Source: Bacillota bacterium | GTDB taxonomy: Bacteria > Bacillota > TC1 | DNA: 64,000 nucleotides | Direction: 5' to 3' | NCBI GenBank assembly: GCA_028683955.1 | Contig: JAQUGR010000001.1 | Coordinates: 391,627 to 455,626 of the forward strand | Shown: positions 1 through 64,000 of the stretch, one piece after another | Layout of the letters: each line of letters starts with the position of its first letter | Numbering within the stretch: the stretch's first letter is position 1 | Translations under genes and position numbers: made by a program | Notes under the pieces: generated by a model | Databases searched by the model: none | Told to the model about the DNA's origin: nothing | What the model saw: the letters and a program-made list of their open reading frames with translations, nothing else

Positions 1-360
1 GCTTAAAATTATTTTAAGTAAACCTGTTTACAGGGAGCTAACCTAGTACAGTGTAGCTCGCCTTGAGCGAATATTAAGGGATTCTATAAAGCTACTTTTT
101 AATATCAGTTCGAAATTACTAAATAGATAATGAAATTATTTTTGCAAAAGAAACTAAGGATATTTATGATTGTTAAGGAAAACTCCTAGGCTTTGTATTA
201 GTGGGATTAAAGTGCAAGTTAAGTAGTAATCAAGTTTTGTTAATGGCAACAGACAAACAATAATTTAAATGGAAACGGCAAGAATGGTAACAACTTGTAT
301 TATTGTGGGGAAACCTACTTGACCTAAGTCGCAAAATTTAATATCTATACGGCCACCATA
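1..360 (+). ncRNA. Probable OLE (ornate large extremophilic) RNA, 3' portion
   Basis: This stretch has no credible open reading frame in either direction, yet it is not simple AT filler. It contains a clear hairpin (GAGCTA at about 35-40 with TAGCTC at about 55-60), a small GAC-CTAA-GTC hairpin near 320-332, and several GC-richer islands that stand out against its surroundings. OLE RNAs are about 600 nt and typically lie in the isoprenoid operon of Firmicutes upstream of oapA, dxs, tlyA, argR and recN. That is exactly the downstream gene order here, with a DUF21-like oapA relic following directly. The window starts inside the element, so only the 3' part can be present. The call rests mainly on synteny and on lack of coding potential; the consensus was not aligned. 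It could instead be another structured leader or a decayed intergenic region. Confidence 0.55.
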
Positions 361-370
361 TAATTTCGAG

Positions 371-702
371 GTGAATAAAATTTTTAAAAAAACAATAAAT
401 GAAGGTTTAAGAAGCTGTATATATTTTGAAAAAAGCAGATAAAGTTGCTAATATATGCCAAGATGTCATACGAGATGTATTAAATACATTAAGTGGTGTT
501 TTTGGTGTTGCAATTGCAATATTTATTAACTCAAGTTGAATAAATCCAAAGTATTTATACATTAATTATTACTGCATTTATTGTAGCTTTAACAGTTTTT
601 GGTAAAGCATTAGGTAAATCCTATGCAATTAGACAAGCTAATAGTATAATATTAGTCATGGGAAAGTTTATTTATTACTTTAAAAAAGTATTAGGCAGGT
701 AA
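371..702 (+). pseudogene. Broken oapA-like (DUF21/CNNM-like membrane protein) reading frame
   Basis: A protein-like signal runs across three frames. A GTG start at 371 with an overlapping GAGG gives NKIFKKTINEGLRSC and stops at 440. A second frame, about 426 to the TGA at 537, continues with VANICQDVIRDVLNTLSG and a hydrophobic stretch. A third frame, 544 to the TAA at 700, reads a membrane segment and then FGKALGKSYAIRQAN. The last part resembles the DUF21/CNNM signature in which a hydrophobic helix ends in GE-PK-A-R-P. OapA, the OLE-associated membrane protein, is to my recollection of this general type. Two frame changes plus an additional in-frame stop are needed, so decay is more likely than one sequencing error. 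The first transmembrane helix of the family also appears to be missing. The frame ends three bases before the dxs start. Confidence 0.55.
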
Positions 703-704
703 AA

Positions 705-2552
705 ATGTTAGAAAATATTAATTCTCCATCGGACCTTAAAAAAATTGATGAAAAAAATCTTTTGATATTATGTCAAGAAATTAGAGATTACATAGAAAAA
801 GTAGTAAAGCAAAATGGAGGACATCTTGCTTCTAATTTAGGTGCAGTCGAACTGATTGTTGCTCAACATAGAATTTTTGATTCACCAACAGACAGGATAA
901 TATTTGATGTAGGACATCAAAGTTACACACATAAAATATTAACTGGAAGATATGAATCTTTTTCTACAATCAGAAAATTTAAAGGCTTGAGTGGATTTCC
1001 TAAATCATCAGAAAGTATACATGATGCATTTAATACAGGACATAGTAGCACATCAATATCTGCAGCTTTAGGAATGGCAACAGCAAGAGATTTAAATCAA
1101 GAAAACTATCACATAATTGCAAATATTGGAGATGGCGCTTTAAGTGGTGGAATGGCCTTAGAAGCTCTAAACCATATAGGTGCTACAAACAAAAGAATAA
1201 TAATTGTTTTGAATGATAATGAAATGTCGATTTCAGAACCAGTAGGCGCAATTGCTAAGCAATTAACTAAGATAAGTTCAGGTAGTTTATACAGGAATTT
1301 AAAATATAAATTAACTCAAAAATTGATAGTTACAACTATAGGTAGATTTACTAGAAGAGTTTTAAGCCGATTAAAAGGTATTATTAAATACATGTTTTCA
1401 TCTAAAGGCTTGTTTTTTGAACACTTTGGATTAACTTATCTTGGACCTTATGATGGACATGACATTATAGGTTTAGAAGAAGGGTTTAAAATAGCTAAAA
1501 ATATTGAAGGACCTACTTTAGTTCATGTAATAACAACAAAAGGTAAAGGAAATTATTTTGCAGAAGATGATCCGGAAAAATATCATGGTGTATCTCCAAT
1601 CGGAAATAGTAAGAAAAAAAGCTTTACAAGTATTTTTGGAGAGTATTTAGTTGAACTTGCAAAAAACAACTCGAAAATAACAGCAATAACAGCTGCTATG
1701 TGTACTGGAACAGGATTGGAACTTTTCAGAGAACAAATTAATGAAAGATTCTTTGATGTTAGTATTGCAGAACAACATGGTTTAACTTTTGCTGCTGGAC
1801 AAGCTATTTCAGGTTATCATCCAGTAATATCAATATACTCAACTTTTATGCAAAGAGGTGTAGATCAAGTTATTCATGATATATGTATGCAAAATCTTCC
1901 AGTTACTATGATACTTGATAGAGCAGGTTTAGTAGGAGAAGATGGAGAAACTCATCACGGAGTATTCGATATTAGTTTGTTTGGCTCGATTCCTAATTTA
2001 ATATTTATGGAACCAAAAAATGGAACTGAATTAAAGCAAATGATGAAATTTGCAACTAAACATAAAGGACCAACAATGATAAGGTTTCCAAAAGCTGCAA
2101 CTTTAGATGAAGAAGAAAACTATGATTTTGATGAAAATATTATTGGTGACTTCCAACTTGAAAATGTTGATAATGTTGATAATAGTGAAGTTAGCAAAAA
2201 ATATGCGATTATTGGACTTGGAACAGAGTTTGCATTAGCAAAAGAAATAGTCAATAAATTGAAGAAAAATGGTTATGATTTTGATTTATTTAATCCGAGA
2301 TTTATTACACCGATATCAGCCAAGACTCTAATTAATTTAGAAAAATATGAAAAAATTTTCACCTTGGAAAATCATGTAATTTTAGGGGGTTTTGGAAGTT
2401 TATTAAAAGCTAGATTACAAAAACCTGAGGTTCATATCTATGGTTTACCAAATATATTTATTGAACATGGTTCTATTAAAGAATTAAGAAAAGAAGTTGG
2501 ATTTACTTTTGAGAATGTATACAAACAAATAGAAGGGGTATTAAGTGAATAA
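705..2552 (+). CDS. dxs: 1-deoxy-D-xylulose-5-phosphate synthase
   Basis: Cytosolic thiamine-diphosphate enzyme that condenses pyruvate and glyceraldehyde 3-phosphate, the first step of the MEP isoprenoid pathway. The 615 aa length is normal. The N-terminal transketolase domain has DVGHQSYTHKILTGR, a TPP/metal motif starting GDGALSGG with NDNEMSI following, and GPYDGHD. The central pyrimidine domain has AEQHGLTFAAG and DRAGLVGEDGETHHG, and the C-terminal transketolase domain follows. The start has only a weak GGCAGG ribosome site 8-9 bases upstream. It lies directly behind the OLE candidate and the oapA relic and overlaps tlyA by 8 bases, so it is translationally coupled. ispH, for the last MEP step, lies at 41725. 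No promoter was seen between 360 and 705, so transcription probably enters from upstream. Confidence 0.95.
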   Translation: MLENINSPSDLKKIDEKNLLILCQEIRDYIEKVVKQNGGHLASNLGAVELIVAQHRIFDSPTDRIIFDVGHQSYTHKILTGRYESFSTIRKFKGLSGFPKSSESIHDAFNTGHSSTSISAALGMATARDLNQENYHIIANIGDGALSGGMALEALNHIGATNKRIIIVLNDNEMSISEPVGAIAKQLTKISSGSLYRNLKYKLTQKLIVTTIGRFTRRVLSRLKGIIKYMFSSKGLFFEHFGLTYLGPYDGHDIIGLEEGFKIAKNIEGPTLVHVITTKGKGNYFAEDDPEKYHGVSPIGNSKKKSFTSIFGEYLVELAKNNSKITAITAAMCTGTGLELFREQINERFFDVSIAEQHGLTFAAGQAISGYHPVISIYSTFMQRGVDQVIHDICMQNLPVTMILDRAGLVGEDGETHHGVFDISLFGSIPNLIFMEPKNGTELKQMMKFATKHKGPTMIRFPKAATLDEEENYDFDENIIGDFQLENVDNVDNSEVSKKYAIIGLGTEFALAKEIVNKLKKNGYDFDLFNPRFITPISAKTLINLEKYEKIFTLENHVILGGFGSLLKARLQKPEVHIYGLPNIFIEHGSIKELRKEVGFTFENVYKQIEGVLSE

Positions 2553-3348
2553 AGAACGTATTGATACAATGCTTGCATCTAATGGATATTTTGAGTCTAG
2601 ACAAAAAGCTCAAGCAGAAATCATGGCAGGAAATATCTTAGTTAATAATCAAAAAATAACTAAACCGGGAACTGTTATTGATACTGATAGTGAAATTACT
2701 ATTTTAAAGAAAGATTTCCCCTATGTAAGTCGAGGTGCTTTAAAACTACTAAAAGCAATCGATGAATATTCAATTAATGTGAAAAATAAGATGTGTTTAG
2801 ATATTGGGGCCTCAACAGGAGGTTTTACTGAAATACTATTAATAAAAGGGGCTAAAAAAGTTTTTGCTGTCGATGTTGGTCATAATCAACTAGATTGGAA
2901 ATTAAGAAGTGATAGCAGAGTGATTTCCATGGAAAAGGTAAATGGCAGATATTTAACACAAGAAGATTTAGAAAATAGTTTAATGGATATTATTGTTACT
3001 GATGTTTCATTTATTTCATTAGAAAAAATATTACCGGCTGCATCTAGCTGTTTAAAGTCTGATGGTGAAATAATAGCATTGATAAAACCTCAATTTGAAG
3101 CTGGTCATGGAGAAGTGAGTAAAAAAGGGGTAGTTACTAATAAAGCAATCCATTTAAAAGTAATTAAGAAAATAATAGAATATTCAATTTCTTTAGGACT
3201 AAGTGTTAAGGGAATTGAAAAGTCACCTATAAAAGGGCCTAAAGGAAACATAGAGTTTTTGATTTATTTAATAAAAGAAGAAAATCCCCAAATTATAGAT
3301 ACTTTTGATGATAAAACAATTATGCAGATAATTGAAAAAGAGCAATAA
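2545..3348 (+). CDS. tlyA: TlyA/YqxC-family rRNA 2'-O-methyltransferase
   Basis: S4-domain plus FtsJ-like methyltransferase of the TlyA (hemolysin A/YqxC) family. Characterised members methylate 2'-OH of C1409 in 16S rRNA and, in some types, C1920 in 23S rRNA. The 267 aa protein has an N-terminal S4 RNA-binding domain (about 1-60, RIDTMLASNGYFESRQKAQ). The Rossmann domain then has the SAM motif LDIGASTGGFTE, DVGHNQLDWKLR and ALIKPQFEAGHGEV. It starts at a GTG inside dxs behind AGAAGGGG. The gene follows dxs as in most Firmicutes and ends in a hairpin that also serves the convergent tRNA-Trp. Family and position are certain; which rRNA sites it modifies here is inferred. Confidence 0.92.
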   Translation: MNKERIDTMLASNGYFESRQKAQAEIMAGNILVNNQKITKPGTVIDTDSEITILKKDFPYVSRGALKLLKAIDEYSINVKNKMCLDIGASTGGFTEILLIKGAKKVFAVDVGHNQLDWKLRSDSRVISMEKVNGRYLTQEDLENSLMDIIVTDVSFISLEKILPAASSCLKSDGEIIALIKPQFEAGHGEVSKKGVVTNKAIHLKVIKKIIEYSISLGLSVKGIEKSPIKGPKGNIEFLIYLIKEENPQIIDTFDDKTIMQIIEKEQ

Positions 3349-3372
3349 AAAACAGCTTTTTACAGCTGTTTT
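3349..3372. terminator. Bidirectional terminator between tlyA and tRNA-Trp
   Basis: Nine-base perfect stem AAAACAGCT / AGCTGTTTT with a six-base loop. A-rich on the left and T-rich on the right, so it reads as an intrinsic terminator on both strands. It sits 1 base after tlyA and 1 base beyond the 3' end of the opposite-strand tRNA. Confidence 0.75.
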
Positions 3373-3373
3373 G

Positions 3374-3449
3374 TGGCAGGGGAGACAGGAATCGAACCCG
3401 CAACCAATGGTTTTGGAGACCACTACTCTACCAGTTGAGCTACTCCCCT
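3374..3449 (-). tRNA. tRNA-Trp (anticodon CCA)
   Basis: On the minus strand a 76-base cloverleaf can be drawn. The acceptor stem AGGGGAG pairs with CTCCCCT. The D arm is around AGCTCAACTGGTAGAG, the anticodon loop is CTCCAAA with anticodon CCA, the T arm has GGTTCGATTCC, and a genome-encoded CCA follows the discriminator G. CCA reads UGG, so this is tryptophan. It is a single tRNA transcribed against tlyA from its own consensus promoter, and the shared hairpin at 3349-3372 ends it. Confidence 0.96.
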
Positions 3450-3467
3450 AAATATGTCACATCAAAA

Positions 3468-3496
3468 ATTATAACTATTTTAAGTAAATTAGTCAA
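3468..3496 (-). promoter_or_regulatory. Sigma-A promoter of tRNA-Trp
   Basis: On the minus strand TTGACT, a 17-base spacer and a perfect TATAAT are followed after 18 bases by the 5' end of the tRNA. This near-consensus arrangement fits a strongly expressed stable RNA. The -35 box lies only about 15 bases from the start codon of the divergent asparaginase gene. Confidence 0.85.
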
Positions 3497-3511
3497 TAGG
3501 AGTTTTCAATT

Positions 3512-4432
3512 ATGAAAGAAAATGGCACATTAATAATTTATACTGGTGGAACCATTGGCATGTCTAAAGAGGATATGCGTGATGGATTTTTAATAAACCA
3601 AAATGATATAATTGTGAAAATTATTAATTTATTAGATTTACATAATAACGATAAGGTTCAATTTACAAGTAAAATTATCGATTCAAGCCAACTTGATTAT
3701 TTGATTATTAATGAGATATTAAATATTATCAAAAATAATTATTCAAATTTTAAGGGCTTTTTAATTATAGGTGGAACAGATACCATGGCTTATCTGCAAA
3801 GTGTTCTTAAATGGCATATTAATGGTCTTAAAAAGCCGATTTTACTAACTGGCGCATCCAAATCATATGACCAAGATGCTAATGAAGGTATTAACAATAT
3901 AAAATATGCTTTGAATCAAATAAATTTACTAGAACATCAAAGTGTTGTCGGTATTTGTATGAACAATAAGTTATATGTAAAACCAACTACTAAATTTGAT
4001 AGTTTGTCTAAGACACCATATATAGAAACAGAATATTCGTATCTGGAAAAATTTAGAATTGAACAACATAATAATAAAAAAGAGGTTATGTTTTATAATT
4101 TAAAAGATATAAAAATTGAAATTATGAACTTAAATCCTTTTTTATTTATAAGTAAAAATATGGAATTAGCTGATGGCTTAATAATATTGACTTATGGTCA
4201 AGGAACTATTATAGAAAATGACTTGTTAAAAGATAGGATAAAAGCATATAGTGATTTAGAAAAGCCGATAATTCTCATTTCACAATGTTTTATAAACGAA
4301 TTGGATATTAACCAATATAAAGCAAGCGAATTTTTAAATTACATAAATAGCTATATTGCTCCAGGTAGCAGTATAGAAGAAGGATTAGCTTTTATAAACT
4401 ATAAATATAGTTATAATATGTTGATAAGTTAA
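3512..4432 (+). CDS. ansA: Type I L-asparaginase
   Basis: Hydrolyses L-asparagine to aspartate and ammonia. The 306 aa protein has no signal peptide, so it is cytoplasmic, as expected for type I enzymes. The first catalytic threonine motif is IIYTGGTIGMS near residues 8-18. The second, IIGGTDTMAYLQS, is near residues 85-97. The signature LLTGASKSYDQDANEG (usually TGSQ..-D) is altered around the SKSYD segment but keeps the family layout. It is preceded by AGGAGTTTT. It stands alone between the divergent tRNA promoter and a ferredoxin gene. Substrate preference (Asn versus Gln) cannot be decided from sequence. Confidence 0.85.
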   Translation: MKENGTLIIYTGGTIGMSKEDMRDGFLINQNDIIVKIINLLDLHNNDKVQFTSKIIDSSQLDYLIINEILNIIKNNYSNFKGFLIIGGTDTMAYLQSVLKWHINGLKKPILLTGASKSYDQDANEGINNIKYALNQINLLEHQSVVGICMNNKLYVKPTTKFDSLSKTPYIETEYSYLEKFRIEQHNNKKEVMFYNLKDIKIEIMNLNPFLFISKNMELADGLIILTYGQGTIIENDLLKDRIKAYSDLEKPIILISQCFINELDINQYKASEFLNYINSYIAPGSSIEEGLAFINYKYSYNMLIS

Positions 4433-4485
4433 TATAAGTAAGGTAAAATTAATTAGTAAAGAAAAATAAATAAGGAGGTTGTATC

Positions 4486-4674
4486 ATGAAAGCATTAGTA
4501 GATAAAGATACATGCATTGGCTGTGAAAACTGCGTGAATGAGTGTCCTGAGGTGTTTGAAATGGAAGATGATGGATTAGCAGTTGCTAAAGACGTTGAAT
4601 TGTCTGGCGATTTACTAGATTCAGCTAACAGCGCAAAAGATGGTTGCCCTGTTGAAGCTATTTCAATTAACTAA
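4486..4674 (+). CDS. Small ferredoxin, single [4Fe-4S] type
   Basis: A 62 aa electron carrier. CIGCENCVNECPEVF gives three cysteines of one [4Fe-4S] cluster (C-x2-C-x2-C-x3-CP layout), and the distal cysteine is in DGCPVEAI. The middle is acidic. This is the Bacillus/Thermotoga-like or Fer4_13/Fer4_15 type and not the two-cluster clostridial type. The start follows a perfect AAGGAGG. The gene is monocistronic and ends in a strong hairpin, so it should be expressed separately. The partner enzyme cannot be told from context. Confidence 0.9.
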   Translation: MKALVDKDTCIGCENCVNECPEVFEMEDDGLAVAKDVELSGDLLDSANSAKDGCPVEAISIN

Positions 4675-4688
4675 AGAATTATAAATTG

Positions 4689-4718
4689 AAAAGAGCTGGA
4701 ATTGTCCAGCTCTTTTTT
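4689..4718 (+). terminator. Intrinsic terminator after ferredoxin
   Basis: Twelve-base perfect stem AAAAGAGCTGGA / TCCAGCTCTTTT with loop ATTG and a run of T. It separates the ferredoxin gene from the nadK promoter that begins 17 bases further on. Confidence 0.93.
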
Positions 4719-4734
4719 TATTTAAAAAGCTATA

Positions 4735-4763
4735 TTGCATAATTATACAATAACCTATAAAAT
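4735..4763 (+). promoter_or_regulatory. Sigma-A promoter of nadK-argR-recN unit
   Basis: TTGCAT, a 17-base spacer and TAAAAT. Transcription would start near 4770, before the AAAGGAG at about 4778-4784. This supports the TTG start of nadK at 4792 and argues against any start further upstream in the same frame. Confidence 0.65.
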
Positions 4764-4791
4764 GATAATAGTACAAAAAAGGAGAATAAAC

Positions 4792-5598
4792 TTGATAGGA
4801 ATAATATATAATGAACAAAAAAAAGGCTCAAAAGATTTATATGATTATATTATAAATTGGTATAAAGATAAAGGTAAAGTTGTTATATCTAAAATCGAAG
4901 ATTTAACAGAAGAATGTGAATTCATTGTTGTACTTGGGGGCGATGGAACAATCTTGAGAACAGCAAATATAATTCAACCTAAAACTATTCCTATTCTTGG
5001 AATTAATTTAGGAAGACTTGGTTTTCTTACTTCAGTAGAAAAAGAAAATCTTGATTTTTATTTAGAAAAATCCCTGGATGATGATAATTACAAAATAGAA
5101 AAAAGAATAATGCTAGATGTTGAAATACTTAATAATGGAGAAGTTATATATAAAGATATAGCTTTAAATGACGTTGTTTTTTCAAGAAACTATTTAGAAG
5201 GTATGTTAGGGTTTCTCGTTAAGGTATCAGATGTTAGTGTTGATGAATTTTTTGCTGATGGATATATTATATCTACACCTACAGGGTCAACAGCATATTC
5301 TCTTTCAGCAGGAGGACCAATTTTAACTCCTGAAATGGATGTAATACTATTAACTCCTATTTGTCCACATACTTTGTATGCTAGACCTATAGTAGTTCAA
5401 GGTTCTGAAGAAATAGATGTAATTTTAATTAGTGCAGGACGTAAAAGTATAATTTCGGTAGATGGTCAAAGACATTATAAATTAAATAATAAAAGTTCAG
5501 TTAAAATAATTAAATCAAAAGTAATTACTAAAACTATTAGATTTAAAGATAGAGTGTTTTTTAAAGTGCTTGGAGATAAAATTGGAAAAAGAAAATAA
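4792..5598 (+). CDS. nadK: NAD kinase
   Basis: Phosphorylates NAD to NADP in the cytosol. The 268 aa product has the ATP/NAD-kinase motifs GGDGTILRTA, NLGRLGFLT and the NAD-binding TPTGSTAYSLSAGGP. The start chosen is TTG at 4792, 7 bases after AAAGGAG. The frame extends upstream, but that part would lie over the promoter. The gene opens a tight group with the ytqB-like gene (overlap), argR and recN, the usual clostridial order. Length is normal for the family. Confidence 0.93.
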   Translation: MIGIIYNEQKKGSKDLYDYIINWYKDKGKVVISKIEDLTEECEFIVVLGGDGTILRTANIIQPKTIPILGINLGRLGFLTSVEKENLDFYLEKSLDDDNYKIEKRIMLDVEILNNGEVIYKDIALNDVVFSRNYLEGMLGFLVKVSDVSVDEFFADGYIISTPTGSTAYSLSAGGPILTPEMDVILLTPICPHTLYARPIVVQGSEEIDVILISAGRKSIISVDGQRHYKLNNKSSVKIIKSKVITKTIRFKDRVFFKVLGDKIGKRK

Positions 5599-6154
5599 TA
5601 TTAATTTTACTAATGCGATAACATTAGTTCATTCTATAATAAAACAAAAGAAAAATGGTAAAATTAATCAAATATTTATTGACGGGACTTGTGGTAATGG
5701 TCATGATACTATATTTTTAACAAGTTTAGGGTATGTCTATTCATTTGACATTCAATATAAAGCAATTGAAATTGCTAAAGGGTACAATTTGAAAAATGTT
5801 TCGTATATAAATGATTGTCACAGCAAAATTGGTGAATACATTAAAGAAAATATTGATGGTGCAATATTTAATCTGGGATATTTACCAGGTGGTGATAAGC
5901 AGATAACTACAAAAAAAGAAACAACACTATTAGCTATTATGACTGTTTTAGAATTATTAAAAAGTGATGGTGTACTATGTATAATTGTTTATCCAGGTCA
6001 TAAAGATGGCAAGGATGAAGAATCTAGCTTGTTAAACTATTTAAGTGAATTAAATCAAAAGGAATTCAATGTTATGGTGATAGATTTTTTAAACAGAATA
6101 AACAATAGTCCTTATCCAATAATAATAGAAAGAATAAGGAGGGAAAATGAATAA
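5582..6154 (+). CDS. YtqB/MraW-like class I SAM methyltransferase
   Basis: About 190 aa putative RNA methyltransferase of the YtqB (rRNA_methylase) family. Family members keep the SAM motif as DGTCGNGHDTIFL, then FDIQYKAIEIAK, and the substrate-side motif NLGYLPGGDKQITTK, which is seen here exactly. The best start is TTG at 5582, six bases after GGAG; another in-frame TTG lies at 5570 with no ribosome site. The gene overlaps the end of nadK and is followed by argR, which overlaps its end. YtqB-like proteins have been linked to tRNA wobble-uridine modification in some bacteria. That role is inferred only. Confidence 0.82.
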   Translation: MEKENNINFTNAITLVHSIIKQKKNGKINQIFIDGTCGNGHDTIFLTSLGYVYSFDIQYKAIEIAKGYNLKNVSYINDCHSKIGEYIKENIDGAIFNLGYLPGGDKQITTKKETTLLAIMTVLELLKSDGVLCIIVYPGHKDGKDEESSLLNYLSELNQKEFNVMVIDFLNRINNSPYPIIIERIRRENE

Positions 6155-6605
6155 GAAAGAAAGACAAAAACTTATCTTAAATATTATTAAAACAATGGAT
6201 ATAAAGACACAATTTGAATTAGTAAATGAATTAAGCAAAAGAGGACTGGCGGCAACACAAGCTACAGTTTCAAGAGATATAAAAAGCTTAAAACTAGTTA
6301 AAGAAATTAATTCAAAAGGTTCAGTATATAGAATTTCCAATAATAAAAGTGAGGAAAAAAATACAAGTAATCAATTATTAAAAGATATCTTTATTAATAC
6401 AGTAATTACAATTGATAATGTGGATTATCTTATTGTTCTTCATACTAGGCCAGGAGGAGCACCAAATTTAGCCTTCTATATTGATCAGGAGAAAATAGAA
6501 GGTATTATTGGAACTATAGCCGGTGATGATACAATTTTAATTATATTAAATAATAAGAGTGTTTCAGAAAATTTATTATTAAATTGGAGGGAATGGTTAG
6601 TATAA
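6147..6605 (+). CDS. argR: Arginine repressor ArgR/AhrC
   Basis: A 152 aa hexameric transcription regulator of arginine metabolism. The N-terminal winged helix-turn-helix spans about 1-70, with the recognition segment LAATQATVSRDIKSLKLVK. The C-terminal oligomerisation and arginine-binding domain has LHTRPGGAPNLAFYID and GTIAGDDTILII, whose GDD pair contacts arginine in the family. It starts at ATG behind AAGGAGGG and touches recN (stop TAA, then ATG with no gap). No arginine genes are in the window, so the targets lie elsewhere. Confidence 0.94.
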   Translation: MNKKERQKLILNIIKTMDIKTQFELVNELSKRGLAATQATVSRDIKSLKLVKEINSKGSVYRISNNKSEEKNTSNQLLKDIFINTVITIDNVDYLIVLHTRPGGAPNLAFYIDQEKIEGIIGTIAGDDTILIILNNKSVSENLLLNWREWLV

Positions 6606-8285
6606 ATGTTAAATGAACTGAAAATTAAAAATTTTGCACTTATAGAAAATTTAATTATTGATTTTTCAGACGGTCTTAATGTACTAACTGGAGAAACTGG
6701 TGCCGGTAAATCTATTCTTTTAGATAGTATAGGTATATTATGCGGTAAAAGAGCCAGCATCGAGTTTATTAGAAGAGGTGAAGAAAAAGCTTTTGTAGAG
6801 GGTTATTTTACAATTGAAAATGATTTAGCCAAAAGATTAAATAGTTTGGATTTAGTTGAAATTGAAAACAATGAAATATTTATGTCAAGAGAAATCACTT
6901 CTTCAGGAACAAATAAGTGCAAAATAAATTACAAAACTGTGCCCTTGAATATTTATCAAAAAATAGGGGCATATATGTTTGATATACATGGACAAAATCA
7001 AGAACAGAGTATTTTAGATAATGACAAACAATTAGAATTAGTAGATAAATTTCTTGTCAATTTAAATAGTAGTGATTATAATATTTCTGAAATTAGCGAA
7101 ATCTATATGAAATACAAACAGTTACTAGCCGAAAAAAAAGTTCTTTCTTATGAGGAAAAGGAAGATATGATTGCATATTATGAATTTGCCATTAAAGAAA
7201 TTGATGATGCCAATTTAAACATAGAAGAAGAAATACAATTAAAAGATGATAGAAGAAGGATACTAAATAGTGAGAAGCTTATTAAGAAAGCTACTTCAAT
7301 TAATAGTTTATTAAATGATAACGGTGTAGTAGATAAAATGAACAATATTGCATTTTTACTTAAAGATATTTCTATAATAGATCCATCTCTAGAAAATATG
7401 TCAGTTAAGTTTAATGATTTCTATTATGAAATTGATAATTTAAATGATGAATTTAAAAACTATTTTAATAATTTAGATTATGATGAAGAAAGAATTAATA
7501 CAATTGAAAGAAGAATAGAAGAAATCAACAAACTAAAGAGAAAATATGGGAAAACTATAGAGGAAATTATTTCGAAAAGAAATGAAATGGAAGAAAAAAT
7601 TACATTATTTTCAAATATTAATCAACTTAAATCAGAATTAGATGAAAAAATTACTTTAACCTTAGATATTTATAAAAGAAAATCTCGGAAATTAAGTGAG
7701 AAAAGAAAAGAAGCTGCAATAAAATTAATTAAAGGTATCAAAGATAAACTGAAAAATTTAAATATATATCAAAATGGTTTTGATATTAAATTTATTTCAA
7801 GAGATGAACCAAATGAAAAGGGCAATGATTTAGTGGAATTTTATTTTTCTCCAAATATTGGTGAAGGTAGTCAGCCTTTAAAAAAGATAGCATCAGGTGG
7901 TGAAATTTCTCGAGTAATGTTAGCTTTAAAAGGTATCTTAGCTGAGTATGATATTATTCCTAGTTTAATTTTTGATGAAATTGACTCAGGAGTTGGTGGA
8001 GAAGCATTACTAAAAGTAGCTGAAGCATTAGAGAATATAGGTAGGAAAAGGCAAGTTATATGTGTTAGCCATTCTGCTATTATGGGTGCTTTTGCTGACA
8101 GGATTATAGCGGTTAGAAAAAAAACAGAGCTTGGAAGAACAATTATAGATGCAAAAATCTTAAAAACAGAAGATGAAAAGATTATAGAATTGAGTCGGAT
8201 GCTTGGTGGTCATGATAATTTTCTATCTAGTAAAGAGCAAAGCAAAGAGATGATTTTGTTTGCAAAAAACAGGAAAAAAGTGTAA
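6606..8285 (+). CDS. recN: DNA repair protein RecN
   Basis: SMC-like ATPase acting early in double-strand break repair. The 559 aa protein has Walker A GETGAGKS at residues 29-36 and a central coiled coil (about 150-370) rich in E/K/R. The C-terminal ABC signature is ASGGEISRVML, Walker B is SLIFDEIDSGVGG, and the H-loop region is VICVSHSAIMGAFAD. It starts at the base after the argR stop. In sporulating relatives spoIVB and spo0A usually follow recN; here a CorA transporter follows. Confidence 0.95.
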   Translation: MLNELKIKNFALIENLIIDFSDGLNVLTGETGAGKSILLDSIGILCGKRASIEFIRRGEEKAFVEGYFTIENDLAKRLNSLDLVEIENNEIFMSREITSSGTNKCKINYKTVPLNIYQKIGAYMFDIHGQNQEQSILDNDKQLELVDKFLVNLNSSDYNISEISEIYMKYKQLLAEKKVLSYEEKEDMIAYYEFAIKEIDDANLNIEEEIQLKDDRRRILNSEKLIKKATSINSLLNDNGVVDKMNNIAFLLKDISIIDPSLENMSVKFNDFYYEIDNLNDEFKNYFNNLDYDEERINTIERRIEEINKLKRKYGKTIEEIISKRNEMEEKITLFSNINQLKSELDEKITLTLDIYKRKSRKLSEKRKEAAIKLIKGIKDKLKNLNIYQNGFDIKFISRDEPNEKGNDLVEFYFSPNIGEGSQPLKKIASGGEISRVMLALKGILAEYDIIPSLIFDEIDSGVGGEALLKVAEALENIGRKRQVICVSHSAIMGAFADRIIAVRKKTELGRTIIDAKILKTEDEKIIELSRMLGGHDNFLSSKEQSKEMILFAKNRKKV

Positions 8286-8312
8286 ACTGAAGTTTAGTGG
8301 AGGTGAGTAATA

Positions 8313-8378
8313 ATGGATGACCCAGGTACATCGAGATTAGTTAATAAAAAAATATTAGGGTTGTCTATTAACCGTTAG
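8313..8378 (+). CDS. Possible 21-residue leader peptide upstream of corA
   Basis: Short reading frame starting at an ATG with a very strong site (GGAGGTGAG, 6-8 bases upstream), encoding a peptide that begins MDDPGTSRLV and ends GLSINR. It ends 23 bases before corA. A possible stem GTTAATA / TATTAAC spans its second half. Other bacteria use leader peptides (corL, mgtL) to control Mg2+ transporters, which makes a leader role tempting. No homologue is recognised and it could equally be a small protein or chance. Confidence 0.4.
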   Translation: MDDPGTSRLVNKKILGLSINR

Positions 8379-8401
8379 GCAATCCAGGAAGGAGAGCCTA
8401 T

Positions 8402-9337
8402 ATGGTAACAGCTTACAAGACTTTAGAAAACAAGTTAAACATAGTTGATAATAAAGATAGTCATAATTGGATTAATATTATAAATCCAAGTAAGGAAGAA
8501 CTGGTAAAAATAAGCGAAGATACTGGTGCATTACTTGAATTTTTAGAAGCGCCATTAGACTCTGAAGAAAGACCTAGAATTGATGTCGAAGATAATCAAG
8601 TGTTACTAATTATTAATATTCCTATAGAAGAAGAAGAAGGGGAAACCGGAATAATTTATAATACTATACCTTTAGGAATAATTATAGTTGGTGATCACTT
8701 TATTACAGTATGTTTAGAAGAAACAAATTGTTTACAAGACTTTATTATGAGAAGTGTTAAATCACTTTCAACATTAAAGAAAACTCGATTGGCTTTACAG
8801 ATATTTTATAGAACATCAATATATTATTTGAAATTCTTGAAATTTATAGACCGAAAAACAGGCGAATTAGAAAGAGCTCTTCATGGATCCATGCAAAACG
8901 AACAATTAATAAAATTATTAGGTTTGGAGAAGAGTTTAGTTTATTTTACAACTTCTTTAAAAGCAAATGAAATTGTGATGAAAAAGATTTTTAGGACAAA
9001 TGTTTTACCAATGTATGAAGAAGATGAAGATTTATTAGAAGATGTACTTACAGAAACAAGACAGGCTATTGAAATGTCAGAAATTAATAGTAACATTTTA
9101 ACTGGTCTTATGGATGCATTTGCCTCAATTATATCAAATAATTTGAATAATGTGATGAAAATATTGGCAGGAGTTACAATTATTCTTTCAATACCTACAA
9201 TGGTATTTTCATTTTTCGGGATGAATGTTCCTATTCCTTTTGAAACTCAACCAATTGTTACTGCAGTAATATTTATTGTCAGTATAATGATTTCAGCATC
9301 TGTTTGGTATTTGATGCGTAAGAAGAATATGTTATAG
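8402..9337 (+). CDS. corA: CorA-family divalent cation (Mg2+/Co2+) transporter
   Basis: Pentameric membrane channel for Mg2+ and related ions. The 311 aa protein has a large acidic cytoplasmic N-terminal domain (about 1-245). Two C-terminal transmembrane helices follow (about 251-272 and 281-303). The first ends in the GMN selectivity motif, FGMNVP, followed by the short periplasm-side loop. The C-terminus is basic (RKKN). The site GGAGAGCC lies just before the ATG. It lies downstream of recN with 116 bases between, including the possible leader peptide, and ends at a strong bidirectional terminator. CorA-like Zn2+ exporters of the ZntB type share this fold, so the ion is inferred. Confidence 0.9.
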   Translation: MVTAYKTLENKLNIVDNKDSHNWINIINPSKEELVKISEDTGALLEFLEAPLDSEERPRIDVEDNQVLLIINIPIEEEEGETGIIYNTIPLGIIIVGDHFITVCLEETNCLQDFIMRSVKSLSTLKKTRLALQIFYRTSIYYLKFLKFIDRKTGELERALHGSMQNEQLIKLLGLEKSLVYFTTSLKANEIVMKKIFRTNVLPMYEEDEDLLEDVLTETRQAIEMSEINSNILTGLMDAFASIISNNLNNVMKILAGVTIILSIPTMVFSFFGMNVPIPFETQPIVTAVIFIVSIMISASVWYLMRKKNML

Positions 9338-9360
9338 AAACAATTCAATTATTATAAAAA

Positions 9361-9395
9361 AAGAACTGGTTTATATAAACCAGTTCTTTTTTTAT
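9361..9395. terminator. Bidirectional terminator between corA and ferredoxin
   Basis: Thirteen-base perfect stem AAGAACTGGTTTA / TAAACCAGTTCTT with a 2-base centre, flanked by an A-run on the left and a T-run on the right. It ends corA on the plus strand and the ferredoxin gene on the minus strand. Confidence 0.95.
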
Positions 9396-9403
9396 AAAAT
9401 TTG

Positions 9404-9598
<195 letters not shown>

Positions 9599-9658
9599 CT
9601 ATTTGATAGTTTACCTTATTTTTAATCATTTGTTATTAAAGTTAATAAAATAAAACAA

Positions 9659-11584
9659 TTAAATTATATTTCTTTTATAAACATTATACAAATCTTTTAG
9701 TTTTTTGATCTTTGATTGTACTTCAATTTGCAGTGAAGCTGTTAAATCATAGTCGGCAACTTTGATAGCATTACGTAGTCTTGAAAACAATGATATTTTG
9801 CTATCAGTATCTTTTAAGAGATCAATTTTTAAATCCAAAATAATATTCCAACGTTCTTCATCAATAACATCAACTAAAATATTGCCAACATGTAAAGGTT
9901 GAAAGTTTTTTAATAATTTTGCAGTTTGTGGAATGATTCTGTTATTTATTTCAGTTGTCCATCTTTTTAAAACTGCAAGATAATATGATTTTATTATTTT
10001 ATCATTGAAAATATTCCCTTGATAAAGTGTATCGAGTTTATCAGGATATAAATCAAAAGATTTTAAATTATCCCATACAGTTGCTGGTGGGGTGCCGAAG
10101 TACTTTGATCTTTCTTCTTCTGAATATTCTTCAAAAACGTCTTCTTCACTATGATACATTCTATCTTTTTCTAGATATTCAGCATCTTCACCATAAGCTT
10201 TTTTAAATTCATTTTCTAAATCTTTGTTACCCTTACCTGAAGTAATAGCATATTTCATTCCATCAAGCATTACTTGATATAGAGTTGATATTACAAGGTA
10301 AGTATTACTATGAGGATTTGGTGACCTTACTTCAAATCTAGTTGCCATCGGATTATTTAAATCTCTAATTAGACCTAATAAAACTGTTCTATTTCTAGAA
10401 GGGCTCTCTAAGTTATTACCTATTGATGCTACAATAGAAACTGGAGCTTCAAAGCCTGGCTTTAATCTTTCTAAAGAATCGTTAGTAGCACTTAAAAATG
10501 GATTCAAAATTTCATAATTCTTGAGAATACCCATAAGCGCACCCCAACCAATTATTGATAAATAATTATCTTTAACATTTCCAGGTGTAAATAGATTTAA
10601 ATAACCACCTTTTTTAAGCTTTAGAGATATTCCTACGTGAGTATGTTCACCACTACCTGCAACACCTTCAATCGGTTTTGCTTTAAATGAAACATCTAGT
10701 CCATGATATTGGAAAATTTCTTTAATGTAAGTCCTTGCTAAGAGTTCATTGTCTGCTGCTTGTAGTGCATCTGCATATTTCCAGTCAATTTCTAATTGTT
10801 CCATAATATTGGTTGTATTGCCATCACTAGTTAACTTTGCTTTAACACCACCAACTTCTTTATGACCCATTTCAGCTTCTAATCCATAGAGATCTAATAT
10901 TGTTAAAGATCTTTCCAAAGCTGTTCTCACAGTTCCTTTAGTTCTTTTCCAATATTGTTCTTGCATTACTTGAGAGGTTGATAAGTCTTTAACTTTAACG
11001 TCGTTGTTTTCTGGCGTTCTAACCCAAAATTCTAATTCTGTAGCAGAAGTAAGAATAACGTCTTCAACATCACCTTTACTGATTTTTAAGTCACTAAGTA
11101 AATTATCATTTTCAAGTAAATTTAATACTTCTTCTTTTAAAAAGTTTGTAACTTGCTTCAAGATAGAACGTGAATCAATAAATTGACCATTATGTTTTAA
11201 AAAGCAAGGAATTCTTAAAGTGCCAACAGGTTTATCTGTTTTATAATCTATATTGTCATAATTATAATCAACAAACCATTTAACATCTCCATCAGGTATT
11301 ATATCTACCTTTCCATCATTCAAGGAAGCTATTCCAGGTAAAACTACACTAGAACCATCAGTTTGGATACCTTCTTTGATAAAGACATCAATATCATCTA
11401 AAAAGAGTGAGATAGGAATTTTCTCGTCAGTATCATTACCACCTAAATCTACCCCTACTAGAGATACGAATTGTATTTCTGGATGACCGATTAATAACTG
11501 TTTTAATGATTGAACATCATAATCCTTTTTGTAAAAATAATATAGTAAGTCAGTGCCTAAGCTTTTAACAAGATTTTCTATCAT
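9659..11584 (-). CDS. glnA: Glutamine synthetase, long form
   Basis: Makes glutamine from glutamate, ammonia and ATP. The beta-grasp N-terminus shows FVSLVGVDLGG and DGSSVVLPGIA. The catalytic part shows TELEFWVRTPE, a metal-binding HKEVGG, GSGEHTHVGISL, ATNDSLERLKPGFEAP and TRFEVRSPNPHSN. At 641 aa it is much longer than type I enzymes (about 440-470 aa), with about 150 extra C-terminal residues, and shorter than typical type III GlnN. Long clostridial forms of this kind exist. The start is the ATG with GGAGGG 5-6 bases upstream; an earlier in-frame ATG would add 14 residues and lacks a ribosome site. No nitrogen regulator is adjacent. Confidence 0.88.
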   Translation of the reverse strand: MIENLVKSLGTDLLYYFYKKDYDVQSLKQLLIGHPEIQFVSLVGVDLGGNDTDEKIPISLFLDDIDVFIKEGIQTDGSSVVLPGIASLNDGKVDIIPDGDVKWFVDYNYDNIDYKTDKPVGTLRIPCFLKHNGQFIDSRSILKQVTNFLKEEVLNLLENDNLLSDLKISKGDVEDVILTSATELEFWVRTPENNDVKVKDLSTSQVMQEQYWKRTKGTVRTALERSLTILDLYGLEAEMGHKEVGGVKAKLTSDGNTTNIMEQLEIDWKYADALQAADNELLARTYIKEIFQYHGLDVSFKAKPIEGVAGSGEHTHVGISLKLKKGGYLNLFTPGNVKDNYLSIIGWGALMGILKNYEILNPFLSATNDSLERLKPGFEAPVSIVASIGNNLESPSRNRTVLLGLIRDLNNPMATRFEVRSPNPHSNTYLVISTLYQVMLDGMKYAITSGKGNKDLENEFKKAYGEDAEYLEKDRMYHSEEDVFEEYSEEERSKYFGTPPATVWDNLKSFDLYPDKLDTLYQGNIFNDKIIKSYYLAVLKRWTTEINNRIIPQTAKLLKNFQPLHVGNILVDVIDEERWNIILDLKIDLLKDTDSKISLFSRLRNAIKVADYDLTASLQIEVQSKIKKLKDLYNVYKRNII

Positions 11585-11603
11585 TATATCCCTCCATAAT
11601 TTA

Positions 11604-11612
11604 TTTATACCA
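11604..11612 (-). promoter_or_regulatory. Possible extended -10 promoter of glnA
   Basis: On the minus strand TGG-TATAAA lies about 20 bases before the glnA start, with no convincing -35 box. The leader would be very short. Low certainty. Confidence 0.35.
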
Positions 11613-11695
11613 TTAAATAATAACATAAAATCTCAATATAATTAAGACCAAAATACAATTAAAATACTATAAATATAGATGATTATCCAAAAATT

Positions 11696-11704
11696 TGGTA
11701 TAAT
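11696..11704 (+). promoter_or_regulatory. Extended -10 promoter of ftsK
   Basis: TGG-TATAAT, a perfect extended -10, lies 27 bases before the ftsK ATG. No good -35 is seen. The predicted start near 11711 leaves room for the ribosome site GATGGGAG. Confidence 0.5.
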
Positions 11705-11731
11705 TATAAAAGTTGAGATGGGAGTATTAAG

Positions 11732-14038
11732 ATGGCAGTTAAAAGAAAGAACAGTAAAACAAGAAAAAACAAGAATGAAAAAGTAGAAAATATAAATAAT
11801 TTTGCCTATTTTTTTATAGGAGTATTTTTTCTTTCTACATATTTCACTTCGAATTATGATAATAATATTGGGATGATTGGAAGTTGGCTATTCGATATAT
11901 TTAAAGGTTTATTTGGTGATGTATTGCTATTTGTAGCTATATTTTTGATATTTATCGGTATATACGGATTCATTAGTAAAAACAAACCTAAGAAGTCATT
12001 AATATTAGGAGTTATTTTGTTTTTATGTGGGTTATTTATTTCATATCACATAATGCTTATTTCTAGTTTAACATTAGAAAATTTTATTAATGCATTTGAA
12101 CAAAAAACTGGTGGCGGATTAACAGGAGCTTTGATTACTAATTCAATCTATTATACTTTTGGTCATGTTGGTATATGGATAGTTATGATTTGTTTTTATT
12201 TAGTTGGAAGTGGTTTGATAATCAATAATGTTGCAATGCTTCGAAAATTAAGAGAAGTATCAGCTCAAAAGATTAATGACATACAAGAAGACTTGATTTT
12301 AAAAAAAGATCTTGCTCAAAAAAAGAGAATTAAGGATAAAATTGAGAGAAAAATTGAAAAAAGGAAAAATTATGAAAATCAAATTTTAGCAAATACAAAT
12401 TTAGATAAAGAATCATTTAAGGAAAATGAAGAAATAGATGATTTAGAACAAAATAGAAGATCATATAATATAAAAGATCATGGACTTCCAGTATTTAATT
12501 CTGAAATTGATAATAATAATAAAAATAAAAACATAAATAAAAAAACTAACAATGATGATGAAAATGATGATATTAACAAAAGAATTAGAAATTCAGGTAA
12601 TTTACAAGGTAAATGGGAACTACCTCCAACAAGTTTATTGAAATCAATGAAAAAAGATAAAGATTATAGCAAAAAATTAGAATTAGAAAATACAGCAAAA
12701 GTATTAGAAAGTACTTTAGGTAGCTTTGGCATAAAAATACAAGTTAAAGATATTAATTGCGGGCCGTCAATAACAAGATATGAAGCTGTATTAGAGCCAG
12801 GTACAAAAGTAAGTAAAATTCAAGGTTTATCTGAAGATATTGCATTGGCCTTAGCCGCTACAAGTGTTCGTATAGAAGCACCAATACCTGGAAAATCAGC
12901 CGTTGGTTTTGAAATTCCTAATAAAAAAGTAATACCTGTCTCTTTTAAGGAAGTTATTTTAAGCAGTACCTTTAAGGATGATCATTCGCCTTTAATAATG
13001 GGTATAGGTAAAGATATAACAGGCAAAACAGTTGCTACTAGTCTAGTTGACATGCCACATTTATTGATAGCAGGCTCAACAGGATCGGGTAAAAGTGTAT
13101 GTTTAAATACAATAATATGTAGTTTGCTATATAAATATACACCTGATGAATTAAAATTTTTGCTTATTGATCCAAAAAAAGTTGAACTGAACTTATATAA
13201 TGATATCCCACATCTCGTTGCTCCAGTTGTTACAGAACCAAAAAAATCAGCTGTTGCCTTAAAATGGATGGTAAACGAAATGGAAAACAGATATCAGCTA
13301 TTATCAGATCTTGGTGTTAAAGATATTAAATCATATAATAATTCAGTGAAATTACAAGATAAAATACCTTATGTTGTAATTATTATTGACGAATTAGCAG
13401 ATTTAATGATGGCTGCACCAGTTGAAGTAGAAACATATATATGCAGGATAGCTCAAAAAGCGAGAGCAGCAGGAATACACTTAATTGTTGCTACTCAACG
13501 TCCTTCCGTACAAGTAATTACTGGAGATATTAAATCTAATATTCCAACTCGTATTGCATTTGCAGTATTTTCACAAATTGATGCTAGAACAATACTTGAT
13601 TCTGTAGGGGCAGAAAAACTACTAGGTAAAGGAGATATGTTATTTACAGAAAAAGGTGGTAAGTTGAAGAGAATCCAAGGCGCTTATATTTCTGAAGATG
13701 AAATAACTGAAATAACAAAATTCTTGAAATCACAAGGCCAGCCTGAATATTTACAAGGTGTTGAAATATTAGAAAAAGATGAATTTTCACCTGATATTGA
13801 CAATAAAAAAAATAATAATGATGATGATGAGTTACTTGCAGAAGCAGCTAAATTAATACTAGAATCAGGTCAAGCTTCAATATCGATGTTGCAAAGAAAA
13901 TTAAGAATAGGTTATAGTAGAGCTGCTAGGATTATTGATGTGTTAGAAGAAAAAGGATTAGTAGGCCCGTTTGAGGGTACAAAAAGTAGAGAAGTAGTTG
14001 GAAATTGGGAAGATTTTGGAAGACTATTTGGGGAGTAA
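11732..14038 (+). CDS. ftsK: DNA translocase FtsK/SpoIIIE
   Basis: Membrane-anchored ATP-driven DNA pump for chromosome segregation at the division septum. The 768 aa protein has about four N-terminal transmembrane helices (residues 20-170), a charged low-complexity linker (about 180-300, rich in K, E, N, D) and the motor. The motor shows Walker A GSTGSGKSV, LLIDPKKVELNLY, Walker B YVVIIIDELADLMM and VATQRPSVQVITG. A C-terminal winged-helix gamma domain (GYSRAARIIDVLEEKGLVG) recognises oriented DNA. The size suits SpoIIIE of clostridia. It has its own promoter and is 6 bases from mnmH. Confidence 0.94.
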   Translation: MAVKRKNSKTRKNKNEKVENINNFAYFFIGVFFLSTYFTSNYDNNIGMIGSWLFDIFKGLFGDVLLFVAIFLIFIGIYGFISKNKPKKSLILGVILFLCGLFISYHIMLISSLTLENFINAFEQKTGGGLTGALITNSIYYTFGHVGIWIVMICFYLVGSGLIINNVAMLRKLREVSAQKINDIQEDLILKKDLAQKKRIKDKIERKIEKRKNYENQILANTNLDKESFKENEEIDDLEQNRRSYNIKDHGLPVFNSEIDNNNKNKNINKKTNNDDENDDINKRIRNSGNLQGKWELPPTSLLKSMKKDKDYSKKLELENTAKVLESTLGSFGIKIQVKDINCGPSITRYEAVLEPGTKVSKIQGLSEDIALALAATSVRIEAPIPGKSAVGFEIPNKKVIPVSFKEVILSSTFKDDHSPLIMGIGKDITGKTVATSLVDMPHLLIAGSTGSGKSVCLNTIICSLLYKYTPDELKFLLIDPKKVELNLYNDIPHLVAPVVTEPKKSAVALKWMVNEMENRYQLLSDLGVKDIKSYNNSVKLQDKIPYVVIIIDELADLMMAAPVEVETYICRIAQKARAAGIHLIVATQRPSVQVITGDIKSNIPTRIAFAVFSQIDARTILDSVGAEKLLGKGDMLFTEKGGKLKRIQGAYISEDEITEITKFLKSQGQPEYLQGVEILEKDEFSPDIDNKKNNNDDDELLAEAAKLILESGQASISMLQRKLRIGYSRAARIIDVLEEKGLVGPFEGTKSREVVGNWEDFGRLFGE

Positions 14039-14044
14039 TATAAT

Positions 14045-15082
14045 TTGTATGTATATAAGGAAATCAGTATAGATGAATACTTTGTTAAAAAAAATAATTA
14101 TTGTTTAATAGATGTTAGAAGTGAGTCAGAATATGCAGAAGATCATATTTATGGCGCTATAAACATACCCTTATTAAATGATGAAGAACGAATTTTAGTA
14201 GGAACCTTATATAAAGAAAAAGGTGTTAAATCTGCTAAACAAACTGCTCGTCAAGTAACTTTGCCTAAGATGCTAGATAAACTGAATATGATATATTCAG
14301 TTATAGAGAATACAAAAAAAATTCCAATAATATATTGTGCTAGAGGTGGAGATAGAAGTAGTGTTATTGCTACGCTTTTAGCTATGGAAAATACTTATGT
14401 TTTCCGTTTGATTGGTGGTTATAAAGCATATAGAGGTTATGTTATAAATTATTTTACAAATAATTTAGATAAAAAGATTAAAGTCTTTTATGGTATGACT
14501 GGATCTGGGAAGACTGAAGTGTTAATGGAATTAAAGAAAAAAGGAATGCCAATTATCGATTTAGAAGGACTGGCTAATAACAGAGGATCTGTTTTTGGTC
14601 ATATTGGACTAGGAAAACAACCGAGTCAAAAAAAGTTTGACAGCGACTTATTTAATGCAATTAATATAATAAATGATGATTTTATAATAGTAGAAGGTGA
14701 GAGCAAAAAAATAGGCAGGTTATATATTCCTGAACAATTTTATGATAAAATGATTTCCGGGGACTCTTATCTAATAGAGTGTGACCTTAAATACAGGATT
14801 GATAGAATAATTCGCGAATACGGCGGTTATTTAAGAGAAAATAATGAGGAAATCATTAGAAGTATCGGTATTTTAAAGACCCATATAGGAAATGTAAAGA
14901 CTGCTGAATTAATTGAACAATTTAAATTAGGGTTATTAGATAAAGTAGTTGAATTTTTATTAGTATATTATTATGATGTCTTATATGAAAAAAATAGAAA
15001 ATCAAAGACTGGTTATATAGATGTTTATTCATCTAATAATGTTTTTGAATGTACGGAAAATATATCATTAAACATAAAATAG
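14045..15082 (+). CDS. mnmH: tRNA 2-selenouridine synthase MnmH (SelU/YbbB)
   Basis: Converts the 2-thiouridine at tRNA wobble position 34 to 2-selenouridine via a geranylated intermediate, with selenophosphate as donor. The 345 aa protein has an N-terminal rhodanese domain (about 1-135) with catalytic Cys98 in IIYCARGGDRSS, then a P-loop domain with GMTGSGKT at 150-157 and GLANNRGSVFGHIGLG. It starts at TTG, 9 bases after GGGGAG. It lies between ftsK and the rodZ-like gene, 3-12 bases from the latter. The gene predicts selD elsewhere in the genome; no other selenium gene is in this window. Confidence 0.92.
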   Translation: MYVYKEISIDEYFVKKNNYCLIDVRSESEYAEDHIYGAINIPLLNDEERILVGTLYKEKGVKSAKQTARQVTLPKMLDKLNMIYSVIENTKKIPIIYCARGGDRSSVIATLLAMENTYVFRLIGGYKAYRGYVINYFTNNLDKKIKVFYGMTGSGKTEVLMELKKKGMPIIDLEGLANNRGSVFGHIGLGKQPSQKKFDSDLFNAINIINDDFIIVEGESKKIGRLYIPEQFYDKMISGDSYLIECDLKYRIDRIIREYGGYLRENNEEIIRSIGILKTHIGNVKTAELIEQFKLGLLDKVVEFLLVYYYDVLYEKNRKSKTGYIDVYSSNNVFECTENISLNIK

Positions 15083-15094
15083 GAGGTGAAATCT

Positions 15095-15895
15095 TTGTAT
15101 GATTTAGGTAAAACATTGAAATCTTCTAGAAATAGAAAATTTTTAACAATTGAAGAAGTTTCAAGTATAACAAAAATCAAGGAACATTATTTAGCTGCAT
15201 TAGAAGAAGAAGATTTTGAACAATTGCCAGCAAGGGTTTATTCTGTAGGATTTATAAATAATTTGGCAAATCTATATGAATTACCAGCAACTGAATTAAT
15301 TTTAGCTTATGATAGACTTAAGGACAAAAATGATAATATTAAAGTGAAGAAAGATTTCACAAGTTTTAATAAGTCTGTTTATGAAAAAAGTGAAAATAGA
15401 AAATTTGATAATTTAACCCAAAAAACTGATAAATATGATGATCAAGAAATCTTCGAAGAAACTTTTTCTAAAATTAAAGAATTATCACTTGATGAAAATG
15501 AAACAAGTGATGTTTCAATTTCAGAAATAGATGATTTGATTGAATCAAATAAAGATGAAATAAAAGCAATATCATTAATAAAAGATATTGAGAGAGATAA
15601 TCCTGAATCATTTAATGAAAATAATATTAATTCTGATAATACATTTCCAACATCAAAAGTTATGCTTGAATTTGAAGAACTAATAAGAGAAGAAGAACGG
15701 TTCAATACACAAAAGTTAAGAAAACTTGAAGCAGATAGAAATATTAACAAAACAAAAAACCGTGTTGCGCAAAACAAAGGTTTTGGACTAAAATATGAAT
15801 CTAAAAGTGGTGCAAGTATGATGATTCTCATTTTATTGAGTGTAGCAATTCTTGTCCTTTTATATATTATAATTAAAGCATTAATAACAAAATAA
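15095..15895 (+). CDS. RodZ-like helix-turn-helix membrane protein
   Basis: About 266 aa protein with an N-terminal Xre-type helix-turn-helix (residues about 5-65: TIEEVSSITKIKEHYLAALE, then LPARVYSVGFINNLANLY). A long acidic, low-complexity middle and one C-terminal transmembrane helix (about 240-262) follow. This is the RodZ/YmfM layout, a cell-shape factor that bridges MreB to the membrane, but the usual C-terminal extracellular domain is absent because only a few residues follow the helix. The start is TTG at 15095, 8 bases from AGGAGG. The GTG at 15086 overlaps that site and is not credible. It precedes pgsA, as in Bacillus (ymfM-pgsA), which supports the call. Confidence 0.8.
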   Translation: MYDLGKTLKSSRNRKFLTIEEVSSITKIKEHYLAALEEEDFEQLPARVYSVGFINNLANLYELPATELILAYDRLKDKNDNIKVKKDFTSFNKSVYEKSENRKFDNLTQKTDKYDDQEIFEETFSKIKELSLDENETSDVSISEIDDLIESNKDEIKAISLIKDIERDNPESFNENNINSDNTFPTSKVMLEFEELIREEERFNTQKLRKLEADRNINKTKNRVAQNKGFGLKYESKSGASMMILILLSVAILVLLYIIIKALITK

Positions 15896-15898
15896 ATT

Positions 15899-15925
15899 AA
15901 GGTAATTAATAATTACCTTTTTTAT
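15899..15925 (+). terminator. Terminator after rodZ-like gene
   Basis: Nine-base stem AAGGTAATT / AATTACCTT with loop AAT, followed by TTTTTT. It is AT-rich, so it may be leaky into pgsA 20 bases on. Confidence 0.65.
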
Positions 15926-15944
15926 TAGAAACAGGGAGGATAAA

Positions 15945-16478
15945 ATGAACTTACCTAATAAAATAACTACTTTCAGATTATTTTTAATACCAATCTTTGT
16001 TATTTTTTTCTTTGTAGGAGACTATGGCTATATAATTAGTGGACTAATATTTATTCTAGCTTCTTTTACAGATTTTCTTGATGGTTATTTAGCAAGGAAA
16101 TATAATGAAACAACTAATTTTGGTGCTTTTCTTGATCCGATAGCCGATAAAGTTTTAGTATTTTCTGCACTTATATTATTAGCTGAATCAGGTATAATAC
16201 CTAGCTGGTCAGTAATTCTTATTATAGGAAGAGAAACATTAATTAATGGGTTCAGATTAATTGCCATTGAAAAAGGTGTTGTGATATCTGCTAGTTATCT
16301 TGGTAAATTAAAAACAGTTACACAAATGATTAGCTTAGTTTTATTATTGTTTTCACCAGCATTATTTGTATTTAATATTTTAGGATTGGTAATATATTGG
16401 ATTGCTGTTATTGCTACTTTGATTTCTGGCATAGAATATATATATCAAGGTAGGGATTTGTTAAGTGAAAAACCATAA
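15945..16478 (+). CDS. pgsA: CDP-diacylglycerol-glycerol-3-phosphate 3-phosphatidyltransferase
   Basis: Integral membrane enzyme that makes phosphatidylglycerol phosphate. The 177 aa protein has the CDP-alcohol phosphotransferase signature, DFLDGYLARKYN followed by FGAFLDPIADK (D-x2-DG-x2-AR-x8-G-x3-D-x3-D). It has about four to five hydrophobic helices and starts LPNKITTFR, typical for PgsA. It follows AGGGAGG. The position after the rodZ-like gene is the standard Firmicute order. It overlaps the following O-methyltransferase by 14 bases. Confidence 0.93.
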   Translation: MNLPNKITTFRLFLIPIFVIFFFVGDYGYIISGLIFILASFTDFLDGYLARKYNETTNFGAFLDPIADKVLVFSALILLAESGIIPSWSVILIIGRETLINGFRLIAIEKGVVISASYLGKLKTVTQMISLVLLLFSPALFVFNILGLVIYWIAVIATLISGIEYIYQGRDLLSEKP

Positions 16479-17088
16479 AGCTAAAATAGATTATTTGAAT
16501 AATATTATTGATGAACCTTTGGATATTATGCGTTTTTTAAGAGAATCGGAAGACTTGAGAGATGATATTTGTCCATCAGTAGGTAAGGAAATTGGGAATT
16601 TTTTATATTTTATGGCTATTAATACAAATAGTAAAAGGATAGTAGAAGTTGGTACAAGCATTGGTTATTCAACATCTTGGCTAGGGTTAGCTGCTAAAAA
16701 AATTAATGGACATGTCACAACAATTGAAATTTCCGAAAGATTAATTAATGAGGCTAAATTTAATTTAAAGTTACTGGATTTAGATGATAACATAACTTTC
16801 ATTAAAGGCCGAGGAGAAAAAGTTATAAATGAATTGCCTGATGAAATTGACATGATTTTTATAGATGGAGCAACTAAAAGCTATTTGGAATTATATGAAA
16901 TTAGTTTGAGTAAATTAAAAAAAGGTGGTTTATTAATTTTCGAAGATATTTTGTTTTCCGTTTCAGGAAAAAGAGAAATTCAAAAAGAAATGATGAATGA
17001 TTTTAATATTAAAATAAAAAATGACAATCGAATAGAAAAAAGTTTTTTAAATATTGGTGATGGATTGTTATTATGTTTAAAGAGATGA
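16465..17088 (+). CDS. O-methyltransferase, class I SAM (YrrM-like)
   Basis: About 207 aa soluble methyltransferase of the Methyltransf_24/O-methyltransferase family, related to YrrM and catechol-type enzymes. Motifs are VEVGTSIGYSTSWLGLA (SAM loop), TTIEISERLINEAK, and IDMIFIDGATKSYLELYE. It starts at GTG inside pgsA behind AGGGA. YrrM-family proteins have been linked to tRNA 5-hydroxyuridine methylation (TrmR in Bacillus), which would be the leading hypothesis. The distance to lysA is 10 bases, so it is probably co-transcribed. Confidence 0.82.
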   Translation: MKNHKAKIDYLNNIIDEPLDIMRFLRESEDLRDDICPSVGKEIGNFLYFMAINTNSKRIVEVGTSIGYSTSWLGLAAKKINGHVTTIEISERLINEAKFNLKLLDLDDNITFIKGRGEKVINELPDEIDMIFIDGATKSYLELYEISLSKLKKGGLLIFEDILFSVSGKREIQKEMMNDFNIKIKNDNRIEKSFLNIGDGLLLCLKR

Positions 17089-17098
17089 GGAGATTTTT

Positions 17099-18412
17099 AT
17101 GAAATTACAAGGTACTATGAGAATCAATGAAAAAGATCATTTAGAAATTGGTGGTTGTGATACTGTTGGCTTAGCTAAAGAGTTTGGTACACCACTGGTT
17201 GTTATAGATGAGTTTTATTTAAATTCTATTTGTGAAGATTATTATAATGCATTCACGGCTAAGGAAAATTCACTTGTTCTTTATGCTAGTAAGGCATTTT
17301 TAACACCAAGTATTCTATCAATTATTAAAAAAAATAAATTGGGTTTAGATACTGTTTCTGGTGGAGAATTATATATGGCTAAAAAATCAGGTTTTCCAAT
17401 GGATAAAGTTTTTTTTCATGGTAATAATAAAACAAAAGAAGAAATTATTCAAGCAATTGACTATGGAGTGAGTAGAATAGTTTTAGATAATCATTATGAA
17501 ATTGAATTTGTTGATAAGATAGCTATGGAATTAAAGGTTAAGCCAAATGTATTGTTAAGAATTACTCCAGGGATAGATGCACATACTCATGATTTTATTA
17601 AAACTGGACATATTGATTCGAAATTTGGTTTTACATTACAAACTGGTGATGCTATGGAAGGCGTTGAGAAAGTAGTTAAATCAGATAACTTAAATTTTAT
17701 GGGATTGCATTGTCATATTGGTTCACAAATATTTGGAACAGAATCATTTATTCATGCAGTTGATGTTATGATGGACTTTATAAAAGATATTAAGAAGAAA
17801 TTAGGTGTAGATGTTGAAGATTTAGATATTGGTGGAGGAAGAGGTATATATTACACTGATGAAGATGAACCAACTTCAATCGAAAAATATAGCGATGCTA
17901 TCTTTACAACATTGAAAGATAAAACTGAAAAATTAAATTTAAAAATGCCTAAAATTTATATTGAACCTGGCAGATCAATCATTGGACCATGTGGTACAAA
18001 TTTATATACGGTTGGCTCAATTAAAGACATACCTGAAATCAGAAAATATGTAGCAGTTGATGGTGGGATGTCTGATAATATCAGACCTGCTTTATATGGA
18101 GCTAAATATGATGTTGGTATAGCAAGCAGAATGAAGGCTGATAAAGATATTGAAACAATTACTATTGCAGGTAAGCTTTGTGAATCTGGAGATATTCTGG
18201 CTAGAGATATTCAACTTAGTAAATTATATTCAGGTGATATTTTAGCTATGACTTCTACTGGTGCATATGGATATTCAATGGCAAGCAACTATAATATGAT
18301 AGGCAAGCCAGCTGTTGTTTTTGTGAAAAATGGATATTGTGATGTAGCTATAAGAAGACAAAACTATGAAGATTTGTTAGCTAATCATATTATGATTGAA
18401 AGGTTAAGATAA
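17099..18412 (+). CDS. lysA: Diaminopimelate decarboxylase
   Basis: PLP enzyme for the last step of lysine synthesis (meso-DAP to L-lysine). The 437 aa protein has an alanine-racemase-like barrel with the PLP lysine in LYASKAFLTPS, HCHIGSQI, the PLP phosphate loop DIGGGRGIYY and EPGRSIIGPCGT. The C-terminal part has the catalytic-side CESGDILARD and TGAYGYSMASNYN. Length is typical. It follows GAGGAG and its stop overlaps the start of the next gene (TAATG). It works with lysC and hom at 26766-29294, although those form another group. Confidence 0.95.
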   Translation: MKLQGTMRINEKDHLEIGGCDTVGLAKEFGTPLVVIDEFYLNSICEDYYNAFTAKENSLVLYASKAFLTPSILSIIKKNKLGLDTVSGGELYMAKKSGFPMDKVFFHGNNKTKEEIIQAIDYGVSRIVLDNHYEIEFVDKIAMELKVKPNVLLRITPGIDAHTHDFIKTGHIDSKFGFTLQTGDAMEGVEKVVKSDNLNFMGLHCHIGSQIFGTESFIHAVDVMMDFIKDIKKKLGVDVEDLDIGGGRGIYYTDEDEPTSIEKYSDAIFTTLKDKTEKLNLKMPKIYIEPGRSIIGPCGTNLYTVGSIKDIPEIRKYVAVDGGMSDNIRPALYGAKYDVGIASRMKADKDIETITIAGKLCESGDILARDIQLSKLYSGDILAMTSTGAYGYSMASNYNMIGKPAVVFVKNGYCDVAIRRQNYEDLLANHIMIERLR

Positions 18413-19032
18413 TGTTATTTGATTTATTTTATAAAAGGATTTCACCCTTATATTTTATTTTTTTCATAATTTCATTGCTTATAAGTTTAACTTTACATGA
18501 ACTTGCACATGCATATACTTCATATAAACTTGGGGACTCAACAGCTAAACAAGATGGTAGGATTAGTTTAAATCCTTTGAATCATATTGATCCTTATGGA
18601 TTTTTAGCTATTTTAATTATTGGGTTCGGTTGGGCAAAACCGGTTATGATGAATCCTTATAATTTTAGAAATTATAGAGATGGGATATTTTTAACTGCTC
18701 TTGCAGGACCAGCTTCGAATTTTCTTTTAGCAATTATGGGTATGTTGATTTTTAATTTTAACTTGCCAATTATTTTTAAAGAATTTGTTGGAGTCTTTAT
18801 TAGTATTAATATAATTTTGGCATCCTTTAATATATTGCCAATTCCACCTCTAGATGGTTATAAAGTATTTTCTAGAATCCTATCTGACAAACTATTTTTC
18901 AAAGCTGAATATTATGAAAGAAGATATGGTTTTATTATTTTAATGGTACTATTGATTTCAGGTATTTTACAAACAGTATGGTTACCAGTTTACAATTTTT
19001 TATATAGCATTGTCAGTTTATTTAGATTTTAA
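18412..19032 (+). CDS. Site-2-protease-type M50 metallopeptidase
   Basis: Polytopic membrane protease of 206 aa. The zinc motif HELAH lies in the first helix (SLTLHELAHAYTSYKLGD) and the third ligand region is NILPIPPLDGYKVF (the family's NPPLDG-like motif). About five hydrophobic segments are visible. This is the small YwhC-type group without PDZ domains, found widely in Firmicutes, with no firm substrate. It is translationally coupled to lysA (TAATG) and is 17 bases from trpS; such proteases often lie beside scpA/trpS in clostridia. Confidence 0.88.
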   Translation: MLFDLFYKRISPLYFIFFIISLLISLTLHELAHAYTSYKLGDSTAKQDGRISLNPLNHIDPYGFLAILIIGFGWAKPVMMNPYNFRNYRDGIFLTALAGPASNFLLAIMGMLIFNFNLPIIFKEFVGVFISINIILASFNILPIPPLDGYKVFSRILSDKLFFKAEYYERRYGFIILMVLLISGILQTVWLPVYNFLYSIVSLFRF

Positions 19033-19049
19033 TTTTTAAGGAGTATATA

Positions 19050-20039
19050 ATGAAACAGATAGTATTAAGTGGGATGCGTCCAACTGGGAAATTACATATT
19101 GGACATTTAAGTGTTATAGAAAACTGGATAAAACTCCAAGAAGACTATGATACTAACTTTTTTGTTGCCGATTATCATGCATTAACAACACAATTTGATG
19201 ATACATCAATGTTACAAGAAAATATAAGAAATATGATGATTGATTGGTTGGCAATTGGGTTGGACCCTGAAAAATCTACACTTTTTATTCAATCGCAAAT
19301 TAAAGAACATGCAGAATTATACCTTCTATTTTCTATGATTACTCCTTTATCATGGTTAGAAAGATGTCCAACCTATAAAGGTCAAGTAGATCAATTTAGA
19401 GAACAAGAAGGTAAAGATATTACAACGCATGGCTTTTTAGGATATCCCTTACTTCAAGGAGCAGATATTCTTCTTTATCTAGCAAATTTTGTTCCAGTAG
19501 GTGAAGACCAATTACCACACTTGGAGATTACTAGAGAAATTGCTAGAAGATTTAATCATATATATAAAACAAATTTATTTCCAGAACCAAAAGGATTATT
19601 AGCTAAAGTTCCTTTGTTATTAGGAACTGATGGCAGAAAGATGTCTAAAAGTTACAATAATTTTATCAATATAATGTCAGAAACTGATGAAATTACAGCA
19701 AAAGTAAGGTCTATGATTACTGATACAAATCGTATTAGAAAAACAGATGTAGGCAATCCAGATGTTTGTACAGTATATAGTTATCAAAAAATTTATAACC
19801 AAAATGAAGTTTTAGAAATTAATAATTCTTGTAGAGAAGGAAAAATAGGTTGTATGGATTGTAAAAAGAAATTAATAAATTCTTTAGATAACCTTCTTGA
19901 ACCAATAAGAAACAGAAGACACGATATAGAAAACAATGATAAATATATAGATGAAGTAATTCAATTTGGAAGAGATAAAGCTAAAATTAAGTCTCAAATT
20001 AATATTGAGAAAATTAAGGAGGCTATGAATTTAATATAA
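19050..20039 (+). CDS. trpS: Tryptophanyl-tRNA synthetase
   Basis: Class I synthetase charging tRNA-Trp, whose gene lies at 3374. The 329 aa protein has GMRPTGKLHIGHL (HIGH motif, residues about 8-20) and GRKMSKSYNNF (KMSKS). Other conserved parts are ADYHALTT and PVGEDQLPHLE. It ends in a TAATG overlap with scpA. No T-box precedes it, since only 17 bases separate it from the protease gene, so in contrast to many Firmicute trpS genes it shows no local tRNA-dependent control. Confidence 0.95.
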   Translation: MKQIVLSGMRPTGKLHIGHLSVIENWIKLQEDYDTNFFVADYHALTTQFDDTSMLQENIRNMMIDWLAIGLDPEKSTLFIQSQIKEHAELYLLFSMITPLSWLERCPTYKGQVDQFREQEGKDITTHGFLGYPLLQGADILLYLANFVPVGEDQLPHLEITREIARRFNHIYKTNLFPEPKGLLAKVPLLLGTDGRKMSKSYNNFINIMSETDEITAKVRSMITDTNRIRKTDVGNPDVCTVYSYQKIYNQNEVLEINNSCREGKIGCMDCKKKLINSLDNLLEPIRNRRHDIENNDKYIDEVIQFGRDKAKIKSQINIEKIKEAMNLI

Positions 20040-20773
20040 TGGAAAAAGTAATACTAGAATCCTTTGAAGGACCACTTGATTTACTATTACATCTTATTAA
20101 AGAACATAAAATTAATATTTATGATATTCCTATCTTTACAATAACTAAACAATATTTAGAATATTTAAATAAGATGAATGAATATAATATTGAAATTGCA
20201 AGCGAATTTTTAGTTTTGGCTTCAACTTTAGTGTCTATTAAAGTTAAAATGCTATTACCTAAGGAAATTGTAGAAGAAGAAATTAATGAGGAAGATCCAA
20301 GAATAGAATTAGTTAATAGATTATTAGAATATGAAAGATATAAGGAAGCATCAGAAACTTTCTTATATCTTTTATCTACTCAAGGTAAATCATATTACAG
20401 ACCACAAGATGAAAAGTTATACAATAAGATTTCTAAAGAAGCTAATTCTTTAGAAAATATCAATTCCATAGATTTATTGAAATTAATCCAATTTGCTCTC
20501 GAAAGAAAAATAGAACAACAACTACAGCCTTATGAAGTTAAAACTAAACAAGTAAGTATTTCTCAAAAAATATCTGAATTGATAAAAAAACTAGAACATT
20601 TAAAATTAACATATTTTGATAAAATAATTGATAAAAATAATACTAGCGATATAGTTATTAGTTTTATGGCAATTTTAGATTTATATAAACAAAATAAAGT
20701 AGAACTAAATCAGATGGACAGTTTTACTCCAATTAAAATAACGTACAAAGAAGGTGGAATAGATGCTATTTAA
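20039..20773 (+). CDS. scpA: Segregation and condensation protein A
   Basis: Kleisin subunit of the SMC-ScpAB condensin that organises the chromosome. The 244 aa protein starts with the typical ESFEGPLDLLLHLIKEHKIN and IYDIPIFTITKQYLEYL. It has an acidic middle and a C-terminal winged-helix region that binds SMC. It overlaps trpS by one base and scpB by 11 bases, which suggests balanced synthesis of the complex. smc is not in the window. Confidence 0.94.
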   Translation: MEKVILESFEGPLDLLLHLIKEHKINIYDIPIFTITKQYLEYLNKMNEYNIEIASEFLVLASTLVSIKVKMLLPKEIVEEEINEEDPRIELVNRLLEYERYKEASETFLYLLSTQGKSYYRPQDEKLYNKISKEANSLENINSIDLLKLIQFALERKIEQQLQPYEVKTKQVSISQKISELIKKLEHLKLTYFDKIIDKNNTSDIVISFMAILDLYKQNKVELNQMDSFTPIKITYKEGGIDAI

Positions 20774-21359
20774 AGAAGATTTGTTAGCTATGCTGGAAGC
20801 AGTACTTTTTGTATCACATGAACCATTATCATTTGAAAAATTATTAGAAGTATTAAGTATAGAAAAAGAAGAATTAGAAGATATTATCAATGATTATCAA
20901 GAAATGTTAAATGTACCTGGTCGTGGTATAACCCTTGCTAATGTGGCTGGAGGTTATAAATTAATGACTAAAGGAGCCTATCATGAAATTATTGAAAAAG
21001 TAATCAAACCACAAGGTGGGCAATTAACGAGAGCTGCTTTGGAAACCCTCGCAATAATAGCATATAAGCAACCTGTGACCAGAAGTGAAATTGAACTAAT
21101 AAGAGGCGTAAGTATAGATTCCATGATTTACAAGCTTCTTGATAAAGAATTGATTATGGAAGTTGGGCGAAAAGATGTTCCCGGACATCCTAATCTTTAT
21201 GGGACTACAGATAGATTTTTAATTCAATTAGGGTTAAATAGTATTGATGAGTTACCAGAACTTATTCAAAATTCTGAAAATGAATTAAGTCAAGATGAAC
21301 TTGATTACAACAATGAAGGGCTTGTAGTAGATATTGTGAACTCAAATGAAAATGGATAA
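20763..21359 (+). CDS. scpB: Segregation and condensation protein B
   Basis: Partner of ScpA in the SMC condensin complex. The 198 aa protein has two winged-helix domains, with conserved LEAVLFVSHEPLSFEKL at the N-terminus and ALETLAIIAYKQPVTRSEIE, IRGVSIDSMIYKLLDKELI and GHPNLYGTTDRFL in the second domain. It is coupled to scpA (overlap, AAAGAAGGTGG site) and overlaps xerD by 14 bases. Confidence 0.94.
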   Translation: MLFKEDLLAMLEAVLFVSHEPLSFEKLLEVLSIEKEELEDIINDYQEMLNVPGRGITLANVAGGYKLMTKGAYHEIIEKVIKPQGGQLTRAALETLAIIAYKQPVTRSEIELIRGVSIDSMIYKLLDKELIMEVGRKDVPGHPNLYGTTDRFLIQLGLNSIDELPELIQNSENELSQDELDYNNEGLVVDIVNSNENG

Positions 21360-22254
21360 TTTTTATTTATCAGAAAACTATATACATTATTTATCAATAG
21401 AAAAAGGTTTATCTAATAACACTATAGATAGTTATCTAAGTGATATTATTAAGTTTTTTATTTTTTTAAAAACTGAATTAAATATGGATATAAATGTCAT
21501 TGAAAGTATAAACAAAGAACACTTATTAAAGTATTTTAAACAAATTAATATTGATGGTTTAAGTAAAAGAAGTCAAGCTCGCTATATTGCTTCTTTAAAA
21601 AGTTATTTTAAATTTTTAATAAGAGAAAATATTATAAATAAAGATCCTACTGATATTATTGATTCACCTAAAAAAGATAAAAAACTACCAGACTATTTAT
21701 CTGTATCTGAAATAGAAAAATTACTGCAAGTTATTGATTTAACAAAAAAAATAGGATATAGAGACAGAACTATGCTAGAAATAACTTATGGTGCAGGCTT
21801 AAGAGTAAGTGAACTCTTATCTCTGAAAACTGAAGATATTAATATTGAATTAGGCTTTATTAGATGTTACGGTAAAGGTAATAAGGAAAGAATAATTCCA
21901 ATAGGCGAAATAGCTTTAGAATTTCTAGAATATTATCTTAAGAACATACGTTTAATGATTTTAAAAAATAATAAGAGTAAAGTATTGTTTTTAAATTCAA
22001 GAGGTAAACCTATGTCTAGACAAGGTTTCTTTAAGATCTTATTAAATTATGGCAATAAAGCAGGTATTAAAAAACATTTATCACCACATACTTTAAGACA
22101 TTCCTTTGCGACACATTTATTAGAAAATGGAGCTGATTTAAGAAGTGTACAAGAGATGTTAGGACACTCGGATATATCAACAACGGAAATATATACTCAT
22201 TTAAGTATGAAACAGATTAAAAAAGTATATGATAAAACTCATCCACGAGCATAA
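21346..22254 (+). CDS. xerD: Site-specific tyrosine recombinase XerD
   Basis: Resolves chromosome dimers at dif, together with FtsK. The 302 aa protein has an N-terminal SAM-like DNA-binding domain (about 1-90) and a catalytic domain. The catalytic domain shows the arginine in GAGLRVSELLSL, lysine hairpin YGKGNKERIIPIG, HTLRHSFATHLLENGADLR (H-x2-R), LGHSDISTTEIYTH and the tyrosine nucleophile in IYTH. All catalytic residues are present. Its place in a housekeeping operon (scpAB, xerD, punA) argues for the chromosomal XerD and against a mobile integrase. Confidence 0.92.
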   Translation: MKMDNFYLSENYIHYLSIEKGLSNNTIDSYLSDIIKFFIFLKTELNMDINVIESINKEHLLKYFKQINIDGLSKRSQARYIASLKSYFKFLIRENIINKDPTDIIDSPKKDKKLPDYLSVSEIEKLLQVIDLTKKIGYRDRTMLEITYGAGLRVSELLSLKTEDINIELGFIRCYGKGNKERIIPIGEIALEFLEYYLKNIRLMILKNNKSKVLFLNSRGKPMSRQGFFKILLNYGNKAGIKKHLSPHTLRHSFATHLLENGADLRSVQEMLGHSDISTTEIYTHLSMKQIKKVYDKTHPRA

Positions 22255-22263
22255 GGAGGTTTA

Positions 22264-23079
22264 ATGGAATATTTAAATAGAATTATTTCAACTAAAGATT
22301 GGCTGAATAATAATTATGATATGAACAATATAGAATTAGCTTTAGTATTAGGTTCAGGACTGGGTTCTTTTGTAGAACATCTTGATAATGCTATAGAAAT
22401 TGATTTTAGTGATATTCCTAATTTTAAAACCAGCAAGGTAGAAGGACATAAAAATAAGTTGGTAATAGGTTATATCTCAGGTAAGAAAATTATTATAATG
22501 CAAGGTAGAATTCATTATTATGAAGGTAATACCATGCAAGAAGTTACGTTACCAATTAGAGTTTTAAGCCTATTTAATATTAAAAATTTAATAATAACTA
22601 ATGCGGCCGGCGGCTTAACTGGTGAAGCTGGTCAATTAATGCTTATAGAAGACCATCTTGATTTATTTTGTGAAAATCCATTAATTGGTGATAATTTAGA
22701 GGTGTTTGGAGATAGATTTCCTGATATGTCAAATGTTTATAGTAAAGAATTAATAGAAATAGCTTTTAAAACAGGTAGGAAGTTAGGAATAAACTTAACT
22801 AAGGGTATATATTGTTATCTTACAGGACCTTCTTATGAAACACCTTTTGATATTAAGGTATTAAAAAAATTAGGTGTAAATGCTGTTGGTATGTCTACAG
22901 TGCCTGAAGTAATTGTAGCAAAACATTCTAAAATGAAGGTACTAGGTATATCTTGTATAACTAACTTAGCAGCAGGCATTAGTAATAAACCATTAAGCCA
23001 TGCTGAGGTAGTAGAAACTACTACAAAAGTATCAGATGACTTTATTAAAATATTAAGAGGTATTATTGAGGAGATATAG
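22264..23079 (+). CDS. punA: Purine-nucleoside phosphorylase, trimeric type
   Basis: Cleaves inosine and guanosine to base plus ribose 1-phosphate. The 271 aa protein has LVLGSGLGSF (phosphate loop), GRIHYYEG, ITNAAGGLTGEAGQLM, YCYLTGPSYETP and GMSTVPEVIVAKH with the base-binding region and SHAEVVE near the C-terminus. This is the trimeric, type II PNP, not the hexameric DeoD. It follows AAGGAGG. It is one base from the pyrimidine phosphorylase, so both form a nucleoside salvage pair behind xerD, as in many Firmicutes. Confidence 0.93.
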   Translation: MEYLNRIISTKDWLNNNYDMNNIELALVLGSGLGSFVEHLDNAIEIDFSDIPNFKTSKVEGHKNKLVIGYISGKKIIIMQGRIHYYEGNTMQEVTLPIRVLSLFNIKNLIITNAAGGLTGEAGQLMLIEDHLDLFCENPLIGDNLEVFGDRFPDMSNVYSKELIEIAFKTGRKLGINLTKGIYCYLTGPSYETPFDIKVLKKLGVNAVGMSTVPEVIVAKHSKMKVLGISCITNLAAGISNKPLSHAEVVETTTKVSDDFIKILRGIIEEI

Positions 23080-23080
23080 A

Positions 23081-24388
23081 ATGAATCCTGTTGAAATTAT
23101 AAGAAATAAAAGAAATGGAAAGATATTAACAAATAAGGAAATTGATTATTTCGTTGCTGGGTTTACTAGTGGAGATATACCAGACTATCAAGTATCAGCT
23201 TTTGCCATGGCTGTTTATTTTCAAGGTTTTAATAGTGATGAACTTTATCAATTTACAAAGGAAATGATTGAAACAGGGGATATTGTTACACCGAGTGAAG
23301 ATATGAGAAATTATGTGGATAAACATAGTACTGGTGGAGTTGGTGATAAGATAACATTGATTGTTTCTCCAATAGTAGCTGCTTGTGGGTTAAAAATTCC
23401 TAAAATGTCAGGAAAAGGATTAAGCTTTTCCGGTGGTACAATTGATAAATTAGAAAGTATACCTGGATTTAAAGTGAATATTAATAGAAATGATTTCTTA
23501 AAACAGATTAATGAAATTGGTATTGGCATAATTGGACAAAGTGATAATTTAGCTAAAGCCGATAAGCAACTTTATGCAATAAGAGATGTTACAGCTACAG
23601 TAGAAAGTATCCCACTAATAGCGTCGTCTATTGTTTCAAAAAAAATAGCATCTGGTAGTAAGAATATTGTATTTGATGTAAAAGTTGGTGTAGGAGCTTT
23701 TATGAAAGATATCAAGACTGGTATTGAATTAGCAAATACTTTAGTTGAACTTGTTAAAGATTTTGGGGGCAATAGTATTGCTATAGTAACAAATATGAAT
23801 GCTCCATTGGGCAATTATGTGGGCAATTCATTAGAAATAATTGAAGTTATTGAGTGTCTTAAAGGTAATTTGCCAAAAGATATTGAAGAGTTAGTTTATG
23901 AGTTAGCTGGAGAATTGTTAATTATTGGTGGAAAAGCAACCGACTTATTACAAGCTAGAATAATGGTTAAAGAAAAAATAGATAATCTAGAAGCTTTAAA
24001 TAAATTCAGTGATTTAATTAAATACCAGAGTGGAGATTCAAAAATAATTAATGATTATAATTTATTACCACAAGCAAAGCATAATATAGTTATTAAATCA
24101 GATAATGATGGTTATATTTCATTTATAAATGCTGAACAAATTGGAATGCTTTCTCTTAGTATTGGAGCTGGTAGAATTAAGAAAACTGATGAAATTGACT
24201 ATTCTGCTGGAATTTATTTACCATTAAAAATTGGTGATAAGATTAAAAAAGGAGATGTTATCGGTAAAATTTTCTATTCAAAAGAAAATTTAAAATTAGA
24301 TAATATTATTAATATATTTAAATCAGCTTTTGAATTTTCGATTAATCCTGTTGATGAACCTACTATGGTGCTTAGTGTAATAAGCTGA
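23081..24388 (+). CDS. pdp: Pyrimidine-nucleoside phosphorylase
   Basis: Phosphorolysis of uridine and thymidine. The 435 aa protein belongs to the glycosyltransferase family with anthranilate phosphoribosyltransferase fold. The signature DKHSTGGVGDKITLIVSP is followed by SGKGLSFSGGTIDKLESIPG. The active-site stretch is KADKQLYAIRDVTATVES, then KKIASGSKNIVFDVKVG. A C-terminal PYNP domain ends the protein. The start is the ATG at 23081, 5-6 bases after GAGGAG; the frame also runs a few codons further upstream into punA without a ribosome site. Confidence 0.93.
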   Translation: MNPVEIIRNKRNGKILTNKEIDYFVAGFTSGDIPDYQVSAFAMAVYFQGFNSDELYQFTKEMIETGDIVTPSEDMRNYVDKHSTGGVGDKITLIVSPIVAACGLKIPKMSGKGLSFSGGTIDKLESIPGFKVNINRNDFLKQINEIGIGIIGQSDNLAKADKQLYAIRDVTATVESIPLIASSIVSKKIASGSKNIVFDVKVGVGAFMKDIKTGIELANTLVELVKDFGGNSIAIVTNMNAPLGNYVGNSLEIIEVIECLKGNLPKDIEELVYELAGELLIIGGKATDLLQARIMVKEKIDNLEALNKFSDLIKYQSGDSKIINDYNLLPQAKHNIVIKSDNDGYISFINAEQIGMLSLSIGAGRIKKTDEIDYSAGIYLPLKIGDKIKKGDVIGKIFYSKENLKLDNIINIFKSAFEFSINPVDEPTMVLSVIS

Positions 24389-24414
24389 TATAACTAGGAA
24401 ATATGGGCTATATA

Positions 24415-24423
24415 TGATATAAT
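24415..24423 (+). promoter_or_regulatory. Extended -10 promoter before der
   Basis: TGA-TATAAT lies 33 bases before the der start, with no good -35. The distance suits a short leader carrying GAAAGGGGG. Confidence 0.45.
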
Positions 24424-24456
24424 TATTAAACATGTAAATAGAAAGGGGGAAGTAGT

Positions 24457-25770
24457 TTGAAACCAATATTAGCAATTGTAGGCAGACCTAATGTAGGCAA
24501 ATCTACAATATTCAATAGAATAGTCGGTGAGAGAAAATCCATAGTGGATGATTCCCCGGGAGTAACTAGAGATAGATTATATGATGAAGCGAATTGGCAG
24601 AAACATAATTTTATTATAATAGATACTGGTGGTATACAATGGGAAAAAGAAGATATTAATAAATCTATAACCAAACAAGCACAAATCGCCATAGAAGAAG
24701 CTGATGTTATATTAATGGTAGTAGATAGTCAAATTGGTGTTACCTTAGATGATCAAAAAATTTCCGGGATTTTAAAAAGAACGGATAAACCTGTAGTAGT
24801 AGCTGTAAATAAAACGGATAATTTCCAAAAAAGCAATTACTATGATTTTTTTAGTTTAGGATTAGGGGAGCCAATACCAATATCTGCCATTCATGGTGGT
24901 AATATGGGTGATTTGCTAGATGCAATTACGGAAAATTTTCCAGATGAACCTATAGATACAATTGAAGATAACACATTAAAATTAGCTATAATTGGAAGAC
25001 CAAATGTTGGGAAATCTTCCCTTATAAATAAATTATCAAATGCAGATAGAGTTATAGTTAGCCCTGTTGCAGGCACAACAAGGGATTCTGTAGATCAAAA
25101 AGTTATATTTGAAGATGAAGAATATATACTTATAGATACTGCTGGAATTAGAAGAAAGTCCAGAGTTGGAGATGCATTAGAAAAGTTTACAATAATTAGA
25201 TCTTTACGAGCTATTGAGCGATCAAATGTATCATGTATATTGATTGATGCAGTCGATGGTGTAACTGAGCAAGATAAGAAAATTGCCGGATATGCTTTCG
25301 AAAATGGAAAAGGCATTATAATAGTTGTCAATAAATGGGATTTAATTGAAAAAGATGGTAAGACTATGAAGAAATTCGAAGAAGATATTCGAGATGAACT
25401 TACATTTTTAAGTTATGCTCCAATAATATTTATTTCTGCTTTAACAGGTAAAAGAATCTTTGAATTGTTAAAATTAGCCAGAAGAATAAATATAAATTGT
25501 AACAGAAAAATTGACACACCTATCATGAACCAATTATTAAGAGAAATTGTTACCTATAATCCTCCATCAAGAGAAAAAGGTCGTAATTTAAAAATATATT
25601 ATGGAACACAAATTAGAGTAGCACCACCTTCATTTGCTCTATTTATCAATGATGAGAAATTGATGCATTTTTCATACAAAAGACACATAGAAAATAAATT
25701 TAGGGAAGCCTTTGATTTTGAAGGTACCCCAATAAGAATTTATCTTCGTAATAAAAAAGGAGATGCGTAA
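24457..25770 (+). CDS. der: Ribosome-assembly GTPase Der (EngA)
   Basis: Double-GTPase needed for 50S subunit maturation. The 437 aa protein has two G domains. The first has GRPNVGKSTIFN near residue 8, DTGG and NKTD. The second has GRPNVGKSSLIN near residue 182, DTAGIRRKSRV and NKWDL. A C-terminal KH-like domain ends in FEGTPIRIYLRNKKG. It starts at TTG, 6 bases after AAAGGGGGAA. gpsA follows at one base distance, the common Firmicute order (der-gpsA). Confidence 0.95.
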   Translation: MKPILAIVGRPNVGKSTIFNRIVGERKSIVDDSPGVTRDRLYDEANWQKHNFIIIDTGGIQWEKEDINKSITKQAQIAIEEADVILMVVDSQIGVTLDDQKISGILKRTDKPVVVAVNKTDNFQKSNYYDFFSLGLGEPIPISAIHGGNMGDLLDAITENFPDEPIDTIEDNTLKLAIIGRPNVGKSSLINKLSNADRVIVSPVAGTTRDSVDQKVIFEDEEYILIDTAGIRRKSRVGDALEKFTIIRSLRAIERSNVSCILIDAVDGVTEQDKKIAGYAFENGKGIIIVVNKWDLIEKDGKTMKKFEEDIRDELTFLSYAPIIFISALTGKRIFELLKLARRININCNRKIDTPIMNQLLREIVTYNPPSREKGRNLKIYYGTQIRVAPPSFALFINDEKLMHFSYKRHIENKFREAFDFEGTPIRIYLRNKKGDA

Positions 25771-25771
25771 A

Positions 25772-26761
25772 TTGAAAATCTCAGTTATAGGAATTGGCAG
25801 TTGGGGAACAGCTTTGTCAATACATTTATTGAAAAATGGTCATCAAGTAACAATATATGGAAGACTTGAAGATAATATAGTGCAAATTAATAAGGATAAA
25901 ATACATCCATTTTTACCCGGTATAGTAATACCAGATGAATTGAAAATCACGGGTGATTTAAAGGAAGCATGTAATAATGAATATTTAATTTTAGCTGTAC
26001 CATCACCATATGTAAGAGAAGTTGTGAAAAAAATGTATAGAGCTGGATTTGGCAAGAAAACTATTATTAATGTAGCTAAAGGTTTTGAGATTGAAACAGG
26101 CTATAGATTATCTGAAGTGGTTGCTGAAGTTACTAAAGGAGAATATGATTATTGTGTTCTATCTGGACCAACTCATGCAGAAGAAGTTGCAAAAGGACTT
26201 CCAGCAGCAATAGTAGTTGCTAGTGAAAATATTGAGTTAGCTAAACATATACAAGAAATATTCAATAATGAAACATTAAGAGTATATACAAATGATGATA
26301 CGTTAGGCGTTGAAATCGGTGGTTCATTCAAAAATGTAGTAGCAATTGCAAGTGGTATTGTTGATGGGTTAGAGTTTGGCGATAATGCAAAAGCTTCATT
26401 AATTACAAGAGGCTTACATGAAATGAAACAGTTAGGTAAAAAACTTGGAGCAAATGTTGAGACTTTTAATGGATTAACAGGAATTGGTGATTTAATGGTT
26501 ACCTGTATGAGTAAACATAGTAGAAATAGAGGCTTTGGTGAAAAAGTTGGAAAAGGACTTAAACCATCCGATATTTTAAATTCTAATGAAATGGTTACTG
26601 AAGGTGTTTATGCTGCAAAAGCCTTTTATTTAATGAGTCAGAGGTTGAATATTGATCTTCCAATAACGGAAGAAGTTTATAAATGTATATATGAAGATAA
26701 AAAACCTATTGATTGTTTCAAGGATTTAATGGGTAGAGAAATGAAAATGGAAAGTGAGTAG
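25772..26761 (+). CDS. gpsA: Glycerol-3-phosphate dehydrogenase [NAD(P)+]
   Basis: Reduces dihydroxyacetone phosphate to sn-glycerol 3-phosphate for phospholipids. The 329 aa protein begins with the Rossmann loop ISVIGIGSWGTALS. SGPTHAEEVAKGLP, EIGGSFKNVVAIASG (catalytic lysine) and FNGLTGIGDLMVTCMSKHSRN are intact. The start taken is TTG at 25772, 9 bases after GGAG. The ATG at 25763 abuts that GGAG, so it cannot use it. Together with pgsA it serves membrane lipid synthesis. Confidence 0.92.
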   Translation: MKISVIGIGSWGTALSIHLLKNGHQVTIYGRLEDNIVQINKDKIHPFLPGIVIPDELKITGDLKEACNNEYLILAVPSPYVREVVKKMYRAGFGKKTIINVAKGFEIETGYRLSEVVAEVTKGEYDYCVLSGPTHAEEVAKGLPAAIVVASENIELAKHIQEIFNNETLRVYTNDDTLGVEIGGSFKNVVAIASGIVDGLEFGDNAKASLITRGLHEMKQLGKKLGANVETFNGLTGIGDLMVTCMSKHSRNRGFGEKVGKGLKPSDILNSNEMVTEGVYAAKAFYLMSQRLNIDLPITEEVYKCIYEDKKPIDCFKDLMGREMKMESE

Positions 26762-26765
26762 ATTA

Positions 26766-28055
26766 ATGAAAAAAATTAAAATTGGTTTACTTGGCTGCGG
26801 TACTGTTGGTCAGGGAGTTTATGAATTATTAAAGTTGAATAAAAATAAATATTTACCTCTTCTTGAAGGCACAGAATTAGAGATTGTTAAGATCCTAGTT
26901 AATGACTTGAAGAAGGAAAGAGGAGATATTCCTGTTGGTTTATTGACAACTAATCCTTATGAGATAATACATAATGAAGAGATTGATGTAGTTATAGAAG
27001 TTATTGGTGGCACAACAAATGCCGAAGAATATATTTTAGATGCAATAAAAAATGGAAAACATATTATAACTGCTAACAAGGATCTTATGGCTACAAAGGG
27101 TCAAAATATTTTAGAACAAGGCAATAAATATGGGAAAGTTGTAAGATATGAAGCTAGTGTTGCAGGTGCAATACCTATTATTAGTACTATTAAAGAAGAC
27201 CTTGTAAGTAATCAGATTACTAAAGTAATGGGAATAATAAATGGGACAACAAATTTTATTCTAACTAAAATGTTTGCTGAAGGAAGAAGTCTGGATAGTG
27301 TTTTGAAAGAAGCTCAGGATTTAGGATATGCTGAAGCTGATCCTACATCTGATATTGAAGGTCTTGATGCAGCTAGAAAAATTGCTATCTTAGCTTCAAT
27401 TGCTTTTAATAGAAGAGTGAAATTATCAGATGTTTATGTTGAAGGTATAACAAAAATTAGTGTTGATGATGTTAATTATGCTAAACAATTTAAAAGCACA
27501 ATTAAATTATTAGGAATAGCAATTCTAAAAGAAAATGCTATTGAAGTAAGAGTATATCCTACACTTTTGCCATTAACTCATCCATTAGCTAATGTAGATG
27601 ATGTATATAATGCGGTTTACCTAGAAGGTAATGCTTTTGGTGATTTAACACTAATCGGTAAAGGCGCAGGTGGACTACCAACAGCTAGTGCTGTAGTATC
27701 AGATTTGTTAAGCATAGCAAAGATTATCAATAAAGGCAGTATTGAAGTAGAAAACTGTTCTTGCTATTTAGATTTAGAAATTAAAAAAATTGAAGACACT
27801 AGTAGTCATTATTATTTCAGAATGGTAGTGGTTGATAAAACAAGAGTTCTAAGTAAAATAGCAGATGCTTTTGCTGATAATTTTGTAAGTATAGATTCTG
27901 TAATTCAAAAAAAATTACCAGATGGAAAAGCTGAACTAGTAATTTTAACAGATAGGGTTTTAAATAAAAATATGCAAAGTGCTAGAGAACAAATTGAAAA
28001 CCTCGATGTTGTTTTAGAAATTAAATCTGTTTTGAATTCAGAAAAAGAATATTAA
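26766..28055 (+). CDS. hom: Homoserine dehydrogenase with ACT domain
   Basis: Converts aspartate semialdehyde to homoserine for threonine and methionine. The 429 aa protein has the NAD-binding loop IGLLGCGTVGQGVYELL, ITANKDLMA, MGIINGTTNFILTKM, AEADPTSDIEGLDAARK and KGAGGLPTASAVVSD. A C-terminal ACT domain (about 345-425, FRMVVVDKTRVLSKIADAF) suggests threonine feedback. The ATG at 26766 gives the usual N-terminus; an in-frame GTG 12 bases upstream overlaps the gpsA stop. lysC follows, giving an aspartate-pathway pair. Confidence 0.93.
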   Translation: MKKIKIGLLGCGTVGQGVYELLKLNKNKYLPLLEGTELEIVKILVNDLKKERGDIPVGLLTTNPYEIIHNEEIDVVIEVIGGTTNAEEYILDAIKNGKHIITANKDLMATKGQNILEQGNKYGKVVRYEASVAGAIPIISTIKEDLVSNQITKVMGIINGTTNFILTKMFAEGRSLDSVLKEAQDLGYAEADPTSDIEGLDAARKIAILASIAFNRRVKLSDVYVEGITKISVDDVNYAKQFKSTIKLLGIAILKENAIEVRVYPTLLPLTHPLANVDDVYNAVYLEGNAFGDLTLIGKGAGGLPTASAVVSDLLSIAKIINKGSIEVENCSCYLDLEIKKIEDTSSHYYFRMVVVDKTRVLSKIADAFADNFVSIDSVIQKKLPDGKAELVILTDRVLNKNMQSAREQIENLDVVLEIKSVLNSEKEY

Positions 28056-28070
28056 AAGGGGTAATTGATT

Positions 28071-29294
28071 ATGGGCATAATAGTACAAAAATATGGTGGC
28101 ACTTCAGTAGGGAACCCAGAAAGAATAATGAATGTAGCAAATAGAATAATTGCAACAAAAGAACAAGGCAATAGTGTTATTACAGTAGTTTCTGCTATGG
28201 GAGATTCAACTGATGATTTATTAGCATTAGCTAACGCAATAACTAAAAATCCATCTCATAGAGAGATGGATATGTTATTGGCAACAGGGGAACAAGTTTC
28301 AATTGCACTTCTATCAATGGCAATAAAAGAAAAGGGTTACGATGTTGTTTCTTTAACAGGAGCTCAAGCTGGAATATACACAGATAATATTCATAAAAAA
28401 GCTAAAATAACTAGAATTGATAATACAAGATTAAAAAAAGAAATTAATGCTGGTAAAATAATTATAGTTGCTGGTTTTCAAGGTAAAACTGAAAGTGGAG
28501 AAATAACAACATTAGGACGAGGTGGATCAGATACAACTGCAGTTGCAGTTGCTGCTGCTGTAAATGCCGATGTTTGTGAAATATATACTGACGTAGATGG
28601 AGTATATACTTGTGATCCAAGAATTGTTTCTAATGCAAGAAAATTACCATTTGTTTCATATGATGAAATGTTGGAACTTGCAAGTTTAGGTGCTTTAGTA
28701 CTTCAGACAAGAGCAGTAGAATATGCTAAACAACATAACGTTAAAGTATGTGTCAGATCAAGTTTTAATAATAATGAAGGTACAATTTTAGAGGAGGGAT
28801 CATTAATGGAAAAAATCAGATTAGTAAGTGGGGTAGCTCATGATTTAGATGTTGCTAAAATAACAATATATGGAGTGCCTGATATTCCAGGTATTGCTGG
28901 AAATGTTTTTCGCGCACTAGCTGATAATACAATTAATGTGGATATGATTGTTCAAAGTAATCCGAGAGGTAGTATAAATGATATATCTTTTACAGTTCAT
29001 AATGAAGATAAAGATAAAGCCATGGAAATTATGAATAAAATAAAAGATGAAATTGGTGCTGAAGGTGTTAAGGTTCGTGGGAACCTAGCTAAAATTAGTA
29101 TTGTTGGCGCTGGTATGCAATCAAATCCTGGGGTTGCTGCATCTATGTTTGAAGTATTAGCAAAAGCTGGCATAAACATTGAATTGATTAGTACTTCTGA
29201 GATTAAAGTATCATGTATTCTAGAACTTGATAAAGCTAAAGAGGCAGTGCAAGTTATACATGATAAGTTTAAACTAAGTGAGATTGAAGCCTAA
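28071..29294 (+). CDS. lysC: Aspartate kinase
   Basis: First step of the aspartate family of amino acids. The 407 aa protein starts IIVQKYGGTSVGNPERI and has VVSAMGDSTDDLL, TLGRGGSDTTAVAVAAA and TDVDGVYTCDPR. Two C-terminal ACT domains bind lysine and/or threonine (about 265-335 and 345-400, e.g. IVGAGMQSNPGVAASMFEVL). The start is the ATG at 28071, about 10 bases after AAAGGGG. It is probably co-transcribed with hom. No lysine riboswitch is seen upstream. Confidence 0.94.
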   Translation: MGIIVQKYGGTSVGNPERIMNVANRIIATKEQGNSVITVVSAMGDSTDDLLALANAITKNPSHREMDMLLATGEQVSIALLSMAIKEKGYDVVSLTGAQAGIYTDNIHKKAKITRIDNTRLKKEINAGKIIIVAGFQGKTESGEITTLGRGGSDTTAVAVAAAVNADVCEIYTDVDGVYTCDPRIVSNARKLPFVSYDEMLELASLGALVLQTRAVEYAKQHNVKVCVRSSFNNNEGTILEEGSLMEKIRLVSGVAHDLDVAKITIYGVPDIPGIAGNVFRALADNTINVDMIVQSNPRGSINDISFTVHNEDKDKAMEIMNKIKDEIGAEGVKVRGNLAKISIVGAGMQSNPGVAASMFEVLAKAGINIELISTSEIKVSCILELDKAKEAVQVIHDKFKLSEIEA

Positions 29295-29295
29295 A

Positions 29296-30159
29296 ATGAA
29301 AGTAAGAAAAGCTGTAATTCCAGCTGCTGGACTGGGAACAAGGTTATTACCAGCAACAAAAGCCGTACCAAAAGAAATGCTTCCTATTTTAGATAAGCCT
29401 GCTATTCAATATATAGTTGAAGAAGCTGTTGAAGCTGGGATTGAAGAGATTTTAATTATAACTAATAGAGGTAAGGATGCTATCGAAAATCACTTTGATA
29501 TCTCTTATGAACTTGAAAGACATCTTGAAGATAAAAACAATCAAGAACTTTTAGAAATTATTAAACCGATAAGCAAAATGGTTAAAATATATTTCATTAG
29601 ACAGCAGGAGCCCAAAGGATTAGGTCATGCTGTTGGAATAGCTAAAGAGTTTATAAATAATGAACCATTTGCTGTACTATTAGGCGATGATTTATTTTAT
29701 CATGAAGAATCTAATTGTTTAAAATCATTAATAAATGTTTATGATAAAGAAAGAAAAAGTGTATTCGCACTAATGAAAGTGCCAATAGAAGATGTTAATA
29801 AGTATGGAATTATTAGTGGTAAGATGGTTGAAGATAATCTTTATAGTGTTAAAAGTCTTATTGAAAAACCGTCACCAATGGAAGCGCCTACAAATCTAGC
29901 TGTTATGGGTAGATATGTATTTACACCAAAGATCTTTGAAATGATTGAAGAAACAAAACCCGGTAAAGGTGGAGAAATACAATTAACTGATGCTATGAAT
30001 AAATTATTAGCATTTCAGGGAATGTATGGTTATATCTTCGATGGGAAAAGATATGATACAGGTAATTTACTTGGGTATCTTAAAACAATTATAGAATATG
30101 GTCTTAGAAGAGAAGATATTAGTTGTAGTTTAAAGGAATATTTAAAAGAAATAATATAG
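29296..30159 (+). CDS. galU: UTP-glucose-1-phosphate uridylyltransferase
   Basis: Makes UDP-glucose for cell-envelope sugars. The 287 aa protein begins VRKAVIPAAGLGTRLLPATK and carries KEMLPILDKPAIQYIVEEA, the nucleotide and sugar sites VLLGDDLFY, IEKPSP and GEIQLTDAM, and the end motif FDGKRYDTGN. The start is the ATG two bases after the lysC stop; the ribosome site is weak (GTGAG inside lysC), so translational coupling is likely. An imperfect 15-base hairpin follows. Confidence 0.93.
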   Translation: MKVRKAVIPAAGLGTRLLPATKAVPKEMLPILDKPAIQYIVEEAVEAGIEEILIITNRGKDAIENHFDISYELERHLEDKNNQELLEIIKPISKMVKIYFIRQQEPKGLGHAVGIAKEFINNEPFAVLLGDDLFYHEESNCLKSLINVYDKERKSVFALMKVPIEDVNKYGIISGKMVEDNLYSVKSLIEKPSPMEAPTNLAVMGRYVFTPKIFEMIEETKPGKGGEIQLTDAMNKLLAFQGMYGYIFDGKRYDTGNLLGYLKTIIEYGLRREDISCSLKEYLKEII

Positions 30160-30165
30160 TTTTTT

Positions 30166-30201
30166 AAAAGAGGTAGTTACTTTATTGTTATTACTTCTTT
30201 T
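30166..30201 (+). terminator. Probable terminator after galU
   Basis: A 15-base stem (AAAAGAGGTAGTTAC with GTTATTACTTCTTTT) with two G-U pairs, one mismatch and a six-base loop lies between galU and purH. The 3' side ends in a T-rich stretch. It lies close before the purH ribosome site, so it could alternatively be a regulatory leader structure. Confidence 0.5.
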
Positions 30202-30223
30202 CTTATTATAGGAGGAACATAGA

Positions 30224-31723
30224 ATGAAATTAGCATTAATTAGCGTTACAGACAAGACTGGAATAGTCGAATTTGCAATGGGACTTGAAAACAATGGCTA
30301 TCAAATCATTTCTACTGGTGGTACTTTTAAAATTTTAAAAGAAAATAATGTTAATGTATTAACTGTTGAAAGTATTACAGGTGCTCAAGAAATATTAGAT
30401 GGTAGAGTTAAAACTTTAAACCCTTTTATTCATGGTGGGATATTGTATAAAAGAAATAATAATTCACATCAAGAAACAATAGAGAAACTTGGAATTCAAT
30501 CAATTGATTTAGTATGTGTTAATTTATATGAATTTGAAAAAGCAGTTAGCAAAGGCCTTCAAGAAGATGAAATTATTGAAGAAATCGATATTGGTGGTCC
30601 AACAATGATAAGAGCGGCAGCAAAAAACTTTAAAGATGTTTTAATAGTAACTGATAAAGAAGATTATAATAAGGTTATAGAAATGTTGGAAAATAATAAA
30701 ATAAGTATAGAATATAAAAAGTATTTAGCTAACAAGGCATTTTTATTAATTGCCAAATATGACCAGGCAATCTCCAATTATTTTAATCCTGAAAATAAAG
30801 TGTTAGAATTAGAGTATATAAAAGATTTAAGTTATGGTGAAAATCCACATCAAAAAGCCTCATTATTTAAAAAAAATAATGGTAGGGGATTAATGGATTT
30901 CAACCAATTAAATGGAAAAAAAATGTCCTTTAATAATTATAATGATGTTTTTGCAGCTATGGAAATTCTATATGATTTTAAAGATGAAACATATTTTGCT
31001 GTTGCTATTAAACATGGAACTATATGCAGTGCTGCTACAGGTCAATCAGCATTAGATGCTTATTTAAAAAGTTATAGTAATGATCCAGTATCAATATTTG
31101 GAGGTATAGTAGCTTTTAATTGTAAAGTAACCTCAGAGACTGCTACAGAATTAACTAAAATATTTCTAGAAATTATTGTTGCACCAGAATATGATGATGA
31201 CGCATTAGAAGTATTAAAGACTAAAAAAAATCTAAGAGTATTAAAATATAACAATTTGAATTATTCAGAAAAAGCAACCCTTAAAGATTTAGATAATTAT
31301 GTACTAAAACAAGAGAGAGATTTAGATCTAATAAAAAATATGAATATTGTAACTAAGGTTATTCCTAATGATAAAGAGTCAGAAGATATGTTATTTGGAA
31401 TGAAAATTGTTAAAAATATTAAATCTAATGGTATTGTAATTGTTAAAAATAAAGAAGTATTAGCAGTATGTGGTGGGCAAACAGCACGTATATTTGCTAT
31501 ACAAGATGCAATGCTTAATTATCCAGGAAAAGATTTTACAGGAGCTGTATTAGCCTCTGATGCATTTTTCCCATTTAAAGATAGTGTAGCAATGGCCAAA
31601 GATGTTGGTATAAGTGCAATAGTTCAACCTGGTGGTTCTAAAAATGACCAAGATTCCATCGATTATTGCGATAAACATAATATGTCAATGGTACTTACTG
31701 GAATAAGACATTTCAAACACTAA
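30224..31723 (+). CDS. purH: Bifunctional AICAR formyltransferase/IMP cyclohydrolase
   Basis: Last two steps of de novo IMP synthesis. The 499 aa protein has the IMP cyclohydrolase (MGS-fold) domain at about 1-190 with LISVTDKTGIVEFA, IISTGGTFKIL, GRVKTLNPFIHGGIL and DIGGPTMIRAAAKN. The AICAR transformylase domain follows with LSYGENPHQKASLF, AIKHGTICSAATG, VCGGQTARIFAIQ and SDAFFPFKDSV, ending TGIRHFKH. Length is normal. It is the only purine synthesis gene in the window and has a good GGAGG site. The preceding hairpin suggests separate control. Confidence 0.93.
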   Translation: MKLALISVTDKTGIVEFAMGLENNGYQIISTGGTFKILKENNVNVLTVESITGAQEILDGRVKTLNPFIHGGILYKRNNNSHQETIEKLGIQSIDLVCVNLYEFEKAVSKGLQEDEIIEEIDIGGPTMIRAAAKNFKDVLIVTDKEDYNKVIEMLENNKISIEYKKYLANKAFLLIAKYDQAISNYFNPENKVLELEYIKDLSYGENPHQKASLFKKNNGRGLMDFNQLNGKKMSFNNYNDVFAAMEILYDFKDETYFAVAIKHGTICSAATGQSALDAYLKSYSNDPVSIFGGIVAFNCKVTSETATELTKIFLEIIVAPEYDDDALEVLKTKKNLRVLKYNNLNYSEKATLKDLDNYVLKQERDLDLIKNMNIVTKVIPNDKESEDMLFGMKIVKNIKSNGIVIVKNKEVLAVCGGQTARIFAIQDAMLNYPGKDFTGAVLASDAFFPFKDSVAMAKDVGISAIVQPGGSKNDQDSIDYCDKHNMSMVLTGIRHFKH

Positions 31724-31735
31724 GGAGGTGTATTT

Positions 31736-32695
31736 ATGAAATTAAATTATCTACTCAATAATATTGGGCCTATAGAAAAAGCTGATATAGACCTTGAAGA
31801 TTTAACTATTATAGTTGGAACAAATTCTATTGGGAAAAGTTTAATAACCAAAAGCGCATATATAGCAACAAAAAGCTTATTATCTAATGATGAGCAAATA
31901 GTAAATTTGATTAAAGATGAAGGTTATACACCTGAATTATATAGAGCTGATGAAGGTATATCATTAAATATGTCATTAAATGATAAAACAACATTAAAAC
32001 TTGGTTTTAATCCTTTAAAAATTAAAATTATGGATAAAGAAAAACCAATTAAAGATATTACTTATGTAGATGGTCCATTAATTATAAATGAAAATATTCC
32101 GAAAAATTTAGGTTTAGATCATAATGATGATTTGAAAAGAAAACTTATTTCAATTTCAGAAGATGAGCTAGATTATAAAAATGAATACTTTGATGAAATC
32201 TTAGACTTGATAAATGAAATACTTGAAAATCAAGATCTAGAATATTCTAGTGAGAAAAGAAGGTTTTTCCTCAAAGTTAATAACAACATGAAAGTTTTAA
32301 TAAATAGAGCTCCTAATGGTATTAAGTCATTTTTGATTTTAAGAGAATTACTTCAAAATGGTTATTTAAATAAAGATAAAGTATTGATTTTAGATGAACC
32401 AGAAATACTCTCACATGCAGTTTGGCAATTATCATTAGCACATATAATCGCTAAGATGATTAAAAATTTAGGAGTAAAGGTCATTATTAATACTTGTAGT
32501 ATATATTTTATTGAAGCATTAGAAATGTATAGCACAAGTTATCAACTGAAAACTAACTATTATCTTGGTAAAAAAGCTGAGGACAGATATATTTTTATTA
32601 ATGAAAGCAACTCTATACAAAACATATACAATGCTTTATTAGATCCTTTTGAAAAACTTGATAATTTAAGAATGCAATATTCAAAGGGGGAATAA
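31736..32695 (+). CDS. AAA/OLD-RecF-like ATPase of an accessory two-gene unit
   Basis: A 319 aa P-loop ATPase of the AAA_15/AAA_21 type. It starts with a RecF/OLD-like strand (IGPIEKADIDLEDLTIIVG) and Walker A GTNSIGKS at 28-35. It has an ABC-like segment NRAPNGIKSFLILRELL and Walker B VLILDEPE near 216-223. The switch region, normally THSP, reads NTCSIYFIEALEMYS near 251, so the histidine is replaced by cysteine. No TOPRIM domain is present. The start has AGGAGGTG, 12 bases after purH. It is one base from the PD-(D/E)XK-like gene, so the pair is almost certainly co-translated. It could be a small defence system or an uncharacterised housekeeping pair. Confidence 0.75.
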   Translation: MKLNYLLNNIGPIEKADIDLEDLTIIVGTNSIGKSLITKSAYIATKSLLSNDEQIVNLIKDEGYTPELYRADEGISLNMSLNDKTTLKLGFNPLKIKIMDKEKPIKDITYVDGPLIINENIPKNLGLDHNDDLKRKLISISEDELDYKNEYFDEILDLINEILENQDLEYSSEKRRFFLKVNNNMKVLINRAPNGIKSFLILRELLQNGYLNKDKVLILDEPEILSHAVWQLSLAHIIAKMIKNLGVKVIINTCSIYFIEALEMYSTSYQLKTNYYLGKKAEDRYIFINESNSIQNIYNALLDPFEKLDNLRMQYSKGE

Positions 32696-32696
32696 T

Positions 32697-33257
32697 ATGC
32701 TTAAACAATTAAGTAACATTTTAGCAAATAATTATTCAGAGTTTTATGATGAAATAAAAAATATTGCATATGATTCAGCAAATGAAGAATATCCAAGTAA
32801 ATTAAAAAATAAAATGTATAATTTCGATGAGATGGCTGTTAAAATATATGGAATAAGTCAAGACTTGCTTCCTTGTTCCCCTGATGCTTTATATATCTCT
32901 GATAAGATATATTTTATAGAATTTAAAAATGGAAAATTAGATACACCTGATAAAAAAAGAAATTTAAGACTAAAATTTGCTGAAGGTCCATATATCATAT
33001 TAGCCAAGATTTTCAAATCAGCTAATATGAGGTTTAGTAAACAAGAATTTTTTTCATTGCCGAAAGTTGGCATAGTTATTTATAATGGCAGAAAAAACCC
33101 ATCTGAAGTATTAAATATTAGGTATGGCTCTAGGTTTCAATTAGATGAATATAATCTAACATTATATGAACATATATATACTTTTACATTTAATCAATTT
33201 GAAAAACTTGTGATAGAAGGAAAGCATCCATTTAAATTTTTAACTGAAACATATTAG
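32697..33257 (+). CDS. PD-(D/E)XK nuclease-like partner protein
   Basis: A 186 aa protein of no named family that I recognise. The central block has CSPDALYISDK followed by IYFIEFKNGK, which fits the PD-(D/E)XK pattern with D63, E75 and K77 on a beta hairpin; a conserved acidic helix may lie in front. Basic residues follow (KKRNLRLK). No membrane segments. The start is AAAGGGGG then ATG, one base after the ATPase stop. The close coupling suggests a functional ATPase-nuclease pair, but a structural or RNA-binding role cannot be excluded. Confidence 0.6.
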   Translation: MLKQLSNILANNYSEFYDEIKNIAYDSANEEYPSKLKNKMYNFDEMAVKIYGISQDLLPCSPDALYISDKIYFIEFKNGKLDTPDKKRNLRLKFAEGPYIILAKIFKSANMRFSKQEFFSLPKVGIVIYNGRKNPSEVLNIRYGSRFQLDEYNLTLYEHIYTFTFNQFEKLVIEGKHPFKFLTETY

Positions 33258-33259
33258 TA

Positions 33260-33288
33260 TTGACAGGTATCTATATTTATTATACAAT
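33260..33288 (+). promoter_or_regulatory. Strong sigma-A promoter of ylxM-ffh operon
   Basis: Perfect -35 TTGACA, 17-base spacer and TACAAT lie directly behind the nuclease-like gene. The start is predicted near 33295, 30 bases before ylxM. It marks the boundary between the accessory pair and the secretion/ribosome cluster. Confidence 0.85.
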
Positions 33289-33324
33289 AACATAGGTAAA
33301 GCAAATTTACTTTACGGAGATGAA

Positions 33325-33645
33325 ATGGAAAAATTTACTAAAATAAGTCTGTTACTTGATATCTATGGTAATTTATTAAAAGGTCGCCGAAGAGAAGTAA
33401 TAAATCTACATTATAATGAAGATTATTCACTTACTGAAATAGCAGAAATTTTTAATATAACTAAGCAAGGTGTTAGAGATTTTTTATTAAAGGGTGAAAA
33501 AGAACTTCTGGATTATGAAGAAAGCTTAGGCATATTGGCTAATAAATTTGAAATGGATGAAATTCTAAGTAAAATTATTGAAAGTAACGATATTAATTTT
33601 ATAAAATCTAGTTTAAAAAAATTAATTTATTATCAAAAGGAGTAA
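33325..33645 (+). CDS. ylxM: YlxM-like helix-turn-helix protein
   Basis: A 106 aa protein with a sigma-70 region 4-like helix-turn-helix (RREVINLHYNEDYSLTEIAE, then FNITKQGVRDFLLKGEKEL). YlxM is found upstream of ffh in almost all Firmicutes and is thought to modulate signal recognition particle function. It begins after ACGGAGATGAA and ends two bases before ffh. First gene of the operon driven by the promoter at 33260. Confidence 0.9.
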   Translation: MEKFTKISLLLDIYGNLLKGRRREVINLHYNEDYSLTEIAEIFNITKQGVRDFLLKGEKELLDYEESLGILANKFEMDEILSKIIESNDINFIKSSLKKLIYYQKE

Positions 33646-33647
33646 TT

Positions 33648-34976
33648 ATGGGAGCTTTTAATAGCTTATCAGAAAAACTACAAAAAGCTTTTTCTAAATT
33701 AACTGGAAAAGGCAGATTAAGTGAAGATGATGTAATTTCTGCTTTAAAAGAAGTTCAAATAGCTTTATTAGAGGCAGATGTTAATTATAAAGTTGTTAAA
33801 GATTTTACCAAAAAAATAAAAGAAAAAGCTATTGGGAAAGATGTTTTAGAAAGTTTATCCCCAGGGCAACAAGTGATAAAAATTGTAAATGATGAACTCG
33901 TTGAGTTACTAGGCGGTAAAATAGATAAACTGGAATTTTCTGGTAGAAAACCTTTTATTATTTTCATGGTAGGGTTACAAGGCTCAGGTAAAACAACAAC
34001 ATCTGGTAAATTGGCATATATGCTAAAAGCACAAAATAAAAAACCTTTTTTAATTGGTGCAGATATATATAGACCAGCTGCTATGGAACAACTTGAAGTC
34101 TTAGCTAAAAAAATTGATGTAAATATCTTTTTTGATAAAAATTCAAAAGATGTTGAAAATATTGTATCTGAAGGTATATCGATAGCAAATAAAAATAATA
34201 GCGATATTATTATAGTTGATACTGCAGGTCGTCAACATTTAGATGATTCTATGATGGATGAATTGATTAATTTAAAAAAATCAATTAAACCTGATGAAAT
34301 AATTCTAGTAGTTGATGGAATGACAGGTCAAGATGCTGTAAATATAGGTAAAGAATTCAATGAAAAAGTTGGAATTGATAGCGTGGCTGTAACTAAGATG
34401 GATGGTGATTCTAGAGGTGGCGCAGTAATTTCATTAAGACAAATTACTGGTAAACAAATTAAGCTAATTGGTATGGGTGAAAAAATTGATCAGTTAGAAT
34501 TATTTTATCCTGATAGAATAGCTAGTCGAATTTTAGGTATGGGCGATATATTATCATTAATTGAAAAAGCACAAAATAATATTGATGAAAAGTCAGCTAT
34601 TGAATTGCAAAAAAAAATAATGGAATCTACATTTACTTTAGAAGATTTTTTAAGTCAAATAAATCAGATGAAAAATTTAGGTTCTATAGAAGATTTATTA
34701 GCAATGATACCCGGTGGCAATAAACTGAAAAACGTACAAGTTAATGAAAAAGATTTAGCAAAAACAGAAGCTATTATACTTTCTATGACAAAAGATGAAA
34801 GAATTAGGCCGAATATTTTAAATGCAAGTAGAAAAAAAAGAATTTCAGCTGGTAGTGGAACAGAAGTTCAAGATATAAATAGATTGTTAAAACAATTTGA
34901 AAGTACTAAAGTGATGATGAAACAATTTGGTAACATGAGTAAGAAAAGAAAAGGTTTTGGACCGAAATTTTTTTAA
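33648..34976 (+). CDS. ffh: Signal recognition particle protein Ffh
   Basis: GTPase that, with 4.5S/6S RNA, targets nascent membrane proteins to FtsY. The 442 aa protein has an N-terminal helical bundle (about 1-90) and a G domain with GLQGSGKTTTSGKLAY, IVDTAGRQHLDD, VTKMDGDSRGG. A methionine-rich M domain (about 310-440) has LAMIPGGNKL, KDERIRPNILNASRKKRI and KQFGNMSKKRKG. Length is normal. It follows ylxM and precedes rpsP, the conserved order. Confidence 0.96.
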   Translation: MGAFNSLSEKLQKAFSKLTGKGRLSEDDVISALKEVQIALLEADVNYKVVKDFTKKIKEKAIGKDVLESLSPGQQVIKIVNDELVELLGGKIDKLEFSGRKPFIIFMVGLQGSGKTTTSGKLAYMLKAQNKKPFLIGADIYRPAAMEQLEVLAKKIDVNIFFDKNSKDVENIVSEGISIANKNNSDIIIVDTAGRQHLDDSMMDELINLKKSIKPDEIILVVDGMTGQDAVNIGKEFNEKVGIDSVAVTKMDGDSRGGAVISLRQITGKQIKLIGMGEKIDQLELFYPDRIASRILGMGDILSLIEKAQNNIDEKSAIELQKKIMESTFTLEDFLSQINQMKNLGSIEDLLAMIPGGNKLKNVQVNEKDLAKTEAIILSMTKDERIRPNILNASRKKRISAGSGTEVQDINRLLKQFESTKVMMKQFGNMSKKRKGFGPKFF

Positions 34977-35012
34977 ACTCTTTTATAATAATAAATTTAA
35001 GGAGGTGAAAAT

Positions 35013-35276
35013 ATGGCAACAAAAATTAGATTACGCAGAATGGGAGCTAAAAAAGCACCTTTCTATAGAATTGTAGTAGCAGATACACGTTCTCCTAGAG
35101 ATGGTAAAAGTATCGAAGAAATTGGTTACTATAATCCTATTGCAAATAAAAATGCAGTAACATTAAAAGTTAACGAAGAAAGAGCTTTGTATTGGTTAAA
35201 AACTGGAGCTCAGCCATCTGAAACTGTTAAAGCCCTATTAAGAAAGGCTGGAGTTTTAGAAAAACTTAACAACTAA
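35013..35276 (+). CDS. rpsP: 30S ribosomal protein S16
   Basis: An 87 aa small-subunit protein. The N-terminus [20 protein letters not shown] and the block [19 protein letters not shown] are diagnostic, followed by [20 protein letters not shown]. It has a strong AAGGAGGTG site, as expected for a ribosomal protein, and lies between ffh and khpA. Confidence 0.97.
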
Positions 35277-35287
35277 GGAGATTAGTT

Positions 35288-35527
35288 ATGACAGAACTTA
35301 TAAAATTAATTATTGACAATATTGTTGATGAATCTGTTTCTATTGAAATTGAAAGCAAAAAAGAAAATGGTAACGAAGAAATTACAGTGCATGTACCAGA
35401 AGAGTACATGGGTAAAATCATCGGTAAAAATGGTAGAATAGCCAAAGCCATAAGACTTATTGCTAATGCTAATAAGAATAAAGATACAAGAAAAGTATAT
35501 GTTAATATAATAGCTAAAGAAAATTAA
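35288..35527 (+). CDS. khpA: KH-domain RNA-binding protein KhpA
   Basis: A 79 aa RNA chaperone-like protein with a single KH domain. The GxxG loop is in YMGKIIGKNGRIAKAIRLI. KhpA pairs with KhpB (Jag) in Gram-positive bacteria to regulate cell division and elongation. The position between rpsP and rimM is standard (YlqC). It has an AGGAG site, and its stop overlaps the rimM start (TAATG). Confidence 0.94.
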   Translation: MTELIKLIIDNIVDESVSIEIESKKENGNEEITVHVPEEYMGKIIGKNGRIAKAIRLIANANKNKDTRKVYVNIIAKEN

Positions 35528-36027
35528 TGATAATAATAGGAAAAATTGTTGGTACATTTGGTATCAAGGGAGAACTTAAAATATATCCTCTTACGAACAA
35601 TAAGGAAATGTTTCTTGATTTTAAATCTTTGTTATTAACAGATGGTGCTGGGTTTAAAAAAGTAAATGTTGTTAAATCAAGGATTCAAAAAAACACTGTT
35701 ATTATGCTTTTAGAAAGTATTGTTACAGTTAATCAAGCTCAAGAATTTATTGGCAAAGAAATTTTTATAGAAGAATCTGAGTTACCAGATTTAGAAGAAG
35801 AAGAAGCTTATGTTTATGAGTTGCTAGGAATGAAAGTATACTTGGAAAATAATGATTATCTAGGGAAAATTATTGATGTTTTTGATAATGGAGCACATAG
35901 TATTTACGTTATCGAAGATGATAACAAAAAAGAAATTTTGATTCCTGTATTAAAAGACACAGTAATAACTAGAAATTATGATGAAGGGAATATGGTAGTA
36001 AAGATTCTACCAGGATTATTAGATTAA
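35527..36027 (+). CDS. rimM: 16S rRNA processing protein RimM
   Basis: Helps assemble the 30S head around S19. The 166 aa protein has the N-terminal domain beginning IIGKIVGTFGIKGELKIYPL and the PRC-barrel with YELLGMKVYLENNDYLGKII and EILIPVLKDTVI. It is translationally coupled at both ends (TAATG with khpA, TAATG with trmD). Confidence 0.95.
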   Translation: MIIIGKIVGTFGIKGELKIYPLTNNKEMFLDFKSLLLTDGAGFKKVNVVKSRIQKNTVIMLLESIVTVNQAQEFIGKEIFIEESELPDLEEEEAYVYELLGMKVYLENNDYLGKIIDVFDNGAHSIYVIEDDNKKEILIPVLKDTVITRNYDEGNMVVKILPGLLD

Positions 36028-36728
36028 TGAAAGTTGATATATTAACTCTTTTTCCAGATATGTTTGACTCCCCCTTGAAAGAAAGCTTGTTAAAAAAAGC
36101 TATAGAAAATTCAATACTTGAGGTGTGTTTTACGAATATGAGAGATTATTCAACAAATAAGCACCACAAAGTAGATGATTATCCCTATGGTGGAGGTAAA
36201 GGATTAGTAATTAGTCCAGAACCGGTTGTGCTTGCGTATGAATCAATAGAAAAAAAACCTAATTCAAAAACAATTTTCTTGTCTCCTGGTGGCAAAGTTT
36301 TGAATCAAAAAAAATTGAAGGAACTTAGCCAATTCGACCAATTAATATTATTATGTGGACACTATGAGGGGATAGATCAGCGAGCTATAGATATGATAGT
36401 AGATGAAGAGATTTCTATAGGTGATTATATTTTAACAGGTGGAGAATTACCAGCATTAGTTTTAATAGATGGTGTTAGCCGATATTTAGACGGCGTTGTT
36501 GGTTCTAAAGAATCGGTTTTAGAAGATTCTTTAAGTAATGGCTTATTAAAATATCCTCAATATACAAATCCAAGGAAATTTCGGGAAATAGAAGTTCCAG
36601 AGGTTTTGTTAAGCGGTCACCATAAAAAAATAGAAGAATGGCGATTAGATCAAAGTTATAAAAGAACAAAAATTAGTAGGCCAGATTTATGGCATAAATA
36701 TTTAAAAAATAAGAAGGAGGTAAAATAG
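36027..36728 (+). CDS. trmD: tRNA (guanine37-N1)-methyltransferase TrmD
   Basis: SPOUT-class enzyme that forms m1G37, preventing frameshifting. The 233 aa protein has KVDILTLFPDMFDSPL, DDYPYGGGKGLV, the SAM-binding knot LLCGHYEGIDQR with SIGDYILTGGELPALVLID and the C-terminal RREEW-equivalent EEWRLDQSYKRT. Coupled to rimM by TAATG. rplS follows one base later. Confidence 0.96.
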   Translation: MKVDILTLFPDMFDSPLKESLLKKAIENSILEVCFTNMRDYSTNKHHKVDDYPYGGGKGLVISPEPVVLAYESIEKKPNSKTIFLSPGGKVLNQKKLKELSQFDQLILLCGHYEGIDQRAIDMIVDEEISIGDYILTGGELPALVLIDGVSRYLDGVVGSKESVLEDSLSNGLLKYPQYTNPRKFREIEVPEVLLSGHHKKIEEWRLDQSYKRTKISRPDLWHKYLKNKKEVK

Positions 36729-37070
36729 ATGGATATCATTAAAGCAATAACTGATGAATATTTAAAAAGTGACCTTCCTGAATTCAGACCAGGCGATACT
36801 GTAAAAGTACATGTTAAAGTTGTCGAGGGAGAAAAAGAAAGAATTCAGGTTTATGAAGGTGTTGTTGTTAAAAGACAAGGAAAAGGCGCAACAGAAACTT
36901 TCACTGTTAGACGTGTAGCTTACGGAGTAGTAGTTGAAAGAACTTTTCCAGTTCACTCACCTAGAATTGATAAAATTGAAGTTATCAGATTTGGTAGAGT
37001 AAGAAGAGCTAAATTATATTACTTGAAAGATAGAATTGGTAAAGCTGCAAGAATTAAAGATAAAAAGTAG
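36729..37070 (+). CDS. rplS: 50S ribosomal protein L19
   Basis: A 113 aa protein at the 30S-50S interface. Conserved parts are [50 protein letters not shown] and [19 protein letters not shown]. The AAGGAGGT site overlaps the trmD end. Conserved operon position. Confidence 0.97.
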
Positions 37071-37079
37071 GAGTTGAAA

Positions 37080-37733
37080 ATGAGTAGCAACGAAGGTACT
37101 AATAAAAGTCAATATTTCTTTAAAAGTGTGATTTCTATATTTAAGATTATAATCATCGCACTTATGATAAATATTCTTATCAAAGCATTTTTGGTACGAA
37201 CTTATACAGTGGATTCATCATCGATGGAGACTACTTTGATGGTAAATGATAAACTTATTACTCAAGTTGTTACTAAATTTTTTTCTAAGCCTAAAAGAGG
37301 AGAAATAATAGTTTTTGTTTATCCAGAAACAGATTTAGCTTCTTCTAAACAAGTACTTAGAAAAAACCCAATCGATTATGTGCAATATGTATTTAAATTT
37401 TTATCACAAGGAAAAATGCCTGTTGATGATGAAGTTGAATATGTAAAACGTGTAATAGGCTTACCAGGCGATACGATTAATATTAAAAATAATTCAGTTT
37501 ATGTTAATGATCAAGTAATTGATGAGCCTTATCTTGATGAAAATGTATTTACTAATACTAGTGGATCTATTTTATCTTACCCATTTACTGTTCCTACTGG
37601 TCAGTATTTTGTTATGGGTGATAATAGAGAAAATAGTTCGGATTCTAGAGAATGGGGAACAGTGCCTGAAGAAAATATTATTGGTGAATCAATTATGGTT
37701 TACTATCCCTTCTCACACTTAGGTACACTATAA
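37080..37733 (+). CDS. lepB: Signal peptidase I
   Basis: Cleaves signal peptides of exported proteins. The 217 aa protein has one N-terminal transmembrane helix (about 18-38), the catalytic serine in VDSSSMETTLMVND and the catalytic lysine in VEYVKRVIGLPGDTINI. The C-terminal signature GDNRENSSDSREWGTVP is present. The start is the ATG at 37080, 6 bases after GGAG. A Firmicute single-span type. Its place after rplS is common in clostridia. The stop overlaps rbgA (TAATG). Confidence 0.94.
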   Translation: MSSNEGTNKSQYFFKSVISIFKIIIIALMINILIKAFLVRTYTVDSSSMETTLMVNDKLITQVVTKFFSKPKRGEIIVFVYPETDLASSKQVLRKNPIDYVQYVFKFLSQGKMPVDDEVEYVKRVIGLPGDTINIKNNSVYVNDQVIDEPYLDENVFTNTSGSILSYPFTVPTGQYFVMGDNRENSSDSREWGTVPEENIIGESIMVYYPFSHLGTL

Positions 37734-38566
37734 TGTTTAAAGTCCAATGGTATCCTGGTCATATGACTAAGGCAAAAAGAAAAATTGAAAATATTATTAA
37801 AACAATAGATATTATAATTGAGTTGAGAGATGCTAGAATACCACTTAGTTCTGGTAATCCAGATATTAGTAAGATGGCTTTGGGTAAAGGTCATCTTATT
37901 ATACTTACTAAACCAGATTTAGCAGATAAAACTATTACTGAAGAATGGATTGAATTATTTAAAGAAAAAGAATTAAATATGATAACTATTAAGGGTACAG
38001 ATACTCAAGATGTAAAAAAAATAATTAAACATCTGGAAATTATAGCTGATAAAGTTTTTGAAAAGAGAAGAAAAAAAGGTTTGTTAGACAGACCAGTAAG
38101 ATGTATGGTTCTAGGAGTTTCAAATGTAGGAAAATCTTCTTTGATTAATTCTCTTGCATTAAAGAGAGTTGCTGTCACTGGGAATAAGCCTGGAGTAACT
38201 AAAGGTAACCAATGGGTAACAATAAGTAAAAAAATAGAACTTCTTGATACGCCAGGTATACTATGGCCAAAATTTGATGGTTTAGTTGGTGTGAACTTAG
38301 CATTAACAGGAGCTATATCTGATAATGTCTATGATATAGTAGAAGCCGCTTGTTACTTAATACAAGAATTGAAAAATAAAAAATATTTAGAAACAATAAA
38401 TGAACCTTATGATGAATTAAAATCATTTGGCGAAAAAAGAGGTATATTATTAAAAGGTGGAATGGTTGATTTAGAAAAATCAGCGATATTATTTTTAAAA
38501 GATTACAGAAGTGGTAAAATAGGTAAAATAACCTTAGAATGGCCTGAAAATCATGAAATTAAGTAA
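37733..38566 (+). CDS. rbgA: Ribosome biogenesis GTPase RbgA (YlqF)
   Basis: Circularly permuted GTPase for a late step of 50S assembly. The 277 aa protein begins VQWYPGHMTKAKRKI. It shows G4-like TKPDLAD before G1 VLGVSNVGKSSLINSL and G3 DTPGILWPK, the permuted order typical of the family. Switch-I-like GVTKGNQW follows G1. It overlaps lepB by one base and rnhB by 14 bases. Confidence 0.95.
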   Translation: MFKVQWYPGHMTKAKRKIENIIKTIDIIIELRDARIPLSSGNPDISKMALGKGHLIILTKPDLADKTITEEWIELFKEKELNMITIKGTDTQDVKKIIKHLEIIADKVFEKRRKKGLLDRPVRCMVLGVSNVGKSSLINSLALKRVAVTGNKPGVTKGNQWVTISKKIELLDTPGILWPKFDGLVGVNLALTGAISDNVYDIVEAACYLIQELKNKKYLETINEPYDELKSFGEKRGILLKGGMVDLEKSAILFLKDYRSGKIGKITLEWPENHEIK

Positions 38567-39197
38567 ATCGATAAATGAAAATGAAAAAGAATTACTTAGG
38601 CTTTTAGATTTTTTTTTAAATGAAGCTCAATATAAAAAAGATTATAAAATTATTGTGGGTGTAGATGAAGTTGGTAGAGGACCACTTGCAGGACCAGTTT
38701 ATGCTGCATGTGTTTGTCTGAAATATGATTTAAATCTAACTAATTTAAATGACTCTAAAAAATTAAGTGAAAACAAAAGAGAAGTTCTTGAAGAAAAAAT
38801 TAAAGAAAGTTCTTACTTTTATACATACGGTTTTGCTTCGGTAGAAGAAATCGATAAATACAATATTTTGAATGCAACTATGTTGGCTATGAAAAGAGCT
38901 GTAGATAAATGTCCAATTACACCTGATTTAGTTTTGGTTGATGGTAATAAAACACCAGATTGGGACTATAACAGCATTTCTATAATTAAAGGTGATCAAA
39001 ATTATCCTTCAATTGCAGCAGCATCAATCTTAGCTAAAACAAAAAGAGATAAATTAATGACAATAATTCAGAAATTTGACAATAATTTTAATTACTCTAA
39101 ACATAAAGGTTATGGAACAAAAGAACACTATCAAGAATTAAATAAAAATGGTCCAAGTATATTACATAGAAGGACATTTATTAAGGATTATATATAA
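38553..39197 (+). CDS. rnhB: Ribonuclease HII
   Basis: Removes ribonucleotides and RNA primers from DNA. The 214 aa protein has GVDEVGRGPLAGPVYAACV (the D-E catalytic pair), LNDSKKLSENKRE, LVLVDGNKTPDW and the later aspartate region with ASILAKTKRDKLM and HKGYGTKEHYQEL. Coupled to rbgA. Its stop overlaps the rluB start (TAATG). Confidence 0.95.
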   Translation: MKLSKSINENEKELLRLLDFFLNEAQYKKDYKIIVGVDEVGRGPLAGPVYAACVCLKYDLNLTNLNDSKKLSENKREVLEEKIKESSYFYTYGFASVEEIDKYNILNATMLAMKRAVDKCPITPDLVLVDGNKTPDWDYNSISIIKGDQNYPSIAAASILAKTKRDKLMTIIQKFDNNFNYSKHKGYGTKEHYQELNKNGPSILHRRTFIKDYI

Positions 39198-39925
39198 TGA
39201 GAATACAAAAATACTTATCAACTGCAGGATTTTGCTCGCGCAGAAAAGCAGAAGAACTAATCTTAGAAAATCGAATTAAAATCAATAATAAATCTGCCTC
39301 AATTGGCGATATTATTGATATTAGTAAAGATAAAGTGTTTGTTGACGGTAAATTAATCAATAATAATACTAAACAAATATATATCCTTTTATACAAGCCG
39401 AAAGGATATGTTAGTACTACAAGTGATCCCGAGGGTAGGAAAACAGTTTTAGATTTAGTGACAGATATTAAAGAAAGAATTTATCCTGTTGGTAGACTTG
39501 ATTATGATACTGAAGGTTTGCTGATAATGACTAATGATGGTGAATTTACTAATATTCTTACACATCCAAGTCACTTAGTAGAAAAAGTGTATAAAGCAAA
39601 ATGTTCAGGTAATATTACAAAAGAAAAACTTAATCAACTAGAAGACGGTATATTAATTGAAAATGAATATATGACAAATAAAGCCAATATATATTATGCT
39701 CAAAATTTCAAAGATTATTTTGAAATAGAAATTGGTATTAAAGAAGGTAGAAATAGACAAGTAAGAAAAATGTTTGCTGAATTGAAAAATCCTGTACTTT
39801 CTTTAAAGAGGATTAAAATAGGATTTTTAACTATAGATAAATTAAAACGAGGCAAATATAGAGAATTAACTAAAAAAGAAATTGAAAAACTAAAAAAATT
39901 AGAAGTAAATAAGGAAAATAATTAA
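39197..39925 (+). CDS. rluB: Ribosomal large subunit pseudouridine synthase (RluB type)
   Basis: Isomerises uridine to pseudouridine in 23S rRNA. The 242 aa protein has an N-terminal S4 domain (MRIQKYLSTAGFCSRRKAEE), the link block YKPKGYVSTTSDPEGRKTV and the catalytic aspartate motif VGRLDYDTEGLLIMTNDGE. GRNRQVRKMF is in the C-terminal part. RluB and RluF/RsuA types are alike, so the target (U2605 by analogy) is inferred. In Firmicutes rluB is usually near scpB; here it ends the rnhB group. Confidence 0.88.
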   Translation: MRIQKYLSTAGFCSRRKAEELILENRIKINNKSASIGDIIDISKDKVFVDGKLINNNTKQIYILLYKPKGYVSTTSDPEGRKTVLDLVTDIKERIYPVGRLDYDTEGLLIMTNDGEFTNILTHPSHLVEKVYKAKCSGNITKEKLNQLEDGILIENEYMTNKANIYYAQNFKDYFEIEIGIKEGRNRQVRKMFAELKNPVLSLKRIKIGFLTIDKLKRGKYRELTKKEIEKLKKLEVNKENN

Positions 39926-39931
39926 ATTTTA

Positions 39932-39940
39932 TGTTAAAAT
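39932..39940 (+). promoter_or_regulatory. Possible extended -10 promoter of ilvC
   Basis: TGT-TAAAAT lies just after rluB and about 39 bases before ilvC, with no good -35. The start near 39947 leaves room for GGAGG at about 39968. Weak but the only candidate. Confidence 0.35.
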
Positions 39941-39978
39941 TAAATGGATAAGATAGATAAGAAATTTGGAGGTATACT

Positions 39979-40980
39979 ATGGTAAAAATGTTTTATGATA
40001 ATGATGCAGATTTAAGTTTAATACAGAGCAAAAAAGTAGCAATTTTAGGTTACGGAAGCCAAGGACACGCTCATGCTTTAAACTTAAAAGAGAGTGGCGT
40101 TAATGTTACAGTTGGTTTAAGAAAAGAAAGTAAAAGATGGCAAGAAGCTATTGATGACGGTTTGAATGTAGCTACTGTTGATGAGGCATGTGCTAATTCT
40201 GAGGTAATTATGTTACTATTACCGGATGAAAAACAAAAAGAAATATATGATAATGAAATTGCAAAACATATAACTACAGGCAAATCATTAGTATTTGCTC
40301 ATGGCTTTAATATTCATTACAATTTGATTGTACCACCAAGTGATGTTGATGTTTTTCTAGTTGCGCCTAAAAGCCCAGGTCATTTAGTAAGAAGAACTTA
40401 TACTCAAGGTGGAGGGGTTCCTGGATTAATTGCTATTTTTCAAGATGCGTCAGGAAAAGCTAAAGATTTAGCACTTTCATATGCAAAAGGAATTGGTTGT
40501 ACTAGAGCTGGTGTTATTGAAACTACATTTAAAGAAGAAACTGAAACTGACTTGTTTGGAGAGCAAGCGGTATTATGCGGCGGAGCTGCTGCATTAGTGA
40601 AAGCAGGTTTTGAAACTTTAACAGAAGCAGGTTATGCTCCTGAAATGGCATATTTCGAGTGTTTACATGAATTGAAATTAATTGTTGACCTTATGTATGA
40701 AGGCGGAATTAGCAATATGAGATATTCTGTAAGTGATACTGCTGAATATGGTGATTTAACAAGAGGACCAAGAATCGTTAATGCAGACACTAAAAAAGAA
40801 ATGAAAAAAATTCTTGAAGAAATTCAATCTGGACAATTCGCTAGAGAGTGGGTTGCAGAATATAAAGCAGGAAGTCCAAACTTCAATGCACTATATGAAA
40901 AAGATAAAAATCACCTAATAGAGACAACAGGTGAAAAATTAAGAGCTATGATGCCTTGGATTGGCAAAAAAGCAAAATAG
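39979..40980 (+). CDS. ilvC: Ketol-acid reductoisomerase (NADP+)
   Basis: Second common step in valine/isoleucine synthesis, needing Mg2+ and NADPH. The 333 aa class I protein has the Rossmann loop [16 protein letters not shown] and the cofactor loop [12 protein letters not shown], whose basic/serine residues indicate [27 protein letters not shown] and the C-terminal [16 protein letters not shown] and [14 protein letters not shown] are present. It is a lone branched-chain gene here; leuA lies 8 kb away. A large hairpin follows it. Confidence 0.95.
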
Positions 40981-40994
40981 AATTAATATTTGAA

Positions 40995-41024
40995 TTAAGG
41001 AGAAAGCAATGTCTTTCTCCTTAA
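40995..41024 (+). promoter_or_regulatory. 12-bp perfect hairpin between ilvC and cmk
   Basis: TTAAGGAGAAAG and CTTTCTCCTTAA form a perfect 12-base stem with a six-base loop. The left arm contains an AAGGAG ribosome site followed by an ATG in the loop (41009). No T-run follows, so it is not a classical terminator. It may end ilvC weakly or hide this ribosome site. cmk more plausibly starts at 41039 behind its own GGGAG. Confidence 0.6.
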
Positions 41025-41038
41025 CTATGGGAGTTTAT

Positions 41039-41689
41039 ATGAAGATAGCAATTGATGGACCAGCTAGTTCTGGTAAAAGTACAATAGCCAAGTTGCTAAG
41101 TAAAAAACTTAAATTTGAATATATTGATACAGGTGCTCTATATAGAGCAATAACCTATATTATAAATAAAGAAAATATTGATTTGCAGGATGAGTATAAA
41201 ATTTCAAATATAATTAATTCTTCAATTTTTAGATTTGATAAGAATAAATTATATATGAATGATATTTGTATAGAAACTGAAATAAGAAAAAATATTATTT
41301 CTAAAAAAGTATCTGAAGTAGCTGCTCAACCTTATATTAGAATATTAATTAATAAAGTTATTAGAAATACTTCTGATAATTCAGAAAATATTATAATAGA
41401 TGGTAGAGATATAGGGACAGTTGTATTACCAGATGCTAATTTTAAAATATATCTTGATGCATCTCCTAAAATAAGAGCTAAAAGAAGATATATAGAATTA
41501 ATTGAAAAAAACGAACCCGTTATACTAGAAAAACTCGAAGAAGAAATTATCGAGAGAGATTATTACGATTCTAATAGAGCAGTAGATCCATTAAAAATAG
41601 CAGATGATGCAATAATAATTGTGACTGATGACATGAATATAGGACAAGTAGTGAATAAAATTTACGATTTAGTAAATAATGATTTATAA
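41039..41689 (+). CDS. cmk: Cytidylate kinase
   Basis: Phosphorylates CMP/dCMP. The 216 aa protein has the P-loop IAIDGPASSGKSTIAKLL, the substrate region YIDTGALYRAITY, DGRDIGTVVLPDANFKIYLD and RAKRRY in the lid. RDYYDSNRAVDPLKIADDA closes the family pattern. The start taken is the ATG at 41039, with GGGAG 5 bases upstream and the usual N-terminus; a frame extension to 41009 would pass through the hairpin. The ispH-rpsA gene follows, the standard clostridial order. Confidence 0.93.
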   Translation: MKIAIDGPASSGKSTIAKLLSKKLKFEYIDTGALYRAITYIINKENIDLQDEYKISNIINSSIFRFDKNKLYMNDICIETEIRKNIISKKVSEVAAQPYIRILINKVIRNTSDNSENIIIDGRDIGTVVLPDANFKIYLDASPKIRAKRRYIELIEKNEPVILEKLEEEIIERDYYDSNRAVDPLKIADDAIIIVTDDMNIGQVVNKIYDLVNNDL

Positions 41690-41724
41690 ATCAATAAATT
41701 CTTGGTATAATATTAGGAGTTAAC

Positions 41725-43743
41725 ATGAAAATAATTATAGCACCTAATGCTGGCTTTTGTTACGGAGTAAAAAATGCCTTAAAAAAAGCAGAGGAAATTA
41801 AAACTGATAAAATAATATATACTTTAGGTGAATTAATACATAATCAACAGGAAATTGATAGATTAAAAGAAAAAAATATTATTCCAGTTGATAGTATCAA
41901 TAACATAAAAGATGATGATTTTTTAGTTATCAGATCACATGGAGTAGGAAAAACATTTTATGAAAATTTTGGAAAAAGAGAAAATTTAATTGATGCAACT
42001 TGTCCAAGCGTTAAGTTGGCACATAGATTAGCTGAAAAATATATGTTATTAGGTTATCAAGTCATAGTATTTGGAGATAAAAACCATCCTGAAGTTTTAG
42101 GAATTCTTGATTGGGGTGGTAATGATAGTTTGGCAGTTTTAAAAGAATCCGATATAAATCAGATTAATTTAAAAAAACCTATACTTCTATTATCACAAAC
42201 TACTCAATCAGTTGACGAATTTAATATCATAAAAAATTTAATTGAAAAAAAAACCGAAAATCTTGTAGTAAAGAATACAATATGTAAAGCAACACGCAAC
42301 AGGCAAAGTGAAATAGAAGAATTATCTAAAGTAGTAGATGTAATGATTATTATTGGTGGAAAACAAAGCTCTAATTCAAATAAATTATTTAAAATAGCTA
42401 AAAATTTCAATGAAAATTCATTTTTTATTGAAACATATAAAGATTTAAATCTTGATTGGTTTAAAGGAAAAAATAAAATAGGCATTTCAGCAGGTGCTTC
42501 TACACCAAGCTGGATAATAGAGGAGGTCATTAATAAAATGATGAGTGAAGACAAAATGGAAAAAGAACAGACTATGGAAGAACTATTGCTTGAAATGGAC
42601 AATGATATTCAACCTGGAGATATTGTAGAAGGTATAGTTATTCAAGTCGACAAAGAAAATATTGTAGTAGATATTGGTTTGAAAGCTGAAGGTATTATAC
42701 CTATTGAAGAATATACCAATGAAGAACTTCCTAATGTAGGAGATAAAATCACTGCTGTATTACTTCAAAAATCTAATTCTGTCGGATTTCCTGTATTATC
42801 TAAAAGGAAATTATTAGATAGAAAAAATAGAGAATCTCAAAGGGAAGCCCTTAAAACACTTCCATCAAAATTTGAAAACAAAGAAGAATTTGAAGGTGTA
42901 GTAACTAGTATTGCAAAATCAGGATTAATAGTGAAAATTGGAGATGTTGAAGGATTTTTACCAGCTTCTCAAATTTTACTTAATGGTTATGCCAAATCTC
43001 TTGATAAATATTTAGGGAAAAAAGTTCGTGTTAGAATAATTGATTTAGATTTGAAAAAACGTCTACCTAAAATAGTTCTATCACAAAAAGTGATTCTAGG
43101 CGAAGAAAGAGAAGCGAGTTCAAAAGATTTCTGGGATATTATGGAAGTTGGCAAAGTAGTACAAGGTGAAGTTAAAATGCTTGCAGATTTTGGTGCTTTT
43201 GTAAATCTTGGTTATTTAGATGGATTGTTACATGTATCAGAATTGTCTTGGAATAAAAGAGACAACTTGAAAAACATGTTAGCAGTTGGTGATAAAATAA
43301 ATGTGAAAATCATCGGCATAGATAAAGAAAAGAATAAAATAAGTTTAAGTCTTAAAGCATTAGAAGAAGATCCTTGGCAAACTTTTATAAATAATCATAA
43401 AGTAGGCCATATAATTAAAGGGACTGTTACAAGTGTTGTTGATTATGGTGCTTTTGTTAGTATAAGTAAATTTGTTGAGGGCTTATTACATATTTCTGAA
43501 ATATCACATGAGAAAATTGCTAAAGTAAGTGATGTTTTAAAAGTGGGCGACGAAATAGATGTTGAAATTCTTGATATTGATGAGGTTAATAAGAAAGTAT
43601 CATTATCTAAGAAATCTTTAGAAACACCAGTTAAAAAAGATGAACCTGTTGAGGCAGATAAAATGGTTTATAATGATGATGCTGAAACAAAAAGTGTTAC
43701 TTTAGGAGATATATTGAACCAAAACAATAAAAATGAAGAATAA
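41725..43743 (+). CDS. ispH: IspH-S1 fusion: HMBDP reductase / ribosomal protein S1
   Basis: Natural fusion of 672 aa found in clostridia. Residues 1 to about 275 form IspH, the [4Fe-4S] enzyme making IPP and DMAPP at the end of the MEP pathway. Its cluster cysteines lie in APNAGFCYGVKNAL, LIDATCPSV and NTICKATRNRQ, with AGASTPSWIIEEVI at its end. From about 290 there are four S1 RNA-binding repeats (GDIVEGIVIQVD, EFEGVVTSIAKSG, GKVVQGEVKMLADFGAFV, GHIIKGTVTSVVDYGAFV). Between them is a strong internal ribosome site (42521) before an in-frame ATG. It begins after TTAGGAG and ends at a strong terminator. Confidence 0.95.
   Translation: MKIIIAPNAGFCYGVKNALKKAEEIKTDKIIYTLGELIHNQQEIDRLKEKNIIPVDSINNIKDDDFLVIRSHGVGKTFYENFGKRENLIDATCPSVKLAHRLAEKYMLLGYQVIVFGDKNHPEVLGILDWGGNDSLAVLKESDINQINLKKPILLLSQTTQSVDEFNIIKNLIEKKTENLVVKNTICKATRNRQSEIEELSKVVDVMIIIGGKQSSNSNKLFKIAKNFNENSFFIETYKDLNLDWFKGKNKIGISAGASTPSWIIEEVINKMMSEDKMEKEQTMEELLLEMDNDIQPGDIVEGIVIQVDKENIVVDIGLKAEGIIPIEEYTNEELPNVGDKITAVLLQKSNSVGFPVLSKRKLLDRKNRESQREALKTLPSKFENKEEFEGVVTSIAKSGLIVKIGDVEGFLPASQILLNGYAKSLDKYLGKKVRVRIIDLDLKKRLPKIVLSQKVILGEEREASSKDFWDIMEVGKVVQGEVKMLADFGAFVNLGYLDGLLHVSELSWNKRDNLKNMLAVGDKINVKIIGIDKEKNKISLSLKALEEDPWQTFINNHKVGHIIKGTVTSVVDYGAFVSISKFVEGLLHISEISHEKIAKVSDVLKVGDEIDVEILDIDEVNKKVSLSKKSLETPVKKDEPVEADKMVYNDDAETKSVTLGDILNQNNKNEE
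42521..42540 (+). promoter_or_regulatory. Internal ribosome binding site inside ispH-rpsA
   Basis: A perfect AGGAGG lies 11-12 bases before an in-frame ATG (42538), exactly at the IspH/S1 junction. Initiation here would give a free S1-like protein of about 400 aa from the same mRNA. The hexamer partly encodes the conserved IIEEVI end of IspH, so it may be incidental. Confidence 0.4.
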
Positions 43744-43755
43744 GTTTAAAACTTG

Positions 43756-43790
43756 TGGAGGTTTAGAGTAATCTAAACCTCCATATTTTT
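43756..43790 (+). terminator. Intrinsic terminator after ispH-rpsA
   Basis: Twelve-base perfect stem TGGAGGTTTAGA / TCTAAACCTCCA, loop GTAA, then TATTTTTT. It separates ispH-rpsA from the fumarase genes. Confidence 0.93.
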
Positions 43791-43803
43791 TGAAAGGATT
43801 AAT

Positions 43804-44646
43804 ATGAAAAGAATTAGTTTTAATAATATTGTTAATAGTATTAAAGATAGTGTAATAGAAATTAATTGTGTGGCTAGTAAAGAATTATTAAATAAATATG
43901 ATACTGGAATTATGAGAGAAAACAATGAACTTAGTAAGAAAGTTTTAATTAATTTAAAACAAAATGCAATAATAGCCAAAGAAAAAATGATTCCAATTTG
44001 TCAGGATACTGGGACAGCTGTATTATTTTTAGAAATTGGAACAGAGGTTGTGATTGATGGTGGATTTATTTATGATGCAATTTATGAGGGTGTAAAGTTG
44101 GGTTATCAAGAAGGTTATTTGAGAAAATCAATTGTTGACAATCCCTTATCAAGAAACAATACAGGGAATAATTTACCTCCTATTATACATACAAAATTAG
44201 TTGAAGGTGATACATTAAGTATAGTTTTATTAGCAAAAGGCGCTGGTAGTGAAAATATGTCAGCAATTAAAATGATGGCCCCAAGTGAAGGAATTAATGG
44301 AATTGAAAAATTCGTCCTAGAGACTGTTAAAAATGCAGGGTCTAATCCGTGTCCTCCAATTACTGTTGGCGTAGGCATAGGCAGCAATTTTGAAGGTGTA
44401 GCCTTATTAGCTAAAAAAGCTCTGGTTAAAGAATTCTTTGAAATACCAGAAGATCCAAATATAACTAAAATAGAAAAAGATTTAAAAGAAAAATTAAACT
44501 TATTAAATATTGGACCTCAGGGTTTTGGAGGAAAAACTAGTGTTTTTGATGTAGCAATACTAATGGAACCATGTCATATTGCTTCATTACCAGTTGCAGT
44601 TAATATTAATTGTCATGTAATAAGACATAAAAAATTAGTATTTTAG
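43804..44646 (+). CDS. Class I fumarate hydratase, alpha subunit
   Basis: [4Fe-4S] hydratase subunit of 280 aa, equal to the N-terminal half of class I fumarases and to TtdA of tartrate dehydratase. Cluster/active-site cysteines lie in IPICQDTGTAVLF, NPCPPITVGVGIG and MEPCHIASLP. GSENMSAIKMM is also typical. It follows AAAGGA. The beta subunit follows 8 bases downstream. Fumarate/malate interconversion is the likely role; L-tartrate dehydration is the alternative. Confidence 0.88.
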   Translation: MKRISFNNIVNSIKDSVIEINCVASKELLNKYDTGIMRENNELSKKVLINLKQNAIIAKEKMIPICQDTGTAVLFLEIGTEVVIDGGFIYDAIYEGVKLGYQEGYLRKSIVDNPLSRNNTGNNLPPIIHTKLVEGDTLSIVLLAKGAGSENMSAIKMMAPSEGINGIEKFVLETVKNAGSNPCPPITVGVGIGSNFEGVALLAKKALVKEFFEIPEDPNITKIEKDLKEKLNLLNIGPQGFGGKTSVFDVAILMEPCHIASLPVAVNINCHVIRHKKLVF

Positions 44647-44654
44647 GAGAAAAA

Positions 44655-45179
44655 ATGAAACTACATACACCTATAGATAAAAACAAATTAAAAAATTTAA
44701 ATGCTGGTGAAGAAATATATATATCCGGGACTATCTACACAGCAAGAGATTCAGCCCATAAATTATTATTACAAATGATAAATAATAATGAAAAGTTACC
44801 ATTTGAGCTAAATGGTGCGGTAATATATTATGCTGGACCATCTCCAACAAAACCTGGTGAAATTGTTGGATCAATCGGACCAACAACAAGTTATAGAATG
44901 GATAAATACACACCTGATATTTTAAAAGAAGGCGCCGCTATACTTATTGGTAAAGGCTCCCGTAATGAAGAAGTGAAAATATCACTTTTAGAAAACGGAG
45001 CCATATATTGTGCCGCACTAGGTGGAGCAGGCGCTCTTATGGCCTCAAAAGTTAAAAGTAGTTCTCTAGTTGCATTTTCTGAATTAGGACCAGAAGCTAT
45101 TTATAAGTTAGAGGTAGAAGATTTTCCAGTTATAGTAGTTAATGATTTAAAAGGAAATGACATCTATGAGTGTCATTAA
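44655..45179 (+). CDS. Class I fumarate hydratase, beta subunit
   Basis: A 174 aa partner corresponding to the C-terminal swivelling domain of class I fumarases (TtdB). Seen are LNAGEEIYISGTIYTARDSA, YYAGPSPTKPGEIVGSIGPT, GKGSRNEEV, and YCAALGGAGALMASKVK with LGPEAIYKLEVEDFPV near the end. The gene pair is a compact two-subunit operon with AGGAGAAA before this start. Assignment to fumarase versus tartrate dehydratase is by likelihood only. Confidence 0.88.
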   Translation: MKLHTPIDKNKLKNLNAGEEIYISGTIYTARDSAHKLLLQMINNNEKLPFELNGAVIYYAGPSPTKPGEIVGSIGPTTSYRMDKYTPDILKEGAAILIGKGSRNEEVKISLLENGAIYCAALGGAGALMASKVKSSSLVAFSELGPEAIYKLEVEDFPVIVVNDLKGNDIYECH

Positions 45180-45197
45180 TCTAGATAGGAGAATACA

Positions 45198-46190
45198 ATG
45201 AAACTAGCAGTTATTCTTGGAGGAACTTCTTCAGAAAGGGAAATTTCTCTTAAAAGTGGAGATGCTATTTATAAAAGTTTGTTGCGAAACGGGTATGAAG
45301 TAGATAAAATTGATCCAAAATATGATGATTTATATCGAAAATTAAAAAGTTTGAAGCCTGATTCAGTATTTATTGCACTTCATGGTCTTGGAGGCGAAGA
45401 TGGATCAATTCAAGGATTTTTAGAACAATTGAAAATCCCATATACTGGAAGTAAAGTTTTAGCTAGTTCTTTGTGTATGAATAAAATATATACACAAACA
45501 ATTATGAAAGCTCATAATATTCCAGTACCTGAGTTTTTTACTGTTAAGAAAAAAGACTATAATGAAACTGATATTAAAAGAATTGTAAATAAAATCGAAC
45601 AGTCATTTGGTTTTCCGGTTTTAGTGAAAGCTCCTTCACAAGGTTCTACTTTGGGCATATATTTTATAAATAGTACAAAAACATCATATGAACAACAATT
45701 AAAAGCAGCTTTTACAAGTGGATTTGAACTGGAAAATGAACTATTGATTGAAAAGATGATAACTCCAAATGATGAAATAACAATTGGCCTTCTTGGGAAT
45801 GATAAAGCATTTCCCCTTCCAACTTTGGAGATTACTACAGTTACAGGATATTATGACTATGATACAAAATATACTAAAGGGATGTGTGAACACATAATAC
45901 CAGCTAGATTACCTGAAGCAGTAAGAAATAAAGCTAAAAAACTTGCTGTAGAAATTTATGAAATACTTGGATGTAAAGGTTTTGCTAGAGCTGATTTTAT
46001 GGTAAAAGGAAATGAAATTTATCTTATCGATATCAATACAATACCAGGCTTTACTGAAATGAGTCTTTTACCAGATGCAGCAGCCTCAATAGGTATAACT
46101 TTTGACATGCTTACAAACTATATTATACAAATGTCTTTAGGTCATGAATTTCCTTTTGAGAAATATAAAGATCTAGTTTATGAAAAATAA
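45198..46190 (+). CDS. ddl: D-alanine-D-alanine ligase
   Basis: ATP-grasp enzyme that makes D-Ala-D-Ala for peptidoglycan. The 330 aa protein has the N-terminal AVILGGTSSEREISLKSG, ALHGLGGEDGSIQGFLE and a central ATP-binding part with FPVLVKAPSQGSTLGI. The catalytic/metal block is FARADFMVKGNEIYLIDINT with PGFTEMSLLP. Length is on the short side but complete. The stop overlaps the sfsA start by 11 bases. A D-Ala-D-Lac variant is possible, but no van genes are nearby. Confidence 0.9.
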   Translation: MKLAVILGGTSSEREISLKSGDAIYKSLLRNGYEVDKIDPKYDDLYRKLKSLKPDSVFIALHGLGGEDGSIQGFLEQLKIPYTGSKVLASSLCMNKIYTQTIMKAHNIPVPEFFTVKKKDYNETDIKRIVNKIEQSFGFPVLVKAPSQGSTLGIYFINSTKTSYEQQLKAAFTSGFELENELLIEKMITPNDEITIGLLGNDKAFPLPTLEITTVTGYYDYDTKYTKGMCEHIIPARLPEAVRNKAKKLAVEIYEILGCKGFARADFMVKGNEIYLIDINTIPGFTEMSLLPDAAASIGITFDMLTNYIIQMSLGHEFPFEKYKDLVYEK

Positions 46191-46863
46191 TTTAATAGAG
46201 GGTATTTTTATAGAACGTAGTAATAGATTCATTGCTGAAGTATTAATAGGAAATGATGTTAAAAAAGTTCATGTTGCTAATACAGGACGATGTAAAGAAT
46301 TATTAATACCCAATGTAAAAGTTTTATTGAAAAAAAGTTCTAACCCTAATAGAAAAACAGAATATAGTTTGAATTATGTTGAAAATAAAGGTGTATGGGT
46401 TAACTTAATATCAGTATCAGCTAATGAAGCCGTTTATAACAGCCTATTGGCTGGCGATATTGATGCCATACCTAACCCCCAAAATATCACAAGAGAATAC
46501 AGTATGCCTGGTACAAGAATGGATTTATTTTGTATCAATGATAGTTTTGAAGTATATATTGAAGTTAAATCCGTTACTTTGATTAAAGATGATTATTTAC
46601 AATTTCCTGATGCACCTACACAAAGAGGCGTTAAACATTTAGACCACCTAATTAAATTAAAAAAAGATGGTAAGAGAGCAATTATCATTTTTGTATCTCA
46701 ACATCCATTAGGTAAAAAATTTAAAGCTAATGTTGAAAATGATCCTAAATTTGCAGTAAAATTAGAAGAAGCTAAAAAATGTGGTGTAGAAATATTAGCA
46801 TATATGGCTTCAAGTGAAATTGGTTTATTAAAATTAACTAATTCAATACCAGTTATAATTTAA
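46180..46863 (+). CDS. sfsA: SfsA family protein
   Basis: A 227 aa cytosolic protein named after the sugar fermentation stimulation gene of E. coli. Visible blocks are FIERSNRFIAEV, VHVANTGRCKELLIPN, PGTRMDLF, YIEVKSVTLI and FPDAPTQRGVKHLDHLI, a nuclease-like fold (OB-domain plus restriction-endonuclease-like core with D-EVK). The biochemical role is uncertain. Overlaps ddl and has a weak ribosome site, so coupling is likely. Confidence 0.9.
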   Translation: MKNNLIEGIFIERSNRFIAEVLIGNDVKKVHVANTGRCKELLIPNVKVLLKKSSNPNRKTEYSLNYVENKGVWVNLISVSANEAVYNSLLAGDIDAIPNPQNITREYSMPGTRMDLFCINDSFEVYIEVKSVTLIKDDYLQFPDAPTQRGVKHLDHLIKLKKDGKRAIIIFVSQHPLGKKFKANVENDPKFAVKLEEAKKCGVEILAYMASSEIGLLKLTNSIPVII

Positions 46864-46883
46864 ACAATGTAAGGAGTTTTTAT

Positions 46884-47582
46884 TTGTATAAAATAGAAAA
46901 TGAATTTAAATTTAATTGTCAAATGACTGCCTGTTGTTGTCAAAATATGGAAATATTTTTAAATCCCTATGATATTTTAATGCTATCTAGCGAGTTAAAG
47001 CTTTCAACAACAGAAATAGTAAATAAATATATTCTTTTTCTTGAAGAAAAAGGAACAGGTTTGTTTAGACCAATATTAAAAAATGCAAGAAAAGGATTAT
47101 GTATATTTAATGTTGATAATCTTTGTATTATTCATTTAAATAGGCCGCTAAGTTGTAGATTATTTCCATTAGCTAGACTTAATGGTGAGTACTATATACA
47201 AAATGTAAAATTTTGTAAAGGCCTTAAAGAAAATAGTTATATTAAATTAATGGATTATTTAAAAGTAGATTCAGGTCTAGAGTATTTAGAAATGGCTGAT
47301 TTGTATCATACTAAATATAATGAATTGAAAAATTTAAATAATGGGTTATTACATAATAAAGATTATAATAATCTTTTAAATATACTACTATATGATATAG
47401 ATTACTTCTATGGTGAAGATTTATTTAAATTTAACAGTAAAGAAAAATTACTATTATCCCTATATTTAGTAGATAGATTAATTGAATTTTATGAAAACAG
47501 AAATGAAATAACTAAAGAAGTGCTTATAGAAAATCTTTATAAAAAAGGAGATAATTTTATTGTTAAGAATTTTAATAAATAA
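46884..47582 (+). CDS. YkgJ-family cysteine-cluster protein (Fe/Zn binding)
   Basis: A 232 aa protein of the YkgJ/CxxCxxCC zinc-or-iron chelating cluster family. Cysteines lie in FNCQMTACCCQNMEIFLNPY, GLCIFNVDNLCIIH, SCRLFPLAR and KFCKG. The segment LNPYDILMLSSEL and RPLSCRLFPL are typical. The C-terminal 100 residues are helical and unrecognised. It starts at TTG, 7 bases after AAGGAG. Its last 23 bases overlap the following methyltransferase, which suggests translational coupling. The family has no agreed function. Confidence 0.82.
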   Translation: MYKIENEFKFNCQMTACCCQNMEIFLNPYDILMLSSELKLSTTEIVNKYILFLEEKGTGLFRPILKNARKGLCIFNVDNLCIIHLNRPLSCRLFPLARLNGEYYIQNVKFCKGLKENSYIKLMDYLKVDSGLEYLEMADLYHTKYNELKNLNNGLLHNKDYNNLLNILLYDIDYFYGEDLFKFNSKEKLLLSLYLVDRLIEFYENRNEITKEVLIENLYKKGDNFIVKNFNK

Positions 47583-48195
47583 AAAAATAGAAGAATTAGA
47601 TAATATAAATGATTTACTAGAGCAATACAAGTATATAAATATTGATTTAGGTACTGGTAATGGTAAATTTGTTTATGATTTAGCTAAAAAAAATCCAAAT
47701 ACATTCTATATAGGTATAGATCCAACTGCTAGTAATTTATTTGAATATAGCAAAAAAGCACAAAAATATAAGATTAAAAACATTATTTATATAATTTCAT
47801 CAATAGAAAATTTGAATGATGATTTAAATAATTTAGCTGATATTGTTTATATAAATTTTCCCTGGGGAAGCTTGTTAGAAGGGATTGTAAAAGATATGCC
47901 TGAAATACTAAACAAAATATCCTTACTTGGAAAATCAGGTGCTGAATTTAATTTTACATTTGCTTATAGTTCACTACATGAGCCTGCAGAGATAGAAAAA
48001 AGACAATTACCAATACTTAGTACAGATTATTTACTTTCTGACTTAACAGAGATATATAAGAAGGCGAATTTGAAAATAGTAAGTTGTATTGATCTAACAC
48101 CTCCAGAAATTAATGTTTTTGGTACATTATGGTCTAAAAAACTATTTTTAGGTAAAAGTAGAGATGTATTTAGGATAATAAGTCATAAAATATAA
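47560..48195 (+). CDS. NpmA/KamB-like 16S rRNA (adenine1408-N1)-methyltransferase
   Basis: A 211 aa SAM methyltransferase strikingly like NpmA, which methylates A1408 in 16S rRNA and gives broad aminoglycoside resistance. Aligned blocks are INIDLGTGNGKFVYDLA (SAM loop), NTFYIGIDPTASNLF, INFPWGSLLEGIVK, EIEKRQLPILS and GTLWSKKLFLGKSRDVFRI. Both tryptophans that stack on A1408 in NpmA (W107 and W197) have counterparts at W102 and W191, and the basic C-terminal loop is kept. It starts at TTG 7-9 bases after AAAGGAG and overlaps the ykgJ-like gene. No transposon is adjacent, so it looks like a chromosomal gene. Activity and resistance are inferred. Confidence 0.8.
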   Translation: MLRILINKKIEELDNINDLLEQYKYINIDLGTGNGKFVYDLAKKNPNTFYIGIDPTASNLFEYSKKAQKYKIKNIIYIISSIENLNDDLNNLADIVYINFPWGSLLEGIVKDMPEILNKISLLGKSGAEFNFTFAYSSLHEPAEIEKRQLPILSTDYLLSDLTEIYKKANLKIVSCIDLTPPEINVFGTLWSKKLFLGKSRDVFRIISHKI

Positions 48196-48205
48196 ATATT
48201 TATGC

Positions 48206-48234
48206 TTGAATTTGTCTATAATTAATGATAAAAT
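48206..48234 (+). promoter_or_regulatory. Sigma-A promoter of the leuA T-box transcript
   Basis: TTGAAT, 17-base spacer and TAAAAT; the start near 48241 lies a few bases before the T-box leader. Confidence 0.7.
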
Positions 48235-48249
48235 TCAAATTGAAATATA

Positions 48250-48466
48250 ATGAAGAGGATTAGTACTTTTATAGAGGATTTATAGAGAGTTATTGTTTGG
48301 TGTAAAATAACATGATGCTTTTAAGGAACTCACCTCAGAATAGAATATCTGAAGTTATTTAGGGTGTTCCGGGAGTTCCCGTTATAGAATTTGAGTGCAT
48401 ATTATATGAATTAGAGTGGTACCGCGATTCTTTCGTCTCTATGGTAGAGATGGAAGATTTTTTTAT
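48250..48466 (+). promoter_or_regulatory. T-box riboswitch, leucine-specific, upstream of leuA
   Basis: Transcription attenuator that reads the charging of tRNA-Leu. The T-box core AGAGTGGTACCGCG lies at 48413-48426, close to the consensus AGGGTGGNACCGCG. Stem I begins with GAAGAGGATTAGTA. The loop-E strand GGAA is followed by the specifier CTC at 48329-48331, a leucine codon. The terminator is the imperfect stem around TCTTTCGTCTCTA and TAGAGATGGAAGA, then seven T. Uncharged tRNA-Leu would stabilise the antiterminator and let leuA be transcribed. Confidence 0.92.
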
Positions 48467-48486
48467 TGAAAGGAGATATGTTTAAC

Positions 48487-50175
48487 ATGGCTATGAATTA
48501 TAAAAAGTATAAGCCTTATCCAAAATTTGATTTTAAAGAAAGAACTTGGCCTCAAAAAGTAACAACAAAAGCGCCAATATGGTGTAGTGTTGATCTAAGA
48601 GACGGCAATCAAGCATTGCCTATTCCAATGGGGATAGAAGAAAAACTTTTATTATATAAAATGTTATTAAAAATCGGTTTTAAAACTATAGAAGTTGGAT
48701 TTCCATCAGCATCAGAAACTGAATTTAATTTTTTAAGGAAATTAGTGGATGAAAAATTAATTCCTGATGATGTTACTATACAAGTATTGACTCAAGCAAG
48801 AGAACACTTGATTGCTAAAACATTTGCAGCTTTAAAAGGTGTGAAAAATGCTATAGTACACATTTATAATTCTACTTCTGAACTTCAAAGAAGAGTAGTT
48901 TTTAATAAAAATAAAGAAGAAATAAAAAAAATAGCTACTGAAGGAACAATATTAGTTAAAAAATTTGCTGAGGAAGCTAGAGTTTTAGGTATGAATGTGA
49001 TACTGGAATATTCTCCTGAAAGTTTTACCGGAACTGAAGTTGATTATGCTGTAGAAGTTTCTAATGCAGTACTTGATGTATGGCAACCAACAAAGGACAA
49101 CCCTGCAATAATTAATCTTCCTTCTACTGTAGAAATGAGTACTCCTAATGTTTATGCTGATAAAATAGAATGGTTTTGTAATCATGTGAAATATAGAGAA
49201 TTTATTCAAATTAGCTTGCATGCTCATAATGATAGAGGAACAGGCATTGCTGCAACTGAACTTGGTTTATTGGCAGGTGCTGATAGGGTTGAAGGTACAC
49301 TTTTTGGTAATGGTGAAAGAACTGGTAATACAGATATTTTATCTGTTGCATTAAATCTTTATTCTCAAGGTATTGATCCTGAATTGGATTTCTATGATGT
49401 GGAAGAGATTAAAGATGTTTTCCAAAAAGTTACACAATTACCTGTACATCCTAGACACCCTTATGTAGGTGATTTAGTCCATACTGCCTTTAGTGGATCT
49501 CATCAAGATGCAATTAATAAAGGATTAAAATATAAAGCTGATAATAATGTAGACTTTTGGGAAGTTCCTTATCTACCAATTGATCCAAGTGATGTTGGAC
49601 GCAAATATGAAGCTGTTATTAGAATAAACAGTCAATCTGGTAAAGGTGGAGTAGCATTTGTATTAGAAAAAGAATATGGATTTAAATTACCTAAAAATAT
49701 GCATCCAGAGGTAGCTAAAATAGTTCAAAAAGATACTGATGACAAAGGTATAGAATTAAAAAAAGAAGATGTTTTAAAACTATTTGAAGATAATTATATC
49801 AATGTAAAAGGAGTTTTAGAATTAATTAAATATAAAGTTAACGAAGATTCATCAAATGAAGATTCCGATGCAGTTGTAACCTTGGAGGGTGAAATTAAAA
49901 TATTTGGCGAAGAGAAAAAGATTTCCGGTAAAGGTAATGGCCCTGTATCTGCCTTTTTAAATGCTATTGAGGTATGCAATATTGGTAAATATACTGTTAC
50001 TTCCTATGATGAGCATGCTAGGGAGGAAGGGGATAAATCTCAAGCTATAACTTATGTTCAACTGGAAGATTTAAAAACAAATAAAAGATTTTTTGGAGTA
50101 GGTATATCACCTAATATAACTTCCGCTCCAATAAAAGCAATCATAAGCGCCATTAATAGGAGTAAAAAATCTTAA
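48487..50175 (+). CDS. leuA: 2-Isopropylmalate synthase, LeuA2 type
   Basis: Condenses 2-oxoisovalerate and acetyl-CoA, the committed step to leucine. The 562 aa protein is of the LeuA2 group. It begins YKPYPKFDFKERTWPQK, has the catalytic WCSVDLRDGNQALPIPM, EVGFPSASETEFNF, SLHAHNDRGTGIAATELGLL and the subdomain PVHPRHPYVGDLVHTAFSG. A C-terminal LeuA dimer domain (about 430-555) gives leucine feedback. The start taken is ATG 48487, 11 bases from AAAGGAG; an ATG at 48478 is too close to the site. It is controlled by the leucine T-box. Confidence 0.95.
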   Translation: MAMNYKKYKPYPKFDFKERTWPQKVTTKAPIWCSVDLRDGNQALPIPMGIEEKLLLYKMLLKIGFKTIEVGFPSASETEFNFLRKLVDEKLIPDDVTIQVLTQAREHLIAKTFAALKGVKNAIVHIYNSTSELQRRVVFNKNKEEIKKIATEGTILVKKFAEEARVLGMNVILEYSPESFTGTEVDYAVEVSNAVLDVWQPTKDNPAIINLPSTVEMSTPNVYADKIEWFCNHVKYREFIQISLHAHNDRGTGIAATELGLLAGADRVEGTLFGNGERTGNTDILSVALNLYSQGIDPELDFYDVEEIKDVFQKVTQLPVHPRHPYVGDLVHTAFSGSHQDAINKGLKYKADNNVDFWEVPYLPIDPSDVGRKYEAVIRINSQSGKGGVAFVLEKEYGFKLPKNMHPEVAKIVQKDTDDKGIELKKEDVLKLFEDNYINVKGVLELIKYKVNEDSSNEDSDAVVTLEGEIKIFGEEKKISGKGNGPVSAFLNAIEVCNIGKYTVTSYDEHAREEGDKSQAITYVQLEDLKTNKRFFGVGISPNITSAPIKAIISAINRSKKS

Positions 50176-51395
50176 TGAAAAATGTGGTATTAGAAACAAC
50201 CGCACAATTAAATAATTATAAAGGGCAATACTCTATAATTTCAGCATATAACCATAAAAAGGTTTTAGAGGCATTTAGGGAATGTAATATTACGACAGAA
50301 GCTTTTACGGGTTCAACGGGTTATGGATATAGTGATTATGGACGTAAAAAATTAAATTCTTTATATGCAAATATATTTAAAGGGGAAGATGCATTAGTTT
50401 CTAGTAATTTTGCCTCAGGTACTCATACAATTTATACAGTTTTTAGAGCTTTGCTTAATTATGGTGACAGTATAGTTTCTTTAACAGGAGAGTTATATGA
50501 TACATTGGAAAAATCTCTTAATGATGAAAATGGTTTAATTAAAAAACTTAATATTACTTATGATAAACTAGAACTAAATGATGATAGTAGTATTAATTTA
50601 AACAATATAAAGAATGAACAATTCAGTAAGTATAAATTGGTAATAATTCAAAGATCACGAGGATATTCTACAAGAAAATCAATAAGAATTGACGAGATAG
50701 AAGAAGTAGCTAAAATTATTAAAAAAAATTATCCAAACACGATAATTTTTGTAGATAATTGCTATGGAGAATTTGTTGAGATGAAAGAACCCCTCGAAGT
50801 TGGAGTAGATATTATTGCAGGCTCATTAATAAAAAATCCTGGAGGAACTATTTCTGTCTCTGGCGGATATATTGTAGGTAAAAAATCATTAATTGAAAAA
50901 GTTAGTAATGAATTTACTGTTCCTGGTATAGGTAAAGAAATTGGATGTGAGAGTTCAACAGATTTGCGGTTAATGTTTCAAGGTATATTTATTGCTCCGA
51001 TGATTGTAGCAGAATGTTTAACAACCTGTTATTATACTGCTTTATTATTTACAAAACTTGGATATGAAATTTCACCTGCAATTGATGATGAAAGAACTGA
51101 TATTATTCAAAGTATCACTTTTAAAGAAAAAGAAAAGTTAATAAAATTTATTCAAGTTATACAGGAGTACTCTCCAATTGATAGTTTGGCAGTTCCCTAT
51201 CCCTGGGATATGCCTGGATATGATTGTCAGGTTATAATGGCTTCTGGTTCTTTTATATCAGGGAGTTCTTTGGAATTATCAGCTGATGCACCTATTAGAG
51301 CACCATATATTGCATATTTACAAGGAACTACTAGTTTCCATTATACAAAAATAGCGATAGATAAAGCTGTAGAAGCAATAGAAGCTATGAATTGA
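50175..51395 (+). CDS. ynbB: YnbB-type PLP enzyme (aluminium-resistance / methionine gamma-lyase-like)
   Basis: A 406 aa fold type I PLP protein of the family annotated as aluminium resistance or methionine gamma-lyase family protein. Seen are the N-terminal GSTGYGYSDYGRKKL, LVSSNFASGTHTI, FVDNCYGEFVE (cofactor aspartate) and the PLP lysine motif GSLIKNPGGTIS. The C-terminal GSFISGSSLELSADAP is typical. Its usual neighbours in Bacillus are glnR and miaA/hfq genes; here it overlaps leuA by one base and so falls under the T-box. True substrate unknown. Confidence 0.9.
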   Translation: MKNVVLETTAQLNNYKGQYSIISAYNHKKVLEAFRECNITTEAFTGSTGYGYSDYGRKKLNSLYANIFKGEDALVSSNFASGTHTIYTVFRALLNYGDSIVSLTGELYDTLEKSLNDENGLIKKLNITYDKLELNDDSSINLNNIKNEQFSKYKLVIIQRSRGYSTRKSIRIDEIEEVAKIIKKNYPNTIIFVDNCYGEFVEMKEPLEVGVDIIAGSLIKNPGGTISVSGGYIVGKKSLIEKVSNEFTVPGIGKEIGCESSTDLRLMFQGIFIAPMIVAECLTTCYYTALLFTKLGYEISPAIDDERTDIIQSITFKEKEKLIKFIQVIQEYSPIDSLAVPYPWDMPGYDCQVIMASGSFISGSSLELSADAPIRAPYIAYLQGTTSFHYTKIAIDKAVEAIEAMN

Positions 51396-51437
51396 AAATC
51401 CATAATAAATTAAATATTTAATATAATAATTATTTAA

Positions 51438-51467
51438 AAAAGTAGTAAGATTATTCTTACTACTTTT
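51438..51467. terminator. Bidirectional terminator between ynbB and lrgB
   Basis: Thirteen-base perfect stem AAAAGTAGTAAGA / TCTTACTACTTTT, loop TTAT, A-run before and T-rich after. It overlaps the lrgB stop codon and serves both convergent genes. Confidence 0.9.
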
Positions 51468-52164
51468 ATTTTAGTATATATTCTATTAATTTAATGAATA
51501 TGGGCAGATTAATTATTGTTAATACGCCTGTTACTGGTATACTAATCGCACTAAAGGATCCAGTAATTGCCCCTTCTTCTAGTGCTTGAGTTGTTCCAAG
51601 AACATGGGCACTCATTCCAAAGGCACAACCTCTTGCTATAGGATTTCTAACTCTTATTAAATCTAAAATAAATCTGCCTATAATTGCACCAATAATACCT
51701 GAAACCATTACTCCAAGTATTGCAATTGATTCATTACCATTAGTAAATCTGCTTGCTTCTATAGCCATAGCTGAAGTTATTGATTTAGGTATCAGACTAT
51801 AAACGAAAACTTTAGGTACAGAAAGTATTTTAGCAATTATTATCATAGAAAAAAATGATGTATATATACTGACTAGACTTGTAACGACTATTAATTTAAA
51901 ATTTTCTTTTAATAATTCTAAAGTTTTATACATAGGAATTGCTAGAACTACAATACATAAACCTAAGAAAGAAGTTATATATTTACCACCCATATTGTAG
52001 CTTTCATAAGGAATCTTCGTAATATATAAAAAAATTATCAATATGATGGTTGTTGCAATATTAGGATGTAATAATATATTTTTTTTGATGTTATAAATCT
52101 TTAAAAAAATAAAATATATAGCTATTGTAATAAAGATGCTAAGGAAGATATATAAATTATTCAT
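51466..52164 (-). CDS. lrgB: LrgB-family membrane protein
   Basis: A 232 aa polytopic protein partner of LrgA/CidA, of the holin-antiholin-like family that affects murein hydrolase activity and, in several bacteria, export of pyruvate or similar metabolites. About seven hydrophobic segments; the family block is SVPKVFVYSLIPKSITSAMA, then GAIIGR and RGCAFGMSAHVLGTTQALE. The start is the ATG overlapping the end of lrgA, with AAAGGGG upstream; a longer frame upstream is unlikely. No lytSR regulators nearby. Confidence 0.9.
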   Translation of the reverse strand: MNNLYIFLSIFITIAIYFIFLKIYNIKKNILLHPNIATTIILIIFLYITKIPYESYNMGGKYITSFLGLCIVVLAIPMYKTLELLKENFKLIVVTSLVSIYTSFFSMIIIAKILSVPKVFVYSLIPKSITSAMAIEASRFTNGNESIAILGVMVSGIIGAIIGRFILDLIRVRNPIARGCAFGMSAHVLGTTQALEEGAITGSFSAISIPVTGVLTIINLPIFIKLIEYILK

Positions 52165-52546
52165 CTGGATCCCCTTTAATTGTTTTCCTGCTATACAAAC
52201 TTGCAAAACTACTTGTAACTATTATTACACTTGTTAATGAAAGTACTAGCATCAGCATAATTCTTATAAAATAGCTTTCTATTTGGGGTAATATAATTAT
52301 TAATGATACGCTAGTTGGAATAAGGAAAAAACTTATGTGTTTAACTAGTAATAAGGAAAAATTTTCAATAATTCTAAAAGGAATTATCTTGAATGATAAG
52401 GCTGCAAGTAATAGTAACATGCCAATAACAGGTCCAGGCATAAAATTAATTAAATATTTGTTTAATATAATACCAAAAAATTGAAAAGCAAATAGGATAC
52501 CTAAGGGTAAAATAAAATTAAAAATAATTTTTTTTATAATAGTCAT
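52157..52546 (-). CDS. lrgA: LrgA/CidA-family holin-like protein
   Basis: A 129 aa membrane protein with about four helices, with the family block YLINFMPGPVIGMLLLLAAL and LFFLIPTSVSLIIILP-like helices. It starts behind AGGAGAAAA. It overlaps lrgB by 8 bases, the standard two-gene arrangement. CidA and LrgA cannot be told apart from sequence alone. It diverges from the surface-protein gene across 150 bases. Confidence 0.87.
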   Translation of the reverse strand: MTIIKKIIFNFILPLGILFAFQFFGIILNKYLINFMPGPVIGMLLLLAALSFKIIPFRIIENFSLLLVKHISFFLIPTSVSLIIILPQIESYFIRIMLMLVLSLTSVIIVTSSFASLYSRKTIKGDPDE

Positions 52547-52664
52547 ATTTTTCTCCTAATAATTCAAACTATTAATAAGTTTACCAAGAATATTTTATAA
52601 ATTCAAGTTTTATTATGAAGTGTAAATATAACATAAAATACTAATTATTTCTTTTCTTTAATCG

Positions 52665-52670
52665 TATAAT
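52665..52670 (+). promoter_or_regulatory. Possible -10 box of the surface-protein gene
   Basis: A perfect TATAAT 27 bases before the surface-protein start in a very AT-rich divergent region. No convincing -35, so certainty is low. Nothing else is recognised in 52547-52664. Confidence 0.35.
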
Positions 52671-52696
52671 TTAATATCTTATTTTTGGAGGTATTA

Positions 52697-54985
52697 ATGA
52701 ATAAAAATAAAAATAAAAGTCTAATAATATTATTTTCGGTATTTTTTATTATGTTTACTACAAGTCAACTAATATTTGCTTTGAGTTATGGGGATATAGT
52801 TAAGGTAACTGGTTCTAATGAATTACCTAATTTATTTTATGAACATAATTTATTTAGTCACTTAACCGAAAAAGGTGATTATATCTATTGTGTTGAACCT
52901 GATAAAATCGGTTCTGAAAACTCTATACATGAAGGTATAGTTACTGATAGCTTAAGTATATTTAATGAACAACAAAAGGCTGTTTTGAAGTCAGCAGCCC
53001 TAAATGGTTATCCTAATGTTTCTATTAAAGATTTTACAAAAAGTGAAAATCAATGTATAACTGCAATGGCTTTAAGATGCTTGAGTATGGAATATAAAAA
53101 TTTGACTAAAGGAAGGTTAGCTGAGGATTATATAAAAATTCAACAAGGATCTACATTAGCCAAGCTTGAATGCAGAAATTTAATAATGAAAGCCAAGCTT
53201 CAACCCTTTAAAGGAGAATATTCAAAAATAAATATAATACCTTTATCTTCAAATAACGTTGAAATACCAGGAAATCCAACAAGAATAGGAAGAGCGTTTA
53301 AACTTGATAGTGTAAATGTAAAAGGAGTAATAAATTTAAATTGTGAAAATAGTAATATTTCAGGACTGGTCTATCCTAAAGAAATTATTCCTGGTGAAAC
53401 TTTTTATATTTCTGTTCCAAAATCAGAAACATATGAAAAAATTAACTTAAAGTTCCAGATTTATTGTAATACAGATAAAGATATTGTATTTATTAAAGCA
53501 AATAATTCAACCAGACAAAGTTATGTTGGATTAATTTCCATAGATAAATGTATAAAATCATCGTTTGATTTTGTCTTAGACCAGAACATATCAAATATTG
53601 AAATAATTAAAAAAGATATTAATACAGAAGAGATATTACCTGAAGCTAAATTCAAAATTTGGAGTAAAAAGCCAGAAGATTTTAATGATAATTCAAATTT
53701 ATTAGGGATTTATAGCACTAATAATCAAGGTGTAATTAGAGTATCTAATATTACTAAGCTTGGTACCTATTACTTTTGTGAAATACTTTCACCTATAGGT
53801 TATTCATCTCATAATCCTTTAATTGAGCTTATCGACGTAAATAATTATGGAATTACATATTCTAAGACCGTTTATAACAGTCAAAAATTGCTTTTAGAGA
53901 CATATATCCAGATGAAAGGATATAAACAAACAGCAAGTAATCAACCAATGAAATACGAAGTTTTTGGAGGTATTAATTGTTCTAACACAAAACTTAATAA
54001 TTTTTCAATTAATTTATTTATACCAAATGAATATTTTAATGTTAATAATAAAATTGAAATTGGGAAATTCATAGAAACAGGAGCATATCAGATTTTTTAT
54101 AAGGATAACACAGGGGAAGTTAATGAAGTTAAAAAAAGCTATAATGATCAAATTGACTATTTATTATCAAACAATAATCATCAACAAAGTAAAAATGTCT
54201 CAGGTATTTTTACTAATGATATAAATGATGATATTTTTATAAAGAAAAATAATATTAAAGAAGTATTAATTAAATTAGTACCAACGTCAGCTGGGATTGA
54301 GTTTACCACACCATTATTTAATGAAGGTAAATACAGTATTTATATAAAAGATAATGAAAAAGAATATTTGTTAGGTATTGGATTTGATGGTAAAAAAAAG
54401 AATAAATTTAAATGTGCTGACTTAAGGAGTTATAGAATAGTTTTTGATGACCCGATAAATATAGATCATTTTACTAGTGGTAAATTTACTTCTTTACAGA
54501 ACTCTATACAATTTTATGATTTGTTGCTAGATACTGATAAACAAAGTGAAATTTTAGTAGCTGAAAATTTAAGGTCAGGAGAAAAGAATACTTTAGCAAT
54601 TTCAGATTTATATAATAATAAAATATTAAGTGAAGGTGAAAGTATAAAAAATCTATATATAAAATTTAAAAATGAAGTAAATCCAGGATTTAAACAAAAA
54701 GAACCAATTTATATATATGGAAATAGTAACGATTTTAATAAATTGTGTAAACAATATTTTGCAGGTCAAAGAGAAAAGCTTTTTTATTCAAGTAGAGTAG
54801 AAGTAGAAGGGAAGTATGAAGGTAATAGTATCAAAAATGGTGATGAATGGGATACTGGTACATATAGTAAAAACTTATTATTAAAAAATGGATTATTACC
54901 AAAAACTGGATTAATAGATAACTATATAATTGGGGTAATATTATTTTCAGCTGGTAATATAATATTGTATAAATGGAGGTTTTAA
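52697..54985 (+). CDS. LPXTG cell-wall surface protein with Cna-B domain
   Basis: A 762 aa exported protein. N-terminal signal peptide (about 1-30: basic start, long hydrophobic core). Residues 60-125 carry YIYCVEPDK and ENQCITAMALRC, resembling a thioester (TQXA/TED) adhesin domain with possible Cys65 and Gln119, though the signature is degenerate. About 300-385 is a SpaA/Cna-B fold (NIEIIKKDINTEEILPEAKF to ILSPIGY). The C-terminus has LPKTG near 734, a hydrophobic helix and the tail YKWRF, so it should be anchored by sortase. No sortase is adjacent. The start is ATG after GGAGG. Likely an adhesin or pilus-like surface protein. Confidence 0.85.
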   Translation: MNKNKNKSLIILFSVFFIMFTTSQLIFALSYGDIVKVTGSNELPNLFYEHNLFSHLTEKGDYIYCVEPDKIGSENSIHEGIVTDSLSIFNEQQKAVLKSAALNGYPNVSIKDFTKSENQCITAMALRCLSMEYKNLTKGRLAEDYIKIQQGSTLAKLECRNLIMKAKLQPFKGEYSKINIIPLSSNNVEIPGNPTRIGRAFKLDSVNVKGVINLNCENSNISGLVYPKEIIPGETFYISVPKSETYEKINLKFQIYCNTDKDIVFIKANNSTRQSYVGLISIDKCIKSSFDFVLDQNISNIEIIKKDINTEEILPEAKFKIWSKKPEDFNDNSNLLGIYSTNNQGVIRVSNITKLGTYYFCEILSPIGYSSHNPLIELIDVNNYGITYSKTVYNSQKLLLETYIQMKGYKQTASNQPMKYEVFGGINCSNTKLNNFSINLFIPNEYFNVNNKIEIGKFIETGAYQIFYKDNTGEVNEVKKSYNDQIDYLLSNNNHQQSKNVSGIFTNDINDDIFIKKNNIKEVLIKLVPTSAGIEFTTPLFNEGKYSIYIKDNEKEYLLGIGFDGKKKNKFKCADLRSYRIVFDDPINIDHFTSGKFTSLQNSIQFYDLLLDTDKQSEILVAENLRSGEKNTLAISDLYNNKILSEGESIKNLYIKFKNEVNPGFKQKEPIYIYGNSNDFNKLCKQYFAGQREKLFYSSRVEVEGKYEGNSIKNGDEWDTGTYSKNLLLKNGLLPKTGLIDNYIIGVILFSAGNIILYKWRF

Positions 54986-55794
54986 TGAAAAATAAAATCT
55001 ATGTAATTATTACTACATTATTAATATTTATTTTTCTTGGAACAGGTATAAGCCGTTACTATATTGAGTATAAAAAGTTAATTATTAATGACGATAAATA
55101 TATTAAAAGAGAAATAACTTGGGTAGATTTTTCTAAATCTGATGTTGAAAGTATAATTAAAGTTGAAAATAAACTTAATAATAAATATGACAAATATAAA
55201 TTAGTTGATATTAATTATGATGATATAAAAACAGAATATAAAGAAATTACAAAAATAGTAAGATATAATAATATAAAAAGCAAATATGATACAAAAATTT
55301 CTGAAATCATTGCATCTGATAACAATACCTTATTATTCAAGGCAAATACAACAATAAAGCCTGTATATGAAGATGTATTATCATGGCATGAAAATTTAAT
55401 TTCTTTTGAAAAAATATATTATAACCTTAAAGAAGCAGATCTTATAAATATCCCAAAAGTAGTAAATTATAAAGGTTATAATTGGTATATGTTAAGCGAT
55501 AAAATTAATTTTACTTCTAATAATATAAATTATATTTGCGCATTACCATACTATAGAATTGATAAATCTATTGTAAGTAAAAGAATTGTCAATAGTTATA
55601 ATATTGATGTTATTTATAAGGGTAAGTTAGCTTTTAAAAGTGGAAAAGTCCATTTGAAGTATAAAATTGAAAATAAGGAAGAAGTTAAAATATTATCTAA
55701 ATCTAATTTAAAGATTATTATTTTTATAATTTCTATAGGTACTATTTTATTAATTAGTCTTAATTTAATCAAAAATAAGAAAGAACATTTATAA
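54985..55794 (+). CDS. Bitopic membrane protein, unknown
   Basis: A 269 aa protein not recognised. One hydrophobic helix at about 5-25 and another at about 242-262 with a lysine-rich tail; in between lies about 215 residues rich in K, Y, N and I, most likely outside the cell. The segment YKGYNWYMLSDKINF lies in this part. There is no TLxTC motif, so it is not a sortase. The ATG overlaps the stop of the surface-protein gene (TAATG) behind TGGAGG, so the two proteins are made together and may interact. Confidence 0.7.
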   Translation: MKNKIYVIITTLLIFIFLGTGISRYYIEYKKLIINDDKYIKREITWVDFSKSDVESIIKVENKLNNKYDKYKLVDINYDDIKTEYKEITKIVRYNNIKSKYDTKISEIIASDNNTLLFKANTTIKPVYEDVLSWHENLISFEKIYYNLKEADLINIPKVVNYKGYNWYMLSDKINFTSNNINYICALPYYRIDKSIVSKRIVNSYNIDVIYKGKLAFKSGKVHLKYKIENKEEVKILSKSNLKIIIFIISIGTILLISLNLIKNKKEHL

Positions 55795-55808
55795 GGTGTT
55801 CTTTTTTT
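55781..55808 (+). terminator. Terminator overlapping the end of the bitopic-protein gene
   Basis: Seven-base stem AAGAACA / TGTTCTT and a run of seven T; the left arm lies inside the last codons of the gene. Confidence 0.75.
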
Positions 55809-55827
55809 ATTTCAATAAAATTTACGC

Positions 55828-55858
55828 TTGACCTTATAGTAACTATAAGGTATATGAT
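55828..55858 (+). promoter_or_regulatory. MerR-type operator-promoter with 19-base spacer
   Basis: TTGACC and TATGAT are 19 bases apart, 2 more than optimal. A perfect dyad fills the spacer: half-sites ACCTTATAGT and ACTATAAGGT around a central A (55831-55851). This is the hallmark of MerR-family activation, in which the regulator twists overlong promoter DNA. A MerR-GyrI regulator is encoded 2.5 kb downstream. It drives the amidohydrolase and probably the BMP gene. Confidence 0.88.
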
Positions 55859-55887
55859 GAACCTATATTAAAGAAAGGAGTAAATAA

Positions 55888-57279
55888 ATGGGGAAAATAT
55901 TAATTAAAAATGCTAAAGCCATAGTGAGTTGTAATCAAAATGATGAAGTATTCTGGGATGCAGACATATTTATTGATAATGGTATGATAGTTGAAATTGG
56001 AAAATCCTTAAATTATCCAGATGCTGAAGTATTGGATGCTAAAGGAAAATTTGTGTATCCTGGCTTGATTAATACACATCATCATTTTTTTCAAACTTTT
56101 GTTAGAAATTTAATAAAAGTGGATTATGTTAACTTATCTGTAGTTGATTGGTTAAAAGAAGTATATAAAATATTTAAGTTAGTTGATGAAGAAGTAATAT
56201 ACTATTCATCTTTAACAGCGATGTGTGATCTAGTAAAACATGGATGTACTACAGCCTTTGATCATCAATATTGCTATACTAAGAATTCAGGTAAGTTATT
56301 AGTTGACAGACAAATGGAAGCAGCGAAAAAAATAGGGATTAGGTATCATGCTGGTCGTGGTAGTAATACTTTACCACAATCTGAAGGTAGTACTATTCCT
56401 GATGAAATGTTAGAAACAACTGATGAGTTTTTACTTGATTGTGATAGGCTAATTGATAAGTTTCATGATCCAAGTCCTTTATCTATGCAACAAATAGTCA
56501 TAGCTCCTTGTCAACCAATAAATAGTTATAAAGAAACATTTGTTAAATCTATAGAATTAGCAAGATCCAAAAATGTTCGACTCCATACACATTTAGGTGA
56601 AGGTGAAAATAATATTATGGAAGAACGATGGGGTAAAAGAACCTTGGAGTGGTGTGAAGATATTGGTTTTATAGGAAAGGATGTTTGGTATGCACATGGA
56701 TGGGAATTAACACCAGATGAATATAAGATTATGGGAAAAAATGATACAGGAATATCACATTGCCCAGCTCCTGCAGTTCTTGGTGGTCATCCGATATTAG
56801 ATATGAAAAGCATGCAAAAAGAAAATGTTTTAATAAGTCTTGGCTGTGATGGATCTGCAACTAATGATAGTTCGAATTTACTTGATTCACTACGTATGGC
56901 ATTTCTTATGCAAGCTTATAACAGTAAAGAAAGAGGTGGTTCATTATCACCATATGAATTGCTTAAAATTGCTACAATAAATGGTGCTAAAACGTTAGGT
57001 AGAGATGCTCTTGGTTCACTTGAAAAAGGAAAAGGTGCAGATTTATTTATGATTGATACTGAAGCATTGGAATTAACTGGCAGTTTACATGATCCTAAAA
57101 ATTTACTTGCTAGAACAGGTGTAACAGGACCAGTTTGGTTAACTATGGTCAATGGTAATATTGTGTATAAAGGAGGGTTGCTAACAGGAGTTAATGAAAA
57201 AGAATTATCAACAAAAGGGGAAAGAGTATGTGATCAAGTATTAAGAAGTAAAAGTGATTCATTTCCAAAACATGGATAA
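55888..57279 (+). CDS. Amidohydrolase, probable 8-oxoguanine deaminase
   Basis: A 463 aa metal-dependent hydrolase of the cytosine-deaminase/chlorohydrolase superfamily (AtzB/TRZ-like). The first metal ligands are in NTHHHFFQTFVRNL (HxH), then RLHTHLGEGENN, WYAHGWEL and the aspartate in LGCDGSATNDSSN. GVTGPVWLTMVNGNIVYKGG is the C-terminal barrel part. Sequence flavour is that of 8-oxoguanine deaminases; guanine or another aminopurine/triazine substrate is possible. It starts after AAAGGAG, 30 bases from the MerR promoter. The neighbour is a nucleoside-binding lipoprotein, which supports a purine role. Confidence 0.82.
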   Translation: MGKILIKNAKAIVSCNQNDEVFWDADIFIDNGMIVEIGKSLNYPDAEVLDAKGKFVYPGLINTHHHFFQTFVRNLIKVDYVNLSVVDWLKEVYKIFKLVDEEVIYYSSLTAMCDLVKHGCTTAFDHQYCYTKNSGKLLVDRQMEAAKKIGIRYHAGRGSNTLPQSEGSTIPDEMLETTDEFLLDCDRLIDKFHDPSPLSMQQIVIAPCQPINSYKETFVKSIELARSKNVRLHTHLGEGENNIMEERWGKRTLEWCEDIGFIGKDVWYAHGWELTPDEYKIMGKNDTGISHCPAPAVLGGHPILDMKSMQKENVLISLGCDGSATNDSSNLLDSLRMAFLMQAYNSKERGGSLSPYELLKIATINGAKTLGRDALGSLEKGKGADLFMIDTEALELTGSLHDPKNLLARTGVTGPVWLTMVNGNIVYKGGLLTGVNEKELSTKGERVCDQVLRSKSDSFPKHG

Positions 57280-57317
57280 TTTTAAATCCAAATAAAATTT
57301 AATTTAGGAGGAGTAGG

Positions 57318-58301
57318 ATGATGAAAAAATTATTAGTATTAGTATTAGCTTTATTTATGGCTATAGCTTTATTAGGTTGCAACACAGCTAAAAATGAAGA
57401 AATTACACTTAAAGTTGGAATGGCAATACCTGGGGCTAAAACTGATGGTGGGTGGAGCCAAGTTGCTTATACGGGGTTAGTTATGATCCAAGATGAATTA
57501 GGTGCTAAAATTTCAATAAATGAGAATACAACACCTGCTGACTATGAAAGAATTTTAAGAGATTATGCTAAAGATGGTAATGATGTTGTTATTGGACATG
57601 GATTTGAATTCTCTGATGCAGCATTAGCTGTTGGTGCAGAATATCCTGATACAATCTTTATTGTTACAAGTTCTGATGTTACTAATAATAAAAATGTGGG
57701 ATCAATAAGTAATTTTTATGAACAAGCTGGATTCTTAAAAGGTGCTTTTGCAGCTTTGATGACCAAGTCTAATATTGTTGGTGGCGTTGGAGGATTAAAT
57801 ATTCCACCAATTGCTAATGACATTAAAGGTTTTGAGGCTGGGGCAAAATACATTAATCCTAACGTAAAAGTATTGACTGCTATACTTGGTAGTGATGATG
57901 TTAATAAAGCTAAAGAACAATCATTGACTTTTATATCTCAAGGAGCTGATATTCTTATGGGAAATGCTAATGCAGCTAGTCAAGGGGTATATTTAGGAGC
58001 TGAAGAAAAAGGCTTATATTCAATTGCATCAATCTTTGCAGAGTATGACAAATTTGATAAAACATTAATTTCTTGTGCACCTGCAGATATGTCTAAAGCA
58101 ATATTTCAAACAGTAGAAAACATACAAAAAGGTTCTTATACTGCTGGTTTCGAACTAATGGGCGTTAAACAAGAAATAATAGATTTCACATATAGTCCAG
58201 TAATAGGGGATAAAGTTCCTGATGAGATTAAAGATAAAATGGCTGAAATTAAAGATAAAATGGCTTCAGGTGAATTAGATGTATTAAATTACGTGAAATA
58301 A
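57318..58301 (+). CDS. BMP-family nucleoside-binding lipoprotein
   Basis: A 327 aa extracellular substrate-binding protein of the BmpA/PnrA family, which delivers purine nucleosides or related compounds to an ABC importer. Signal peptide with lipobox ALLGC (Cys about 21). Family blocks are VGMAIPGAKTDGGWSQVAYTGL, GHGFEFSDAALAVGAEYPDT, KSNIVGGVGGLNIPPI and FEAGAKYINPNVKV. Its start is behind AGGAGGAG, 38 bases after the amidohydrolase, so it belongs to the same MerR-controlled unit. Unusually, no ABC permease or ATPase follows. Confidence 0.87.
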   Translation: MMKKLLVLVLALFMAIALLGCNTAKNEEITLKVGMAIPGAKTDGGWSQVAYTGLVMIQDELGAKISINENTTPADYERILRDYAKDGNDVVIGHGFEFSDAALAVGAEYPDTIFIVTSSDVTNNKNVGSISNFYEQAGFLKGAFAALMTKSNIVGGVGGLNIPPIANDIKGFEAGAKYINPNVKVLTAILGSDDVNKAKEQSLTFISQGADILMGNANAASQGVYLGAEEKGLYSIASIFAEYDKFDKTLISCAPADMSKAIFQTVENIQKGSYTAGFELMGVKQEIIDFTYSPVIGDKVPDEIKDKMAEIKDKMASGELDVLNYVK

Positions 58302-58342
58302 TATATTTAAATTTACTTTCCTGCTAGTTAAACTATGATTTA

Positions 58343-58351
58343 TGTTATAAT
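58343..58351 (+). promoter_or_regulatory. Possible extended -10 promoter of merR
   Basis: TGT-TATAAT lies about 43 bases before the merR start, overlapping the first base of the 58348 hairpin. No good -35. Confidence 0.35.
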
Positions 58352-58380
58352 AGGTGCGAGAATAAATCTCGCACCTATTA
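58348..58380 (+). terminator. 14-bp hairpin between BMP gene and merR
   Basis: Perfect stem TAATAGGTGCGAGA / TCTCGCACCTATTA with loop ATAAA. GC content is higher than the surroundings, but no T-run follows. It could be a terminator of weak type, a processing site, or a leader structure of merR. It has no resemblance to the MerR dyad at 55831. Confidence 0.5.
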
Positions 58381-58393
58381 ATTTGAATATATT

Positions 58394-59194
58394 ATGAAAG
58401 TGATGGTAAATAAATACATGTTTAAAGAATATTTTACTATAGGAGAATTAAGTGAACTATTTAATATAAATACTCAAACATTGAGATATTATGATACAAT
58501 CGGTCTATTTTCACCAAGAAAAAGAGATGATGTTACAGGTTATAGATATTATCAATTTAACCAATTATATGAATTAGCAAGTATCAGATATCTTAGAAGG
58601 TTAGATTATTCGATAAGTAATATTGATTCTTATATGAAAGCAAGAAAAGTAGATTTTGTTCTGGATAAATTCAAAGAACAATCTAAAGTCCTTCATGACA
58701 AATGGGATGATTTAATGAGAATAGATAATGTAATTCAAAGAAAAATTTCATTTATAGAAGATGAACTTCCTAAGGTGAAATTTGAAGATTTTGAAATCAG
58801 AAATTATCAAGACCGAAAATACATACCTATAGGTTCAGAAGAACAATTATATAAATCAGATATATTTTATTTTTATCCTACAATAGCAATTTATAAAAAT
58901 GATATTAAATCTTTTGGAGCCTACCTCATAGAAACTAAATGTGAAGAAGTAGTAGTAGGAAAAAAAGTTGAGTTATCTTCTGAAATCTGTGCTGTAATTA
59001 AAAGTGGCAATTTTTTATGTGGATACCACAAAGGTCCATATAGTAATATTGAAAATACAATGAATAGTATGTATGCTAAATTTAAAAACTTAAATTTAGC
59101 AAAAGAAACAATTAACTTTAATATAGTGGATCAGTTTGTAGAAAGTGATGTTGAAAATTATATAACAGCCATACAAATAAGAATAGAAGACTAA
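58394..59194 (+). CDS. MerR-family regulator with GyrI-like effector domain
   Basis: A 266 aa transcription regulator of the BmrR layout. N-terminal winged helix-turn-helix about 12-80 (YFTIGELSELFNINTQTLRY, then GYRYYQFNQLYELASIRYLR), a dimerisation coiled coil about 95-130, and a C-terminal GyrI-like/AraC effector domain from about 140 to the end, which in relatives binds hydrophobic cations or drugs. An in-frame ATG a few codons later is also possible as start. It probably acts on the dyad at 55831; a hairpin separates it from the BMP gene. Confidence 0.85.
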   Translation: MKVMVNKYMFKEYFTIGELSELFNINTQTLRYYDTIGLFSPRKRDDVTGYRYYQFNQLYELASIRYLRRLDYSISNIDSYMKARKVDFVLDKFKEQSKVLHDKWDDLMRIDNVIQRKISFIEDELPKVKFEDFEIRNYQDRKYIPIGSEEQLYKSDIFYFYPTIAIYKNDIKSFGAYLIETKCEEVVVGKKVELSSEICAVIKSGNFLCGYHKGPYSNIENTMNSMYAKFKNLNLAKETINFNIVDQFVESDVENYITAIQIRIED

Positions 59195-59277
59195 TTATGG
59201 TAAATATGGTAAATGACTTAAATAATAATTATAATAACCGATAATATATATTATGTAAACTAATATAAGTATTTTAA

Positions 59278-59310
59278 AAGAGCCTCAGGTTTATTTAACT
59301 TGAGGCTCTT
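59278..59310 (-). terminator. Terminator after eamA (minus), possibly bidirectional
   Basis: Fourteen-base stem AAGAGCCTCAGGTT / AACTTGAGGCTCTT with one G-T pair and a five-base loop, closed by a T-run on the minus strand. It lies between the convergent merR and eamA genes. Confidence 0.85.
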
Positions 59311-59313
59311 AAC

Positions 59314-60222
59314 TTATCCTTCTAGACTAATATAGGTAGTATCAGATTTTGCTATTAAAAATATAGCGATTAATATAAATCCAAAACCTATAATTTGTAA
59401 TGGCATTAAACGTTCAGCTAAAATTATTGATGCGAAAATAACTCCTAATATTGGTTCAGTGTTTGCAAAAATCATTACTTCACCTGCTTCTAGATAATTC
59501 ATACTCTTCAAAAAAAAGTAGTTCCCAAAGCCAAATATCATGGCACCATATAATATTATCCATAATAGAAGGTTTAAATTTGTAGTTAATAATTGTCCCC
59601 AATTAAATGTAAACATAACTGGAGATATGGCTAATGACCCAATTAATATATAAAAGAAATTCATATTCCAACTATCATAGGTTGAACTAAGCTTTTTACC
59701 CATAACACTAAAAATACCATAAGTTATCCCAGAACCAATGCCAAATAAAAATCCAATAAAGTTAAAGTCAAAGCTACTTCCTTGAGCTCCTACTGCTACT
59801 GCTACTGTACCTGCAAGAACAAGTAGAACTGCAATTAATTTTTTTCTATTAATCTTTTCTTTTAAATAAAAATGAGCAATAATTACCGTAAAGGCTGGGG
59901 CTGTATACATATATATAACCGCTTGGCTCGCTCCTAATAGATTAAACGAAAATGACAGAGTTAAAGCAAATAAAGAACCGCCAAAAATTCCGAATATTAA
60001 CCATTTAGGCAGGTCTTTTATATCAAAATGTAACTTTTTTCTTAAAACAATAATCATAATACATAATGTTAAAAATCCAGAAACTAATTTCATTGCAGCT
60101 AATACTAATGGGCTAATACCAGCTATTAGTACAGAACGTGCAATAACACTCTGAGCTGAATATATTAATGTGGCTAATATTACCAAGGCAAATCCTTTTA
60201 AACGGGTTTTTTTCTTTTCCAT
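59314..60222 (-). CDS. EamA/DMT-family transporter
   Basis: A 302 aa inner membrane transporter with ten predicted helices in two EamA repeats (about 10-140 and 152-292). Seen are ATLIYSAQSVIARSVLIAG, VIYMYTAPAFTVIIAHFYLKEK, GITYGIFSVMGKKLSS and FANTEPILGVIFASIILAERL. The last is the common end of DMT metabolite exporters. The N-terminus is basic (EKKKTRLKG). Substrate unknown; threonine, purine or other metabolite exporters belong here. 21 bases downstream of exoA on the same strand, so possibly co-transcribed. Confidence 0.87.
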   Translation of the reverse strand: MEKKKTRLKGFALVILATLIYSAQSVIARSVLIAGISPLVLAAMKLVSGFLTLCIMIIVLRKKLHFDIKDLPKWLIFGIFGGSLFALTLSFSFNLLGASQAVIYMYTAPAFTVIIAHFYLKEKINRKKLIAVLLVLAGTVAVAVGAQGSSFDFNFIGFLFGIGSGITYGIFSVMGKKLSSTYDSWNMNFFYILIGSLAISPVMFTFNWGQLLTTNLNLLLWIILYGAMIFGFGNYFFLKSMNYLEAGEVMIFANTEPILGVIFASIILAERLMPLQIIGFGFILIAIFLIAKSDTTYISLEG

Positions 60223-60243
60223 TCTACACCTATCCTTACTTAT

Positions 60244-60999
60244 TTAGATATCAATAATTAGAGACACAGGACAATGATCACTACCTTCAACTTTATCATG
60301 AATAATGAAATCTTTAACTGAGTCTTTAATTCTGTCAGAAACTAGAAAATAATCTATTCTCCAACCAGCATTATTTACTCTTGCATTAAACCTATAAGAC
60401 CACCAGGTATATTTTTCAATAGCATCAGGATATAAGTATCTAAAACTATCTACAAAACCTGATTCTAACAATTCTGAAAATTTTCCTCTCTCTTGATCGG
60501 AAAAACCTGCATTATTCCTATTAGCTTTAGGATTTTTTAAATCTATTTCTGTATGAGCAACATTCAAGTCACCACAAATAATTACAGGTTTAAGGGTATC
60601 AAGTATCATAAGATAATTTCTGAATGCATTTTCCCATTTAACTCTATAATCAATCCTAGCTAATTTTTCTTTGGAATTAGGTGTATAAACATTAACAAAA
60701 AAGAATTTTTCTAATTCTAAGGTAATTACTCTTCCCTCCTTGTCATGCTCTTCTATTCCAATTCCCAAGCTTATATTAAGCGGTTTTTCTTTTGTAAATA
60801 TTGCTGTTCCAGAATATCCCTTTTTATCAGCACTATTCCATATTTCTTCATATTTTGGCAAATCAATCTCTGCCTGACCTTGTACCATTTTTGTTTCCTG
60901 TAGTCCTATAATATTGGGGTCATTTTCGTTAAGAAAGTCCATAAAACCTTTCTTTAAAGCAGCTCTTAAACCATTTACATTCCAACTAGTTAATAACAT
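60244..60999 (-). CDS. exoA: Exodeoxyribonuclease III / AP endonuclease
   Basis: Repairs abasic sites in DNA. The 251 aa protein begins LLTSWNVNGLRAALKKGF with the metal-binding N and E of IIGLQETKM. It has FVNVYTPNS, ICGDLNVAHTEIDL and DSFRYLYPD with the C-terminal GWRIDYFLVS and GSDHCPVSL (catalytic D-H). All catalytic residues are intact. It starts after GGAGATAT, and its stop lies just before eamA. rarA precedes it on the same strand, so this is a small repair gene group. Confidence 0.95.
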   Translation of the reverse strand: MLLTSWNVNGLRAALKKGFMDFLNENDPNIIGLQETKMVQGQAEIDLPKYEEIWNSADKKGYSGTAIFTKEKPLNISLGIGIEEHDKEGRVITLELEKFFFVNVYTPNSKEKLARIDYRVKWENAFRNYLMILDTLKPVIICGDLNVAHTEIDLKNPKANRNNAGFSDQERGKFSELLESGFVDSFRYLYPDAIEKYTWWSYRFNARVNNAGWRIDYFLVSDRIKDSVKDFIIHDKVEGSDHCPVSLIIDI

Positions 61000-61017
61000 A
61001 ATATATCTCCGTTTTTT

Positions 61018-62277
61018 CTATTTATCAAATTTCTTTTTAATATAATAAATCTTATCTTTTAATGAATTTGGTAAATATTGTTGCTCAACTATATAATTTT
61101 TATCTTCAAAATTATGAGGATATACATATCCATCATGATAGTTACATAAATGCTCAGGTACAAAACCAATATCGAAATTTTTCACATCATCTATTGCTGC
61201 ATCAATACCCAAATAAGCACTATTACTTTTAGGTGCTTTAGCTAAATAGGTTGCCACATGTCCTAAAATGATCCTGCCCTCAGGCATACCAATCAACATT
61301 AAAGCCTGCGCACCACTAGTTGCTACGACTAAGGCGTTAGAATCGGCTAACCCAATATCTTCACTCGCAAGAATAATTAATCTTCTAGCGATAAACATAG
61401 GGTCCTCTCCACCTTCTATCATTCTAGCAAGGTAATGAAGAGTAGCATTTGCATCTGATCCTCTAACGCTTTTAATAAATGCTGAAATAACATTATAATG
61501 TTCAGAACCACCTTTATCATAAGGTAAACTTTTTTCCTTAATCAAAATTTGAGCATTTTCATAGGTTAGATGAATACTACCATCTTCAGATATTTGTGTA
61601 ATACTTACTAACTGTTCTAAAGCATTTAAGGTTTTTCTTAAATCACCATTGCTTATATGTATTAAAAATTTTATTAGTTTTATTTTATCATCAAAAATTA
61701 TGGGAAAATTTCCATAACCATTATTTTTATCCTTTAAAGCTCTTTCAACAATTCCTTCAATATCTTCATTATTAATCTGATTTAACTTAAATAATAATAA
61801 CCTAGATATTAATGCTTTATTAATCTCAACAAAGGGATTTTCTGTTGTGGCACCTATTAAAATAATTAATCCGCTTTCTAAAAATGGCAATAAGGCATCT
61901 TGTTGATTTTTATTAAATCTATGTATTTCATCAATAAATAAAATAGTTCTTGTAGAATATAACTTTAAATTATTTTTAGCCTCTTCTATAACTTCTTTAA
62001 TTTTAGGAATACCGTCTATAACAGCATTCATGGATACAAAATTAGATCTAGAACTATTGGCAATAACCCTTGCTATGGTAGTTTTACCTGATCCAGGAGG
62101 GCCATACAAAATCATAGAAGGGATAATATCTTTTATAATTGCTTCATATAAAGGTTTGCCCTTTGCTAAAAGATGTTTTTGACCAACAATATCTTCTAAT
62201 TTAGAAGGTCTAATTCTTTCAGCTAAAGGTGCATTCTTTTTTTCCTGTATTTTAAGATTTTGATCAAATAAATCCAT
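61018..62277 (-). CDS. rarA: Replication-associated recombination protein RarA (MgsA)
   Basis: AAA+ ATPase of the clamp-loader group, acting at stalled forks. The 419 aa protein starts PLAERIRPSKLEDIVGQKHL, has Walker A GPPGSGKTTIARVI, Walker B ILFIDEIHRFNKNQQDALLP, and sensor 1 ATTENPFVEIN. The C-terminal tetramerisation part has GGEDPMFIARRLIILASEDIG and APKSNSAYLGIDAA. Complete. It starts at the base after the aspS stop (TAA then ATG). Confidence 0.95.
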   Translation of the reverse strand: MDLFDQNLKIQEKKNAPLAERIRPSKLEDIVGQKHLLAKGKPLYEAIIKDIIPSMILYGPPGSGKTTIARVIANSSRSNFVSMNAVIDGIPKIKEVIEEAKNNLKLYSTRTILFIDEIHRFNKNQQDALLPFLESGLIILIGATTENPFVEINKALISRLLLFKLNQINNEDIEGIVERALKDKNNGYGNFPIIFDDKIKLIKFLIHISNGDLRKTLNALEQLVSITQISEDGSIHLTYENAQILIKEKSLPYDKGGSEHYNVISAFIKSVRGSDANATLHYLARMIEGGEDPMFIARRLIILASEDIGLADSNALVVATSGAQALMLIGMPEGRIILGHVATYLAKAPKSNSAYLGIDAAIDDVKNFDIGFVPEHLCNYHDGYVYPHNFEDKNYIVEQQYLPNSLKDKIYYIKKKFDK

Positions 62278-64000
62278 TTATTTTTTAATATCCTTTATAC
62301 CACTTGATTTGATATATAATTCTTTCATTTGTTTTTCAGAAACATATGATGGAGCACCCATCATTAAATCAGCTGCACTTTGAGTTTTAGGGAAGGCTAT
62401 AACATCTCTTATACTACTACATTTTTGCATTAACATAACAATACGATCTAGGCCAAATGCTATTCCACCATGAGGAGGAGCACCATAAGAAAATGCTTCA
62501 AGAAGAAATCCGAATTGTTCCTCTGCTTCTTCATCGCTAAATCCGATTAGATCAAAGATTCTCTTTTGCATTTCAGGATTATGTATTCTTATACTACCTC
62601 CACCAAGTTCAGTACCATTTAATACTAAATCATAGGCTTGTGCTCGTACTTCTAGTGGATTTGTATCTAACATATCTAAATCGTCTGTTCTTGGAGCTGT
62701 AAACATATGGTGTATGGCAACATAACGTTTCTCTTCAGCATCATACTCAAATAATGGAAAATCTACTACCCAAACAAAGTTAAGTTCATTTTCATCTATT
62801 AGATTTAACCTTTTTGCTATTTCTATTCTTAAAGCACCAAGTGCTGCATTTGTAGTCTCTTTACTATCAGCCACAAACATTAGTAAATCCCCAACTTGTC
62901 CATCCATAGCAGTAACTATATTATTTAATTCATCTTCAGAGAGGAACTTAGCTATAGTTGAACTTATACCGTCTTCTTTGATAGCAATCCAGGCCAGACC
63001 TTTTGCTCCAAATTGAGATACAAAATTTGTTAAACCATCAATTTCTCTTCTAGATAACTCATTTGCACAATTTTTACCATTGATACCTTTGATCATGCCA
63101 CCTTTATCTAATATTGATTTAAAGACTTTAAATTCTGTATCCTTAACAATATCACCGATGTTTACTAATGGTAAGTCAAATCTTAAATCAGGTCTATCAG
63201 AGCCATATTTATCCATAGCTTTTTGATATGTTATATGAGGAAATGAACTTGGTAATTTTATATCTAAAGATTCTTTAAATATATAACCTATCATATTATC
63301 TATTAAACGAATAACTTCATCTCTTTCAACAAACGACATTTCTATGTCTAATTGAGTGAATTCTGGCTGTCTATCTGCTCTTAGATCTTCATCACGAAAA
63401 CATCTGGTGATTTGGAAATATTTTTCCATTCCAGAGACCATTAGTAATTGTTTATATATTTGTGGTGATTGTGGTAATGCAAAAAACATACCAGGATGTA
63501 CTCTACTAGGAACAAGATAATCTCTAGCACCTTCAGGTGTGCTTTTCCCTAGCATCGGAGTTTCAATTTCCCAAAAACCTATGTCATCTAAAAATTTTCT
63601 CATTGAAATTGTAACTTTATGACGAAGTTTTAGATTGTCTTGCATTTCCTTGCCTCTTAAATCTAAATACCTATATTTCAATCTAACATTTTCATCAACA
63701 TTAGTTGAATCATTAATATCAAAAACTGGAGTTTTAGAATGATTTAAGATCGTGATTTTTTCCCCTACCATCTCAATCATTCCGGTTGGTAATTTAGGAT
63801 TGATAGCTTCTGGTGATCTTTTTCTAATTGTACCTTCTACTTCTATTACAAACTCATTTCTTAATTTTTCAACTGTTTTAAAATCAGTGAAATTTTCATC
63901 AAATACAATTTGCAATAGACCACTTCGATCTCTTAAATCAATAAAGATTAAACCACCGTGATCTCTCCTTCTATTTACCCACCCTGAAACGTGTATTTTC
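62278..64000 (-). CDS. aspS: Aspartyl-tRNA synthetase, 5' end cut by the window
   Basis: Class II synthetase; 574 codons are visible. The frame stays open to the window end. Its first residues read KIHVSGWVNRRRDHGG and then FIDLRDRSGLLQ, the classical N-terminal OB-fold, so the true start lies upstream of 64000, roughly 15-20 codons outside; the first internal ATG (63915) is not the start. Motif 1 region STPEGARDYLVPSR, motif 2 with FRDEDLRADRQPEFTQLDIE, a GAD insertion (about 310-440) and motif 3 AFGLDRIVMLM are present. The bacterial long type. Confidence 0.95.
   Translation of the reverse strand, partial: KIHVSGWVNRRRDHGGLIFIDLRDRSGLLQIVFDENFTDFKTVEKLRNEFVIEVEGTIRKRSPEAINPKLPTGMIEMVGEKITILNHSKTPVFDINDSTNVDENVRLKYRYLDLRGKEMQDNLKLRHKVTISMRKFLDDIGFWEIETPMLGKSTPEGARDYLVPSRVHPGMFFALPQSPQIYKQLLMVSGMEKYFQITRCFRDEDLRADRQPEFTQLDIEMSFVERDEVIRLIDNMIGYIFKESLDIKLPSSFPHITYQKAMDKYGSDRPDLRFDLPLVNIGDIVKDTEFKVFKSILDKGGMIKGINGKNCANELSRREIDGLTNFVSQFGAKGLAWIAIKEDGISSTIAKFLSEDELNNIVTAMDGQVGDLLMFVADSKETTNAALGALRIEIAKRLNLIDENELNFVWVVDFPLFEYDAEEKRYVAIHHMFTAPRTDDLDMLDTNPLEVRAQAYDLVLNGTELGGGSIRIHNPEMQKRIFDLIGFSDEEAEEQFGFLLEAFSYGAPPHGGIAFGLDRIVMLMQKCSSIRDVIAFPKTQSAADLMMGAPSYVSEKQMKELYIKSSGIKDIKK

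Follow-up and report, generated by a model that had tools for sequence, protein, structure and literature searches.

An NpmA-like A1408 methyltransferase homologue at a fixed chromosomal locus, and a conserved in-frame stop codon in the WarA branch of its family

What is a relative of NpmA, an A1408 16S rRNA methyltransferase reported on a plasmid, doing on a chromosome among housekeeping genes, and could it be the source of NpmA? The question is raised by the window, a 64,000-nucleotide stretch of contig JAQUGR010000001.1 (assembly GCA_028683955.1). Its first-pass annotation described an NpmA/KamB-like A1408 methyltransferase in a housekeeping context and suggested that it could represent an ancestral or reservoir lineage of NpmA. 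The TTG start, coordinates, strand, length, and overlap with a YkgJ-like gene given there all agree with the open reading frames and with Pfam (Table 1).

The host family consists of small-genome anaerobic bacteria. Among public records, the closest relatives are MAGs from the window's genus (L032-L034 and L049), which carry the label Bacillota or Fusobacteria. An OLE RNA, the leu T-box, and the ispH-rpsA fusion point to Bacillota for this genus. The 3' part of the OLE RNA (RF01071, 160.9 bits) occupies positions 1-372, where it is cut by the start of the window.

Table 1. Features of the methyltransferase locus, in window coordinates
Feature	Coordinates	Strand	Remarks
Conserved upstream block: ispH-rpsA fusion, two fumarase/tartrate dehydratase subunits, ddl-type ligase, sfsA	41725..46863	+	
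CxxCxxCC (YkgJ-type) protein	46884..47582	+	Pfam PF03692
Shine-Dalgarno AAGGAG	47545..47550	+	9 bases 5' of methyltransferase TTG; read in sequence
A1408 16S rRNA methyltransferase homologue (Kam family, PF24675)	47560..48195	+	TTG start, 211 aa
D29 codon	47644..47646	+	NpmA D30, SAM-site Asp; alignment
W102 codon	47863..47865	+	NpmA W107; invariant in 33 homologues
W191 codon	48130..48132	+	NpmA W197; invariant in 33 homologues
R201 codon	48160..48162	+	NpmA R207; invariant in 33 homologues
T-box leader between methyltransferase and leuA	48241..48443	+	Rfam RF00230, 127.8 bits
leuA, 2-isopropylmalate synthase	48466..50175	+	Conserved 3' neighbour; function named from sequence

The window protein matches the Pfam NpmA family over residues 4-207 with 185.7 bits (cut-off 60, E 9e-55) and the NpmA crystal structure PDB 3mte with an E of 1e-43 and 40% identity; as sequence matches, both are far above chance. 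In an NCBIfam scan the top four families are all A1408 methyltransferases, namely NpmA (149.3 bits), WarA (104.6), NpmB (92), and KamB (90), with TrmB lower at 43 bits. The protein falls under the cut-offs of all four named members. For NpmA proper (NF000030) the cut-off is 470 bits, and the window protein lies outside the NpmA clade; for WarA (NF051863) it is 305 bits, and WarA of Nocardia, like KamB and Kmr, belongs to the same Pfam family but to the other half of the tree. Such scores are expected of a new lineage. An AlphaFold2 model made with 33 homologues (pLDDT 92.7) has a TM of 0.93 to 3mte, and A1408 methyltransferases fill the first 19 places among its PDB matches, with NpmA at the top. 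The model contains both the N-terminal beta-hairpin (residues 2-13) and the beta6/7 linker of the Kam fold.

The catalytic residues are also in place. By alignment, D29, D54, E83, W102, E141, W191, and R201 of the window protein correspond to NpmA D30, D55, E88, W107, E146, W197, and R207. In NpmA, D30 and D55 are the SAM-site Asp pair, E88 is the adenine-site Glu, W107 and W197 hold the flipped A1408 by stacking, R207 stabilises the backbone of the flipped base, and E146 is a supporting Glu (PMC4705659, PMC5109232). Thus, the window protein has the Asp pair, both conserved Trp residues, and the C-terminal Arg with its supporting Glu. The second SAM-site Asp is replaced by Glu in two genus relatives and in UncKam, and the positions of NpmA R200 and R205 are Lys in the window protein. 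The SAM loop (DLGTGNG), the FPWGSLL block, the two tryptophans, and the basic C-terminal segment (with R201) that the first-pass annotation listed are all present, and its naming of the gene is borne out by Pfam, the 3mte match, and the fold, with the activity a prediction. A 16S rRNA gene was looked for in the window's own genome, where it is absent from the assembly, and that of family member G005 was used in its place. It carries the canonical CCGCCCGTCACACC at the decoding site; thus, A1408 and G1405 are unaltered, and the target base is there. It is well supported that the window gene is a genuine, intact, full-length A1408 methyltransferase homologue, a new member of a known family.

The locus itself is stable. 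The order ykgJ, methyltransferase, T-box-leuA is common to all 5 available relatives within the family, which span two genera; full-length homologues are 48-86% identical to the window protein in the four genus relatives and 42% identical in the one from the other genus, and leuA identity in the relatives is 68-92%. The upstream block, whose genes were named from sequence except for ddl (Pfam), has the same order in L027-L031, with its 5' end cut off in L029. The end of the ykgJ-type gene and the start of the methyltransferase share 23 bases, an overlap kept in the four other genus members that makes translational coupling of the two genes likely. The GGAG site and the TTG start are kept in 3 of the 4 other genus members (L029, L030, and L027). 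In the two-contig assembly of G005 (L031, 8351-9730), sfsA and ykgJ are each split into two ORFs, probably by frameshift errors, and the methyltransferase is intact. Housekeeping genes make up the scanned neighbourhood (RNase HII, pseudouridine synthase, ketol-acid reductoisomerase, cytidylate kinase, ddl, Met gamma-lyase, LrgB), and it contains no mobile element. A housekeeping context free of mobile elements is what had been claimed, and the stability across two genera exceeds the claim.

The gene is present at one locus in all six sampled family members, including the window genome, and is absent from all four genomes of the sister family f2. An empty-site comparison with f2 located sfsA in one of these four genomes only. 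Across a phylum sample, 8 of 398 genomes have the gene, and 6 of these belong to the window family. In three comparisons within the genus, the dN/dS of the methyltransferase is 0.14-0.23, similar to that of neighbouring genes and indicative of purifying selection. Searches of plasmid, phage, and viral sequences with the window protein gave no match, nor did a search of the plasmid set with NpmA. Clostridial homologues outside the family have essentially no neighbours in common with the window gene; matches to other window genes were sporadic. A mobile origin of the window gene was rejected on the lack of plasmid, phage, or viral matches and of shared neighbours outside the family. Given the fixed gene order, the absence from f2, and the lack of phage, viral, and plasmid copies, the gene is vertically inherited and intrinsic. 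We infer that it reached this position no later than in the family ancestor, ahead of the divergence of the two genera, and then descended vertically.

How, then, is the gene related to the characterised enzymes? NpmA (from an E. coli plasmid; PDB 3mte and 4ox9) shares with it the fold, the SAM site, the W107/W197/R207 equivalents, and an affinity to the Bacillota clade. However, NpmA, described from a plasmid, falls in a clade of gut/rumen clostridia, whereas the window gene occupies a fixed place on the chromosome in another family. UncKam (PDB 7jlz), an A1408 methyltransferase from an uncultured bacterium, is 38% identical and has the same catalytic set, but it groups with WWE3/Patescibacteria sequences, the nearest of which is about 76% identical to it. 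NpmB1 (PDB 7ehf) has the A1408 methyltransferase fold and motifs, yet it is 32% identical to the window protein and nests in Acidobacteria (support 100), its nearest relative being about 82% identical. Three Acidobacteria sequences (L085, L088, and L107) are 71-82% identical to NpmB1 and likely represent its source lineage.

These placements come from a maximum likelihood tree of 118 rows obtained with a quick search. This tree, the phylogeny check that the first-pass annotation had proposed, places the window family as one group (support 73) on a separate branch inside a Bacillota clade (94) that also contains Acetivibrionaceae-type clostridia (95) and the gut/rumen clostridial clade to which NpmA belongs (100). 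Membership of the same large clade and the 40% identity could be taken to mean that clinical NpmA descends directly from the window gene or has its reservoir there, along the lines that annotation had suggested, but this is very improbable: NpmA lies within the gut/rumen clade, where its nearest genome relatives, rumen Ruminococcus-type sequences, are 57-61% identical to it, and plasmid, phage, and viral copies of the window lineage were not found. By its place in the tree, the window gene is on a side branch and did not give rise to NpmA. The closest relatives of NpmA lie at rumen/gut MAG loci (L047, L050, L055, L056, L060, L061, L067, and related loci), and these sequences support a gut/rumen clostridial origin of NpmA. 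The tree narrows the sources of the known genes, to gut/rumen clostridia for NpmA and to Acidobacteria for NpmB.

The window gene very probably encodes an intrinsic m1A1408 16S rRNA methyltransferase that gives standing aminoglycoside resistance. A1408 activity, resistance, and constitutive expression would follow from what is seen in characterised homologues. Translation would begin from the gene's own Shine-Dalgarno site and is probably coupled to that of the overlapping ykgJ-type gene. With SAM bound in its Rossmann core, the enzyme would dock on the decoding-site surface of the 30S subunit (h44/h45), where A1408 would be flipped between W102 and W191 and its backbone held by R201. Methylation of A1408 at N1 would then cause 2-deoxystreptamine aminoglycosides to lose binding.

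Two other functions have to be weighed against this one. An A1408 methyltransferase could be retained because the modification tunes decoding, a housekeeping role in which resistance is a by-product. Such a role fits a gene that every one of the six sampled family members keeps at one locus, surrounded by housekeeping genes and under purifying selection, and it fits work in E. coli in which enzymes of this kind alter translational fidelity (PMC12406665). However, the gene is absent from the sister family and from nearly all the rest of the phylum sample, and the protein diverges faster than leuA, ddl, or fumarase, and we consider the decoding role rather unlikely. Far less probable still is a different target, be it another residue or another RNA, as for a tRNA enzyme of the TrmB type. 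The weak SAM-domain similarity to TrmB could suggest it, but the score is far under the TrmB cut-off of 112.65 (TIGR00091), which rules out a TrmB identity and answers the concern that the protein might group with TrmB-type methyltransferases. In addition, both A1408-stacking tryptophans and the R207 equivalent are invariant, the best fold match is NpmA, and three of the four genus relatives have a separate partial TrmB-kind match elsewhere. For the intrinsic A1408 methyltransferase, the most likely role at the level of the family is standing protection against environmental aminoglycosides.

Unlike the window gene, genes of the WarA branch carry a conserved in-frame stop codon after the N-terminal beta-hairpin region. 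Among the homologues, it first appeared at one shared position in Nocardia warA genes and in one Chloroflexota MAG, and it was confirmed by a search that reads through stops. In the Nocardia family, all 4 full-length matches have one TAA each. In the Chloroflexota class of G062, the gene occurs in 40 of 177 genomes, and almost every full-length copy contains a single such stop, either TAA or TAG; TAG and TAA are found, one each, in two more genomes of Actinomycetota. This class has no TrmB match that could serve as a stop-codon control. In total, 39 distinct sequences from Nocardia, the Chloroflexota class, and other Actinomycetota have the stop (L070, L072, L075, L076, L086, L087, L091, L109, L123, L128-L142, L144, L146-L149, L151-L153, L155, L156, and L161-L165), which is TAA in 27, TAG in 12, and TGA in none. 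It lies at about codon 16 and shares the reading frame of the remainder of the gene; the context is GAC-(G/A)TC-GGN-stop, 12-13 codons 5' of the SAM motif and normally 15 (in some, 16) codons past the start. Together with L150, the 39 sequences form one clade of 40 (support 99-100). L150 (G564) is the sole stop-free member, in which an in-frame deletion has removed the stop segment and kept the promoter and start; it is possibly a natural constitutive variant.

The segment before the stop corresponds to the N-terminal beta-hairpin of the family. Its residues G-10, D-3, and G-1 are invariant in 39/39. The pN/pS ratio within Nocardia, 0.22 ahead of the stop and 0.24 in the SAM region, rises to 0.63 in the linker that directly follows the stop. 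The invariant residues and the low pre-stop pN/pS indicate that this segment is protein-coding, under purifying selection, and not decaying. TAA and TAG have been exchanged at least 5 times in the branch; an in-frame TGA never occurs, though TGA is the terminal stop in 17 of 38. Within the 40 bases 5' of the ATG, a TANNNT box, resembling a -10 element, is found 6-9 bases from the start in 36 of the 39 (1000 shuffles: mean 0.55, maximum 5), and the starts mostly lack a Shine-Dalgarno sequence. With the box just 5' of the start, the transcripts appear to be leaderless. A weak consensus RNA pairing around the stop, between two coding motifs (-4.18 versus a shuffled mean of -0.11), is a lead only. 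In NCBIfam, the WarA model, 190 positions long, starts only at the SAM motif, past the stop.

Sequencing error or a change of code is ruled out as the explanation, since genomes sequenced independently have the stop at the same place, with just one in each gene. Reinitiation past the stop was also rejected: 22 of the 39 genes have no ATG, GTG, or TTG between the stop and the SAM motif. Simple readthrough is the most economical reading; the stop is likely a site of programmed readthrough, and this is possibly induced by aminoglycosides. Stop codons are misread under aminoglycosides. The drugs, which induce translation errors (PMC7987974), bind at A1408, and the product of the gene would methylate this base; the gene is thus possibly a self-limiting drug sensor. 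In such a circuit, a leaderless mRNA would start at or very near the ATG, and translation would halt about 15 codons on at the UAA or UAG. Full-length methyltransferase would be made only if ribosomes misread this codon, as aminoglycosides at the unmethylated A1408 region would cause them to do. Methylation of A1408 would then restore accurate termination and shut the gene off, with the effect of the drug as the signal. We hypothesize this drug dependence, and consider the chances about even that the WarA-branch gene is an aminoglycoside-sensing translational switch forming a self-limiting resistance circuit.

The searchable literature gave no description of readthrough-controlled aminoglycoside resistance or of the WarA-branch stop, though priority is not certain. 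Control of integron cassette genes by an aminoglycoside-sensing riboswitch has been refuted (PMC9410878), which would make a real ribosome-based sensor notable. If true, drug-dependent readthrough would be a new mode of resistance-gene control, and a WarA annotation that starts past the stop would be wrong. Such control would matter in the clinic, given the strong correlation reported between warA and amikacin resistance in Nocardia (PMC12488653). Of the two results, the WarA-branch stop codon has the wider interest; the window gene adds a new member to a family already known. For the host family, the vertical fixation, in all sampled members, of a gene for an enzyme of the pan-aminoglycoside-resistance type would mean that bacteria can carry m1A1408 permanently and intrinsically, and not just as self-defence in producers or as an acquired trait.
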